Position numbers and translations under genes: made by a program. Shown here one piece after another: positions 1 through 64,000 of a stretch of DNA of 64,000 nt. Within the stretch, counting starts at the first letter, position 1, and every line of letters begins with the position of its first letter. This stretch comes from Henricia sp. BOLD:AAB3569. Taxonomy: Eukaryota; Echinodermata; Asteroidea; Spinulosida; Echinasteridae. The DNA lies in contig JBBELK010000542.1 of NCBI GenBank assembly GCA_037783545.1, positions 124,001 to 188,000 on the forward strand. The letters are read 5' to 3'. Below the pieces are notes generated by a model. That model was not told the DNA's origin, made no database searches, and saw nothing but the letters and a program-made list of their open reading frames with translations.

Positions 1-61
1 GATAAAATTTATGATTAATTCCAGGTACAACATCATTACATGTACATATTTGACTAAAGAC

Positions 62-334
62 ATTTCAGCCACATACATGTAGATGCAGTAATGCTTCAGA
101 AAACCTTAAAAATGCATGCAGGGTTTTTGTGTTGAATGAATAGTAAAAAAATTGTTTGCAAATTTTTTTTATTTTTTTTAAAAGGCACCCTCAGTTGGCA
201 ATTTTCCCCACAAAAATATCATTTTACACAGGAAAACACCATGTGGTGTTTGTTACCATTGCAACACTTTAGTCAAGTTTTTCTTGTCAACTTGTGAAAT
301 TTTGGGTCACTGCAAAGGATTGGGACTTTAATCG
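62..334. repeat. Dispersed repeat family R1, copy 1
   Basis: About 270 bp beginning near 'catttcagccacat' and ending near 'gggactttaa'. Related copies lie at 3088-3505, 4611-5225 and 44461-44708. They share the order: TTCAGCCACA, GATGCAGTAAT, a GTTTTTGTGTTGAATG block, a TTGGCAATTT block and a TTCTTGTCAA block. I see no coding potential. The copies let insertions inside individual members be recognised as gaps. Confidence 0.7.
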
Positions 335-3087
335 CCCATGCCTAGAATGGGATTTCACATACAGTATGTACCAGTACTCTGTTGCACATTTGAGAGATTT
401 TCCAAAATATTAAGTAGAATTCATTTACATGTGCATGTAAATGAGTGTCGAGGATGTTACCGCGGTAGGGTTAAGTGCCTAACTACATACGAACCATCCC
501 ACATCCCACGCCCAACATAGGCCTTCACCTTCCCCCTCCTCCACCATCCCCAAGGCCCCAGTGTCCTCCCGCTTACCGGTAATTTAGTCTGATGCAAACC
601 CTACGCTCCCTTTTATGCTTCCTTTGAATTATCCTACACAAGATAGGACTACATACATGTATTGTATTTCCCAAGTGTTCATTGGCCTATCCTCAGAAGA
701 TGTGTGACACAAAACACAGTAGGGGGAAGGGGGTTAGTAAAACCTTGTTACGTTAGCACACTTTGTTGATGTCTATTAAATTCCATATCTCATACAGGGA
801 TCCTTTTCCCATGAGAACAATCATTCCAGGGGCGAACTCATCCCAGGGCCAGCCCGAGTTCAACTCTGCGTCGGTTCACACTTGTTCTCAAACTTGCCCC
901 GGGGCAAACTCACCTCGGAGCTTAATTGTCCCTCACTTGAATAAGTGAGAACCCACCCCTGGCATTTCACACTTTTCGCACTACCGGTCCTGCCCTAGGG
1001 AAAGTGTCTCGCCAGGTTGAACTCATTCAAGGAAAAGATCAATCTTGGGGGTGGCTAGGGGGTGAGAATTTTAAGTTGGAATCTCGGCGTATTTTCACCC
1101 CCGCGTCACCCTGTGACCATCCCTGAGATTTGGTCTTGTGGGGAAAAGGCCTTAAGACACAAAACACAATCAAACCTGTCTCTTCGAGGTGCGTGTTCAG
1201 ATTTTTCTAGAAAATAGATTTCGTTTTAACCTAAGAATCATATAAAATACTATCCATGAGAAGATAACAGGAAATTTATAATCTTCAATTTGAACGTGGA
1301 AGCAGGTTGGTGTAATTGTTGCACTGCTATCCTTGAAAATCTACGGATTGAGAACACGAAATTTCATAATGAGAAAAATATGACAAATGATATGGTACGT
1401 GTATCAAAATCTCAACACTCATGGGAAAAATGAAGTGTTACATGTACAATGTGATCTGGACACGCTCCTTTAAGCACTGCTCACGCTCCTTTAAGCACTG
1501 CTAAATTGCTTAGAATATTGCAAGCCTCAGATTTTGGCCACTGCCAAAAAGGGCACATGTCTGCAAAGGGTACATGTACTTCCATTAAAAACTAAAAACC
1601 TCAATGAAAAGACTGCAAAAGGGGAGCGCGGCCAAGAACAGGGACGACAGGGGCAATTGTCTTTTGGCCTAATATTGTGATCAAAAACAATTCAATTGTC
1701 TCATGCTGTACATACTTATGTACGTATGTGCACAAATGTTCATGTACACCAGGCTTACAGGTACTTGTCATTAGCCATTCGTGTGCTTGTAACTTTTTCA
1801 CTAATCCACATGTACATGTTGTAAACCTGCTCACTCTTTGACTTTAAAGTACATTGTAAATCTCTCACCTGGTCATTTTATTTTTTGGGGGGGGGTGAGG
1901 GAGGTTGGGGGTGGTGCTATGAAGGGAGCGCAGTGCATGCATTTGCAGACTAATGAAGTCCACGCATACAGTGTTTACATGTATGTCTAAGGATGAGGAA
2001 AGGTGTAATATACACATGTACTTCTTGACGATGTCACATATTACTGATACATGTACATGTAGTTGCATTACATTTTTAGGAATTTAACAGTTCTGTGGGC
2101 TACTGCATGAATATCAACATACATGCCTGTTGGTTCTCCATATTTATAGTACCATACCAACATTTACCTGGCTATAAAATAATTTTAATATTTGGATATT
2201 TCCAAGTGCTTTTGGTAACAATCGTTTCCAAATAAATAAATAAATAAATTAAAAATAGAAAAAGGTGGGGGAAAGTCTGACTTTAATGATTGCAAGGCCG
2301 CCATGGGAACACATTGTGTGCTTACGGTAATTGACAAATTGAAATGTCAAAAAAATAAAAAAAAATGTTCAGTTGTGCGTTGTGAGCTAATTACAGAAAA
2401 CAAACCTTTCAAGATGCATTTCAGTTTAGTTTTACATGATCGGTTTAACTAGCTGTCTGCAACGAAAGCGTGCACGCAAACAAATCAATTGGTTCAGTTC
2501 TGTAAAATTCCGTCTCGATTGCCGACCCACACAGATCATTCACAATTGCACAACATTGCGGGGGTGGGGAAAATTTTTCTCTCTCTAGCTCTTTTCCTTT
2601 TTGTCTGACAACGTAAAAAAAAAAGTGGAGGTGGAAAAACAAAATCATAAAACCACTGCACAAATTGAGCAGTTCCAGTGACTCATTTGATCACCAGGTG
2701 GATTAATTAGCCAAATAAGAAGTGTGCCTGCGCTGCGTGTGTTATTTCCCCATATATTAACCTTTTCCCAGTGTTACATGTACAATAGTGGCCAGGTTTC
2801 TGTATTTGTCATCCTTTGTACTGACTCAACCTGAGTCATTCTGTTTAAAAATTGATGGACAATTTGAAGGGAAAGCAGAGTTTTGTAGGATTGTGCATGT
2901 AGGTGCAACTATCTGGATCCTGTATGAAAATAGATAAAAGATTACAATTTCCAAACATTCCCAAATTATTCAACAAATCAAAACATTTTTAAAGAAGATT
3001 GCATGATTGGAAAACCTTTAAAAACTTGAACAACACCATGACAGTTCTAAAGAATAATGTTGATGAACTGCCTTGTTACCTAAGTTG

Positions 3088-3505
3088 TAGAAATTTCAGC
3101 CACCGTGTGTAGACGCAGTAGTAGACGCAGTAATAAAAATCCAAACCTTAAAAATCATGCATGTTTTTTTGTGTTTAATGAATGCAAAAACAACTTAAAA
3201 GCACAGGCTCGTCAGCAATGCGCGCGCGCTAAATTCGTGCCACGAAATACGCAGCTCCATAGCAAAGGCATGGAGCTGCGTATTTCATGGCACGAAATTG
3301 AAGCGCCCACATTTGCTGACGAGCCTCTGCCTTTAAGTTGGCAATTTCTCCCACGAAGGTACCATTTTACATGAGAAATCATATGGTGTTTGTCATGTTT
3401 GTTGCCATGGCTATCAACACTTCTTGTCGTATCTTCTTGTCAAATCACGAAGCAAAATCTTGGTTAGCTGCATTACATGTATGTTGTATTGGGGGCTTTA
3501 ATTTG
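3088..3505. repeat. Dispersed repeat family R1, copy 2, carrying a palindromic insert
   Basis: This copy has the same order of blocks as 62-334 but is about 120 bp longer because the palindrome at 3205-3326 sits between the GTTTTTGTG block and the TTGGCAATTT block. The other copies have a short GGCACCCTCAG join at that point. Confidence 0.65.
3205..3326. mobile_element. Short palindromic MITE with ~50 bp arms
   Basis: The sequence starts AGGCTCGTCAGCAA and ends TTGCTGACGAGCCT. The arms pair almost throughout around a small loop near 3260. It interrupts an R1 repeat, so it looks like an insertion. The target duplication is not clear and it has no coding capacity. Confidence 0.6.
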
Positions 3506-3564
3506 AATGCACACAAAATACATAAATCTATCAAAAAGTTTATTCAAAATTAAAGAATTATAAC

Positions 3565-3567
<3 letters not shown>

Positions 3568-3595
<28 letters not shown>

Positions 3596-3945
3596 TCTTT
3601 CTGGTATTCATACCAAGGATTCCTCAATAGTGCTCATTGCACTGTCACTCGCAAGCGTGAGGAAACCCATGAAGAATTAGAATTAGAAATGGCCAGAGAC
3701 ACCGGGGATGATCCCCCTTGCTCTTCACGAAAGAATGCTCTGGGATCTTTAGAGTGCGTTTCCATTACCTAACACACTGGACCAACGGCTTTACATCCCT
3801 TCCGAAGGATGGAGCAAGTGTGGTTGAGTGCCTTGCCCAAGGGCACAGGTACCGTAGCCGTGGGGAGGTTCGAACCTGCAACCCCAAGTTTTCACCTATG
3901 ATTGCGAGTCAATGACCTAAACCGCTCGGCCAAGGGGTGGGGAAG
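3568..3945 (-). mobile_element. tRNA-derived SINE, minus orientation (copy 1)
   Basis: Read on the minus strand, the element starts with a tRNA-like head containing an A-box-like GGCCGAGCGGTTTAGG and a B-box-like GGTTCGAACC. It has a body of about 280 bp and ends in an (AAT)n tail, seen on the plus strand as (ATT)n at about 3568-3595. A second copy of about 90 percent identity by eye lies at 28568-28936 in the same orientation. The pol III boxes, shared body and simple tail are diagnostic of a SINE. Confidence 0.8.
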
Positions 3946-4610
3946 TTTTCCCTCAAGCGTAAACCCTCAGCCCCCACTGTACCCCCACAATCTTGTCTGG
4001 AAATCATTTGTCCTATCCCCTTCCTAGTGTAATAATTCTGTGGGGGTAGGTGTGTGAAAGTGGTGGTGGGGTAGGGTGCATACATGTACGTAGTTATAGT
4101 AGCTATTCACTGGATTAGTCAGTATTTGTCATATGTGATTCCACGAATGCATTGCAGTATATGTCATAGCATCCATCATTTCTACAGTTTGAGGTAAATG
4201 ACCTACCGGTACAATGTTTAAAAAATACACTCATTTGTAGACAAATTATGTATTTTCATGCATTGTGCACATCTTGTGCAAAGCATTCTGTGTAATATTT
4301 TTACACAACCTTTTTGTTCGTCTTTAGGTACGTACCATCGTACAGAGCCCATTATAGAGATATGAAGTTAGCTGCAAATACTGCTTTAATATCAATTTTG
4401 TCCAAAGTAAAAATTAACTGCCAGTCAAAAGTTATGCAGATAACATGAGATATTGATTGGTATACATTAACCTGTTTCTGCTAAGCTCAATTATTCTGTG
4501 TTAATTTCTGGTAACCAGTGCCATGGAATTTGGCACTGTTTATCAGTTTTAATATAATTGAACATTGTCTTGTGTTATTCCATATTAGTAAACAAGCCTG
4601 CAGAAACCCC

Positions 4611-5225
4611 AGCTAAATTGATGCATCAATGCTTCAGAAAACCTTTAAAAATATATGCGCGTTTTTTGTGTTTTTATTATAATGGTAAAAAAATGTGTTT
4701 GCGCACACATTTTTAAAACCACCCTCAGTTGTTAATTTCTTATAGAAAATACCATCCTGGACAGTAACACATTTATGTTGTGTTTTGCACCATTGTTATC
4801 AACACTTGAGTACATGTGTTTTTTTCTTGTTAAGGCCAAACAAAATAATAGTTCTGCTTTCGGTTTCCCGACCGACCCTATTTTTAGGCTGCGACCCTTT
4901 TTTTTTTATCGGAAAAAAAAATGAAAAAAAAATAATAAAAAAATTAGTGTATCGATACATGTATATAAACGTATAAATAAATTTCTAACGACGTGCTTCA
5001 TGTATTGTAGAAGTTATTTGGTAGTCTTGTTTCCATTGTTTTACTGTTACCCTTAAGCCTTGACTACACGCAGATGCCTCCATATGATTGTGCACAAAAA
5101 AAATTCCCTACCTACCTACCCTATTTTGAAATGCCATGTAATCGGAAGCAGAACTATTTTTTTTTTTGGCCTAACCAATGAAGTAAAATGTTGGGTCATT
5201 GCAAATGATACACGATGGGCCTTCA
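4611..5225. repeat. Dispersed repeat family R1, copy 3, split by a MITE
   Basis: Left (4611-4833) and right (5172-5225) parts match the consecutive halves of the copies at 62-334 and 44461-44708. The interruption is the MITE at 4834-5171. Confidence 0.65.
4834..5171. mobile_element. 338-bp MITE with TAA target duplication
   Basis: The ends are inverted repeats: GGCCAAACAAAATAATAGTT on the left, with the complement of the right end reading GGCCAAAAAAAAAAATAGTT, continuing into TCTGCTT on both sides. TAA occurs directly outside each end (4831-4833 and 5172-5174). Removing the element and one TAA rejoins an R1 repeat. A 3-bp TWA duplication is characteristic of PIF/Harbinger elements. There is no coding capacity, so it is non-autonomous. 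Confidence 0.8.
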
Positions 5226-5855
5226 AATAAGCCAAAGTGAATTTTTGATATCTTGACGATACAATAATTGATCCATCAAATAAGCTGTTGCACTTAAAAT
5301 TTTCCTGTTTTTACATACACATGAAAGACGTGTGCGTACATGCAGAGGTTAACTTGGGTGAGTGGTTACCATGGAAACCGTAATCATCCTATGCCATGCA
5401 AAATTGATTTTGAAGTGGAAACTTGAAAGGATTATCAAATATCTCATTACGCTAAGGTGCTTTGATGCTCAACCACATGAAAAAAATAAAAGATTAGACA
5501 GGAACATGACGCAGCTTCTAATGTACATGTACATGTACATGGTGCTTTAACCGAATGGTAAAACCTGAGCAATCAATCCAATTGGGAATTAGCCAGACCA
5601 AACAACTTTTTGTTCAGTTAGACAGTAGTTCTGAGATTTGAATTTTATACTCATTTGTTTAGTTATTTAAATATTTTGAATATTACAATTAAATGTTCGA
5701 TGGATGTCCAAGTTTTGTGTGTAAATTCAAAATCAAACAATAGGGTGTAAAAATAGCATTAAATACATGTACATGTATGGTACAGTCAACCAAAATTTTA
5801 AAGTGAATTGAAATAACCATACATTTTATCTGTACAGATTTTTAACCAGTGTATA

Positions 5856-6758
5856 GTTGGGTCATCTGGAGCAATTCCACGACCGTTGAGAGCGAAGGTT
5901 CATTTCTCAGTGGATTTGTCTCCTGTGAGGATTAATTAAGAAAAGTTAGCGGGGGTGACCCTCGCAAAAGTGTAGGCGGAATCCAGAAAAGGGGTAAATC
6001 CATAATACAGGTGTCAAAAGTGAAAATTACTTTGATTGCCGTAAAAAGGTAACAAAATTGTCCGGATTGTCACAAGGATTAAAAAAGGGTATAGTTTCTA
6101 CTACCTACAACTTATGGTTACGGAGATATGGGGTCGATAAAATATATTAAATGTCAAAGGTCATCAGCAAAGGTGAAATCTTTAATAATGCTTTAAAAAT
6201 GGGCTGAAATTGTCCATCTTTCCACAATCTTTCCACAATGTTTGCAACAAAAGTAGTTGGCACTCTGTCTTATAATATTTGGTTATTGAGATAAATGGCA
6301 CACTAGGTCAATCCCATTGACCTCTGTTGACACGTAAATTTAAGATTTATGATACAGTCAAAATTATTCTTGTTTTAATCCTTGTGGCAAGATGACAAAT
6401 TTGAGCCTATTTTGATAAAAATCGGAGCATTGTTAAAGATTTAACCTTTTGCAATGACCTTTGACATTTAATACGTTTTGTTTTATATCTCTGTAACCAT
6501 AAGTCGCAGATAGTAGTAACTGTGCCTTTTTTTTAAATCCTTGTGACAAGCCAGACAGTTTGGTTACCTTTTAGGGTAATCAAATCAATTTTCACTTTTG
6601 ACCCCTGTATTATGGATTTATCCCCCTCCTGGATTCCGCCCACACTTTTGCAGGGGTCACCCTCGCTAATTTTAATTAACCTTCATAGAAGACATATTCT
6701 TTGAAAAAAATGAACCTTTCGCTCTCAACAGTCTTGGAATTGCTCCAGATTACCCAAC
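5856..6758. mobile_element. ~900-bp foldback element with long inverted arms
   Basis: The left arm runs from 5856 (GTTGGGTCATCTGGAGCAAT) to at least 6190, and the right arm from about 6430 to 6758 is its diverged reverse complement (ending ATTGCTCCAGATTACCCAAC). A TA dinucleotide lies outside each end (5854-5855, 6759-6760). The arms contain matching blocks such as GTCACCC, GGATTCCGCC and GACCTTTGACATTTAAT. No open frame of note. The TA flanks suggest a Tc1/mariner-type or other TA-targeting MITE, but the long arms are unusual. Confidence 0.75.
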
Positions 6759-7803
6759 TACATGTAGTATGCCATACCTTTTGAGACTGGCAATTTTATA
6801 AAATACTTTTCAGCAAGGTTATTAATTTGTTCAGGTAACGGATATTAAAGTGACAAATCGGCAAAATTCATATTACGCATGGGACATTCTTCGGTTGACG
6901 CGAAAAGCATTACGCGTGGGACACACATTTACAGTTTAAAAACAACCATTCCAGAATGAAATTTGTTGGTGCACATAGGCTTGGTAATCCCCAACACACC
7001 AGACATTTTATGAAACATGTAAGAATAACTAATAGTTACTGCTCAGTAGCCTTTTAAAGGCCATTTTGAAGCACCCCTTCTACAAACTGCGTCATCCTAC
7101 CGGTACATGTAATATAAACGTAAATTCTCATTTCAGAAAGGAATTAATTCTTCTCCATACAGGTACATGTTTACTTTGAGAAGAACACCTGTACATGTAC
7201 CGGTATCTGTTTTTACTAACTTTCTTTGCACATACCGTATTTTGTTATTATACATGTACATGTGGGTCTTTCCACAGTAAAGGGGCATTTTGGCAACACA
7301 GAACATATTTTCGAGGAAATACCTTTGTCTGGTCTCAAAATAAAAGAAATTTTCAGTTGTTCTGAAGAGATACATGTAACTTACCGGTAGGCCAAAAAAG
7401 GGTTACAAATAGTGTGACAACATGCCTTTCTAAAAACCCTGTGTACGGTACAAATTTCCAATATACGCTCGTAACCGGGACGGACACTTGTGTTACATTT
7501 TAGGCCGTCCCGGTTACGAGCGTATATTGGAAATTTGCACACAGGGTTTTTAGAAAGGCATGTTGTCACACTATTTGTAACCCTTTTTGGGCCTACTGTA
7601 AGTTACATGTATCCCTTCAGAACAACTGAAACTTTTTTATTAGGTGATCGGAACTCATTCCGATCACCTATTACTATTGTACGATTTCTTTTTTTTTTTT
7701 CTTCTTTTTCCACTCAAACGTTTCCAGAGCTTTTCTTCAAAACGGTTCAAGCTATCAACTTGAAACTTGGTAGGAACATCAATCCCAATGTGAAGGTGTG
7801 CAC

Positions 7804-9362
7804 TGAAGTGTGACGTCATTGTGACGTCATCGGGTATCAAATTACAACCCAAATATGACTAAAATATGCATGTTTTAAAATGCTTCCGTCTAGAAAACCA
7901 CGTGACCCATGATCTTCGTATTTGACAGGCTTATATATCAGATCATGGCCTACAATTTTCTTCGTGTGGGCATTTTCATCTGACCCTTCCTTCTGGGGTC
8001 AATCTGAGGTCAAAGTTCAACGAAAACGAAAATCTAAATTTTTGCACTTATTGAGCAACAATGCCTATCAAACCAAGCTGAATCTTTAAGTAACTAGGTA
8101 CAGGCATAGGTCCTATGGCAGACTTTCACCAGCGTGTATAATATTATGATGGCATCAAGCGTGACGTCATCGTGACGTCATCAAGTATCAAATTACACCC
8201 CCCAAAAAACCAAAATATGCATATTTTAAAATGCTTCCGTCTTGAAAACCACGTGACCCATGATCTTCGTATTTGGCAGGTTTATAGATGACATTCTGTT
8301 CTACAATTTTCTTTGTGTGGGCATTGTCATCTGACCCTTCCTTCTGGGGTCAATTGGAGGTCAAAGTTCAACGAAACTGAGAATCTCAGTTTTTACACTT
8401 ACCAGTAACAATGCCCATCAAACCAAGCTGAATCGTTAGTAAATTAGATACAGACATAGGCCCTACGGCAGACTTTCACCAGAATGTATAGTATCATGAT
8501 GGCATCAAGTGTGACGTAATCATGACGTCATCAGGTGTCAAATTACAAAAATTCAAAGGTTATTATTTCCAAAATTCATATCTCAAGAACCGTAATAGAT
8601 ACTTGAACAATTCTTTTACAACATGATAAGTCTAAATGAACTGAACAAATCATACAATGTCATGACCCCTGTGTGACGCCTACTTCCGGTCCAAACCGGA
8701 AGTTGTTCGAAAATGTGCATTTTTTAAAGCGTTTTGAATGCAAATAGATTCAAAGTGGTAGTGAATTTGACCATATTTCTACGGAACGAAATGTTTCCAC
8801 ACATGTGGACTTTTTGACTATACCATTGGTGACGTCATCACATGGACGGTAGTTACGTAATGTGGTGTCAAAATACGCAAATTTGGAGCTGAATTGTTTA
8901 AAAATGCTGTATCTTGAGAACTACAGCAGATATTTGCGTGATTCTTTCGCCACATTTAAGAACTTGATGTTTATCAAATTGTTGAACAATTTGTGCACAA
9001 CATTGTGACGTCATGATATCGTCACAGGTGTCAAATTACAAAAATTTAATGGTTATTATTTCAAAAATTCATATCTCAAGAATCGTAATAGATACTTGAA
9101 CAATTCTTTCACAGCATGATAGGTCGCAATGAACTGAACAAATCATACAATGGCATGACCCCTGTGTGACCCAAACCTCCGGTCGAAACCGGAAGAGGTT
9201 CGAAAATGTACACTTTTTTAGCACTTTGAATGCAAATAGAGCCAAAGTGGTAGGGAATTTGACCATTTTTCTACGGAACGAAATGTTCCCTCACATGTTG
9301 ACTTTATGACTACATATATACTACTGATGACGTCATCACGTGCACGGTGGTTACGTAATGTG
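7804..9362. repeat. Tandem units with repeated CRE octamers inside the 5.1 kb element
   Basis: Two ~350-bp A units (about 7804-8158 and 8159-8508) share GTGACGTCATNGTGACGTCA, a CGTGACCCATGATCTTCG block and a GACCCTTCCTTCTGGGGTCA block. They are followed by two B units (about 8509-9000 and 9003-9362) sharing ATATCTCAAGAA, AATCATACAATG and a CCGGAAGNGGTTCG-like block. The palindromic octamer TGACGTCA occurs at 7811, 7822, 8162, 8173, 8523, 8830, 9006 and 9328, and again at 10076 in a weaker B-like unit. Confidence 0.75.
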
Positions 9363-11585
9363 GAGAAATTATTTGTTGGGTCCCTTGATAATTAAGCTAA
9401 CTCAGTCGTTTGAGGGCGCTATGCCAAGCCTCCACTAATCTGACGATTTGCGCCCATATATAGTGCTCGACTTCTAATAATAGAACTTGTATCTAGGCGC
9501 CTGTCTCGGGTCAGAGGTCATAATGTATCTTTTAGTAGTGAATAAGTCAGACAGACGAGACATAATAAGCAGGGCTTGATTTACAACTCAGAAAATTTGA
9601 CTTTTGAAGATGTAAAACTGCTCGTTGCCGTGGCATCATCGCCATGAAAGTTGAATAAACACTAGATAGCACAAGGGCATTTACTTTTGGTGACTTAGCT
9701 GTTGTATCTTGGGTGTAATTATGTACGGCTAGCCTTAGTCGGCGGACCAGAGTAAATATGTCTTCTCCCCGAAAACTGTGAATGTGACATGCTGGAAATC
9801 GTTGCTGTGTTGGAAATAAAATGGACATGGTGGACCGCAACTCAAGTTGACTGGAGCGTCAGTTTATTCTAGATGCAATTGAACCCCAACTCCCCACACG
9901 GCGATATACTACAGTAATATGATCTCAAATGACAAAATCTTTAGAACTGTAATAGATATTGTAAAGATTCTTTCACCACATATGGGCCTAGGCCTACATG
10001 TCAAAACTTGTTCTTCAGTAGATACTTTAACAATCTGTGCACACAATAGTAACGTTATGATGAGATTGACAATTATGACGTCATCAGTTTTTCAGTTCGA
10101 TTGTACGAGACTGAAGCCCTAGCCTCTGCACACACAGCGCACAGCCCGCACCAAAATCTTACTATTTTTCATCTCAAAAATTCATCCACTTTTACCTGTC
10201 CAAATCTAACGAGCAACAGTTCATTAGAAAGCTTAGAGTTTCAGTCATTCACTAACGTACATAAAACAGCCGTCGGAGGTATGACCGACAGCCTAGGCTT
10301 TTATGAATGAACTACTCTCGCCCCGACCAGCTTTTCCCAAAGCGTTGCGATCGCGAGTATTCGGCCCATAAAAATTGCCGCTCGGCTGGGCGCGCATGCA
10401 CTTCGGGTGCTTTCCGCGGATCCGAATACTTGTGACGTACATGAAAAGGGTTTCCCTGAATAGCTGAAGGGGTACTGTACACGTCATTGCGTCCTTGTTA
10501 TCGGTAGGTGGTCTACAACCGAAGTTACGAAAAAGGGAAAAGTAAACTCAATTTCTTGAGGTGAAATCTTCATTTTGAAAGGTAGGAGGTTTCACTGAAT
10601 GAATTTTACATGTCTTAACAATTATTTGTGCGAGTTTGGAATGTTAAATGTGTTTATTTTTTTACGGAGAGCGTATTTTCTATACCCTTTCAAAAGCTCT
10701 TTTGATAGACACGAACGCCACGCTGTACGTGTGTGTGTTGGCCTATTGAATGGGGCACTCGCCCGTAAAAGGACGGCGTGATGCATGGCGTGACCCCGGT
10801 CGTTGGAATCTGGTTGTGTCAACCACTAAGTCTTAAAATCATGCTGTTTTGGTAATTTTATAACAAAATACACATCTCACATATATGCCGGATATATTTC
10901 TAGGGACGTCAGAATTACAATTAGCCGAATTTTTTAGGCCTCGTGTCCGTTAAATTTTGAAAGGAAGGTATAACCCTCCCCATATTTAAAAAAAATGGTA
11001 CAATCGTAGTTCGTACATAGGATACACAATGCCTTTTTTTGGGCGATACCATTATTACTAGAGGTATGTTTTTCCGCATTCCTGGAGGGGCAGATCTAAG
11101 TAATCAAAATTCAAATTGAATTTTTGGTTTTGGTTGTCGAATTGATATGTTTTATTTTGTTCACTATATCAGCTGTAAATACAATTAAAACAATAAATAC
11201 AAACCAAACTTTAAGTATTAAAGAGAATAGGCCTACAACTTACAAGTTTTTAAAAGTCATACTCATAGCCGCCCTAATTGTTTCAGTCAGGTCATTAAAA
11301 AAAGAAAAGGAAAAAAAAGGAGAAAGTTAACTAAATCTTAAGTGAGGGCATGGTATAATAAAATATCCTGTTGTCTCTACTTAATAAACTATCCTGTTGT
11401 CTCTACTTCCAGTATCAAGATTAAAGACTATGGCCGAGCCAGAAGAAAACCAGGAAAACCCTCCACCTCGGAGTATCACACTAGCATCCGCATCCTCCAC
11501 TTCTTTAAATTGACTTTTGACCTTGAAGATGAGTAATACAATACCTCAAATAATGTTACTGGCCTTTATTTATCACTTGTTCAGC

Positions 11586-12087
11586 TATCACCGCGTTTAC
11601 ACTCGAATCGGCAAAGGTGGATACAGATCCAGCATTTTTATTGCGACCACAAAACTGAACATTTGCCGCGTTTACACTATACCCCAAATCGCTTCAACTC
11701 GCTTCAGAAACCGCAAAAGTCACCACTAAATGTAACTGCAGCGCATGCGTGAGCTGTTAGGTGTTGCTGCACTAGTGCCAGATTGGTCAATTAAATCTAC
11801 TACACTGCGGGCACCGCCCCAAGGACACTCAAATTGTCGAATCTGTATTCTGGTAGCGTTTACACTACAAGCGACCTTGACGATTGCAGGGTTCAACCCC
11901 GCAATTGCGGGGTTCAACCCTACCCCAAAGGTGACTTGAAAAAGGCGAATCAGACCCGGGTCTGATCCGCCTTTTTCAATTCACCTTTTGCGTTTACACT
12001 TAGTGCCTACCCGGCTTCAACTCCCCTTTTTGGAAATTGCGGAGTTCGATTCGGCAAAGGTGAATCGAGTGTAAACGGGGTGTACAT
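11586..12087. mobile_element. Nested inverted-repeat cluster with CGTTTACACT ends
   Basis: The left boundary reads CCGCGTTTACACTCGAATCG and the right boundary is its near reverse complement ending GAGTGTAAACGGGG. Additional internal GCGTTTACACT ends occur near 11668, 11857 and 11990, so several related elements are nested or merged. It includes a perfect palindrome around CCCGGG at about 11940-11976. No coding capacity. It lies inside the 5.1 kb element, so it inserted later. Confidence 0.55.
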
Positions 12088-13084
12088 CATTGCCAGTAAC
12101 TGTTATTTCATCTGAAGTTTGTGGAGACGTCAAATTATATTGTTTTCTTTGGAGAAAATGTGCTTGTTTCCATGGCAACCATTAATTTGATTAAAATAAA
12201 ATGCTTGTTTCCATGGCAACCATTAATTTTATTAAAATAATTTAGACTTTTTCTGAAAGACCATACCACATTACCCTTATGCAGAAAGTTTTATGAGAAT
12301 ACTTCAATTATAGCAGAGGTTATACTGATTTATGTTACTAAAATTATTCAAATTATGTCGTTTTGGGGCCATTGTGGGGTATACGCAGTGAATGTATGGT
12401 CGGGCTTCATCGATTGATAAATATTTTAATACATATAACAGGATATCTCAAAAAGTACTTGTCCGATTTTCTTCATTTAAAGAGCATTGTATTTCTGTCA
12501 TCAAGAACTTTCATTTAATATATAGTTTGGGTGTTTAGGGCAAGGAATAAATTTTGGCCTGAAAACCTAGTAGTACAATTTTAGCGTTGAATAGTCAGAG
12601 TCATTATGTCTTGAGAATTCCAATACTTTTTTCAACAACAAACAACTCAAGTTTTCAAACAATCTCAAAACTGTGTCGTCATCATCATTTCAATGTTTAT
12701 GTCACCCGATCACCTTGCGTTTGTAAAAAACACAAACGCGAAGCTCTAGTTTTATTTTGAGACCAGACAAAGGTATTTTTTTCCTTGAAAATATGCCCCC
12801 TTTACCATGGAAAGAAAGACTCATGTGTATTACAGTATTAATTCATTCTGGTACTGAAACCAAGAATTCCTCAAAAGTGCCCATGGTAAGTTTTTGGAAT
12901 AGAGCAAGAAACTTAGTGTATTTCCGGGCAGAATTGTTCTAGACATCTGTAGTGTGCCATGTGTAAACAGAACAGGTAGATGTACATGTAGTTGGGTTTG
13001 TAACAAAAAGTACAATGTTGTAAACCATTTACCGGTAATGTCACTAACATTGCCTTTTTGTTGTAATGTCCATGTTCATTTCAG

Positions 13085-16000
13085 GAGCTGATGTGGCTGC
13101 TCTATGATCTCGGACATCTCAAAAAGTAAGTCTTTATGTCTGCTATGTAAACAGCTTCAAGATCACTTTCCATAGATTCATGTGCAATTTCAAGACCTAC
13201 CGGTAGCTAGATACAATATAATTCAGACCCAGTCTTAGTGTAATAACCTGCCTAAACGCCTGTCCGCATTATACTTTTTTTGGACGATGGGTACTTTTCC
13301 CATTTTAAGTCCAATGCGGACAGCCTAGGATGCTTTTCTCTCAGTAACTTTTCCTAAATGCAGCGGTTACTTTTCCTGGGCAGAATTTAACCAGGTAACT
13401 TTTCTGGAGACAAAAAGTCCAATATGCGGACACAGCGAGTTGGAAAAAGCGCTCTGGAAGCGTACGTCCAGACCGTGAAGGTCAAACTGTGAAGGGACAT
13501 TGTGCATGCTCTCCCACGGTCTCGGTAAAATTTTACTGTGTCAGAAAGTTCAAATGCGGACAGCAGTAAAATTTAGCAATTTTTCATTTTACCATCGTCT
13601 CAGTTAAACCTCCCAAAAAACAAGTCCATTGCGGACACGGCTTTAGCTTAGCATTTGGTTGGACAAAATGCGAGTAAACGAGAAGTAGATAGTTTGCACG
13701 ACAGCCATATTAGAGATCTTGAAAGTGCTTTTCCCAATGTGGCAGGTATTTTGTTTCTATAGATTACTGACGTGAAAATGTCACCCTTTATGTGTTTCAA
13801 AGGTTACTAGATCGACATTAAAACCAGTGAACTGTTTCTCTGTGCTTTAGCAATTGTTTTTCCAGATTACCTGTGAATGTTTGGACCCTAATAACTAAAG
13901 TCACACTTTCCACAGTAAAGGGGGCATTTTGGCAACACATACCGGTACATGTATATTCAAGGAAATACCTTTGTCTGGTCTCAAAATAAAAGAAATAAGT
14001 TTAAGTTGTCCAGGGTCCTACATGTATTTCATAAAGCCCACTTACACTGAACAAAATTATAAACGCCCCATGTGACACTTTGAAACATTTATTAGCCTTA
14101 CCGGTATATTAAATCATACAAAATTCATTTTGTTGTTCAATATGCTACATATTACTGTCCGTTAGAATAACCAATTTGTACAATTATAAGACAATATCAA
14201 CTCATTTAGGGTCGCCCATTTCATGTTACATAAATAATTTACATGGGGCGTTTATATTTTTGCTCAGTGTAGAAACATTCCTAAATAAACATTCTTAAAA
14301 CTCATGTTTTTAAAAAATGTTTTTAACTTTTATGAAAAAGGACCCAAAAAGGGTTACATTTTAGGCCGTCCCGGTTACTAGCATATATTTGAAATTTGTA
14401 CACAGGGTTTTTAGAAAGGCATGTTGTCACACTATTTGTAACACTTTTTTGGGCCTAGTTATCTCTTCAGAACAACTTAAACTTATTTCGAGACCAGACA
14501 AAGGTATTTTCTGGAAAATATGGTCCGTGTTGCCAAAATGCCCCCTTTACCGTGGAAGACTCACTTCAGTATTCTATTGTCACATCATTTGCAGTCAAGG
14601 TCAGAGGTTTTAAATGCACCACTGTTCTGAGATCAAAATTACCATTATCTCTCAAAATGGGAAATAAAGCTGGACCTGTGCAATAGTGTTTAGAAACCAT
14701 GTTTGTATTAAAGGACTACATGTACATGCATGCGAGGAACTCCACAAAATCAAGACTTTGAATATATATTTTATCCCTTTGATCAAAATCGTGAGGTCAC
14801 GTTGTGGATTGGGCATTTGTGACATGAAGAGTTCCCCCTTCCCCCTCCCATCAGTTCAACCCCACATCAATGCATTCTTGTCAAGCTCATCCTGGGGCTG
14901 GAGATCGGCACCTCATCCTTCATTTGAAGTTTTGAACAATTGAGAACTCGCTCCTGTGCCATTTCACACTATCATTCCTTCACCCCACCCAGGGATAAGA
15001 TTTCAACCCTGAATCCGATTAGGGTTGAACTCGCCCTTGGGAAAAAGAAATCTCGGGCGTGGCTTGGGGGTGACGCGAGGGTGAGAATTTCAAGTGGAAA
15101 TCTGGGCCTATTTACTCCTCCGCTTCACCTTGGGGCCATCCCAAGATTTGGTCTTGTGGGAAAAGGCCTTACAAATTTTCCTAACCACCTCCCCCCCCCC
15201 CCCCCCCACCCCCCACCCAAAAAAAAACTCTGACTGGGAAAACTTTCACTGAATATTTACTTCCAATTACTCACCCAGATACCCCATGGCTCTTGGCAAC
15301 CTGGGAGATCTTGAGAGCATAGACCCAACACCAGATAGACCCTCCACGATTGACCTGTTCCAAGAGGCCATCTCAGCTGCGCAGAACGATTACGACGATC
15401 ACCATGTGTATCCATACACGTACCTCGGCGGTCACCTCTACCGGAACTATGAGTATAAGAGGGCTATGGAGCAGTGGGCAGAGGCATCTAGCGTCATTAG
15501 TCGGTTTGTTTAGTGTTTGCTTGTTTGTTTTTTTTCTGTGTTTTTTTAGAAGTGATCTTTGTAAAGTTGTCAATAAGGGGGCCGTCCATAAAGTACATGT
15601 ACGTACGCACAAAATGCTGACTTTTTAGACCACCCCCTCCCCTTGTATGCAAAATTTGTGACGTCACCAATATACTTTAACGTTGAGTGTACGCATTGGA
15701 TCCAACTCCCCCTCCCCCCTCTTCCCCCCTCCACCCAACCCCCCTCCCCCCTCTTCTCCCCCCCCCCCCCTCCCCCTTCTTCTCCCCCTCTCTCCCTCCT
15801 CTCTCCCCCCTCTCCCCCCCCCCCTCGCGTACGTACTTTATGGATGGCCCCTAAGATATTAAAACAGATGAAAACAAAAACCTACATCAATGACTTTCGT
15901 GGCGAGATAAAACTTTTGATGTGACCAAGATTCGAGCCCGAGTTCTAAGACCTCCTCATGAGGTGACTGGGGCTGAATGAATTTTGAATTCACGTTCGCG

Positions 16001-17335
16001 TTTTACGTGCATCTAAACCTCCCTAATACACCTCCCACCCCCTAAAACCAGAAAGGAATTTCTGCCACATACGGTGTTGTGCACTAAATGTTGATTGAAC
16101 TTTTTAGAACAAATACTCATCTGCTGTCTCACAATGTGGCAGCGATAGAAATTGCAAAATGTTCAAGTTTAAATAGTTGTCCGTGGGATTCCCTAATGCC
16201 GGCAGTGGGCCGTAATTGGTTCTGCTTAAGAATTTTAGTTCTCAAGACTAATTGTATTTGTATCATTGTTTCAGAAATGAAATAATCTAAGGGTCGTTTT
16301 GTTTGTTTGACCAGGTACAATTACAACAGAGAAGATGAGGAGGTTTACAAAGAATTCATGGAGATCGCCAATGATCTGCTCCCATACATCGTGAAGTCAG
16401 GGTCTGCGGGAAGCTCCGAGAACGCCCTTAAAGTCATCAATGATCCGGAGTGTTATGGGTTCTTCCTGCGCTTCTACGATGGCATCTGCCTGTGGGAGGA
16501 AGATAGCACCACGCCAGTCCTGCACATCACATGGGCCAAACGATTTATCGCATCGTTGACGAGGTTTGCGGCCGACATCCGTGAGCTGGTGGAGGTGGAG
16601 TCGGGGCGGTCAGGTAGGTTTAACTCGATGGAGGAAGAGGAGGGGGGAAATCAGAACGGGAATGACGAAAAACCCAAGACGGATGATGTTAAGGAAGAAG
16701 GGTTAGAAAGAAAGCAAGAGACCAAAACAGAGGAGGAAGTGGATGTGAAAAAAGAAGACATTAATCAGAATGTTGTCCGAAGGGGCACCAAAAGGCAATC
16801 GAAAAGGGGACTCTCGTCGAAGAGCCAAGAAAGAACAGTTGCGAAGAGTTCAGAACCTGTAAATGCCACCGCTGTACAGTTTGTAGATGCCACGTGTGGT
16901 GATCTGAACTCGGAGCCTGACTTTAACGACTTCTTGAGCACACGGAGTAACGGGAGCGCGTTTCCTGGCATGACGATGGAGTCGGTCATGAAGGCCGAAA
17001 GCCCGGCAGAGATGGCCTTCAGTCGCCGCTGGAAATCGCAGATGTCAGAAGACGAGGAATGTCGGGAGACAGAGGATGCTCTGGGCAGTCCGCACTCCAG
17101 CAGAGAAAGTTGTCTAGCGTTGCCTCCGTGCCGACCGCCCATCGCGCACATCGTACTGTACAGCGCCAAGATGCTTGCGTTGAAGGAAATCCTAACCACA
17201 TCGGGAAAGCTCAACATGGCCGCCATTCAGCTGCAGCTGACGGCGCAGTCGCAAGTCCACGTCAGCAAGAGACCACGCTCTATCAGCGAGTATGAGGATT
17301 ACGGCAGCCTGCGGAGACGACCAAGGAGGGAATGA
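13085..17335 (+). CDS. MEN1: Menin (C-terminal three coding exons, gene incomplete at 5' side)
   Basis: Menin is a nuclear scaffold that joins MLL/KMT2 histone methyltransferase complexes and JUND to chromatin. Exons: 13085-13125, 15279-15503 and 16315-17335 (TGA). The first is a 41-bp microexon reading [14 protein letters not shown]. It joins in phase to YPMALGNLGDLE, and the next junction reads SVISRYNYNREDEE. These match human menin blocks around [20 protein letters not shown] and DYNYCREDEE. The large last exon contains DPECYGFFLRFYDGICLWEE, from the pocket region that binds MLL, then a ~190-residue low-complexity acidic/basic insert with KR-rich nuclear-localisation-like patches. It ends with a conserved tail including IQLQLTAQSQV. 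About 430 C-terminal residues are encoded. Upstream exons (roughly the first 200-250 residues) were not found in the window. Human menin splits the last part over two exons; here it is one exon. Confidence 0.95.
13911..14568. mobile_element. Foldback repeat F, copy 2, interrupted
   Basis: The left arm at 13911-14020 matches 7265-7365 and 42357-42430. The right arm at 14343-14568 matches 7503-7641 and 42500-42723. Between them lie the MITE at 14045-14269 and about 75 bp of other sequence, and part of the left arm is missing. It lies in the MEN1 intron between the 41-bp exon and the next. Confidence 0.7.
14045..14269. mobile_element. 225-bp Tc1/mariner-type MITE with TA flanks
   Basis: The left end reads CACTGAACAAAATTATAAAC and the complement of the right end reads CACTGAGCAAAAATATAAAC, both continuing GCCCCATGT. 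TA lies outside both ends (14043-14044 and 14270-14271). CACTG-type termini with a TA duplication fit the Tc1/mariner superfamily. No coding capacity. It lies in a MEN1 intron. Confidence 0.8.
15577..15851. mobile_element. 275-bp MITE with TAA target duplication and pyrimidine-rich core
   Basis: The left end reads GGGGGCCGTCCATAAAGTAC and the complement of the right end GGGGCCATCCATAAAGTACG. TAA occurs at 15574-15576 and 15852-15854. The interior (about 15700-15825) is almost pure C and T on the plus strand. It lies in the last intron of MEN1. The TWA duplication suggests PIF/Harbinger-type mobilisation. Confidence 0.75.
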
Positions 17336-17886
17336 AGCACTATAATCGGCATTTTGCGTGTTTCACATGCGGTAGGTGTTGAAGTACAGAATCAATTCCA
17401 TATTTGGGGTAGCAGAGAATGGCATAAAGCTACAGACTGATGTTGCTAGGCATTGGCATGCACCACATAGCAACAACAGCATAGTATGTAGACTTCCTGA
17501 ACTGCACCTCCATTTGAAAGCGAAGGATTCAAGGCACCAGCCATAGTGCAAAGGTTACATTCAAAAGGCTAATTGTCATGAGGTAAAAAACAAGCAGCTA
17601 CAAGCGTTAAAAACGGGTTTGTATTGATACTGAAATGTAGTTGCGGCTTCTCAAATATGACAGGCCCTACAGTACCATGCATTGTCAGGTTAATCCAAAT
17701 GATATGAAGCGTTGTAGTAAAGAACATTGTCGGATGCCGAAGCCTTGTTACATTGTTAAAAGAATTATACAACGGAGCAAATTAATCGGTAGATGAGAAT
17801 TTGTTTTCTTTTTTCTTCTGCCCAGTCGTTGCCATTTTTAGCGTCTGTGTTTACCAAAGAGTTGTTCTATCTAAATACAAAGCGAA

Positions 17887-17892
17887 AATAAA
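17887..17892 (+). terminator. Candidate polyadenylation signal of MEN1
   Basis: AATAAA about 550 bp downstream of the menin stop codon, in AT-rich sequence with T-rich runs downstream. It is plausible only; no transcript evidence. Confidence 0.3.
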
Positions 17893-18206
17893 TTGTCCAA
17901 GTTAATTGTTTTAGCTTTTTAATAATCATATTTTAATTGCGAGTTAAGCATTTTCCTAATTTCATTCTTAAGTATATGTACAGCCATGAATACAATTTAT
18001 TTTATTCAGTCTTTTTAAAAGAAATTTGAGAGAAAAAAACAGGTTACTATTAAAAACTTTTTTAAAATTATTTTATCGACATCAAAGGTCTTAGGTCACA
18101 TGACAGCATGATCGTAATTATCCTAACTACATGTATGAAGGAAAACATTTAAGAATAATTTTCTCATATTTTGACACTTTATTTTCATTTTTATTGAAAA
18201 TGAAAG

Positions 18207-18320
18207 TACATGTACAATGTACATGTATGTACATGTATATACATGTATGTACATGTACATGTACATGTACATGTATGTACATGTATGTACATGTAAAATC
18301 ACATGTACATGTACATGTAC
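18207..18320. repeat. (TACATG)n-type simple repeat
   Basis: About 110 bp made almost only of overlapping TACATGTA units. Shorter runs of the same motif are scattered over the whole window, so this is a genome-wide simple sequence. Confidence 0.9.
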
Positions 18321-20769
18321 CAGGTGAATTTTAAAAGGGAACAAGCCGACTGACTGGATTTAAAATTATTTCAAAAACCTGTTTTTTTTATCAAAGAGGG
18401 AGATTCAAATATTCAAGAAACTGAAAAGTACAGTTTGTGGAAATGTTGAAAAACAACACCATATCATTGAAAAGGTAAATGAAACTAAAATATCGAAGAG
18501 GAAATAAAGATTACCATTTATGGATTAATTGTACATGATAATAACATTCCAATTTTAAGATAAAAAGAAAGTGAGTGTTTCTGATAGTTATCTGTGTTTA
18601 GTATTCTTTCAGGTATACAGTGTATTTTCAATATAAATTGAATCAAATTACCGTATTTTGATCTTTCCATACTTTTAAAAGTACCGTACATGTAGGTCGG
18701 TAGAGAATTTTTGGCTTTTTAAAAATTATTTTTAATAGAAAAATCATTTGAAATATTGATTTGCATTTCTGGCCCACTAAATATGTGGTTAATTTCAACT
18801 TTTCCCTTTTTCTTACTAGGTTTTTATTTGTAAATTTGGAGATTTTAAATTTAATCATCTGTTTTAACCCATGTTGGAATCTTAAAACAATTTTTACCTG
18901 CATAAAAAAAGAAAATTGGCAGACTTTTTACTTTTTGAAATTGACTGATAAAAGTTATTCTTTTTCGCATTCAGCAAAATGAAATGTTCAGTTACTATAT
19001 TTTTTAAGTCCATAAAATACACTCTTTTGTGACACAAAACACAGTTAATAGGGTAATTAAATCCCTGTAATGTTAACAGGGAATCCACAATTTACATCCC
19101 TACATTTCAAATTTGGGAAATGTTCAGACGGAGTTAGCCCGAATCTAAATAATGAACTCAGTGGGGTAAGTGCTGTAGTCCAAAATGCCCTCCTTTTCAA
19201 ACGGTGATGATAACTCCGGAGCCACAGTTACAAAGGAGCCAAGACTGTGTTTACACTGGTCCCGAGCTCGGAATCAAGATTGATCCCCTGATAAGAATGC
19301 GTCAATGATCAATGATTCGGAGTGCAGCGTTTACATTCTGTAGTTGATCTCGAGCGCAGTGCCGGAAGATGCAGTCAAAGGTCATGCTCTGTGTGCAATG
19401 TACAGAACAATGTGGTCATGTACAGTGTACAAGGCCACTTGAATTTTGCAGACTTTACCCCCGCAACGGCTGTGGAGCTGATGCGGTAAGATTAATTGCG
19501 TATCTAACCGCAAACTGATCCCGAGCTCGGGTTCGACCCTCCGCCGCCGCGGGACAAAAATCTCGGGGTCTGATCTGGTCTGATCGCCCCCCACCCCCCC
19601 CCTCCCCCTCCCCCAAAAAAATGCACATAAGCAATGACTGTTTTTTAAAAATCCAATTGCCATTTTTTGCCCTTGTAGGTAAGTTCAGACATATAATAAC
19701 AATCTTCCAACTATGGTTCAACCAAAAATGGTCTATCTCTGTTGTGTCCTATTGGTCCACATGTTGTACGGTAGATTGCTTTTAGCACACTAAACAGTTT
19801 AATTCCAGTCTACATGTATGTAGACTACCGGGGAGTGACCTATGGCATGTACGGAGTTCATTTTTGGTGTAACTCATGGTCACACTTTTGTGGTTGAAAA
19901 AAAGTTTCCCCAACTGCAAAATTTGGACCCTTTTTGTCTTCTTAGTACAGTGGCTGATAATTTTTAAATCCAATTTATTCCCTTTCTGACTGAACCCCCA
20001 TGCAGCTAGTAGTTCACACATGCATTTTGCCTGTGCAGCTGATAGCAAATTCAAACCCTTTTCTAGCAAAAAAATATTTTTTTTCTGAATTTAATTTTTC
20101 TCAGCTGATCCCATATTTATGCCAAAGACTTCATATGATTACGTCTGTATATTACTTAAAAAGTGAGATAAAATTATTATCGTTTTCCAGTAAAAATACA
20201 TTGATCAAAATGTGCCAAGGCGGCACGTGTACAAGAATTTTCTGTACAGTTTAGTCATTGTCATTTAATAGTACTAAAAGTGAAGTAAGCAATTTGTTCG
20301 TGAATTATTAAACTTCAAATAATTTTAATTGTAATAGCCCTTGATAATGTCGATATTTACATCAACTGAGTTTCCAAATGTGCTTCTGCTTTTCAGCAAA
20401 GTTGTCCTGCTAAAGAATTAACAGTAATAAATTAAAAGTTGAAAAGCCAAGGTGGACAGAAATGTTGCATTGACGCAAGCATTTTCTGGTAGATAGCACA
20501 GATTTGTTGGTCCAAAATCGGTGAGTTTATCCAGAAATATGTAACAGTCAACTCAATTCGAATGAAAGGTAGGTACATGTATGTATTGAAATGTGAACAT
20601 TGTCTAAAGGAAAAGGTAGGAAATAGACCATGTCCCACTTTGAATTTTTACAGAAAATGTGGATAAAATTTGCTTTTTCTGTCAAAATTTAAAAAAAAAT
20701 CCTGTACAAATTAAAAGATGGTTTAAGATTGGGAGAATGTGAAAACATCATGAAACAGGAGGCTTAATG

Positions 20770-20884
20770 ATCAGTGGCGGATCCAGTCTCATTAAAATAC
20801 AGGAATACAATGGATTTCAGGGGGTCGGACCCCCTGAAATCCATTGTATTCCTGTATTTTAATGAGGCTGGATCCGCCACTGAT
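20770..20884. mobile_element. Near-perfect 115-bp palindrome with GTGGCGGATCCAG ends
   Basis: The left arm ATCAGTGGCGGATCCAG to about 20826 pairs with the right arm ending CTGGATCCGCCACTGAT, with one mismatch by eye. The centre is GGGGTCGGACCCC. It looks like a foldback MITE or two fused transposon ends. The near-perfect arms imply recent origin or gene conversion. Confidence 0.75.
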
Positions 20885-20999
20885 GATGTAGTGTATAACA
20901 GCAATGTGTGTAAAAATGTTTTTTTGCAAATGTACATTTGAAATGGAGGGTTGAGGAGGGCTTCCGTAATCTGCAGTGAATTTTCTTGAATTTGTGTAA

Positions 21000-21031
21000 C
21001 TTTGGGGGGAGGGGGGGGGGGGGGGGGGGGA
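21000..21031. repeat. Poly-G run
   Basis: A run of nearly uninterrupted G on the plus strand of about 30 bp in intergenic DNA. It produces spurious poly-proline frames on the minus strand. Confidence 0.85.
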
Positions 21032-22736
21032 GATACAGAAACATTCAGCAAGAAATGAGTTACACATGTTTGTCAATAACTCAGAGCTGCCAACCATCCT
21101 GGATTTTGAAACAGATTCTTCGGAAAATAACTAATTATTTACCATCATCTTGGTAAAAATTGACAGAAAAGTGAGCCTAATTTGAACGGGACATTAAGAT
21201 TACAGATACAGTATGCATCATAAAATAAAGGTTATTGGTCAAAATTCAGTAAAATTGACTGCAGATTCGAGATTGTCAAAATCATAACAATAAGTGTTCA
21301 AGACGTGCCTGTTGTAAGAAATGAGAGATTTTGTTCTTTTTCAGAAAGATGGCTGTATATCGGTATATATATGACAGATTGTTTTATTTTAGATACCTGA
21401 ATTTTGTATGAGAATTGCAGAGATTGACAAATGATTTTAGTTAGGCTGTTTTTTGCAAGGTGATGTATTATAAAAATCTATAGAAAGTTGTTCAAAGTGT
21501 AAAATAAGAAACTATTGTATAGACTCTTTGCACGGGCAGCCATGACAGGAGGTAGTCACATTGTCACTGTGTCAAGCATGAGTGGGCACTTAGTGGATCC
21601 AATATGAAATCTGGCCCTAGTCATGGCTTCCAGGGCAAAAGGCCTATACTTTGTTGAATCTGCTTACAGTTGTTCATTGTATTCTCGCTTCAAATATATA
21701 AATTTAAAAAAATACTGGCCGGTCAGGTTTTTTAAAAACTGGATTTTGGTCGCAGTGTCATTGTTACAGAATAAATTTACAATTTTATTTATGCATAATA
21801 TGCAGATGTTTGCATACTTAATAGTTTGCTTTTAATACCAAAATGTATTTCACAAAAGTTAAATGTGTCTTTTGAGGTATAGAACTGGGGAGAAAAAGTG
21901 CTAACAAGTAAAATGTTTTCCTTGTGTCTCATAAGCAACTCTGTTAAGTCCAATATTTGCCTTGTGTTGCCTGTGAAACTAAATAGGCATAATGTTATCC
22001 AGTGGGAACAAAATATACACAGTAAATGTAAAGACCGAAGACCAAAACAAAGTATTGAGATACAAAAATGTACCATGAAACTCGTTTGGTACAAACATCC
22101 CGTAAAATCAAAGGTGTAACTGTGGATTTTTACCAAGTTTAAAATTATGTGTATTAACTTAATTATGGCTTTTTTTGTGAACAGTCAACAATTCACCGAC
22201 AACGTAATGACGTCATTTTGATGTCATGTGGGTCGATGCTATGGTTACTGGATTAAGCGCTCAACGTTAGGCATCTGACGTTCTGAATTCTGTGTGTTTA
22301 ACATTAGTGAAACCATAGCTACGCAAACAGCGTGATTCATCACTAGGCAATAAAGTGGTGATCACGCCCTCTGTGATGTCGTACTTTGTTGGCAAATTGT
22401 GATCCATTCAGGAGAAATGAGTCTGGGCCGGGTCTTTTTGGGACTATAAATATGTTCTTGACATAATTATTGGTTCAACCGATGGTCAGGTTTGAGCTTC
22501 ACTCAAAAATCACCATTGGTCAAACTAGTGAAACGTCTGCAACTTATTTAACTCAGCACTCATGTTTGAACTCAAACTAAGAATACATTCCCGACAAATG
22601 TATCGCTGTACAATTTACCATATTCAACTCAAAAACTCTTTTTATTACGGTAACGCAAAATGTAATCATATTCCATTGAGGTGTTACTTTAATGAGAATT
22701 CACTGTACATGTATCAATTTGACCATTCATTATAAC

Positions 22737-22935
22737 CTACACTACTTACACTAAGTTAGGGATATTGGTACGTTGTATTTTTGGAATGACATTTTTCAAA
22801 TGACTGTTTTCACGTATTCCTGCGACAAGGTGTGTTTGTCATCATGCAGATGTCTTATCGTATACAATCACTCAAGCAGAATGCATACCTCAATAAAATA
22901 TCCCCAACTTACATGTATTGTGAGTATACATGTAT
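22737..22935. repeat. Dispersed inverted-end repeat, copy 1
   Basis: It shares CTGTTTTCAC, TATTCCTG, GACAAGGTGTGT, CATGCAGAT and GAATGCATACC blocks in the same order with 45739-45965. The ends of the other copy form an inverted pair around CACAATAAGTTA, so it is probably a MITE. Confidence 0.6.
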
Positions 22936-23270
22936 AGCCATATACCCCTGTCTGTTCATTATTGCATTCTGTGTAATATGCTATGCCAAGTGTACTATGT
23001 CCCTTACGCAACGTGATTCAGAGTTGTATAATACGCAAATTTAAAAGTGACCCGTGCTCATCCGATAAGGATTTGCTGCAAGCACTTCCCAGCTTTTGCG
23101 TTCAAGTTTGCTTGAAGATTATTAGTTATTCCACAAGCACAATCAAGTGGAATACAGATTAAAACAAATTTATACAAATACTAATCATGTAACATAGTGT
23201 GTGGTTGGTGTACAACATCCAGTCTGTTTTTATTTATCATAAATCATTGATGGTATCCATGTAATAGCTA

Positions 23271-24090
23271 TATTGACTGCAATGAGGGGCATGGTTAAGA
23301 TTATAGGCCCAAGGTGATCTTGAAGCCATGACTATGCCCCGAGGCGCATAGTCATGGCTTCAAGATCACCGAATGTGTAGATTTTTGTCATGTGATTGGT
23401 TAAAAGTAACGTTACACAGTCATGACGACAGTAGTCCATCCAGTTTCGATTTTGAAGCTGGTCTACGGCGATAATATTCATAATCACCTGACACTTTGGT
23501 AGCATCACCTGACAGTTTTCACTGTTGGCCACTTCTGTTATTTCCTGATGAAGGACTTCATCAGATGGGGCACCGTAGCCGAGCGGTCTAGTGATTCGAA
23601 CTCAATGCTTTGGTCAGTTCTCTAGGTCGTGGGTTCGAATCCGGGTCTGCCCGTGTCCGTGGTGCGTGTGCCCTTGGGCAAGGCACTTTGCCATGAATTG
23701 CCTCTCTCGGAGAGGAGACGGGTGCCACTGAGTGGAACATTATCACCCATTGCAACGACAATGATGGACAGAGACACTATCTTGTGTTTCAAGAGCCATC
23801 AACATGTCGCCCCAACGGCCTGCAAGCTACGGGACATAGATAGATAGATAGATAGACTTCATCATCTACAAGATCAAAACGACTTCGAGATTCTGCCATT
23901 ACCGGCCTGATTAATGTTTACATGAAGCACGCAGCTGCACAGCTATGCTACACATGCGGCACGCGCATTCGGAACCTGGCAAAGACTATGCCCGGGGCAT
24001 AGTCAGAATTCAATAGGCGCGGGGCCTAGCTAATTCAATGGCCCCACTTTTAACCAATCAGATGACAGGAAGATGACACGAGGTATATAA
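23271..24090. mobile_element. MITE family P, copy 1, containing a SINE
   Basis: It starts with TATTGACTGCAATGAGGGGC and a palindrome around CATAGTCATGGCTTC (about 23305-23371). It continues with ATGTGTAGATTTTTGTCAT and ends near 24090 with CCAATCAGATGACAGG and GGTATATAA. Copy 2 is at 52130-52785 and has the same order without the SINE. The ends TATATACC...GGTATATA are inverted in copy 2; in copy 1 part of the left palindrome is deleted. Confidence 0.7.
23564..23854 (+). mobile_element. tRNA-derived SINE with 10-bp target duplication
   Basis: The head has an A-box-like TAGCCGAGCGGTC and a B-box GGTTCGAATCC at about 23632. The body includes CCCTTGGGCAAGGCAC, and the element ends in a (GATA)n tail at 23835-23854. 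GACTTCATCA occurs directly before (23554-23563) and after it (23855-23864), and the empty site is seen in the related element at 52130-52785. This makes the insertion and its length unambiguous. Confidence 0.9.
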
Positions 24091-25838
24091 TTTAAAATGT
24101 GCCTAGAAATATTCAGAGAGTCACTGACTCAAGTCGACTCGAGTCATTCAGGCAAGTGACTAAATTGATTCAAGTCAATTCATTGGATTTGGAAGTTCAG
24201 TTCAGTCTTTTGATGAAAGACTTGAGTCTAGCAGCAAAAGGGGAAAATAGACGCAAAAGTTGTTACTCGAGTCATATATCAGACTTGAGTCCAGACTTGA
24301 ATTATTACGAAGTCGGTGAAACCATTTGCAGCTGTGTCAAACACAAACTTGAACGCATGTAAATTTACTGATGCAAATGTCATGTATAGAAGCTATTTTT
24401 GTTTTGTTTGTTTTTTAGGAAATTCGGATTCCACATCCACTTGTATGCATCGTTTTACTTTATGTTGCCATGCTGAAAGCATGTTCTTGTATTTGGATTC
24501 AATTTCAAGACTTGTTTGTGTAATTTGCTTGCTCCGTCCTCAAAGAGGCATGTACTCTGTCGGTCGCACGTTCTGGTACTTTTTTGACCCGGTGTCATGT
24601 GCCTTTGTATACGGGCATAGCACCGTGACTGGAGTGAAAACAAATTTGTTCATGCTTGGATACGTGTACATGTTGTTTAGAAAACGGCTTTGTTCCACCG
24701 TTGTTTTCACTCCAGCCCTACCGGAAGTGACGTTGCAGCAACCGACAGAATAGAAGCTTGTTTTATTTGGTGTGCCATAGAATACATAGTGGGAGGGCCG
24801 TTAACTTAACTCCAGTCTTGAAGGTACGGACTTTCAAAACATGTAGGTCATGCAATGTTTGCCGAACCTAGCACCTACATTGTATCATTGGACTCGTCAG
24901 CCAACGAATTTTGGCATGGCCATTACACTAATTCATTTATTATGAGCCTTTTAAAAATGTCGTACCTTTCTTGCTATGCTTTAAAATATGTAAAGAATCT
25001 TTTTGTGGTTTAATAATGTAATACAATTGCAGGTTCTAAAAGTGTTAAGCCTTTATAACAATAATAATAAAAAGAAATTCTCATTTGAAGCACATCACTT
25101 TAAGAAAAATCGGCGTGGAGGGAGTTTGGTGTGAACCGTCACACTGAAAAACACAATCACAAAACCCTTTCCGCCCAAGTTTAGGCCATCCTTTTACTCC
25201 AAATTCCACGCTGCTTTTTCTCAAAGCACGTGTGTGTCAAAATTACATGCATCAATGTGTGAAAAGGTTTAGTGTGAATCCAGCTCTAAGGGCATGTTAA
25301 AAATGTTTACTTTGGTGCAGGTATTTTTTTCGTCCAAAGTGGATTAAAATAAAGGATAAAAAAAAAAGCTTTGTAAACAACATAATTCTAAATTGTTTTG
25401 CCCGCTACAGCTTAATGCATTATAAATATTCATAAAGTAGAATTTGTCCTAAGACTCTGCTGATAAAAATTGCAAAGGATCTTTATTTAAAGAGTCCTAC
25501 GTTTCTGAGTATTTGTAGCTGTCCGTGCAATTGAAGGACAAAAATGATTAAATTTGTCTTTTGAATTTGTGTATTGTGCGACAGAGCTTTGGAAAATTAA
25601 AACAGTATCTACATTTCCAAATTGTAAGTCTTGCATTTTTCCCACGTTTGTTTTTGTTGTTCTGCAGGACAAATTGAAAAAAAAATCACTTTACAAAATG
25701 TTATTGTTTCTGTGTTAAGACGCCAAAATACACATCCACAAGATTGCCCGTATCCCGCTATGCACGTAGTAAAGTAGTATAACTAGTCTTGGCAAACCAT
25801 TCTCTGCTGTAGCAAGATGGCCGACATGTTAATCTAAT

Positions 25839-25975
25839 GGACCTGAAGCATAATGACGTCACGGTTTGTTTACATGTGTGCAAATCTAAGGAGGAGTCTG
25901 GGGGTACCAGATGACATAGGGCCATAGGAAAGCACGTATGTACAAACCGTGACGTCATTATGTTTCAGGTTCATT
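25839..25975. repeat. Inverted repeat with two CRE octamers
   Basis: The left arm CCTGAAGCATAATGACGTCA and the right arm TGACGTCATTATGTTTCAGG are reverse complements apart from one base, and continue on the inner side with CGGTTTGT / ACAAACCG. The spacer is about 80 bp. It is probably a short MITE. Confidence 0.65.
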
Positions 25976-26394
25976 TTCACATACCCATTGTCCATGTATA
26001 GAGGTCGGTGAATCGGATCAAACAAGCTTTTTACACGATTGTTTTTAAAATTTATTGCAAACAGTTTTCATGGACGTTTGATCATAAAGAATACAAAAAT
26101 ACACATGGGATTCAATTTCATTGTTTAGCATAATTTACAAAGTACATAAGCACAATATACACCAAAATGCATAGAAGGAAGGGAATAAACTGGTGGGTTA
26201 TTACATACTGCTAAAAATAAAGCGGAACACAGATTGTTTTGGACAACATGGTTTGGAGTGTGAAAACTGAAGCAAGGCACCATGTGACCACTCCCAAAAT
26301 GTACTAAATGTTTAGTACATGTACACCACTTTACTTATATTAGGCCCAAAGTGTTACAAACAATGCGTCTGACTGGAGTGACAAAATCATGTCT

Positions 26395-26620
26395 ATACAC
26401 ATTTCCAATATTATAACCGGGATGGACACTTGTGCTACATTTTTGTCCATCCCAGTTATGTGTTGTGGAAAAACTGTACATATTTTTTTCCCCAGCAAGG
26501 TAGGTTGTCACTTCTTCTTTTTTTCACCTTTTAGGAGCCCAAGTTATCTCTGTAGAACAACTGAAAACATATTTCTTTAATTTTGGGACCCTTTTACAGT
26601 AGAAAATACCTATTTACATT
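26395..26620. mobile_element. Foldback repeat F, degenerate copy 3
   Basis: It contains the palindromic centre (AACCGGGATGGACACTTGTG, about 26415) and the right-arm blocks CCCAAGTTATCTCTGTAGAA and CAACTGAAAAC found in the copies at 7257-7641 and 42357-42723. The outer parts are lost or unrecognisable. Confidence 0.55.
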
Positions 26621-28042
26621 TCTAATTTATAGTTTTGGCATCGTAATCAATTTCACATACACACCACATGTTTATTATAAGTTCCCTTGTAGGTAATTTA
26701 AATTACAAGTACCTGATGTTTAAAAAGTTAAAATGCTTTATACAAATCAATACAAAATTATATTGCTTTTTACTTCATTTTAACTCTAGGAAATACATGT
26801 ATATTAAGAAAAATATAATTTGTTCCACAATTTCTTTGATGCGACTTGAGAACAAGTCGGAAGTTCTTGCCATTATCAAGGACTCTGATTATCAAGATTA
26901 TACCATGGACGGACAAAACAATAGACCGTAACGAATAGCTGCCATCTTGTAGGGCAACTTTTGACATTTAAATTAGTCAACAATGTAAGCACAAAATGTG
27001 CAACCATGGCCCACAATATGGCAGCTATTCAATACGGTCTATTAATATCAATATTCTGTGCTGTACTTTGTATTGTGAGCTGATAACCAGCCATCTTTTA
27101 CTCAGCACTTCCGAGGTGGGTAGACCAAAAAAAACCACAATTTTAATGACTTAGGAAATAATTGAGTAAATTGACCATTGCTCAGACCTTGTGTAAAAAA
27201 ACATACAAGACTGGCTGAAAAGTTTTCTGAAAAAAATCTTCAATTTGTTCACTCGTTAATCTGGGTTCTCCTATTAAATCTTCACTTACTGATACTTGAT
27301 CAGTAATTTTAAGGAAAATAGTAATGGTCAATTCTCAATTCTTACCAAGACTTATAAGATGTATACATCAAATCTCTGCCACACTCGTGGCATTGTCAAA
27401 ATTCACAACTTGTTTTCTTCATGGTGCAACTTTCACTCTGGTAGATAAAAAGTGGGCAAAACTGGGTTGAGAATTTCTACTGAAAACATTCTACACCATC
27501 TCCTAAACAGCTGCAAAAATCACAACAGCTGGGAATAACCCTCCACCCAATACATAGCCCAATTTCATGAAGCTGTTTAGCAGCTGGTCTTATGTTAACG
27601 GAGGCTCTTGCTATTTCATGGAGACTATAACCATAATCACAGTAAAACATTTGCTACCTTCTGAGGCAAAATTTGCTAAAGACAGTGATGCAACAATGCC
27701 CAATTCTAAGCATGCTTAAGCATGTCACGGCCATGAAATAGCAGTAATGTTAGCACAACTTTTCTGCTATAGTAAGCACGTGTTTTTAGCTAATGCTTAA
27801 GCAGCACCATGAAAGTGGTCCCAGGCCTTGGCATCGACCAAGTTGGCCCCGATGCCCCCACAACATATACACTTTCTGAGACCAACTTGCCCAGATGCTG
27901 CCCTACCCTCTTAAATTTAACGAGGCTTGTATGCACACAAATAACCAATACACACTTGGAACAAAGTTGGCCATGGTGTCCCTCCAGTTGGCCTCAGTGC
28001 CCTTTAAAATGTGGACAAAATCAAGACCAAAATGGCCTCCCC

Positions 28043-28048
28043 TTTATT
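28043..28048 (-). terminator. Candidate polyadenylation signal of ANKEF1
   Basis: TTTATT on the plus strand reads AATAAA on the minus strand, about 120 bp beyond the ANKEF1 stop codon. Confidence 0.4.
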
Positions 28049-28168
28049 TTCGTAACGTCGAGGCCTGCCAATCTGTTTCTACTGGGACTGTGCATTTACC
28101 CATCCAAATTGTGCATCCAAAATAGCCACCAAAACTTTGCTGCATAGAAACGGGCAAATTCTTACTGC

Positions 28169-31100
28169 TCAATCGTCGTCATCATCAGAATCCACCCCAC
28201 CCAAAGCCTTAGACGTGGTCATGAAATTCTCCTTGAATGGCATGTTGAAATCGGGGAAATCCACGCCGTGTCCGAACCGCATCCTACGCTGTTCTTTCTT
28301 GACGATAAGCTCACTTGTGTTGGGTACGTTACTCCACGCGAGTAGCGGTATGTACGTGATGTCCTCGTGATGTTCGATGCCGCCTGCCATGGCTGAGGCG
28401 GCGCGTAGGACCGAACCCTTCCTGTCGTGTGAGGTCAAGAGTGGCGAGTCGGCCATCTGCGAGAAAATTTAATCATGTTGAGATAAAATATCAAATGTGA
28501 TGCCGAGCAAGCAAAATTAGTCTGAAGTAGACCCCAGTCAGCTAATATCAGCTGAAAAATCCTGCCAAGTATACTATTATTATTATTATCATTATTTATT
28601 TCCGGTATTCATACCAAGGATTCCTCAATAGTGCTCATTGCACTGTCACTCGTAAGGGTGAGGAAACCCATGAAGAATTAGAATTAGAAATGGCCAGAGA
28701 CACCAGGGAATCCCCTTGCTCTTCACGAAAGAATGCTCTGGGATCTTTAGAGTGCGTTACCATTACCTAACACACTGGACCAACGGCTTTACATCCCTTC
28801 CTAAGGATGGAGCAAGTGTGGTTGAGTGCTTTGCCCAAGGGCACAGGTACCGCAGCCGGATTCGAACCCGCAACCCCAAGTTTTCACCCATGATTGCGAG
28901 TCAATGGCCCTAACCACTCGGCCACGGTACCCCTCAACAACACAAAAAAGAAATGCACACCTAGCTACTGCTATCTGAAATTTTATGAGATATCCGTAAA
29001 AGTTACGAAACACATGTCTGGCAGACCCAACAAACACATGTCTGGCAGAACCGAGAAGGTCACAGGCCCAGACAATTGGTGCAGATGACATTTAGCTCAA
29101 CACCCAACAGTGCCTTACCGTTTGTGTTGTCATTCCGCCTTGAGGTACAGGAGGCACCGAATGGGCCCTAGGGGGTGCCTTCTTTTGTCCGCTCTTTGCT
29201 CGTCCCTTCTTGCCTTTGCCTTTCTTCCCATCCTTGGGCTGTGGCATGCTCTCAAACTTGGCCTGAACGATCTCCAGTACACGGGGATCTGCCCACCACT
29301 TGGCGACGTCCAGCGCATTATCACCTACAAACAGTAAGACAACAAAAGTTTAAATGTGGTTTTTGTTGTTGTAATTGGACATGTTTAAAAGGTGTTTTGT
29401 ACTACAAAAATAAATGATGCCAATGACATGCTAAAGAATCTTTTGACTGGCATTCACATTGCATAATAGGCAAGTATGGTGGCATATGCCAGTGTATAAA
29501 ATAAAGGTAGGTGGTAATCATGTGGTTGGCATAGTGGCTCTTTCCCCATGCACCTTTCACCTCTGGCGTCCCAGAGAGTCTTGGGCATGCATGTGGATTG
29601 AGTTTGCAGACCAATCTGTAGCAATTTAGAGCAAGTTCAGGTGGGCAACTATAGTTAACTAGACTAACCATAGTCGATCTAGATGTCACCCGAACGCTGC
29701 GTGGTTTGACTAGCTAGTCTGACTAGAGGAACCAAGCCCCGGGGGTAGGTTCATTTCTAGTCAGTTGTAACATGTCACTTTTCAAGATGGCGGAATTGTA
29801 AACGCGATTAAAAAAGTGTTAATTTATATCAGAATTAAAGATGAATTAATAACCAATTCTATGGTAGCTTTTGGTGAACGAGTTGAAATGTCTTTAGTAG
29901 AGCTTACGAGGGCAAACATGGGGAAAAAGGCTGCCAACAATTGCTTGTAAGTATTTTTTGTAAACCGTTGACGGCGGCCAGTGCAGACGAATTTGGCCAT
30001 GGTTGAGTAGATTTCGGGTGAAAAACAAACTACGCATGTGCGAAAAAAATCGCAAATTAACTAATGGTTAGTACCCGAACTTGCTCTTAGTTTATTTCAC
30101 AAGTTCTCTAGCTTCTTGCGTTTGAAATTAGCACACAACTCTGAATCCACAGATGTATGATCCACAGATGTATACGATCCACAGATGTGTGACCAACAGA
30201 TATGTTCACTCATTTGGTAAATTTTCCAACAATTCACCTTTTCTGTTTTCCAATGTCACATTACAGCCTTTATCTATAAGAAACTTGACGACGTCAGGAG
30301 CTGAGGCCTGTATCGCTCTCATTAGCGGAGTGCCTCCATTCATTGCCAGTGCGTTGATGTCGGCGTGGCGTGCCACCAAGAGTTTGACTATGTCCAGTTG
30401 GCCTGACAGACAGGCGTGGTGTAATGGTGTCCACTTGAAATTGTCTTGACAGTTGATGCTAGCTCTGCAAAAACAACACATCAAATGAATTAAATGCAAA
30501 CTCAGACCTCCTGCCTCAACCACCGAGTTTAATTACCAAATGGCTGGTTTAAATATCCTACAGTCAAACCTTGTTAATAAGAGGTCCATGGGACTTTGCA
30601 GATTACTTTGTTATTACAGGAACCTTGTATTATCAGGAATGAAACAATGAAGATCAAACGATTGCGACCTGAAATTTTCCTTGTTATACGAATGTTGTAA
30701 AACATCAAAAATATAATGGACATTCTGTGTAGTACCTGGATACCACACGGAATTTCCATTGTATTGAGCTTGTGCGAACCATTTTGAAAGTCAAAATCTC
30801 ATTGGTGTTTTGCTGTGCATCTGCGTTTGAAAAGGCGCAACACAGGCATAATGCATTGTGACGTGGTTCATTTGACTCCCAAAACACAGAAAACACGTGT
30901 GTGTGGTCCGCACAAGCTCAATAGTCGCATTTTAATGAGCCTGGATCAGCTACAGATTGCAAAAACTCAGCCCAGACTGCCCAACATCCGACTATTCGCA
31001 CATATAGTATACAAATAATGAATGTTTATGAGGTGAAAGATGGAATGTTCCATTCAACGAGGCGAAGTCGAGTTGAATGGAACACATTCCACCTTTCGCC

Positions 31101-34100
31101 GAATGAAAATATTCCTCCCATTGCACGAATTAAAACATTCATTATTTGTTTTATATAATGCCTGAGTAGATCCTTGTCATCGTACTTTTGAAAAAATATT
31201 ATTCAGACCCTTGAAATTAATTTCATCGTCCGTCATAAAGTACAAAACCCGCCATGTCGCTTGTGAGTTGTAGTAAAAACGTTTTTGTGTCAGGGGCCGG
31301 TCGCGTTCACTGGTCGCGCTCGCGTCAAACATTCGACACGCACTTCACATACAATACCGTACACGCGCACAGTGGGCGCGGGCGCATTGTGCAATGGAAA
31401 AAACGTATGGAACAACATTGCACGGCAGATGGAACAAAATTGCACGGTATAGTGACGTAGCATTAAATGGATTAAATATTAAACGACACTTGACCTATCG
31501 TCCAATCAGATCACAAGGATCTACCATATGATGTCTCTCAACCCATATTTAGTTATAAACATCATCACTACATTTCCAAAAAGTCCACCACTCACCCATT
31601 TTCCAACAGAAATTTGGTCACCTCCAAGTTCCCGTGCGCACACGCAGCCATCAAAGCCGTTTTGTAGTACTTGTTCTGTGTATTGACGGATCGCCCATGC
31701 GCATAGGCCTGGCGTAGCGAGTCCAAGTCCGTAATTTTAGCGGCATCAGTGATGTTAATGTAAGTCTTTTCTGGACAGTGCAGATACCAAGCCGAATCAT
31801 CCTGGATCGGGTGATCTGGTGGGTGGTCGCGATTGAAACGCCCGGTGTCCGTAAACGGAACATGCCGGTGTATTAGATGTTCAGGTGGCTCGCCGTATTC
31901 TGTCCTAGCGCCCTCTAATCCGACGCAAATCGGCATCGGCACTTTCGTTTTGCCTTTTTTCTTCTTACCCTTCTTGCCACCTTTTTTCTTTTTCTCTTTC
32001 TTCTCAAAAGCCGACATGAGATACGTCTTGTGCACGTATTTCTTGCCGGATAAGAAATCCTGATAGTTGATCACGCCCTCTTTCATTTTGTCATGTAGCA
32101 AAAATATTTCTTTAAAGGATTCTTCCTTGATCGGTGCCTCGAGAGTTACCAAAATGTCATAAAAGTCGTCCCTGGAGAGAACCTCGTTGTCCTCGGGATC
32201 CAAGCTTTGGAATCGATCAAGGAGTTTTGCTTGGTTCGCGTAGCTCCAGTCGTACATTCTGACGGCCCAGGGATCGGCAGGCGCCTTGCCTCCACCTTGG
32301 AGTTTCTTAGAGAGCCGTTCGGCCTTGCGACACTCCTTCATGACGTCCTTGAAACCCTTGTTCTTAGCAACCATCTTCGGGAGGAGGCCGTCGTCATTCT
32401 TTGTGTTAGCTCTGCATCCTTAAAAAGGATAAAACATGGGAACAATATTTTTAAGCAGGAAAATTTGTGATTCTGTGTTTTGTTTTTAGACCTGCAATTT
32501 CACTGCTCAAGGAGCACTGTCATCTGGGTGTTTCAGGTGTTTGTAAAAGGCCCTTCCATTAGAAAATCAAACTGTTTGCAACAAGGCACCAAGGCCATAG
32601 CCACTGTGTGATATTCCTTCCTTGACTTTTAGTTTATCCTAAACTTAACACAATTGCCAAGAAAAATTTAAGACAAAAGCTTTATGGCATTTGTTAATGT
32701 TTAATACAAGAATTCTAAAGGTTAAAGAGCTAATACACACTCGACCTTACTCAACCAACCTGGGGGCAGCCCAATGTCGAGTTCTGAATTTTTAAACCCC
32801 ACATTCGACCCTGAGTTAGTTTCATACTTGTTTTAAGCAAAGCAAGCTTATTTCACCCCGGGGCAGCATAGGGCAAAACCATTCTTGGCAAGTTGATGTG
32901 TCCTTACAAATTTTCAAGTGTGAATAAAAAACTTGTTTTCAACCCCACGTCAACCTGGGTGAAAAGCCCTTAAAGAATTCGAGTTCTCAAAGCCCTTTTT
33001 TTTTTAAAATAAAATGCAATTTAGTGTAAAACGAAGCTAGAAAATGAAACGGTTTTACACAATACTGAGGTGTCAGTCACACACAGTTAGGCAAAATGAC
33101 GACTTTTAGTAAATTTTGTGTCATCAGTATGTACACGTACTAGTGCCGTTTACACGAATATCGCAAGTGTAGTTTTGTTGTCTACATTGATAGCAATGCC
33201 TCGACACTGAAAAACTGATAGCCAAAGGTAAAGATCTTGCGTTTTTGCTAATTGTTGTCATAATCACTAACCATACACACCGAAACCTCACTAATCTTTG
33301 TTATGACATTACAGTGTATGGACTTTGTAAAGTGGCAATCTTAAATTAGGGGGCAATCCCATTGTCACTGAGCATCTATTGTCACAGCATTTAAGTGAAA
33401 AACTTGTCCCCTAAAATGGCCACCAGTGTAAAGGATCTATACCCACCTCTCTGAGACAAGTACTTCAGGCAGTTTGCAAAGCCACCGTCAGCAGTATAAT
33501 GGATCATAGTGTCCCCATTAGTATCCACCAAACTCAGGTCAGCTCCATAGCTGCACAGCAGACGGAGAACGTCAAAGTGACCGTTTTTAGCAGCCATGTG
33601 AGCCGCAGTTCTCTTGTACTTGTCCACTGCGTTTACGGCGCCACCTCTGGCTAGGATTTCCTGGACGACAACTACGCTGCCGCTGCGTGCTGCTTCTATC
33701 AAGGGTGTCTTACAGGTTGTCTGAGGGAAAAAAAATTACGCAAAAAAGTAAAAAAAGGATCAAGAAAAGTCTGTCATGTCAGCACTATTTCTTTGAATGC
33801 TACGAGCCTCGCTACAATCAGGACTCAATTTATTTAGGACTCAATTTATTTTATTGTAAGAACTCTTAAAGATATACAGTCCGTGTGTTTTGGGTGTGGC
33901 ACTGGAAAAATACAGTTTTTCAATTTGATATGATAATTTTCTAGAAACATCAAACTTATTCGTTTTCATATGAGACATCAAAGGAAAAAAATCGACTAAC
34001 ATTTAGTTATCGAACAATTACTGTAAATATTTTAAATTATTTCGGTCCGAAAAAAATTCAAGGCATAGATCTGCCCTGTGTTTGGTCTGCAGCGTCCAAC

Positions 34101-36303
34101 ACGCCCTCCGTACCGGTGGCCTGTCTAATCTTGTTCTTCTGTCTCAGAAAATCTTTCGAGACAGAAGAAACGAGATTTGACGGGCCACTAGTCCAGAAGG
34201 CGCGTTACACGCCGCGGATCACAGACCAAATACCAAGTCGGACTTGGGCAAGTCTATAGACAAGGCGCAAAAACAGCCGTACAAAACGGTGTTTTTCACA
34301 GGGTTGCCGATGTCTAAAGTTCAAAATATGTTTTTTTCGTTAAAGTAAATGCTTTAAAATTCTTTCAGAGAAAAAAAATTGAATTTGTTGAGAACCACAG
34401 ACTGTATCTTTAAACACTACATCTACACTATGGCAATGTGTTTATGTCTACATGAATGGTACAAGTGCATGCTGTAAGTAGTTCCTCCAAAGCAATGGCA
34501 AAGGAATTATCAAAACTTTAGTAATAATTTATATCAAACTCACAATAAACAACACTATGTTTTTTTGCTTAGTCTATTTGTGTCAATATGCTCTATAGCC
34601 CCCAGCACATCTTTGAAAATCTACATTTCTTTATAAAAGGGTTTGATCATGATTTTGGTGTGAAAATCTATAAGACGCTAGTTAGTCAGATGTTTCAGAC
34701 CACAACCAGAAAAATGCTTTATAAATTTGGAGAAAGATGGCAAAAAGCACTGGACCACTAGTCTAGTGCAGCACAAAAAAACACTAGACCAAGTTTTAAA
34801 TTACTGGACTCAGTCCAGTGGTCCAGTGGGTATTTTAGGCCCCGAGTACATGTATTTGTCTTTCCGTGTGGGAGAGGGAAATCTGCAAAAAGAAAACATA
34901 TTTGAAAATGTCAAATATGGATGCCCACTTACTGGATGACCACTGTTAGCATCAGCCCCATTCTCCAAAAACTGGATGCAGATTTTCTCATTTTCCACCG
35001 AGTCTTCGCAAGCCAGGACCAATAGAGGCATGCCGTCATTAGCTACATTATTGCACTCCGCACCGCATTGTAGCACTATCTGGGTGCACTTGGCATGCCG
35101 ACTTGTGGGTAGGATGCAGTAGAACAATATGCCTGTCAAGAAAACATACAGGAATACAACTGTGACTCACTGAATGTCAATACTTAAATTGAACAGTAAT
35201 TTTTTTTATTATCTATGTTATATTTGTTGCCGCATGGCAGATTCGGAGATTACGATCCCCTCCACCAGTGTTGTAGTTTGGTCTTAATCTCAAAACCAAT
35301 TTTGTGTGATAATAATTATTGCATTGGCATGGTCCAGACGATACTTATATTCTGAACTACATGTACACTGTAGGGCTGTGCCAATTATTTGAATATTCAA
35401 TCAAAAACCAAATATTTGAATAATGATTTTCGTATTCGAATATTTAAAAAGGGTGACGAGTAATGAGTTGATCAGCAAACTAAACAAAATTTATTTTTGC
35501 TCCAAATGCATGCTGTGGACTTAATTTTTGCATACTAGATTGATCGTACTGCATTAAAATTTATTCTACAATATACATACAAGGCTAATTCGGGAATTTA
35601 CACCTCAGGACTAAATCAGGCTAAACGAATATTCGATACTCGATCGAACACTTGGTTAGAATATTCAAATAGTAAATTATTTGAATTGACTCAGCCCTAT
35701 TCTAAACAGCAAGTAACTTGTTTTCATTGGCGTGTTACTCTCGGTTTGTGCTTCCCAGTTTTCTGACCGACGCCTACTCCAAGGAAATGTTGTGTATCAT
35801 AACAAAAGAGCTGAGACTCGGTTTCAATTCCTCGGGTTCAAACTCAAATCCTCGGATCCAAACGTAACATATCTTATTTGAATTGAGACCCAGGCTGACA
35901 TAAAACTGAGTTGGCAAGTTTCTTAATTCAAATTGACTGGAATCGATGCCTTCCTACCTTTCCCCTCCGCATCCTTGATCTTCATATCAGACCCCGCTGC
36001 CGACAAGACTTCCAGAGTCTGAACATGGCCAAACTCAGCAGCTCGCATGGCCGCCGTCCGACCCTTGAGGTCCACCACATTAGGATGGGCTCCCAGCTCC
36101 AACAGGAATGAGACCATGTCTTCATCATTGGCCCTGGCCGCAAGATGAAGCCCCGTCTCCCCATCGTTGGGCTCGCTGTAGTTAATGAGATGCGGCACGC
36201 CATGGGAGCACAGCTTCTCGATTTGGGGCTTGTCCTTGGTGCGGATGCACTGCAGGAACTTGTGGACTTGGAGGATTTCAAGACGAGTCTGTGCGATTGG
36301 CAT
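28169..36303 (-). CDS. ANKEF1: Ankyrin repeat and EF-hand domain-containing protein 1 (complete)
   Basis: Seven exons on the minus strand: 36303-35958 (ATG), 35132-34933, 33720-33443, 32411-31596, 30464-30238, 29324-29119, 28456-28169 (TGA). They total 2361 nt, or 786 residues, against 776 in human ANKEF1; all six junctions keep phase. The N-terminal exon starts MPIAQTRLEILQVHKFLQC. Ankyrin repeats occupy about residues 20-285 (e.g. DGETGLHLAARANDEDMVSF, GKGILFYCILPTSRH). An EF-hand-like pair spans about 338-395 (FQSLDPEDNEVLSRDDFYDI). A lysine-rich KKGGKKGKKKKGK stretch lies near 410-431, and FNRDHPPDHPIQDDSAWYL is strongly conserved. A second ankyrin block covers about 500-625, and the tail ends in poly-Asp. 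The biochemical role is unknown; family members are expressed in testis or ciliated tissue. The canonical Ca-binding loop looks degenerate. Confidence 0.95.
28568..28936 (-). mobile_element. tRNA-derived SINE, minus orientation (copy 2)
   Basis: Same family as 3568-3945: (ATT)n at the plus-strand left end, matching body blocks such as GGCCAGAGACACC and ACACACTGGACCAACGGC, and a tRNA-like head at the right end. The B-box on the minus strand is GGTTCGAATCC near 28855-28866. It lies in the last intron of ANKEF1, in the same transcriptional orientation. Confidence 0.8.
31014..31160. repeat. Imperfect palindrome in ANKEF1 intron
   Basis: The outer ends AATAATGAATGTTT and AAACATTCATTATT and the inner GGAATG...CATTCC blocks pair. 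It is probably a short MITE, in the intron between exons 4 and 5. Confidence 0.5.
33866..34413. mobile_element. ~550-bp inverted-end element in ANKEF1 intron 2
   Basis: The left end (TTAAAGATATACAGTCCGTG) and the complement of the right end (TTTAAAGATACAGTCTGTGG) match. Internally, a second inverted pair (TTTGGTCTGCAGCG...GATCACAGACCAAA at about 34081-34233) and a centre around TCTGTCTCAGAAAATC give a complete foldback. Boundaries are approximate. Confidence 0.55.
35373..35697. mobile_element. 325-bp MITE with TA flanks in ANKEF1 intron 1
   Basis: The left end GGGCTGTGCCAATTATTTGA and the complement of the right end GGGCTGAGTCAATTCAAATA form a diverged inverted repeat followed by GAATATTC-rich sequence on both sides. 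TA occurs outside both ends (35371-35372, 35698-35699). Confidence 0.65.
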
Positions 36304-38715
36304 CTTAAGAGCTTAATATGTCTCAATTTGAAATCAGAAAAGTAAAATGTAGCGGAAGCACAACTTTCGTTGGAGAATTCTGTTGATTCCCAACTGATGA
36401 AATAACAAAGTCAAAACTAAAAATGTCAACTGGGATGGAACTAGCCCAGTTGACAGCAAAATAGACAGTGGAAGTGTCCCTGCATTTTAAAACTGATACC
36501 TAGAGATAGCTAGGTTTTAAAATCAGCATGGCCATCATATGGCATCTGACCACATCCCCAAACCATGAAAATGGTGTCCAAAAGCTGCCAAGCCGCAGCC
36601 TGCCTCCTACTACGTCATGTACGTAGGCCTACAGCTTTAAATGCTAGTTGTCTGGTGTGAAATCAAGTCTTTCTATTAAGTTTCTAGTGAAATGAGGATT
36701 CGATAAAAAATATAGACCTATGCGAAATTCAGTTCATCTTCAAAATGATGACAGTTTGGGCACTTTTAGCGATGTCTTTGTGATTCCATTTGCAGTGATG
36801 TATGCGCCACAAACGGCCAAACTTTACCGATCATTCATCATGTGCTGCCGGCCGGCGCGGCCGATCGCGACGAAGCATCAAACTTGATCGATCCTTCTTG
36901 GAAACATTTCAAAGAGCAAGCAGTTTATCCTTCCGTGCAAAGAGTAATCGTGGTTTAAGAATTCAGATGTTCCTCTTTGGGTATTTGTTTCAGACTCCGA
37001 ACATGCCGAAAGGGAAATATTTGCCGCTGAAGTTCCCCGTGCATCATGTGCATAAATGTTTTACGTTTACCACACACAAACTTGTTGTGTACACGTACTG
37101 CAGGTGGTTGTCATGGTTGCGCTGCACAATGTATTCGGGGGTAGGTACTACTAGGTACAAAGGTCGCAGTTAAAAGCCTATTGTATGTATCACATGCATT
37201 AGTTGACAGGAAAAACTTACTCATACTGTTGATAGCAATGGGTATCAACTATTACATTTTCTACATCTTTAGAAAATTAACAACTGCAAATGTAAAAATT
37301 AACACAAAACAATGGATGAATTTTAAAGGTTCTGAAAAGCATACGGTACTTTTTTGTAGGCTAGTTTACCAACATATTCTTTGTCATTTGATATAATTTC
37401 ATTGTTCCAGGTACTCATAAAAAGTTTAATTTGCAAATGATACAGTCATCAATGGGTTTTTAGCACGCTTTTAGTGTAGACCACAACTCCAAATAAGTAA
37501 GGGTGGATATTTTGGAATTTATGATGGTCCACACAAGTGCGTTTCTTGTGGATTCCATCAGAATTAAACAATAAAATTAAATAATTAGTCTCCGTCTTTT
37601 CAAAGACACAAAACAGATATCAATTTATGAGCATTGTCACTATGGCAAAACCATCAAAGTCTATGGAATACTTTTAAGGCAAAGTATATAGCTTCTAGGC
37701 TCTGGACCGTACTAAGGTAACTGAACAAACACAACATCTGGTATGGTGCCTGATCACCATTGAAATGAAACAACTGAGGATATGTTCATCTTTAGTCTGA
37801 AATCTCCTATAAATCCATGGGAAAAATATTCTCCTCAGTTAAAACCATCTTTGGAGAAAAATTGTATGCCCAAAAAGTTTTTCCAAGATCTGCATAAAAG
37901 TTTGAATTTTCTAGAAATTTATGAACACACTTTTCAAAACCTTTTGGACTTAAAGAAATTACCCTCAACTCTCCTAAAATTTGAGGGACACAGAAAAAAG
38001 TAGGGAAAACATGGTGACGGATTTCTAAAAAATTACCTTACAGAATTTTCCATGAGCAAGCATTACAACTTCTCGCTGCTCAAAAAAATAAGTATGTAGG
38101 GTTGAAAACTGCAGCATTTTAATGCCATAATTCCAGTTTAAATTATAACTTTTCTCTGAAGAGGTCGACTGCAGTGGAGACTATTGGACTTTTAGTATGT
38201 TAATAAGTGATTTTTTTATACAGGGGTCCTTTTAGATTTACCACAATCCTCAATCAATCACCTCCAGAAGTGTGTTTCTAGTCTGTTTGGAGTTAGTAGT
38301 CATCCAACAATCAAATATTTATAACAATTAAAAAAGATGTTATGTAATTTACAAACCAATTTACAAAGCCTAAAATATTATCAGAATTAGTGTAGAACTG
38401 CCTTGTGCAACAAAGTTGGCCATAGAGGGCGCATTTTGATATGAGTATGAATTCGAAGTTAATGTAAAATAACTGCATTTCTCACTTTGCACTTTATTTA
38501 ATTTGCCTCTGTAGCATATTTAGAAAATCAGGTTTTTGTAAAGAATTACATTTTTACAAGAAGTTCATACCCAAATAAAATGTTGCCCTCTTTTAGTTCC
38601 GCCATGCTTCAAGAAGGCTAATAGTGTCCCTCCGGTTGGCCTCGGTGCCCTTTGAAATTTTGACAAAATCAAGGCTGACGTAACCTGTCCCTAATTTTCA
38701 TTAACTCAAAAAGCC

Positions 38716-38832
38716 AGGGGCGCATTCAATAGCGCAATACGTATGCATACCGACAATACCTTCAACGGTGAAAGTATGGGAAAATACTCAATACCGGCGT
38801 ACGTATTGGGCTATTGAACGCGCCCGGCCCCT
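38716..38832. mobile_element. ~117-bp palindromic MITE
   Basis: The left end AGGGGCGCATTCAATAGCGC and the complement of the right end AGGGGCCGGGCGCGTTCAAT pair after a small offset, followed on both sides by CAATACGTA and GCATAC / GCGTAC. Intergenic. Confidence 0.6.
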
Positions 38833-39000
38833 GATGTTCTGTCCACGGGCACCAGTGAAAATGGCACTGGACTTGCATCAGTGTTTCTTCCAACACTTTT
38901 CTGCCCTTGAAAAAGTATAAAAACTAATATAAAGTTATTAAAAATACAAAAAGGACGGAATCCTGGGAACTGCTTCAAAACTTGAATCCCCGTTAGTGTG

Positions 39001-41540
39001 CACTCTCAGAACGTTGGTTAAAAATTTTAACCAACTTGGTTAAAATTTTAACCAACCATGTATTACCAGGTGAACATCCCAACAGTTGGTTAAAACCTTA
39101 ACCAACCCAGGTTGGTTAAATTTTAATACGTGGTTGGTTAAACTTTTTAACCAATTATTGATTAATTTTATTTTAACCAATCTGTTGGTTAATGCCGAGT
39201 TGGGCAAATTTTAACCATGCAGTTGGTTATACCCGAATGGTTGGGCATTTTACTGAAATGCTGTTCACAGTAATTGGGCAATATTTTACCAACAGTTGGT
39301 TAATTTATTATGTTAAAAGTTTAGGTATAAAGGACACCAAATAAAGGCAAACACCACACGATGGACTTGACAGTTTTACATTTTTTTTATTTTATTTATT
39401 TTGTGATATTTGATGTACATGTATGTACTTTAGCAGCAGGTGTAGGCCAAATATATACTGGTATTTTCTAAATGAAAGTGTTTGGCTTCCTTCAAACATT
39501 TTCATTTTTAAATGTTTCACCATCACACTGTGTTAACAATGAGTTCGAGAATGCTTGTGTGACGTTTAGCTCAGCTGCACTATATGAAGTCAGAGAGCGT
39601 ACTTTTATTTTTGTGGTTTACACAGCCAAAGAAAGGTTAAATTCAGATTAGGAAATAACAATTTCCGAGTTGCAATTACAATTAATGGCAAGTTCGTTCT
39701 ACAGTGTGAGTAAACAAAAAACTATTATACACTTTTAAAATTACTTTTTGTGTTTTATTTAGTGTACAAATATTTATATGAGATGTTCTGACATGTATTT
39801 TGGATAGGTTCTCCTGTGTCCTTTAAATTATGTTTCATGCATGACCGCACATAAGGCAAATAAGGATGTCAGGTGGAACACGACTTGCGCCAACATCAGA
39901 TGGCAGCTCTGCACTGGTTCAAATCCTTTTCTTTTTCCTAGCCATACTGAATTGGCGCAAGTCGTGTTCCACCCGACACCCTTATTTGCCTCATGTGCGG
40001 TCATGCATGAGACATTTTTATTAAAAATTTATTTAAACTGCTACCAAAAGACACAGGAGAACTTATCAAAAATACATGTTGTCAAAACATCTCAAATAAA
40101 TATTAATACACTAAAACACAAGTAATTTTAAAAGTGTATAGTTTTTTTTTTTACTCAACCTGTAGTTGTGTCGAAAAAGTGGCCAAAATGCAGCTTTGAT
40201 CAAAAAGACGTGGTTCACGCCGAAGCCTTGCTTAGCAGTAGCCTAGTCAGATCAACTGTGGTGTGCATGGTGAGTGGTTATAGCCTTGGCCTCTGCTGTC
40301 ATAGTTCTTGTCCAGTAACAGTTGCTGCCAAGATGCCAAATCCGATCAGCCCCTCCTGTGTGGATAAACAAAATGAAACAAGGACTATTAACAAAGTAAG
40401 ATCCAAAGGCGGTAGGCCTATATGTGACCCATCCATTCATACTACTATTAAACTAATAGCAACTAATAATCTTTCTCATGGATACCGGCGCATTACAAAT
40501 ATTCATTATTATTTATGCACCTATCAATGCCCCCATCCCTCCCCCGCGCTACTCCACCCTGCGATGCCCCACCCCTTAGGTGGGGATTTGGTCCGACGAT
40601 TTCCGTGCTCCTGCAGGGTGTTACTTAAACGCATGGAAATCAAATTTTCAGCGCACATGGAGCAAAACGTACATCTTTTGGCCCATGGGTGGGGAGTTTG
40701 TAACCCAAATTTTGCCCCACAGGTGGAGAATTTGTCATTCGAAAAGTGATAATCCCTACCTCTTAGGTGGGGCAGCCCGGCGGGAGTGGTGGGAAAAAGT
40801 TACACGTATACAGGCCGTGCGTAGCGAGTATGGTGTACTGTACATGTGATGTAGTTTGTGGCCCGCACTCGCTGCACACGGCGCGCTGCATGCAACGTGA
40901 AAGTAACGTTGTACTCGTGACAACCCGCGCGTACGGGTAAAAAATAACACTTTGAAATCGGCTTAAATCTTCGAGAAAGGTTTCCAAAACCGACCGCTAG
41001 CAACCACTAAAATGTCTCCCCACCATTCACCGATCGGACCAGACAATTAACGAGGCAAAACTTACCTTAAATTAGTCGTTTCGGCTCGGAAACACCACTA
41101 CATTTTGCAAATTTGCCGTCAACACATCCTCCATAACACGAGTCCTGTATACGTTTGTGTAGTAGTTTTACACGTACAAGGCACACACACACACGAAACG
41201 AACGCGCGTTGGCATTTTGTCGCTCTTGCCTTTCTGCAGACAATCGAGTCACTAACCAATGGTAGCTTTCACTTGACACCACGTGACATGGTTGGGCGAA
41301 TTTTTTAACCAACTTTCGCTTTGCGGGGGGTGTAAATTATAACCATAGTTGGTTAAAATACAGCCCTCTGATCTAATGTTTTACACAACCCGCTGTTTAC
41401 CCAACCAGAAAGCATAATATTTCTTAACCAACCCCTGGTTAAAGAAAAATTTACCCAACTCGGAGAATTTAACCAACATTGGGAGATTTTTAACCAACTG
41501 ATTTTTAACCAGTGATATTTTAACCAGCGTTCTGAGAGTG
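39001..41540. mobile_element. 2.5 kb terminal-inverted-repeat element with TTAACCAAC arrays
   Basis: The ends are CACTCTCAGAACGTTGGTTA and the complement of the right end CACTCTCAGAACGCTGGTTA. Both sides then contain many copies of TTAACCAAC or its complement GTTGGTTAA (39013-39305 and 41300-41535). No transposase domain is recognisable in the interior, and a second long foldback sits inside it (39715-40165). TG flanks both ends, too short to call a target duplication. It is probably a non-autonomous DNA transposon. Confidence 0.7.
39715..40165. mobile_element. ~450-bp foldback nested in the 2.5 kb element
   Basis: Near the centre, CATGCATGACCGCACATAAG at about 39837 pairs with the complementary block ending near 40009. 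Outward, TTCTCCTGTGTC pairs with GACACAGGAGAA and TACACTTTTAAAATTAC with GTAATTTTAAAAGTGTA. The arms are about 170-220 bp with a ~60 bp spacer. Confidence 0.65.
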
Positions 41541-41734
41541 TGGCAACTTTGGCACAACTAGTGGCACCCCCTTCTCTCAAAATGAGACTTTGAGATTTGA
41601 AAAACTGCATGTGTAAGCTGCTTTGGGGAATTAGTGCACGCTCAAGGTGTTGTGCCACCCCTCTCCCCAACTTTGAAAACTCTGGCGACACCCCTGAGTA
41701 CTGCAGCTACAAAATGCTCATTGGCTACTCAGGA

Positions 41735-41885
41735 GAAGAAGTCGCCGAGTTTGGTACCTGAAATGTGGGTTCGAATCCTGGCCACGACAATTTGTGACAC
41801 TTGTGCCCTTGAGCAAGCCATTTTATCATTTGTTTAACAGGGGCAGACGCAACTTGTTTGTCTTTATGTGGACTAGTTACCCCTC
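41735..41885 (+). mobile_element. Degenerate tRNA-derived SINE fragment
   Basis: It contains a B-box-like GGTTCGAATCCTGG at about 41768 and the downstream body CCCTTGAGCAAGCCATTT, which resembles CCCTTGGGCAAGGCACTT in the SINE at 23564-23854. The A-box region (GTCGCCGAGTTTGG) is eroded. Confidence 0.55.
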
Positions 41886-41945
41886 CCAGCTCCACTTAAA
41901 TCGTAAAAAGACTGGTAAATCCAGTCTTGTTTTAGTGTGAAGGCC

Positions 41946-42168
41946 AGGGGCCGATTTCAAAAACTGTTTAGCAGAAAAATTTGCTTTAATAATCAAAAAT
42001 TTGTTTGCTTTAAAAAAATGGATTAGCAATTGACTGGTTTTCTGCTATTCTTGCCGAGAACATTAGTTCATGTACAATTTTTACTATTAACCCACTTTTA
42101 TAAAGCAAACAAATTTTGGATTAAGTAAATTTTTCTGCTAATAAACAGCTTTCATGAAATTGACCCCT
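41946..42168. mobile_element. 223-bp MITE with AGGGGCC ends
   Basis: The left end AGGGGCCGATTTCAAAAACT and the complement of the right end AGGGGTCAATTTCATGAAAG diverge but then share CTGTTTAGCAGAAAAATT. Both arms also hold AAATTTG(T)TTGCTTTA-type blocks. It is related in style to the element at 58901-59145. Confidence 0.6.
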
Positions 42169-42356
42169 AGTTTCTCCGTAACTGATTTAGGTAGCCTTTA
42201 CCCCGAGTGGCCTGTGGTGGGCCTTGTAATAGGCGATTTGCATAAAAAAAGACATATGACACCTTTGCCACCCTGACAGGTACTCATTTACTCCTGGATG
42301 GAGAGAGATTATTTATGGCAGATTTGTCCAATACATGGAAGACCATTTTTGAAATG

Positions 42357-42723
42357 GGTCTTTCCACAGTAAAGGGGGCATTTTGGCAACACGGACCATA
42401 TTTTCGAGGAAATACCTTTGTTTTGGTCTCAAAACAACATGCCTTTCGAAAAACCCTGTGTACAAATTTCCAATATACGCTCGTAACCAGGACGGTCACT
42501 TGGGTTACATTTTAGGCCATCCTGGTTACAAGCGTATATTGGAAATTTGTACACAGGGTTTTTAGAAAGGCACGTTGACACACTATTTGTAACCCTTTTT
42601 GGGCCTAAGTTATCTCTTCAGAACAACTGAAACTTATTTATTTTATTTTAAGACCAGACAAAGGTATTTTCTGGAAAAAATGGTCTGTGTTGCCAAAATG
42701 CCCCCTTTACCGTGGAAAGACTC
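42357..42723. mobile_element. Foldback repeat F, most intact copy
   Basis: The left arm starts GGTCTTTCCACAGTAAAGGG, the centre is near 42505, and the right arm ends CCCCCTTTACCGTGGAAAGA. A left-arm segment present at 7385-7430 is partly deleted here. It ends only about 86 bp downstream of the XRCC3 stop, so it may lie in the XRCC3 3' UTR. The minus-strand AATAAA within it (42637-42642) could serve as a polyadenylation signal, which is inference. Confidence 0.75.
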
Positions 42724-42809
42724 AAATAAAAGTCATTTGCTGTTCACATTTCAATGGTTAATCCCAATGATGATCCTAACATAACAAGCCTCGAAAGAGC
42801 ATTTGTAGA

Positions 42810-45800
42810 TCACCTCAAGCCTCTAACCCCATCCGTCTCCACCACAAAGTAACAAGTGTCGTTGGGCAGGTGTGGAGCAAACACCACTTCCATGGATCTG
42901 ACTGGCACCTCTGCCTTGGTGCAGGGCGTCTCTAGGTCCTTGTGCGATGCTAGATCGGTATGCGGGCCACTGGAGTCAGTAGATGACAGTTTGTAGTTAG
43001 TCCGTCCCAACATGAGGCGAGTTTGCACGAGGTTTGACCAGGTCAGGCCAAGGGCTGGAATGAGCTGCCGCTTGCTGGAGTGATCTCCGGTGTTACTCAT
43101 GTTGGCAGTAACCTAAGAGTGGACAAAGAGATTAAAAAACCTTCTCTTTCATTTATTTGTAGTAATTGTAGGTTTAGGATATATTGTAGGGAGTTCACAG
43201 ATATTTTATTGAGGATGTGCATTCCGCTTGAATGATTTTGTACACACCAATCCGAGAGCCGAGGACTCCTTTTCTTTATATCCGCCATAGCTGGGGGGCT
43301 TCCACTGAATGAACTGTATGTTTTCTGCTGTTGCTGAAGTTGCATTTGTTTACTTCGAACAAGTTGCGCATCTTTGTAGGATCGATTGTGTACACCAAGA
43401 GGGCGCGTCATGTGCACGCAAAGGGCGCGCGTCGCGTGCACGCAAAGGGCGCGCGTCGCGTGCACGCAAAGGGCGCGCGTCGCGTGCACGCAAAGGGCGC
43501 GCGTCGCGTGCACGCAAAGGGCGCGTGTCGCATGCATGTAACGGATAAGCACTTTTCGTTCTAACAGCAACACAAAACACACAGTCCATGCAGTGGACAC
43601 CCCCCAGAAAGGAGACCTTAGTTACCGGATTGGTCTATATGATTAGACAATCTGTATGACAGACACTCCTGTCACAGGAATATGCCAATATCCCTAACTT
43701 TTTGTGAAATGTGTAGTTACTTACAAAATTACACGGAGACTCAAAGGGGAGACTCTGGAAGCACTGTACCCTGGGACTATTTCTCTGTCAGGCCATTGGA
43801 TGCGAACAGATGTACATTGTGTCACTGGGCCAAAAGTAGGATTACTGATTATGCAGGGTACAAAAATTACTGGGGCTTGGCCAGAGGCCCAGATTTCCCA
43901 GGGTCAGCCTGACTGGTTTGTAAACACAACATTAAAGGTGACCATACTGGGGTTCGATTGAGGATCATATGGAGTTTAAGCAAAATTGCCCAAAAGATGT
44001 TTTAGTAATTAAAAATTACAAAAATGTGCCTTCCGAAAATACCCCCATCTTCCGAAAGCAGCCAAGGTATGTCAGAGAGTTAATTTGGACTTGCAGGACC
44101 AGTTTACCTGATTGACACAGACAATGGGCGTATCATAACACCTGCTGAGTCCATGCAGCTGGGAGGCCAGAGTCTGCAGGTGCCTTGCTCTCCGAGCCAT
44201 CTCACCCATACCGAACTCGCAGCGGAAGAGGGCAGCTACAGAGTCTAGAATGACAAGCCTGACACGGCTCTGCTGTACAAGAAGTGGAATGCGATACTGT
44301 ATGCAATGCTCTAGCTGATCCTGTAAGGGAGATATGTGCACAAATAGCATCAAACTAGTATTTAAAAAGGTTTATTATATCATTTGCAGATTAAACTTTT
44401 TACGAATTTCAGGAAAAAAAGCATTAAATAACAACAAATTACGTTGATAAACTGCCTTGTAGAAATTTCAGCCACATAGATGCAGTAATATGTCAGAAAA
44501 CATTAAAAATCCATGCATGGTTTTTGTGTTGAATGATTGTCAAAAAATGAATTTGCAAAGATTGGTTTTTTTTAAAGTTGCTACCACAAAGGTACCATCT
44601 TACACGAGAAAAACAAATCATTTTTATCAACACTTTTAGTCGGGTTTTTCTTGTCAACTCATTAAGTAAAATTTTGGGTAACTGCAAATTATGTGCTGGG
44701 GCTTTAACAAGCAACTGGAATTATATAATATTGGATGGCTTTGAGGGTCATGAAAATACTGAACGAGCCGAAGGGGCGAGTTCGGTATTTTTATGATGAG
44801 TGCGGTATATTTTCATATCACCCGAAAACACATCCAATATTATTATTGTTTTGTAGGATTTACCAGTGATTTTTAATAACCAATCACTGGGAAAAATTGA
44901 CTGCTCTTGATTAAGATTTTCTGTATGATTGAGACATGTGACTAATTCCAGGTCTAATTCCAGCATACCCTTTCTGATATGTGCTCAATGAAGACGTTAT
45001 CTCCTAGTTTCAGCTGACGGGATTCTGCTGGATCCAATTTCTTGTAGAAACACTCCATGAGTTGGTGTAACCTCTTGCTGGGGAAAACATCTTCAGTGCA
45101 GATATACACTGCACCTGAAAGATTGAGAATGGGGAAAAAAGGTTGTGATGGAATATTTTGAGTGATTGACAAAATTGACATCACAGAGGGTTTTTCAGAC
45201 TGCAGAAACCATGGGATTGATGTAGGATTACAGTTGTTTGATCAGATTTAACAGATGCAATCAATTGCTCAAAACGCAATTCACTACCCTCTCAGGTACC
45301 CCTTTACTCCTGGGTGGAGAAAAGCAATGTGTGGCAAAGTGTTGAGAAGTTAATCAGATTTTGTTTTCTTTTTAAAAAAGTCTCTTTTTTCCCTGACTAA
45401 CCTCCACCAAGTCCCCCCTTCTCAGGTGCCCTCTGCACAGTGAGACAGAGCTGCATGCACAGCTGGGTCTTTCCTGACGCGCTCTCTCCAGCTATCTCAG
45501 TGATACCACGCGACACGATGCCTCCCCTTAGAAACTCATCCAATACATCGCAGCCAGTGCTAAGGGTCGTCGTCTGTAGCGACTGGTGGCATGTGCCTTG
45601 GTATAGCTCAAGAGCTGTTTCAGGTTTGGTACAAGTCAAATTAAAGAGTAAAGTGTATGAACAAATAATTTTAATCTTAATACCATAATCAGGATGTTTC
45701 TTAAGTTTTAAGTTTTTGTACTAAATAAGCTACATGTGCACTCTTATACTCACAATAAGTTATGGATTTTGGTATGTTGTCAATTTTGGAATTTTGTTTT

Positions 45801-47980
45801 CTTCAAAGGACTGTTTTCACTTATTCCTGTGACAAGGTGTGTCCGTCATGCAGATACAATTATCTAATCATATACAATATCATTCAAGCGGAATGCATAC
45901 CGTCAATAAAATATCTGCGTACACTACACAATATCTCTAACTTATTGTGAGTAGTGTATATAGTGAAATCAAAGCTGACTCCACATTTTGGTTATTTTAT
46001 TTCTGCACCATATACTTACATGTAAATGCTGCATTCACTACTTTGCTCAGTTGTGCATCCATGACACCAAACAAACAATTTAGTTCTTAGGCCAATAAAA
46101 TTAGATTACTAGTTTCTCGTCAACCATTTATCAAATTTTTGTGAGGGATTTTTTTCATTATTCATTATTCATTATTTAATCAAGGAAAAATACAACCTTC
46201 ACACATACACGAACTGCCGTTTAGAAACTGATTATCAAGGCTCTAAAGCCATCCAGAAATAGTTTGGTGCCAGTATCAATTCCATTCAGTTAAACCGGGT
46301 AGCTTGTGTTTGAAGGAACAAGTTGAGATGACAAAATCGTGGGAAATGACAAAGGAGATGTCTGGTTATGAAAGAGCAATATATTTGAATATAAACACAA
46401 AAGCTGCAAAACACAGATCGTTACTGCACAACTGAAATGGAAACGTTTCGCTTTGGAGTATTTTGCATCTGATTTTTCCCCTTTTTTGCAAAATAATGAA
46501 ATTTTGGCAAAATGACATTTTTTGGTGCGGGGTCAAAATCACATGCGGGCGCCGACGAGAAACTAGTAATCTAATTTCATTGGCCTTAGGCAAAACCTGA
46601 GAGTATACACTACTAGTGCCTCACAGCTCAGTTGATAAAGCATTTGCACAATGTCAGAGGTCTCAGGTTCGAATCCTGATGACAATAAAGAATGCCAGTA
46701 AGATGGCCGACGATGCAAAGTGTCTATAGTCAAGAAGGAGTTGTTGCACTGCAATTACGCCAATTGTTCCAACTTGTTATTGTTTTAAAGCTTTCTCAAC
46801 AATAATTAGTTAGGACTGCCCCAGCAATAGTTGGGCCAGCTCCAACTTACCGTTACTGTTAAAAAGCCCCAACAATAAATTGGGACCACTGGGGTAGTTG
46901 CGGCACAAAGGAGCCATAAATATTATTATTACCAGTTGCAGAAGGATTCTTGTAGACTTCCTTGGAGACCGTAATCAGCAATGTTCTAACATCATTTGTT
47001 GCTAGCTTTGTGCGGCGCTCCAGATCAGCAGCAGATAGGTTCAGAATGCTCGAAAAGGATGAAAGTTTGGCTGGACGATAAAAGGAAACAAACAGTAATG
47101 GAATAAAACAATTTTTTAGTTCATCACAGTATCATAGCCTATTTTTCCTTCAAAATAAATAGATATCAAAACAATTCAAAAAATTTCTAATATGCTATAA
47201 ATATGACAAATTTGCTTATTTTGAAACTGATGGAGGAAAAATTCCACATGCTTAGTATTAAGGCCCTGTGCATGAATTATTTGATCCATGACAAAAAATC
47301 TACAAGTATTTCAAAGTAAAACCGTAAATTTGTTTTCCCTTTCTAACCGGCCAGGTACTTTTCGGTGACTGTCAAGTCAGAATTTAGACATTTTGCATGG
47401 ACAGCCATGACAGGGGGCAGTCACAATGTCACCATGCAGCATGTACGAGTTGGCACTTTGTGGATCTATTGTCACATCATTTTTTAATATGAAAACCTGC
47501 CCCCTGTCATGGCTGCCAGTGAAAAGGGACTATATAACTTAGTATTTAGCAAAATCATTGGAGACAGTGTGTGGAAAATTATACCCTTGATTGCAATAAA
47601 GCTAGGCTACTGTACAGAGCCCATATTAGGGGACTCAATTCCGAAAACATTTTTTTATTTTGTTCCTCAAAATATTTTTTAATTTTCTCGAAATACATTT
47701 CGTTCCCTCAAAATACTTTTCGTTCCCTCGAAAAATATTTGGTTCCCCCGAAATACATTTTGTTATCTCGAAGAAACGAAAAGTGTTTCGAGAGAATGAA
47801 AAGTAAATTCAAGGAAACGAAAAGTATTTTGAGAAAACAAAATAATTTAAGGGAATGAAATTTTTTAAAAATGTTTTTGGAATTGAGTCCCCTTACGGGC
47901 TCCGTACTACTGTGTGACCGAGCTAGATTACCTCTTTTAACAGCTGATAAAATTTTGGGATTCAATTCCAAATTGTCCAT
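42810..47980 (-). CDS. XRCC3: DNA repair protein XRCC3 (RAD51 paralogue), complete
   Basis: XRCC3 pairs with RAD51C in the CX3 complex for homologous recombination and replication-fork repair. Six minus-strand exons: 47980-47932 (ATG), 47070-46933, 45614-45402, 45114-44969, 44320-44108, 43112-42810 (TGA). They total 1062 nt, 353 residues, against 346 in human; all phases agree. The first exon reads MDNLELNPKILSAVKR. The second encodes the N-terminal linker region. Walker A is GESASGKT at residues 105-112 and Walker B LVILD at 204-208, followed by SVAALFRCEF, close to human SVAAPFRCEF. Other family blocks are AVYICTEDVFPSKRL and the late GLTWSN. Upstream, the start lies 940 bp from the divergent RAB3GAP2 start. 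The introns are full of MITEs. Confidence 0.96.
43244..43635. mobile_element. MITE family Q, copy 1, carrying a GC-rich minisatellite
   Basis: The left end CACCAATCCGAGAGCCGAGG and the complement of the right end ACCAATCCGGTAACTAAGGT are related. Inner blocks ATATCCGCCATAGCTGGGGG and ACTTCGAACAAGTTGCGC are shared with the two copies at 53525-54165. It lies in the last XRCC3 intron. Confidence 0.7.
43398..43540. repeat. 24-bp GC-rich minisatellite (about 5 units)
   Basis: The unit is CACGCAAAGGGCGCGCGTCG plus CGTG; central units appear identical and the outer ones diverge (GCGCGTCATGTG, GCGCGTGTCGCATG). Each unit is very CpG-rich. It lies inside MITE Q in the XRCC3 intron. The regular units without spacers exclude a CRISPR array. 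Confidence 0.9.
44461..44708. repeat. Dispersed repeat family R1, copy 4
   Basis: It runs from GAAATTTCAGCCACATAGAT to GGGGCTTTAA and matches 62-334 in block order. It has no insertion, so it serves as an empty-site reference for the copies at 3088 and 4611. It lies in XRCC3 intron 4. Confidence 0.65.
44724..44845. mobile_element. Palindromic MITE in XRCC3 intron 4
   Basis: The outer AATATTGGATG and CATCCAATATT blocks and the inner ATGAAAATAC/GAACGAGCC...GGGCGAGTTC/GTATTTTTATGAT blocks pair. About 120 bp; no coding capacity. Confidence 0.6.
45739..45965. mobile_element. Inverted-end MITE, copy 2 of the 22737-22935 family
   Basis: CTCACAATAAGTTATGGATT at the left and its near complement ATATCTCTAACTTATTGTGAG at the right form terminal inverted repeats. 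The interior matches 22737-22935. It lies in XRCC3 intron 2. Confidence 0.6.
46090..46585. mobile_element. 496-bp MITE with TTA target duplication in XRCC3 intron 2
   Basis: The left end GGCCAATAAAATTAGATTAC and the complement of the right end GGCCAATGAAATTAGATTAC are nearly identical, and the match continues through TAGTTTCTCGTC. TTA occurs at 46087-46089 and 46586-46588. Non-coding; the 3-bp TWA duplication suggests PIF/Harbinger. Confidence 0.8.
46610..46760 (+). mobile_element. tRNA-derived SINE fragment in XRCC3 intron 2
   Basis: It has an A-box-like CAGCTCAGTTGATAAAGC at about 46624 and a B-box-like GGTTCGAATCC at about 46668, a spacing typical of tRNA. The anticodon arm and acceptor stem do not pair well, so it is a tRNA-like SINE head rather than a gene. 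Confidence 0.6.
47609..47911. mobile_element. ~300-bp MITE next to XRCC3 exon 1
   Basis: GGGGACTCAATTCCGAAAAC on the left and GTTTTTGGAATTGAGTCCCC on the right form terminal inverted repeats, extending outward through GAGCCC / GGGCTC. The interior repeats CGAAATACATTTCGTTCCCT-like units in both orientations. The right end lies about 20 bp from the donor site of XRCC3 exon 1. Confidence 0.7.
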
Positions 47981-48920
47981 TTCACAATGCAGCATGTGCA
48001 GACATGGCAGAGAGACTAATTTTCACAACATTCACATTCAACAAAGCCATAGGCCTATAGCCTAAGCCAGAAAAAGAAGGCCTACATAACCAAGTGCAGC
48101 CTATGTGCAACTAGGCCAAAGGTAATAAACGGTAAAACCGGTGCTAAACAGACGGACAAATATATCGAATGTTTCAAGTGACAGTTCATTTTTCCCCACA
48201 TTAAATTTCCAAATTTCCCTCTCATCATGCATACCGCCCTCTATTGTTGCATTTGTCTCTAAGTTGTGTAGACTTTTTCAAGCCCAAAAGCCTCAAATGG
48301 ACAAACGTGGGGTGCTGTTTCATGTGGCCAATTGCAATAGCAGCGCGTTACAAGCGGTAGTACTATTTACCGGAAAACACCGGAAAACACCAGAAAACAC
48401 CGGAAAACATACTAAATACCGGAAAACATACTAAATACCGGAAAACACCGGAAAACAGTATTTTATGGTGTTTTCTGCAGGTAGTGGGGGTGGTGTTATT
48501 AAGTGCTTTCGGGTGTTTTCCGGTATTTAGTGTGTTTTCCGGTATTTAGTATGTTTTTCGGTGTTTTCCGGTATTTAGTGTGTTTTCCGGTGTTTTCCGG
48601 TATTTAGTGTGTTTTCCGGTATTTAGTATGTTTTCCGGTGTTTTTCGGTGTTTTCCGGTATTTAGTGTTTTCCGGTATTTAGTATGTTTTCCGGTGTTTT
48701 CCGGTGAGTTTTCCGGTGTTTTCCGGTATTTTCCGGTGTTTTCCGGTGTTTTCCGGTATATAGTATCACCCGTTACAAGTAGTATGCACATTGAGACAAG
48801 ACTAGTCTAAAACTGCAGTGAAGAGAAAATGGCCGCCCCCATCCCCAGCTGTTGGAAGTAATCAACACACTTATTCGGAAAAAACACGCTACCGTAGAGC
48901 TAAATCGTTTGAGAAGCAGT
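47981..48920. promoter_or_regulatory. Divergent promoter interval of XRCC3 and RAB3GAP2
   Basis: The two start codons are 940 bp apart on opposite strands with no other gene between them, so both promoters and 5' UTRs must lie here unless upstream non-coding exons exist. No clear TATA box is visible at a convincing place. A 390-bp inverted minisatellite (48370-48760) occupies the middle. Exact transcription starts cannot be read from sequence. Confidence 0.6.
48370..48760. repeat. Inverted minisatellite of CCGGAAAACA units
   Basis: The left arm (48370-48457) consists of CCGGAAAACA and CCGGAAAACATACTAAATA units on the plus strand. The right arm (about 48512-48760) consists of the same units on the minus strand (TGTTTTCCGG, with TATTTAGTATG or TATTTAGTGTG spacers). 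The arms can pair into a long hairpin. It is flanked by GTTACAAGCGGTAGTACTAT on the left and the similar CGTTACAAGTAGTATG in the same orientation on the right. Confidence 0.85.
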
Positions 48921-51900
48921 ATGTCGTGTGTATTAAGTAACCTCGGTCGCTTTGAAGACATTTCTGCTGTGCGTAAATACCTCATTCCCAACAGTAAAGG
49001 GCCCGAGAAAGGCGATCTTGGTAGGTGTAAGTATCGCTGCGGGCACAGGCTACCTGGTGCCTGGCTACAGCCATTCACGAAAAAACATGAATAATGCGGC
49101 AATAAGCTTGCGCAGCTTTTAAAAATGACTGCATGAAAATATCCCAAATTGTTGCGCAGCTTGTGCAATAATAAAAAGTTGCGTAAGCAGCCAGTCACAC
49201 AGTCGCATAATGTTTCGTGAAATCGGCTGCAAAGATTAATTAATAAAAAGTTTAAAATCTTGCAAATTAATCTGATAAAAATTTAAATTGAAATTGAAAT
49301 ATTTGGAGTAGGGCCTAACAATTTTGTCTTGATTTAAAGTCTCACAGTCTTAAAGGTACACACCGGCCTACTGTTTACATGATTTAGTGATGTATCACCA
49401 TTTTAAGAAGAAATAGGCATTCACCAATTCAGACAATAAAATGTACCGAAGCTAAGTCCTAAACTAGATTATCTACTGGCACCTTGGTTGGCGTGTCAAG
49501 TGTATTTGTTGGACATTTTGAGGGTGAAAACTGTTGCTTTTTTGGGGTGTGTGGGAGCTTGGAGTTAATACAATGCCGGTACCTGCCAAGTCGCTTGGAC
49601 CCTACATATATCGCAAGCCACACCCCCATGTTAAAAAAGCAATATTGTAGGGTCCAAGTTACTTGGACTAGAGTAGCATTACTCCTAGAATCGGAGGCAG
49701 CCAGTCTGCCTCCCAGTCTGCCTCCTGGCTACTTTAACTTAAGAAGGCTAAAAGTGACTTTTTGATGTTATCATTTGGACAGGATGAGTCACTTTAATAA
49801 GCCGTTCGTAAAAACCAGTATGGCAGCCATCGCATGGTCACAACATTTATACTGTGGTCAGTTTACACGTGTCAAAAATCTCACTTTACAATCAAAATTA
49901 AACTTTTAAAAACATACCATGGAGATTGTTTGACTCTCAAGAATTATGTGTGCATTGATTGGTCAGATTTTCCTGCTATGACTCTTACACTGTAAAAACA
50001 AACCTCACCCAACACTACATGTATCTTTCTTTGGATTTTTCCGGTAAACCTGACATCGTTGAAATTTTCACTGATTACTGCATGATGTCACCGCAATACA
50101 ATGGGATAACCGCAAGACGGCGGGCTTGAGTTGTCCCCATACATGTAGGTTTAGTGCATGGGGTCTCATTGGGTGTCTGTGCATGATAATCTTTCCAAAA
50201 AAGAGAAAGAAAACAACATTTTCAACGAAAGTGCAAGTGGGAAGTATATCTTGGAACTAATTAAGCTGTTGATTCCAGGAGGTAATTTCCTTAAATTCTT
50301 TGTTCAAAATATATGAAAAATTCTCTCTCTTCTCTATTTTTCCATTCTCTTTTACATCACACTTAATTTCATTGACAAAATACATCTTACACTTACCTCA
50401 TATAAATGTTATTTTTTTTCTGTTCTCATACGTAGTCCTTTCATCATACATTTATTTTTTTTTTCTTCAGATGGTTGGGATGATGCGGATTGGAGTTGGA
50501 ACCAAGATGAGAATGAGGTCAGTGTCTAAAAGATTACAGGCATTTCCTTGAGATGATAAAAACAAAATTAGAAGGGAAAAATGCCAAGATTTTTCAAAGT
50601 TTTCAAACTTTCCCCGAACGTTTTGTGCATGAGGTTTCTGGCAGTGGCCGGGTGCGGACTTCTTTCCCCACATGATTTTTTTTCTATTTACAAAATAATA
50701 CCTCTGGTAGAAAATATCAACTGAAATTTTATTTATTTATTTATTATTATAATTTTTTTTTTAAATGAGCATGCACCTTATTATTTTTAGCATTCATTTT
50801 TTTAAGCATTAATAATTAAATGAGCGTGACCAGATCACATTTTTGAGCCCCCCACTTTTTCCGCGGGTGTTGAGATTTTGATACCATATTAATTGTCATA
50901 TTTTTCTCATTACCATTCTAATATTTCGTACCCTGAATCCGTATATTTTCAAGAATATCGTCAAAAAACCACCGATGTTTTCTAAACTAATTTATCTGTT
51001 CCATAAAGCAGCAGTGCAGTGATTACACCAACCTGTTTGCTTCTTGACATCCAAATTGGAGATTGCAAATATCATGTTTTCTTCACGTTGATAGTATTTT
51101 GGGGAGGTATTTTATATGATTTGTAGGTTAAAACAAAATCTATTCTCTGGAAAAATCTGAACACACTCCTTAAAAATATAATTTAAAAATATATGCTGAC
51201 CTGTTGAAATGATAAACAAATTGTGTAAAAGTCATTGTCCTGACACTTAGGCTGGATCCGAATTAGTGGCTGTGGCTGTGGCTATGGCTGTTGCTATGCT
51301 GTTGCTATGGGTGGACAATGAAAGTCCTTAGAAACAGCATAGCAACAGCCGAAGCCACAGCCAAAGCCACTAATTCGGATCCAGCCTTACTTTAGGCCTT
51401 AGTGATGTTAAATGCAACTTTTAGACACTTCTTTTTGCAGGAGGAAGAAAGTTCCGAAGTGAAGAAGGATGAGCAAGAGTCTTGGTTGCAGGAATGCAAC
51501 TTGACACTGTCTCCTACCAATGACTTGATGGTTATAGCATTTGAAGAGAAAGCTGTCTTCTTACAGCGTAAGAACTACAAGGCTCATTTGTAAATTTGTT
51601 GCAAAAAGAAACATATTTTTGCCAAAATTAAAAACTCTTTTAGTTATTATTTTGTATGAATAGGTGATTTCGTTTAGGGAGAATGACCCAGGGACCACCT
51701 GAAATAATTGAATTAATTCGATAGAAATTTGGACTAATGATTATGAGTTTGGGGAATCTGGATGCAGTGAAAAACAACTTGGCTCCACCGGGATTCAAAC
51801 CGCGGACCTGCTGCTTAACGTGCAGATGCCCTACCAATTGAGCTATGAAGCCAACTGGTGGTCTTAAAATACATTATTGCAGTTGTTCCTCATTTATTGG

Positions 51901-54900
51901 GATTGGCTATCATGTGAGCTTAACAAGCCCTACAGAGGGATAAACCCTTCAATGAGATAACCACCCCTCCCAGAGATCACTTAAGTTGTTTTTCGAATCC
52001 CGGTGGAGCCAAACTGTTTTTCACTGCATCCGGATTATCCAAACTATGGACATTTGTCCACATTTCTATCAAGTTATTATTTTGTAGAATTCCTCCAAGG
52101 AATGACATTGGAAGTAAATAGTATACAAATATTGACTGCAATGAGGGGCATGGTTAAGATTATAGGCCCAAGGTGATCTCGAAGCCATGACTATGCCCCG
52201 AGGCGGAAGCCGAGGGGCATAGTCATGGCTTCGAGATCACCGAGGGCCTATAATCTTAACCATGACCCGAATAAACAGCAGTCAATATTTGTTTTATATA
52301 CCGAATGTGTAGATTTTTGTCATCTGGTTGGTTAAAAGTAACGATACATCACACAGTCATGACAGTGGTCCTTCGAGTTTCGATTTCGGAAGCTGGTCTA
52401 CGGCGGAAAAGTTGTAGATTTACAGCAAACATTTGTAGCATAATCACCTGGCACTTTAGTAGCACATTTCACCTGACACAGTTTTCACTGTAGGCCACTT
52501 CTCTTACTTTCTTAAGGACTTCATCATCTACGACAGACGACAAAATGACGTCGAGATTCCGCCATTACCGTCCTGCTGAATGTTTACGTGAAGCGCCCAG
52601 CTGCATAGTTGGTGCACCGCTATGCTAACACATGTAATGCGCGCGTCCGGAACCCGCTAAATGACTATGCCCGGGGCATGGCAAAGACTATTGCCCGGTG
52701 GGCATATACGCGCCGGGTCTAGCTGATTCAATGCCCCCACTTTTAACCAATCAGATGACAGGAATCTACGCATGAGGTATATAATCAAATCTATTTCGCC
52801 ACTTTTGAAAAGATATAAAAAGTTCTATGTATTTTTACACAAAATATGAAATAATGAAAAAAAATTCCAAAATATGAATTGCATACATATTGAGTTTTTA
52901 CTCTTTCTTTCACAGCCAAGTGGGACCCTCGAGATGACGATGGAATCGATTACCGCTACCAAGTTGTGTACAAGGGCGCCCTCAACCAAGAAGAAGGGTA
53001 TGTTGAGTTTTATTTGTTTATTGAATTATAGGGGAAAATGCGGCTTTTCTCAAAATACCAGGACTTGGAATAAATTACTTGGAATAAATTCCTATTTGAA
53101 TATTCAAATAAAACATTTACTCAAATATCGAAAAGTCGTTCAGACTGACATGTGTATAGGGGTCATTACATGAGGTTGGGTATATAAAAAAGTGGTGTCA
53201 ATGTTGCATTGGTACAAGTTCTTTTATTTAAAGACTGGAGAATTATTTATCTAGTGAAATATTTGTTGTACTGAATATGGCTAGGTGTCCCAATATAATC
53301 ATGTTATTTTCACTGACCAATGAAATATTTGTCTTACCTACGCAACATGGACATAACATGTGTTTAGCACTACGGGTACATTTTGGAAAGGAATGAATTG
53401 TTCTGCATACATATTTACCTTTAATAGCATAGGAAGGGGGGGTGGGGGAAGGGGGAGGGGGAGGGGGAGGGGGAGGATAAATTATTGGTGTGTCTATAAA
53501 TTATTGGTAATTGGTATCTGCTATAGACCAATCCGGTAACTAAGGTCTCCTTCCCTGCATATCCGCCATAGCTGGGGGGGCGTTGCTATTAGAACAAAAA
53601 GCGCTCATCCAAAACATGCACGCGCCCCGTTCGCATGCACGTGAGGTGTCCTCTTCGCGTACACGCGACACATCCCCTTCGCATACATAACCCTACAAAG
53701 ACGCGCAACTTGTTCAGAGTAAACAAATGCAACTTCAGCAACAGCAAAAACATACAGTTCATTCAGTGGAAGCCCTCCAGCTATGGCGGATATACACCAA
53801 TCCGGTAATAAGGTCTTCTTCCCTGTATATCCGCCATAGCTGGGGGGCTTCCACTGAATGAACTGTATGTTTTTGTTGTTGCTGAAGCTGCATTTGTTTA
53901 CTTCGAACAAGTTGCGCGTCTTTGTAGGGTTGTGTGCGCGCGAAGGCGGGCGCGTCGCGTGCACGCAAAGGCGGGCGCGTTGCGTATACGTGAAGGAGGC
54001 TCGTGCATGTAATGGATAAGCGCTTTTCGTTCTAACAGCAACACAAAACGCACAGCCCATGCACTGGACGCCCCCCAGCTATGGCGGATATGCAGGGAGG
54101 AGATATTAGTTACCGGATTGGTGTATACAGGGAAGGAGACCTTAGTTACCGGATTGGTGTATAGTGAGGGGCCATCAAGAACAAGAACTGTGTAATTTGT
54201 ATTACTGCAGCCAAACACTGTGTAGTACTTGTCTTAGGTTTGAGTGATGCCTTGTATTTTGATATTTGGTCCTTTGTTTTTACAGAGAGTGTGTGACGAG
54301 TGTTATCTGCATTCCTTTAGCTTCACAAAAGCGCAGTTCACAGGGGGCGCCAGACTGGACATGTGTCGTGGTAGGATTCACATCTGGCTACGTGAGAATG
54401 TATACAGAAGTAAGTGGTTATTTTTCTATCGTCAAGCAAACTTGAATCCTTTATTCTGATTGGTGGATCCATGGCAACAGAGTGTGGTGCTTATATGAGG
54501 TTCATTCAAAACCCAGAAAGTGTTAGAAGAAAAAGATTGTTCTTGCATTATTTTTTAACATGGTCACCCCTAACTTCAATTCACTTGGTCCACCAATGTT
54601 TAAAGGCCCAGTGGATCATTTGCAATGACCCAAAAAGTAATCGACGAGTTTACAGGGGAAACGTTCTGAAAGTAAAGATTGAATTAATAGCAACTATTCA
54701 ATGAAAGGTTTTCGCTCAAAATTATATAATTTTACCAGAAAATAATCCATAAAGATGAAATTATTTAGATCGTTTGCAAACGATTTACTTATTTTTGGTT
54801 CGCATCTACGCGGTCCAAAATGCATGGGCGCTGTGTACTTTGTGTGTGTGTTCCAACGCGATGCATTTTTATGGATCGCGCGCACACGCAGTATGTGCGC

Positions 54901-57900
54901 CACAGAGTGCATGACGCAAGCCACATAATACTCGATCAACTGAGAACGAATATTTGAAACACCCCGCCAAGACCAGGAAAATGCATATGGATTTTCATGT
55001 TTTTTTAAACGTGGTACATTTGACAAAGCTGAAATTTCTTCGGATGAGTTTGTTGATGTCTTTCTTTTGATTTATAATGGTTTTATTCGCAGAATCGCTC
55101 AAAAACAGATCATCTACAGGGCCTTTAAGCATTGCGATCCCATCATAGAAGAAGGTTGCATCCTGGTCCTCTAAATACTCCCCATAACATGGTGATTAGG
55201 CAGCACACCAAATAATTTGGATACAGTATGCAGGGGGTCAAGGATTCGATCTTGCTAGAAAGTTTTTCTCAGTGTTTCAAAAAAGCATTAGGTATACAGT
55301 GCTAATCAAAATACGTGGGTAAGAGCAAAACAAGCCCTTATTAACAATTTGCATACAGTCTTATAATCTACTTTCTCGTTGCAGACCGGAGCACTTCTGC
55401 TCTCCCAACTTCTCCACGAGGACCCCATTCTCAAGTTAAAGTGTCGTACCTACGAGACTCCCCGGTACCCCGGCATAGCAGAGCAGCAGGAGGAGCTAAC
55501 CATCCTATACCCGAATGCCTTGGTTACCATTGACGGTTTCAGCCTGTTTCAGTCACTCCGAGCGTGCCGCAACCAACTTGCAAGAGGTGGGTGGTTTTTG
55601 AATGTAAAATTCAAGTACTTTTCCAGTATAGGACAATTTGCTTGTGCATATTACCATACCTCATACCTATTCATGGTCTGATGTAATTTTCCCTCGCACA
55701 ATGTGACAGTGTGCAGGAAATCATGAGATCGAGTCCAACCCTTGCGCACCATGAGGTTTTTAAAATTTTATCTTTGGAAAAGCATTTTGTGTATATTGCA
55801 TTTGTCGCTCTGTGTATGGGCAAATTACATCCATTTAACAAAAATAAACTCCTTTCTTAATGTTTTAATTAATTAATTTTTATGTTTTTGTTTATAAAGC
55901 GGCAGCTAGTGGTAGTGACCAGATCCAACCACCACCACTAACCTATAAGAAATGGGGATTGATTCGTCAAGATGCTATTACTGATCACGTCAGCTGTGGT
56001 AGGTGCATTATGTAGTCAGGCCTTGACATAAACTGCGGCCACCGAGGCCAATGGCTTCATGCCCTACTGAGTTTGCCCCAACAACCCTTCAAGATATACA
56101 TTTTCTCAGGCCAACTCTGGCCAGCATGCCGTATCCTCTTAAATTTCATGTGGGAGAATGCGAATTGGCTTGCGTCGGAGACGCGACATAACTTGATTTG
56201 CACTGTATACTCAGTGCTTCCCCGAGACACTATGAGAAAAACTTCATAGCGTGTTTGGGTGGGACTTGAACCCACGACCTCCTGCATACTAGGCAGACGT
56301 CTTAACCACTCGACCAGCGGGCTGGCCGGTGTTGAGTAACTGGTTTGAATCATTTAGTAGCGGGTACCGTAACTGACGGGAGAATGCGATTTGGCTTGCA
56401 TCGGGGAGAATGAATATTAATTAGGGTTTGCCCTCCCCGACGTAACTTGATTAGCACTGTATACTCATAGGCTGCGTTCGGGCTTGTACTCGGGTTAACA
56501 CGAGTATACTGCTGCGCGCGTGAACGGCAAGAGTAACAACACTCGGGTCAATGAGAGTATGCTCTCGCTACTATGGGTGGGATTTTTGGTGAATTTGCTT
56601 AATGTGTCAACTGGATAACTGAAACAACAACTCACTAAGGTTTGTTTACTTTTAGACCGCATCAAAGGTTCTCACAACTTACGGTTTGTATTTTCTTCAG
56701 TTTCTTGTGAGCAGTGAAACAGTGTTTTTTGTGCAGTCATGGCAAGAGACGGCCATCTTGACTGATGGCTATTCGCGCATGCGGACTGCGAACTTGCCGT
56801 TCCTGTAATTTGACCCGAGTGCAATGCGCACGCATTACTCCGGAGTAGCGAGAACTGTACACCCGAACGCAGCCAAGGTATCTCGGGGGAAGCACTAATA
56901 TACAGTGCTAATCAAGTTATGTAAGGCAGGGCAAACCCTAATTAGAATTTAATGTGGATGAACAAATTGGTTGTGCTTAGTAGTTTATTACGTCCAATCA
57001 CTGTTTGTCTAATTTCATAGCTCGACCTTTAAGCATTTTTGCTTGTTGTCCTGTAGGTGTGGTGACACCATGTGCATTTGACCAGCTGAATGCAGACTCC
57101 ATCACCAATGGCTATATGGCTAGTGTTAAGGCCACGCCCCCAGCTGCAACACGCTATGTAACAACAGGTGTCGGGCCTTATGTAGGCTTCTTTTACGCTT
57201 TGGAGGTGAGACTAGTTGGGTTACTTGGTACTGATTGAGTCAGTATGTCAATGTGGCTCAGTCACTATGAACAACTAACAATGGAAATTGGGCACACACT
57301 ATTGTTAATAACAATGGTTTGTGCCCAATTTCCATTGTTAGTTGCTCATAGTGAGTTGTTGAGACTTTAAGATATGGGCTTTTCTCAGGTTGAGAGATCC
57401 TTTTGGCAATTAGGACCAAACTATTTTTTTTCTGCAAGCCTCGCTTTGGTTACGTTTATTTTAATAGGAGAAAAGGGAAGATGGCCGCACCGTGATAAAT
57501 GTCTATAGAGTAACAAAACTATGCAACAGATGGTTTTCGGGAAATTTTGTAGGAAAATACTATCCTTATTTCTATTGCTAAAAGGACACCCAGACCTGAG
57601 AAAGACCCACATACGCTCCATTTAAAACCAGCTAGGTGCCTTAATTAATGACATTTAATGAAATGACATTTATTTTTCGTTTTACAGGGAAGCAGCCAGC
57701 CACTGCTATCTGACGTTGCCATGGCAATGGCCAGCAAATTAAAATCAGCACTTCTCTCAGCTGCAAGGTAGGATATGTAGTGGAGGTTAGATCTGTTTGT
57801 GAAACTAAAAAAAAAGAGACTCTAGAACTCAACAAAAAGAACAGGATAAGTGTATTGAGCTCGTGCCAATGACGTCATTTTGGGAGTCAAATAATGCCGT

Positions 57901-58382
57901 GTCGTTGTGGAAGCAATGTGCGTGCGCGTTGTGTGTGTCCATAGCGTGCGTAACGCGCAATGCTAAGGCTCCTATTGGTGAATTAAACCGCGTTACGCCC
58001 ACCAGAGACACACACAGCGCGCACGCACATCGCTTCCACAATGACTCAGCATTATTTGACTCCCAAAATGGCATATTTGCACGTGTTCGAAGGGGGTCAA
58101 TACTAATAAGTACACTGCCTGAATAAACTTATCTCACACAAGAATATATTCATTCAGTATAATTTCAATAGAATTTTCTTTAAATATATATATTTTTTGT
58201 CAGCACTAAATTTGTAATGGAGATTCGTCTGCAAATGATACAATGGGCCATTAAACATTGGTTGATTTTGACTGTTGCAGTGGTTGGTTTGGCATTGGTA
58301 GTAGCAGGCAGGGGACCGATGATCAGACAAGTGCTAACAGATCCAGACCCAAAGTGGAACCAGCTACATCGCTACCAATCAG
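48921..58382 (+). CDS. RAB3GAP2: Rab3 GTPase-activating protein non-catalytic subunit (N-terminal part)
   Basis: With RAB3GAP1 this protein forms the Rab3 GAP and also the Rab18 exchange factor at the ER. Ten exons: 48921-49020 (ATG), 50471-50517, 51441-51567, 52916-52997, 54286-54409, 55385-55586, 55900-55998, 57057-57205, 57688-57767, 58281-58382. All phases agree and they give about 370 residues. Matching blocks include [72 protein letters not shown] and [12 protein letters not shown], against human [20 protein letters not shown] and so on. This is the N-terminal WD-like (Rab3-GAP regulatory) domain. The last exon is in phase 2 and its continuation (human FGLPDSRRHGE) was not found before 64000, so the remaining ~1,000 residues lie outside. 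The first ATG in frame is used. Confidence 0.96.
51250..51386. mobile_element. 137-bp MITE with TTA target duplication in RAB3GAP2 intron 2
   Basis: The left end GGCTGGATCCGAATTAGTGG and the complement of the right end GGCTGGATCCGAATTAGTGG are identical over 20 bp. The match continues with small changes through repeated GGCTGTGGCT units. TTA flanks both ends (51247-51249, 51387-51389). Confidence 0.8.
51657..52071. mobile_element. Head-to-head tRNA-SINE pair flanked by a 15-bp duplication
   Basis: The left part, on the minus strand, has a tRNA-like head at 51781-51852 (A-box GCTCAATTGGTAGG, B-box GGTTTGAATCC) and a body with GTTTTTCACTGCATCC. The right part repeats CGAATCCCGGTGGAGCC and GTTTTTCACTGCATCC on the plus strand (51995-52060). 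AGTTATTATTTTGTA occurs at 51642-51656 and 52072-52086. The flanking duplication shows the whole inverted unit arrived, or was rearranged, in one insertion. The tRNA-like head has two mismatched T-stem pairs and is not a functional tRNA. Confidence 0.7.
52130..52785. mobile_element. MITE family P, copy 2, with complete palindrome
   Basis: A 165-bp palindrome (AATATTGACTG at about 52130 to CAGTCAATATT near 52290) is followed by a TIR element. Its ends read TATATACCGAATGTGTAGAT and, as complement of the right end, TATATACCTCATGCGTAGAT, both continuing TGTCATCTG and TTGGTTAAAAGT. It lies in RAB3GAP2 intron 3. It provides the SINE-free reference for 23271-24090. Confidence 0.75.
53525..54165. mobile_element. 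Two MITE family Q copies in inverted, overlapping arrangement
   Basis: Copy 2 spans about 53525-53812 and copy 3 about 53795-54165. Both contain ATATCCGCCATAGCTGGGGG or its complement, the ACAAATGCAACTTCAGC block and GC-rich CACGCGAAG/CGTGCACGC units. Ends resemble ACCAATCCGGTAACTAAGGT. They lie in RAB3GAP2 intron 4, upstream of the exon at 54286. Confidence 0.65.
55230..55345 (+). mobile_element. SINE family S tail fragment
   Basis: It contains AAGTTTTTCTCAGTGTTTC, AGTGCTAATCAA and GGGTAAGAGCAAAACAAGCCC, matching in order the body and tail of the SINE at 56100-56330 and the fragment at 56882-56960. Confidence 0.5.
56100..56460 (-). mobile_element. tRNA-derived SINE family S, minus orientation, plus a second partial copy
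   Basis: On the minus strand a tRNA-like head lies at about 56256-56322: GTCGAGTGGTTAAGACGTCT as A-box region and GGGTTCAAGTCCCACC as B-box region. The body continues leftward through CTCGGGGAAGCACTGAGTAT. The acceptor stem does not pair, so it is not a tRNA gene. A second minus-strand body/tail piece follows at about 56378-56468, with GGGTTTGCCCTCCCCGACG and TTAGCACTGTATACTC. Confidence 0.65.
56470..56874. mobile_element. 405-bp MITE with GGCTGCGTTCGGG ends in RAB3GAP2 intron 7
   Basis: The left end GGCTGCGTTCGGGCTTGTAC and the complement of the right end GGCTGCGTTCGGGTGTACAG match over 13 bp. Internal blocks GAGTAATGCGTGCGC / GAGTAACAAC and ACTCGGGT / ACCCGAGT also pair. It sits exactly between two inverted pieces of SINE family S. 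No unambiguous target duplication. Confidence 0.65.
57262..57354. repeat. 93-bp palindrome in RAB3GAP2 intron 8
   Basis: ACAACTAACAATGGAAATTG on the left pairs with CAATTTCCATTGTTAGTTG on the right, with a centre near ATTGTTAATAACAAT. The arms continue through TCACTATGA / TCATAGTGA. Confidence 0.75.
57876..58071. mobile_element. ~196-bp palindromic MITE in RAB3GAP2 intron 9
   Basis: CATTTTGGGAGTCAAATAAT pairs with ATTATTTGACTCCCAAAATG. Further in, GTTGTGGAAGCAATGTGCGT pairs with ACGCACATCGCTTCCACAAT. A diverged relative with GACTCCCAAAACAC lies at about 30765-30925 in an ANKEF1 intron. Confidence 0.7.
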
Positions 58383-58900
58383 GTAAGCACAAAATTGTTT
58401 TCCTTTCTTTTATTGTTAGTTTTTGTTTTCAAGATTTTATTTCTGTGCCAATCATGTCATTTGTTAAGCCGCTTTCAGGTCGACCTGTGATTCTCTTATG
58501 CCGCGACGGCATCAAGCAAAAAAGTAATGCTCAGGTCACAAAACTGAACAAATCGTGTAAGTATCGCTGAACAAGCGGAAACTCGACGCAAAATAATCGC
58601 AACCATTCTCATGTCACGCACGATGGCATGATTTTTCCACACGCTGATTAGCTCAAGAAATCTGGATGCGCCTGCATCTTGTTTTCTTCCATAGAACTTG
58701 GCTGTGACAATCGACATCACGTTGCAAAAGTTGCAAAATGTTCAACTCTTGCGATTGTTGATTTTTTTTAGCGCCGCCTGATGCCTGTTGTTGTAATGTC
58801 ATCGGAACTACAGTCAGGTCGCAAAACAATCGCCGAATGATTTTGATGCCGATGGGCGTAGCTTAAGCGCAGCTTAGTCATAAAAAGGCAGTCGCCACCT

Positions 58901-59145
58901 GGGGCCAATTTCATGGCGCTGCTAAGCACAACAATTTGCCTAGCACAGGATTTATTTGCTTTATTTTGCAAAAAATTGGGTTGGCTTCCAAAATTGTAAG
59001 TGATGTGTATTGAAAGGTATTCTCCTACTCTTGCGAAGAGCACAAGTTTACATGTAATTTTGGCTTTTAATCCATTTTATATTAAAGCAAACAAATCCTG
59101 TGCTAAGCAATTTTTTGTGCTTAGCAGCGCCATGAAATTGGCCCC
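58901..59145. mobile_element. 245-bp MITE with perfect GGGGCCAATTTCATGG ends
   Basis: GGGGCCAATTTCATGGCGCT continues on the left into GCTAAGCACAA. The complement of the right end is identical through GGGGCCAATTTCATGGCGCT and GCTAAGCACAA. Inside, AATTTGCCTAGCACAGGATT pairs with AATCCTGTGCTAAGCAATT. The target duplication is not clear. Confidence 0.75.
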
Positions 59146-59392
59146 TGTTCTGCGTCGTAGCAGGGTCGACCTGAGGGCGGCTTTATATGGAGTAGAGTAG
59201 TAGAAGATTTTTTGTAATGCATCAATTTTTTTTATGCATTTTTAAAAAAAAGGTTGATACATGTATTTCAAAGCTTGTCCAGGGCTTGTCCTACCTAGCA
59301 TCAACTAATGTATGCCAGATTTTAATCATAGAAATCAAATTAAAAATAACAGGTGAATGAAATGGCTCATTACGAGGCATTGCCAAAAGAAA

Positions 59393-59466
59393 CATTCATT
59401 AATTTGGATACATTCATTAATTTGGATACGTTCATTAATTTGGATACATTCATTAATTTGGATACA
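59393..59466. repeat. 18-bp tandem repeat, four units
   Basis: The unit is ACATTCATTAATTTGGAT, four nearly identical copies, one with a C-to-G-type change at 59430 (ACGTTC). Confidence 0.9.
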
Positions 59467-59680
59467 TTTAAAAAAAAGCCTATTAACCAATAGATTTTAC
59501 TGAAGCATCCCATTGATGGATTTAAGAAGTGCACTGTGTGTCTTACTGCTTAATGACTAGTGAATTTTCCTACTTGAGTACTTGGGCAGCAATTTGTCGG
59601 CCTTTTCAAGAAGTGGCGAATCCTTTTTAAAAAAACATTTTTTTAGCAATTTCTGTTTTTGGTATAATTTGACTTTATTT

Positions 59681-59793
59681 GGAGGGGGAGGGGGAGGGGG
59701 AGGGGGAGGGGGAGGGGGAGGGGGAGGGGGAGGGGGAGGGGGAGGGGGAGGGGGAGGGGGAGGGGGAGGGGGAGGGGGAGGGGGGGGGGGGGG
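59681..59793. repeat. (GGGGGA)n tract ending in poly-G
   Basis: About 17 units of GGGGGA followed by a run of about 14 G on the plus strand. Each unit offers a G5 tract, so G-quadruplex formation is likely on the sense strand of RAB3GAP2. Translation gives only poly-Gly. Confidence 0.95.
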
Positions 59794-60030
59794 CGAAAAA
59801 CAAAGGCAATGTACACAATAATTAGGTTTTAGGTAGGCACAAAAGTCTAATTTTTATTAATAAAAAGAAATGGGTTCTGCATTTTCGTCTAGGTTGTTTT
59901 GGTTTTTTTGGGCCTAATACTAGTACCTCTGAGTGACTGAAAAATTAAGTTCACTCTCTCAAAGTACAGTCATTTTGGTTTAAAATAGAGCCAAATCAAG
60001 TTGTTCAACCAACTTTTACGCTACCTGTAA

Positions 60031-60923
60031 TGCTACGTTTACACCATGTCCCCGGCAGTCCCGGCGCCCCGGTAGAGGAGCACAGGGGAGGCACCGGGGT
60101 GGACGTCGGGGAGCGTAGGGGACCGGGGTGGCAAAACGTGAATGACCGTAGCTCACCCTTGCCACCGGCCAGTGAGCAGCTCTGTCAAAAATTTTGCCCC
60201 GGCAGTCCCGGCACTAATGAGAATCGTCCTGGGCCGCAGTGGGACGGGGCTTCCTACACATGGCGTGACGGACCACAGTGTGCCTTGACTCACCGGGGTG
60301 GGGTGCCGGGGACCTCTGATCGCGGCCGGTGCCTCGCGCTCCGCCACGTTTGGAAGCCCGGCACCCCACGGTCTGCCAGGGCCCGTCACGGTAGTGGCCA
60401 CAGCATGGTGTGAATGCGGCCTGGTAAACTTCGGTGCGCCAAGGTGTGTGACGGTTATTGCTCACGGCCAGTTACGCCTCACTGCATCGCGCTCCAGGAC
60501 GAAGTGAAAATGAAGTTATAGAGCGCACTATTTACACCCACCGGGGCTCACCGGGAGACCACCGGGTGACCACCGGGGCGCAGGGCGCCGCAGCAGACCC
60601 TCGCACACCGTCGGGAACATATTGGGCCGGGACAACAAACGTGACACGAACGGGACGGACGTGAGGCACCGCATCAGAACTTAGCAGGCCGGCCTGGAAC
60701 GTGGACCCATCCGTAGTGGAACGGCGCTTGAAACGTAGCGCGCCGTCCGCCTCGCGGCCCGGAACCGGCACGGCGCGCCACGCTTTCCGTACCGGGACGT
60801 AACGCACCGTGGTAGAACGCAACACGCCAAAGTAATAAAAAGACAATAAAAGTTCCACGGCACGCTACGTTTTGGCCAAACCGTGGGCGCCGGGACTGCC
60901 GGGGACATGGTGTAAACGTAGCA
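60031..60923. mobile_element. 893-bp CpG-rich MITE with TAA target duplication
   Basis: Terminal inverted repeats of 40 bp start TGCTACGTTTACACCATGTC and continue into CCCGGCAGTCCCGGCGCCC at both ends, apparently without mismatch. TAA flanks both sides (60028-60030, 60924-60926). The interior is strongly GC- and CpG-rich in contrast to AT-rich neighbours. It has frames up to 127 codons but no recognisable domain. Confidence 0.85.
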
Positions 60924-62476
60924 TAACAAGCATGCTGAGGCTACAAACATAGTGTGCATTGCACGCCTCAAATTAAGAAGATTGAAAGCATCTACCAGTA
61001 CCTTTTATGTAAACAATTATTTTTATATTTTCATGTCAAAAATATATTTGATAAATAATATAGAAACTGTTGCAAACTGCTTTCCAACCGGCAGGATCTG
61101 AAATTGGAATATATATGTTCGCTGTCAAATAATGGCCTCACCTTCCAACGCTAACACAGTCATAGGCTACATACCATAGGCTATGTATTATTAATTTTAA
61201 GTATATTAATTAAGTATATTACAACCAACTCTACTAAATCAATTGAGGTGTTAATAAGGCACAAAACATTCAATTTTTGTATATAAAATTATCAAGTAAA
61301 ACCTGCTTTGTTTTTGTTGTTTACCGGTATGTTAATCTCCAGCATGTACATTAATCTTCAGTACATGTATAGTATGTGAAGTTTCTTTGCGTATAAACAG
61401 CTAGTATCGCCCAGTGATTGGTCAATTCCAAAATGGGCGGAGCTTACTGGATCGGTCTATTGGAATATACGCTCGCTGTAAAATTATGGCCTCACCTTTT
61501 GCTGTTTATCATTGTAGGTGTATGTTTCTACAACACGATTACAATGTGTATTCCGCCAAATGGAAAATATACGGAGTGTATGTTCATCATGCCTGTTTAG
61601 TCCTTGTAATTCAAATTACAAACATAAAAAATTAACTGCGTATGCGCAGTAGCGTGCTCCCTGTTGGTGTCAGCTGACCAATCAGTGCGCCACATTCTGA
61701 ACATGTCATTCCCACTGTCAACCTTATATAATATCGATAAGCGTACTCACGCCATTCTTGCGTTTTACTCTGATGAGTGCAAGTCGAAAAGCTTTAGCAT
61801 GTATCTGTCGTTACTTAATTCCGATTTTACAGTACCAAACACTTATCCTTTTCTCAAAGTGATGCGAGTCACGTTTACGCGTGAAAAGGCTCAATTCACC
61901 CTAAGCTGCTGCTGCTGCGCTACGCGTAGTGCGATGGATACATCACAAGTTTCTACGGATACATTTGGATACATTTGGATACATTTCTATGGTGCTGGGT
62001 TGGCTTTCCTCTATAGGGGTTACAAGAATCACAGAAGTGCCACGAACAGTTACAAATAACTAAATAAATGGCCCAAGCTAAAGGCCCAGACTTCTGCAAG
62101 AGGTGTGTAGCACAACTATAAACTTATGTACACAAGATGAGAAATGGAGGGATTTGGCGACCCAACTCGACTCGAGTCTCTTTTTGGTAAATGACTTGAC
62201 TCTACTTGCATAAAAAACTCCACTCGACTTGTCTATGGTAACTCTAGCTGCACCTTAATAAGTGTTACTTTTTTAAAAACATATTTAACAATCACTGTCC
62301 TGAAATGACTCGGAGATAAATTAACTCAACTCGGGCTTGACTCTACCTTCTTGATCCAGTGACTTGATTTGACTTGACTCAAGTCATATAAATAAATAAC
62401 TTGTTACAAGTCTGCCTTTTATGCTACTTCACTTGGAAATAAAGTAACAAGATGTTAAGTAAACATGGAGTCTATA

Positions 62477-62664
62477 CCGAGCAACAAAAGAAACGCAAAT
62501 TTTCAGTTTAATCAAATTTTGACATTGAAATATTCACATTTATAACAGCTTTTTTATGCATGACTGCATAAAGCTTCTGTGTGCTGAAAATTCCCACTCT
62601 CAGATTGACTGCTTTTTCAATCGAAAAGTGAAGAAACTTTTTGCGTTTTTTCGTTGTTGCTCGT
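62477..62664. mobile_element. 188-bp Tc1/mariner-type MITE with TA flanks
   Basis: The left end CCGAGCAACAAAAGAAACGC and the complement of the right end ACGAGCAACAACGAAAAAAC are diverged inverted repeats. TA lies outside each end (62475-62476 and 62665-62666). It is similar in layout to the element at 14045-14269. Confidence 0.65.
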
Positions 62665-62839
62665 TATACTTTTTTCAGTGCAGTTACATGTAAGTCAGAA
62701 ACTATTTTTAAATTGCCATAAAAGGCAGAAAAAATTGCAAGACGCTTCATGTGATGTACTCACATCAGTTATTATTTAAACAAGAATATATGACGAGATT
62801 AAGCCCTTTATGGCTTTACAATATTTAACCCAGTTAGTT

Positions 62840-64000
62840 TTACACACGTTGGAAAATTTTCACATTATGCACATCAGCAACTGCAAGATCCCCATCGGGA
62901 GTAAATGTGATTCCTAACGGGGAGGTGAGCCCTCGAACCACACAAGCAATGTGTTCTCCCTTAGGACCGAAGTGGTGAATCTCGCCCGTTTGTCCCTTCA
63001 ACGTGGCCCGAAGTGCCAGGTAGATATCCCCTGAAGTATCGCAGCATACCCCGGTTGGTTCGTAGGCTGGGTTTTCTTCCGTCAGGGTGTGGATGGAGAA
63101 AATCTCCTGGCCTTTAATGTTGGAAGCCATCAACAAGCGAGCTTGGAGATTCGTGTAGATGATGCTTTCCAAGTTTCCAATAGCCAGGTGTTTGCCGATC
63201 ATCTCTGCTGAGACGGTCGTAACGAGAGAACCATCTGACTTGTGCAGGGAGACTATCTTCTTACCCTTGTCGCCAATGGCAACCTGATTCTTGTAATCCA
63301 TGGCGATGCATCTCAGGTCTGTCTCGGGCTCCTCTTCGATGTTGTCGCTTTTGGGAGCTCTGGTCACCTTGGAGGGGGTAAACTTGAAGGCTAGCTTCCG
63401 CTGCTTGTTGAAAACCTTAATGCTGGGAGTGTCGACCACCATGAGTTGGTTGTCTGTCATCACGGCAACGTCGCAGGGTTTCTGGATATGGCCGTCCGGA
63501 TTGTTGTCGCCCACTCCTCGAATGCTGCTTTTAAACTTGCCATCAGAACCCAAGATGGTAACTCTTCCGTTGACTGGATCTGCCACTGCCAGATCACTGT
63601 TAGAGAATGCCGCAATTCCTCTGGCTTCCATGAACTCCCCGTCCTCCATTCCTCTCTTCCCAATCTCATTCTTCAGCTCCCACTTTTCCTCTAGAAGGAG
63701 CTTCCCAAAGGAACCGTCTTGACCCATGCTGCTCTCCTTGAAATCCACAAAGGACAGGCTGTGCTGAAGAACCGGAATGGGCTTCTTCACGACATCTTTA
63801 AGAGTGAACAACAGCTTGTGTTTCAAATCCAGGACTTCAAAGGGACTTCCCTGCATGAGGAAATCTTCCACAATGTCCAGGGTGTGCTTGGACCACTTGA
63901 GGCTCTCCACTAAGCCGGCTTGGAAAGCTGCAATTGTAGAAGACCGGTCTTCCTCAATGACTTTAACCTGCTGCTTTAACTCCAACTCATTCTGGCGGAT
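62840..64000 (-). CDS. TRIM-type protein, coiled coil plus NHL repeats (3' part, open at window edge)
   Basis: The frame is uninterrupted from the window edge (64000) to TAA at 62840-62842, 386 codons, without an intron. The visible N-terminal ~110 residues are helical and Lys/Glu-rich (ELELKQQVKVIEEDRSSTIA), typical of the coiled coil after a B-box. From about residue 130 a series of NHL/beta-propeller blades follows, e.g. ARGIAAFSNSDLAVADPVNG, PCDVAVMTDNQLMVVDT and GITFTPDGDLAVADVHNVKI, and it ends FQRV. TRIM-NHL proteins are usually E3 ubiquitin ligases or RNA-binding regulators; RING and B-box would be upstream, outside the window. It is not close enough for me to choose among TRIM2/3, TRIM56 or lineage-specific TRIMs. 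It lies antisense to, and possibly nested in, RAB3GAP2. Confidence 0.85.
   Translation of the reverse strand: MRQNELELKQQVKVIEEDRSSTIAAFQAGLVESLKWSKHTLDIVEDFLMQGSPFEVLDLKHKLLFTLKDVVKKPIPVLQHSLSFVDFKESSMGQDGSFGKLLLEEKWELKNEIGKRGMEDGEFMEARGIAAFSNSDLAVADPVNGRVTILGSDGKFKSSIRGVGDNNPDGHIQKPCDVAVMTDNQLMVVDTPSIKVFNKQRKLAFKFTPSKVTRAPKSDNIEEEPETDLRCIAMDYKNQVAIGDKGKKIVSLHKSDGSLVTTVSAEMIGKHLAIGNLESIIYTNLQARLLMASNIKGQEIFSIHTLTEENPAYEPTGVCCDTSGDIYLALRATLKGQTGEIHHFGPKGEHIACVVRGLTSPLGITFTPDGDLAVADVHNVKIFQRV

What the first reader, a model, noticed from the sequence alone, without database searches (positions are those of the whole stretch)
7257..12833. A 5.1 kb Helentron-like element inserted in a foldback repeat, with both parts readable
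The foldback repeat at 7257-7641 breaks after ...TTTTATT and resumes at 12750 with TTTTATTTTGAGACC. The intact copy at 42357-42723 runs straight through this point. The 5108-bp insert has a 5' palindrome, an inverted match of AGGTGATCGG near its 3' end, and a 3' hairpin followed by CTAG. These are Helitron/Helentron features (established for the family), but no Rep-helicase frame exists, so it would be non-autonomous. Whether TTTTATT is a target duplication or chance in a T-rich target is open: Helentrons normally make none, so the repeat argues slightly for another class.
Basis: partly seen in the sequence, partly recalled or inferred. Interest (0 to 1): 0.7.

Follow-up and report, generated by a model that had tools for sequence, protein, structure and literature searches.

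The report
Non-autonomous Helentron-type rolling-circle transposon
A 5.1 kb stretch of animal-like DNA looks like a protein-less "rolling-circle" jumping element that landed cleanly inside another jumping element; it belongs to a known kind, and the neat part is that its landing site can be read almost to the base.

Summary
An insert interrupts the right arm of a foldback repeat (7264-12822, itself flanked by ATGT/ATGT). The insert carries the terminal signature published for Helitron2/Helentron/HINE elements: a 10-bp arm in a palindrome at the 5' end (7642-7669), the same arm inverted 34 bp from the 3' end (12706-12715), then a hairpin (12717-12739) and CTAG (12746-12749). The whole set occurred once in the window and in 0 of 200 simulated windows.

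Four arms that span the target all lack two Ts that the occupied arm has; a fifth is deleted there. The simplest reading is no target duplication: the element is TT-AGGTGATCGG...CTAG, 7640-12749, 5110 bp, inserted between A and T. A 2-bp TT duplication is not excluded.

A six-frame Pfam scan found no Rep, helicase or endonuclease trace, so it is taken as non-autonomous. Inside lie a diverged tandem array, a solo-LTR-like insert (9359-9913, GTAA/GTAA), a possible captured promoter and exon (inference), and a nested inverted-repeat element.

Other genomic copies could not be sought: the genome search did not answer in 13 of 13 tries. Verdict: new member of a known kind, modest interest.

The parts
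7264..7639 (+). left part of interrupted foldback repeat (copy A); ATGT at 7260-7263
12750..12822 (+). right part of the same foldback repeat; second ATGT at 12823-12826
7640..12749 (+). the inserted non-autonomous rolling-circle element, 5110 bp including 5' TT (5108 bp without)
   Evidence: empty-site arms; ends
7640..7641 (+). two Ts in excess over four empty-site arms: 5' TT of the element, or 2-bp duplication
7642..7669 (+). 5' palindromic asymmetric/subterminal inverted repeat, arms 7642-7651 and 7660-7669
7688..7709 (+). T-rich simple stretch after the 5' palindrome
7797..10035 (+). central array of four units, 351, 350, 494 and 485 bp (the last with the LTR-like insert and one GTAA set aside): two units of one type, then two of another, sharing their first ~45 bases; fragment of a fifth at 10036-10068
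9359..9913 (+). nested solo-LTR-like insert (TG...CA), 555 bp, flanked by GTAA 9355-9358 and 9914-9917
10140..11139 (+). CpG-rich stretch (observed/expected 1.10-1.25 against 0.71 for the window); possible captured promoter and first exon (inference)
11413..11513 (+). possible captured exon: splice-acceptor-like tract to 11412, then a 27-codon ATG frame 11430-11513 (inference only)
   Evidence: no PDB match
11589..12082 (.). nested element bounded by 21-bp inverted repeat, 90% complementary (CACCGCGTTTACACTCGAATC)
12706..12715 (+). 3' inverted copy of the 5' arm (CCGATCACCT), 34 bp from the 3' end
12717..12739 (+). 3' terminal hairpin, 8-bp stem, 7-nt loop
12746..12749 (+). 3' terminal CTAG

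Best explanation
A non-autonomous Helitron2/Helentron-type (HINE) element. A Rep-helicase made elsewhere in the genome would nick at the 5' TT/palindrome, peel off one strand by rolling-circle replication, stop at the 3' hairpin and CTAG, and insert the strand into a T-rich target, here between A and T in TTTTTTA^TTTTATTTT, without a target duplication. Pairing of the 3' inverted copy (12706-12715) with the 5' arm, which competes with the 5' hairpin, would mark the end of replication, as Bao and Jurka propose. Shown here: anatomy, empty-site comparison, lack of a detectable coding remnant. Inferred from the family: nicking, circle, the trans-acting protein and the pairing switch.
For: Ends coincide with the break of a repeat that is uninterrupted at this point in relatives. 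The 5' palindrome, third arm copy, 3' hairpin and CTAG lie in the published order and near the published spacing (PMC3627910 section 9; PMC4067079 passages), and the set is not a chance event. Empty-site arms show no duplication beyond two Ts; HINE junctions are reported with variable Ts and no target change (PMC4067079 section 6). A central tandem array is often embedded in HINEs (PMC7492417 passages). No transposase trace.
Against: No second copy was seen: none in the 64 kb window beyond a single 9/10 arm match at 63195, and the genome could not be searched. No Rep-helicase partner was seen. CTAG and A^T insertion are more like canonical Helitrons and proto-Helentron than the TT target of Helentrons. 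The 3' arm copy lies 34 bp from the end, between the ranges of the two papers (about 20-30 and 38-60). The empty-site arms are diverged paralogues with length variation of their own (B-right is deleted at the site, A-left lacks three bases beside it), so the two-T excess could be drift.
Confidence: 0.87

Rival explanations
1. A cut-and-paste DNA transposon that makes a 2-bp TT target duplication and happens to have a subterminal inverted repeat.
For: Two extra Ts relative to four empty-site arms could be a TT duplication; a 10-bp inverted match exists between the ends.
Against: The inverted match is asymmetric (0 or 2 bp from one end, 34 bp from the other), is palindromic at one end only and is followed by a 3' hairpin and CTAG, which is the rolling-circle layout; no transposase trace.
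Confidence: 0.06
2. A canonical Helitron (Helitron1) derivative: A^T insertion, 3' hairpin about 10 nt before CTAG.
For: CTAG end, hairpin 10 nt upstream, A^T target by the simplest alignment.
Against: The 5' end is TTAGG or AGG, not TC, and it has a 5' hairpin and asymmetric inverted repeats, which Bao and Jurka give as features of Helitron2 and lacking in Helitron1 (PMC3627910 section 9).
Confidence: 0.06
3. Not one element but a chance composite, for example several insertions or an assembly join inside the foldback.
For: The insert holds at least two nested elements.
Against: The outer ends form one matched terminal set at the foldback break; 0 of 100,000 random end pairs show two or more of the features.
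Confidence: 0.01

Closest known systems
HINE (non-autonomous Helentron; DINE-1 type), PMC4067079
   Same: Palindromic subterminal repeat within 2 bp of the 5' end (paper: about 2-4), inverted copy near the 3' end, 3' palindrome 10 bp from the end (paper: about 8-35), T-rich target with extra Ts and no clear target duplication, internal repeats, no coding capacity found
   Different: 3' copy lies 34 bp from the end (paper: about 38-60 in the mite families); ends in CTAG; apparent A^T target; further copies and partner unseen
Helitron2, PMC3627910
   Same: 5' repeat 0-2 bp from the end within a 5' hairpin, 3' repeat upstream of the 3' hairpin, T at the 5' end if TT belongs to the element
   Different: 3' repeat 34 bp from the end (paper: about 20-30); no Rep-helicase here; some algal members in the paper do have target duplications of about 7-19 bp
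proto-Helentron-Pi of Phytophthora infestans, PMC4067079 section 11
   Same: 5' TT, 3' CTAG, insertion between A and T, no target duplication (on the simplest alignment here)
   Different: That element is about 14 kb and coding, with ends described as more like Helitrons; this one has Helentron-type palindromic subterminal repeats and no detected genes
Cg_HINE of the Pacific oyster, PMC7492417
   Same: subterminal repeat plus complementary repeat on the left, tandem array in the middle, subterminal repeat plus palindrome on the right
   Different: Here about 2.6 kb of other DNA lies between the array and the right end; the oyster right flank is a 60-bp segment; no sequence comparison was made

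Membership tests
Helitron2/Helentron/HINE | 5' asymmetric (subterminal) inverted repeat 0-4 bp from the 5' end forming a hairpin | tested here: met
   7642-7669
Helitron2/Helentron/HINE | inverted copy of the arm near the 3' end, upstream of a 3' hairpin | tested here: met
   12706-12715, 34 bp from the end, hairpin 12717-12739. The spacing falls between the ranges in the two papers
Helitron2/Helentron/HINE | T-rich target, no target duplication | tested here: met
   T-rich target plain; no duplication is the simplest reading of one insertion against four informative arms, a TT duplication is not excluded
Helentron (strict) | insertion within a TT dinucleotide | tested here: inconclusive
   A^T by the simplest alignment if TT belongs to the element; T^T positions remain possible
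Helentron (strict) | Rep-helicase with apurinic endonuclease in an autonomous partner with the same ends | not tested
   genome search unanswered in 13 of 13 tries; the insert itself shows no trace
Helitron1 (canonical) | 5' TC and no 5' hairpin | tested here: not met
   5' TTAGG with a hairpin
Helitron1 (canonical) | 3' hairpin about 11 bp before CTRR | tested here: met
   hairpin ends 10 nt before the end, which is CTAG
Multi-copy transposable element family | further copies with the same ends | not tested
   none within the window; genome search unanswered

The most novel reading that the evidence does not exclude
An animal rolling-circle element with mixed ends: the palindromic subterminal repeats of Helentrons together with the 5' TT, 3' CTAG and A^T insertion reported for proto-Helentron of an oomycete. 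It would be an animal-side intermediate between Helitrons and Helentrons, carrying a captured promoter and first exon. (That the host is an animal is itself inferred from recalled gene names.)
Probability: 0.15. Interest if true: 0.5.

Novelty: new member of a known kind. Interest (0 to 1): 0.27.

Why it matters
It gives a near base-level before/after picture of one insertion of this element type, inside a repeat whose relatives, uninterrupted at that point, lie in the same 64 kb. If its Rep-helicase partner were found, the site would help decide whether animal Helitron2-clade elements can use the A^T rule, which bears on how Helentrons and Helitrons diverged. In itself it is an ordinary genome parasite.

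Tried and rejected
A TTTTATT 7-bp target duplication was rejected: the arms that span the site already contain TTTTATTTT (TTTAATTTT in D) right of the break.

Coding remnants: a six-frame Pfam scan with stops read as X listed three families up to E 1, all below their cut-off of 25 bits (DUF3019 14.9, DUF777 13.3, SURF2 11.6) and taken as chance. Short or much decayed remnants could be missed.

Other collections: the 5' palindrome pattern matched 11 stretches of viral contigs; all 11 carry the same palindrome with a 4-nt loop in identical flanks, and none has a third arm copy in the DNA held. Treated as unrelated.

Captured exon: the 27-residue frame had no match in solved structures up to E 10; so short a query is a weak test, and the gene is not identified. 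High CpG is not confined to 10140-11139: 7640-7889 and 8640-8889 also reach 1.08 and 1.10.

Literature: search listings. Passages were seen of PMC4067079, PMC3627910, PMC5148889, PMC7492417 and PMC4778049, and whole sections 6 and 11 of PMC4067079 and 9 of PMC3627910. No claim is made that this family is unpublished; repeat databases were not on hand.

Full report
What is there. The window looks eukaryotic, with interrupted genes; I read menin-like, ankyrin/EF-hand and TRIM-NHL-like frames, names that are recalled and come from no search. A foldback repeat occurs in at least four places: A 7264-12822 (interrupted), B about 13906-14564, C 42356-42723, and a diverged D at about 26340-26590. A and C are flanked by 4-bp repeats, ATGT and AAAT; B shows no clear pair and D was not examined for it. 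Copy A is split: its own left arm pairs with the sequence from 12750 on over 29 of 29 bases.

The ends. The insert begins AGGTGATCGG-AACTCATT-CCGATCACCT (7642-7669). The arm recurs inverted at 12706-12715, 34 bp before the end, followed by a hairpin at 12717-12739, GAAGCT and CTAG. As single-stranded DNA the 5' end folds with z -9.07, the last 33 nt with z -3.77 and the last 50 nt with z -3.35, where 2 of 200 shuffles fold as well. A scan for the full signature found it once in the window on both strands and in 0 of 200 simulated windows. The weaker signature, palindrome plus a further arm copy, had 8 hits on + and 28 on -, against a mean of 0.01 in the simulations; in the similar scan such hits are mostly TACATGTA-type and other simple or palindromic repeats, so it is the 3' hairpin and CTAG that single this case out. 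At two random ends of matched composition two or more of the three features coincided in 0 of 100,000 trials; single features appeared 8 (palindrome), 1138 (3' hairpin) and 47 (third arm) times.

The target. Five other foldback arms were aligned with the joined flanks of A. Four span the site (A-left, B-left, C-right, D-right), and all four go straight from C or A into TTTTATTTT (TTTAATTTT in D). The fifth, B-right, is deleted there. Joined at 7641/12750, copy A has two Ts more; joined at 7639/12750 it matches B-left and C-right in length. A-left lacks three further bases beside the site. Either TT is the element's 5' end, giving TTAGG...CTAG inserted A^T without duplication, or two Ts sit elsewhere at the junctions, or a TT duplication was made. 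HINE junctions are reported with variable Ts and no target change (PMC4067079 section 6), and proto-Helentron-Pi with 5' TT, 3' CTAG and A^T (section 11). The arms are diverged paralogues, which limits the strength of this test.

The interior. From 7797 there is an array with units of 351, 350, 494 and 485 bp. The first two are 85% identical over 342 bases, the last two 86% over 369; the two types share only about their first 45 bases. The last unit is split by a 555-bp TG...CA insert flanked by GTAA on both sides; after it the unit resumes (GTAATATGATCTCAAA against GTAATGTGGTGTCAAA) but then has a gap and lower identity. A solo LTR is likely, though no LTR library was on hand. From 10140 to 11139 CpG is in excess (observed/expected 1.10-1.25; window 0.71), but 7640-7889 and 8640-8889 also reach 1.08 and 1.10. 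It is followed by CpG-poor sequence (0.21 at 11140-11389), a pyrimidine tract ending in AG at 11412, and a 27-codon ATG frame at 11430-11513. This looks like a captured promoter, first intron and exon, but it is inference: no parent gene was sought in the genome, and the peptide had no match in solved structures. A further inverted-repeat element spans 11589-12082. Six-frame Pfam scans found nothing above a curated cut-off.

How it works. Shown: ends, target, lack of a detectable gene. Inferred from the family: a Rep-helicase supplied in trans nicks, replicates by rolling circle and stops at the 3' hairpin. In the reconstructed bat Helitron the 3' hairpin acts as terminator, circles form, and read-through captures flanking DNA (PMC4778049 passages). 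Bao and Jurka propose that pairing of the two arms undoes the 5' hairpin and sets the end point (PMC3627910 section 9).

Membership. The Helitron2/Helentron/HINE terminal features were tested and met. Canonical Helitron1 fails on the 5' end. Helentron in the strict sense cannot be decided without the partner protein. Oyster HINEs with internal tandem arrays (PMC7492417 passages) are the nearest described design in what I read; no sequence comparison was made.

Limits. The genome search gave no answer in 13 of 13 tries, so copy number, shared ends, empty alleles and the autonomous partner are untested. The organism is not identified.

Noticed in passing
7264-12822, 13906-14564, 42356-42723, about 26340-26590: A foldback repeat family, 368 bp in copy C, with four copies in 64 kb and 4-bp flanking repeats (ATGT, AAAT) at two of them; its transposase class was not determined.
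   Followed up: partly
14044-14270: Inside foldback copy B lies another inverted-repeat element (ACACTGAACAAAATTATAAACGCCCC ... GGGGCGTTTATATTTTTGCTCAGTGT), so two of the four foldback copies are themselves hit by other elements.
   Followed up: partly
9359-9913: Solo-LTR-like insert with GTAA/GTAA flanks, nested in the tandem array of the element.
   Followed up: yes
7797-9024: Each of the four tandem units opens with one or two TGACGTCA palindromes (CRE-like; name recalled); the fragment of a fifth at 10036 does not.
   Followed up: no
51780-51852 (-) and 56259-56316 (-): Two tRNA family matches (51.5 and 43 bits); they could be genes or tRNA-derived repeats.
   Followed up: no
43434-43515: A short regular array of GCGTGCACGC palindromes, spaced 24 bases, with a further copy near 53957.
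   Followed up: no
L001-L011: Eleven stretches of viral contigs share one identical perfect palindrome AGGTGATCGG-4-CCGATCACCT in identical flanks, possibly a terminator of one virus group; unrelated to the finding.
   Followed up: partly
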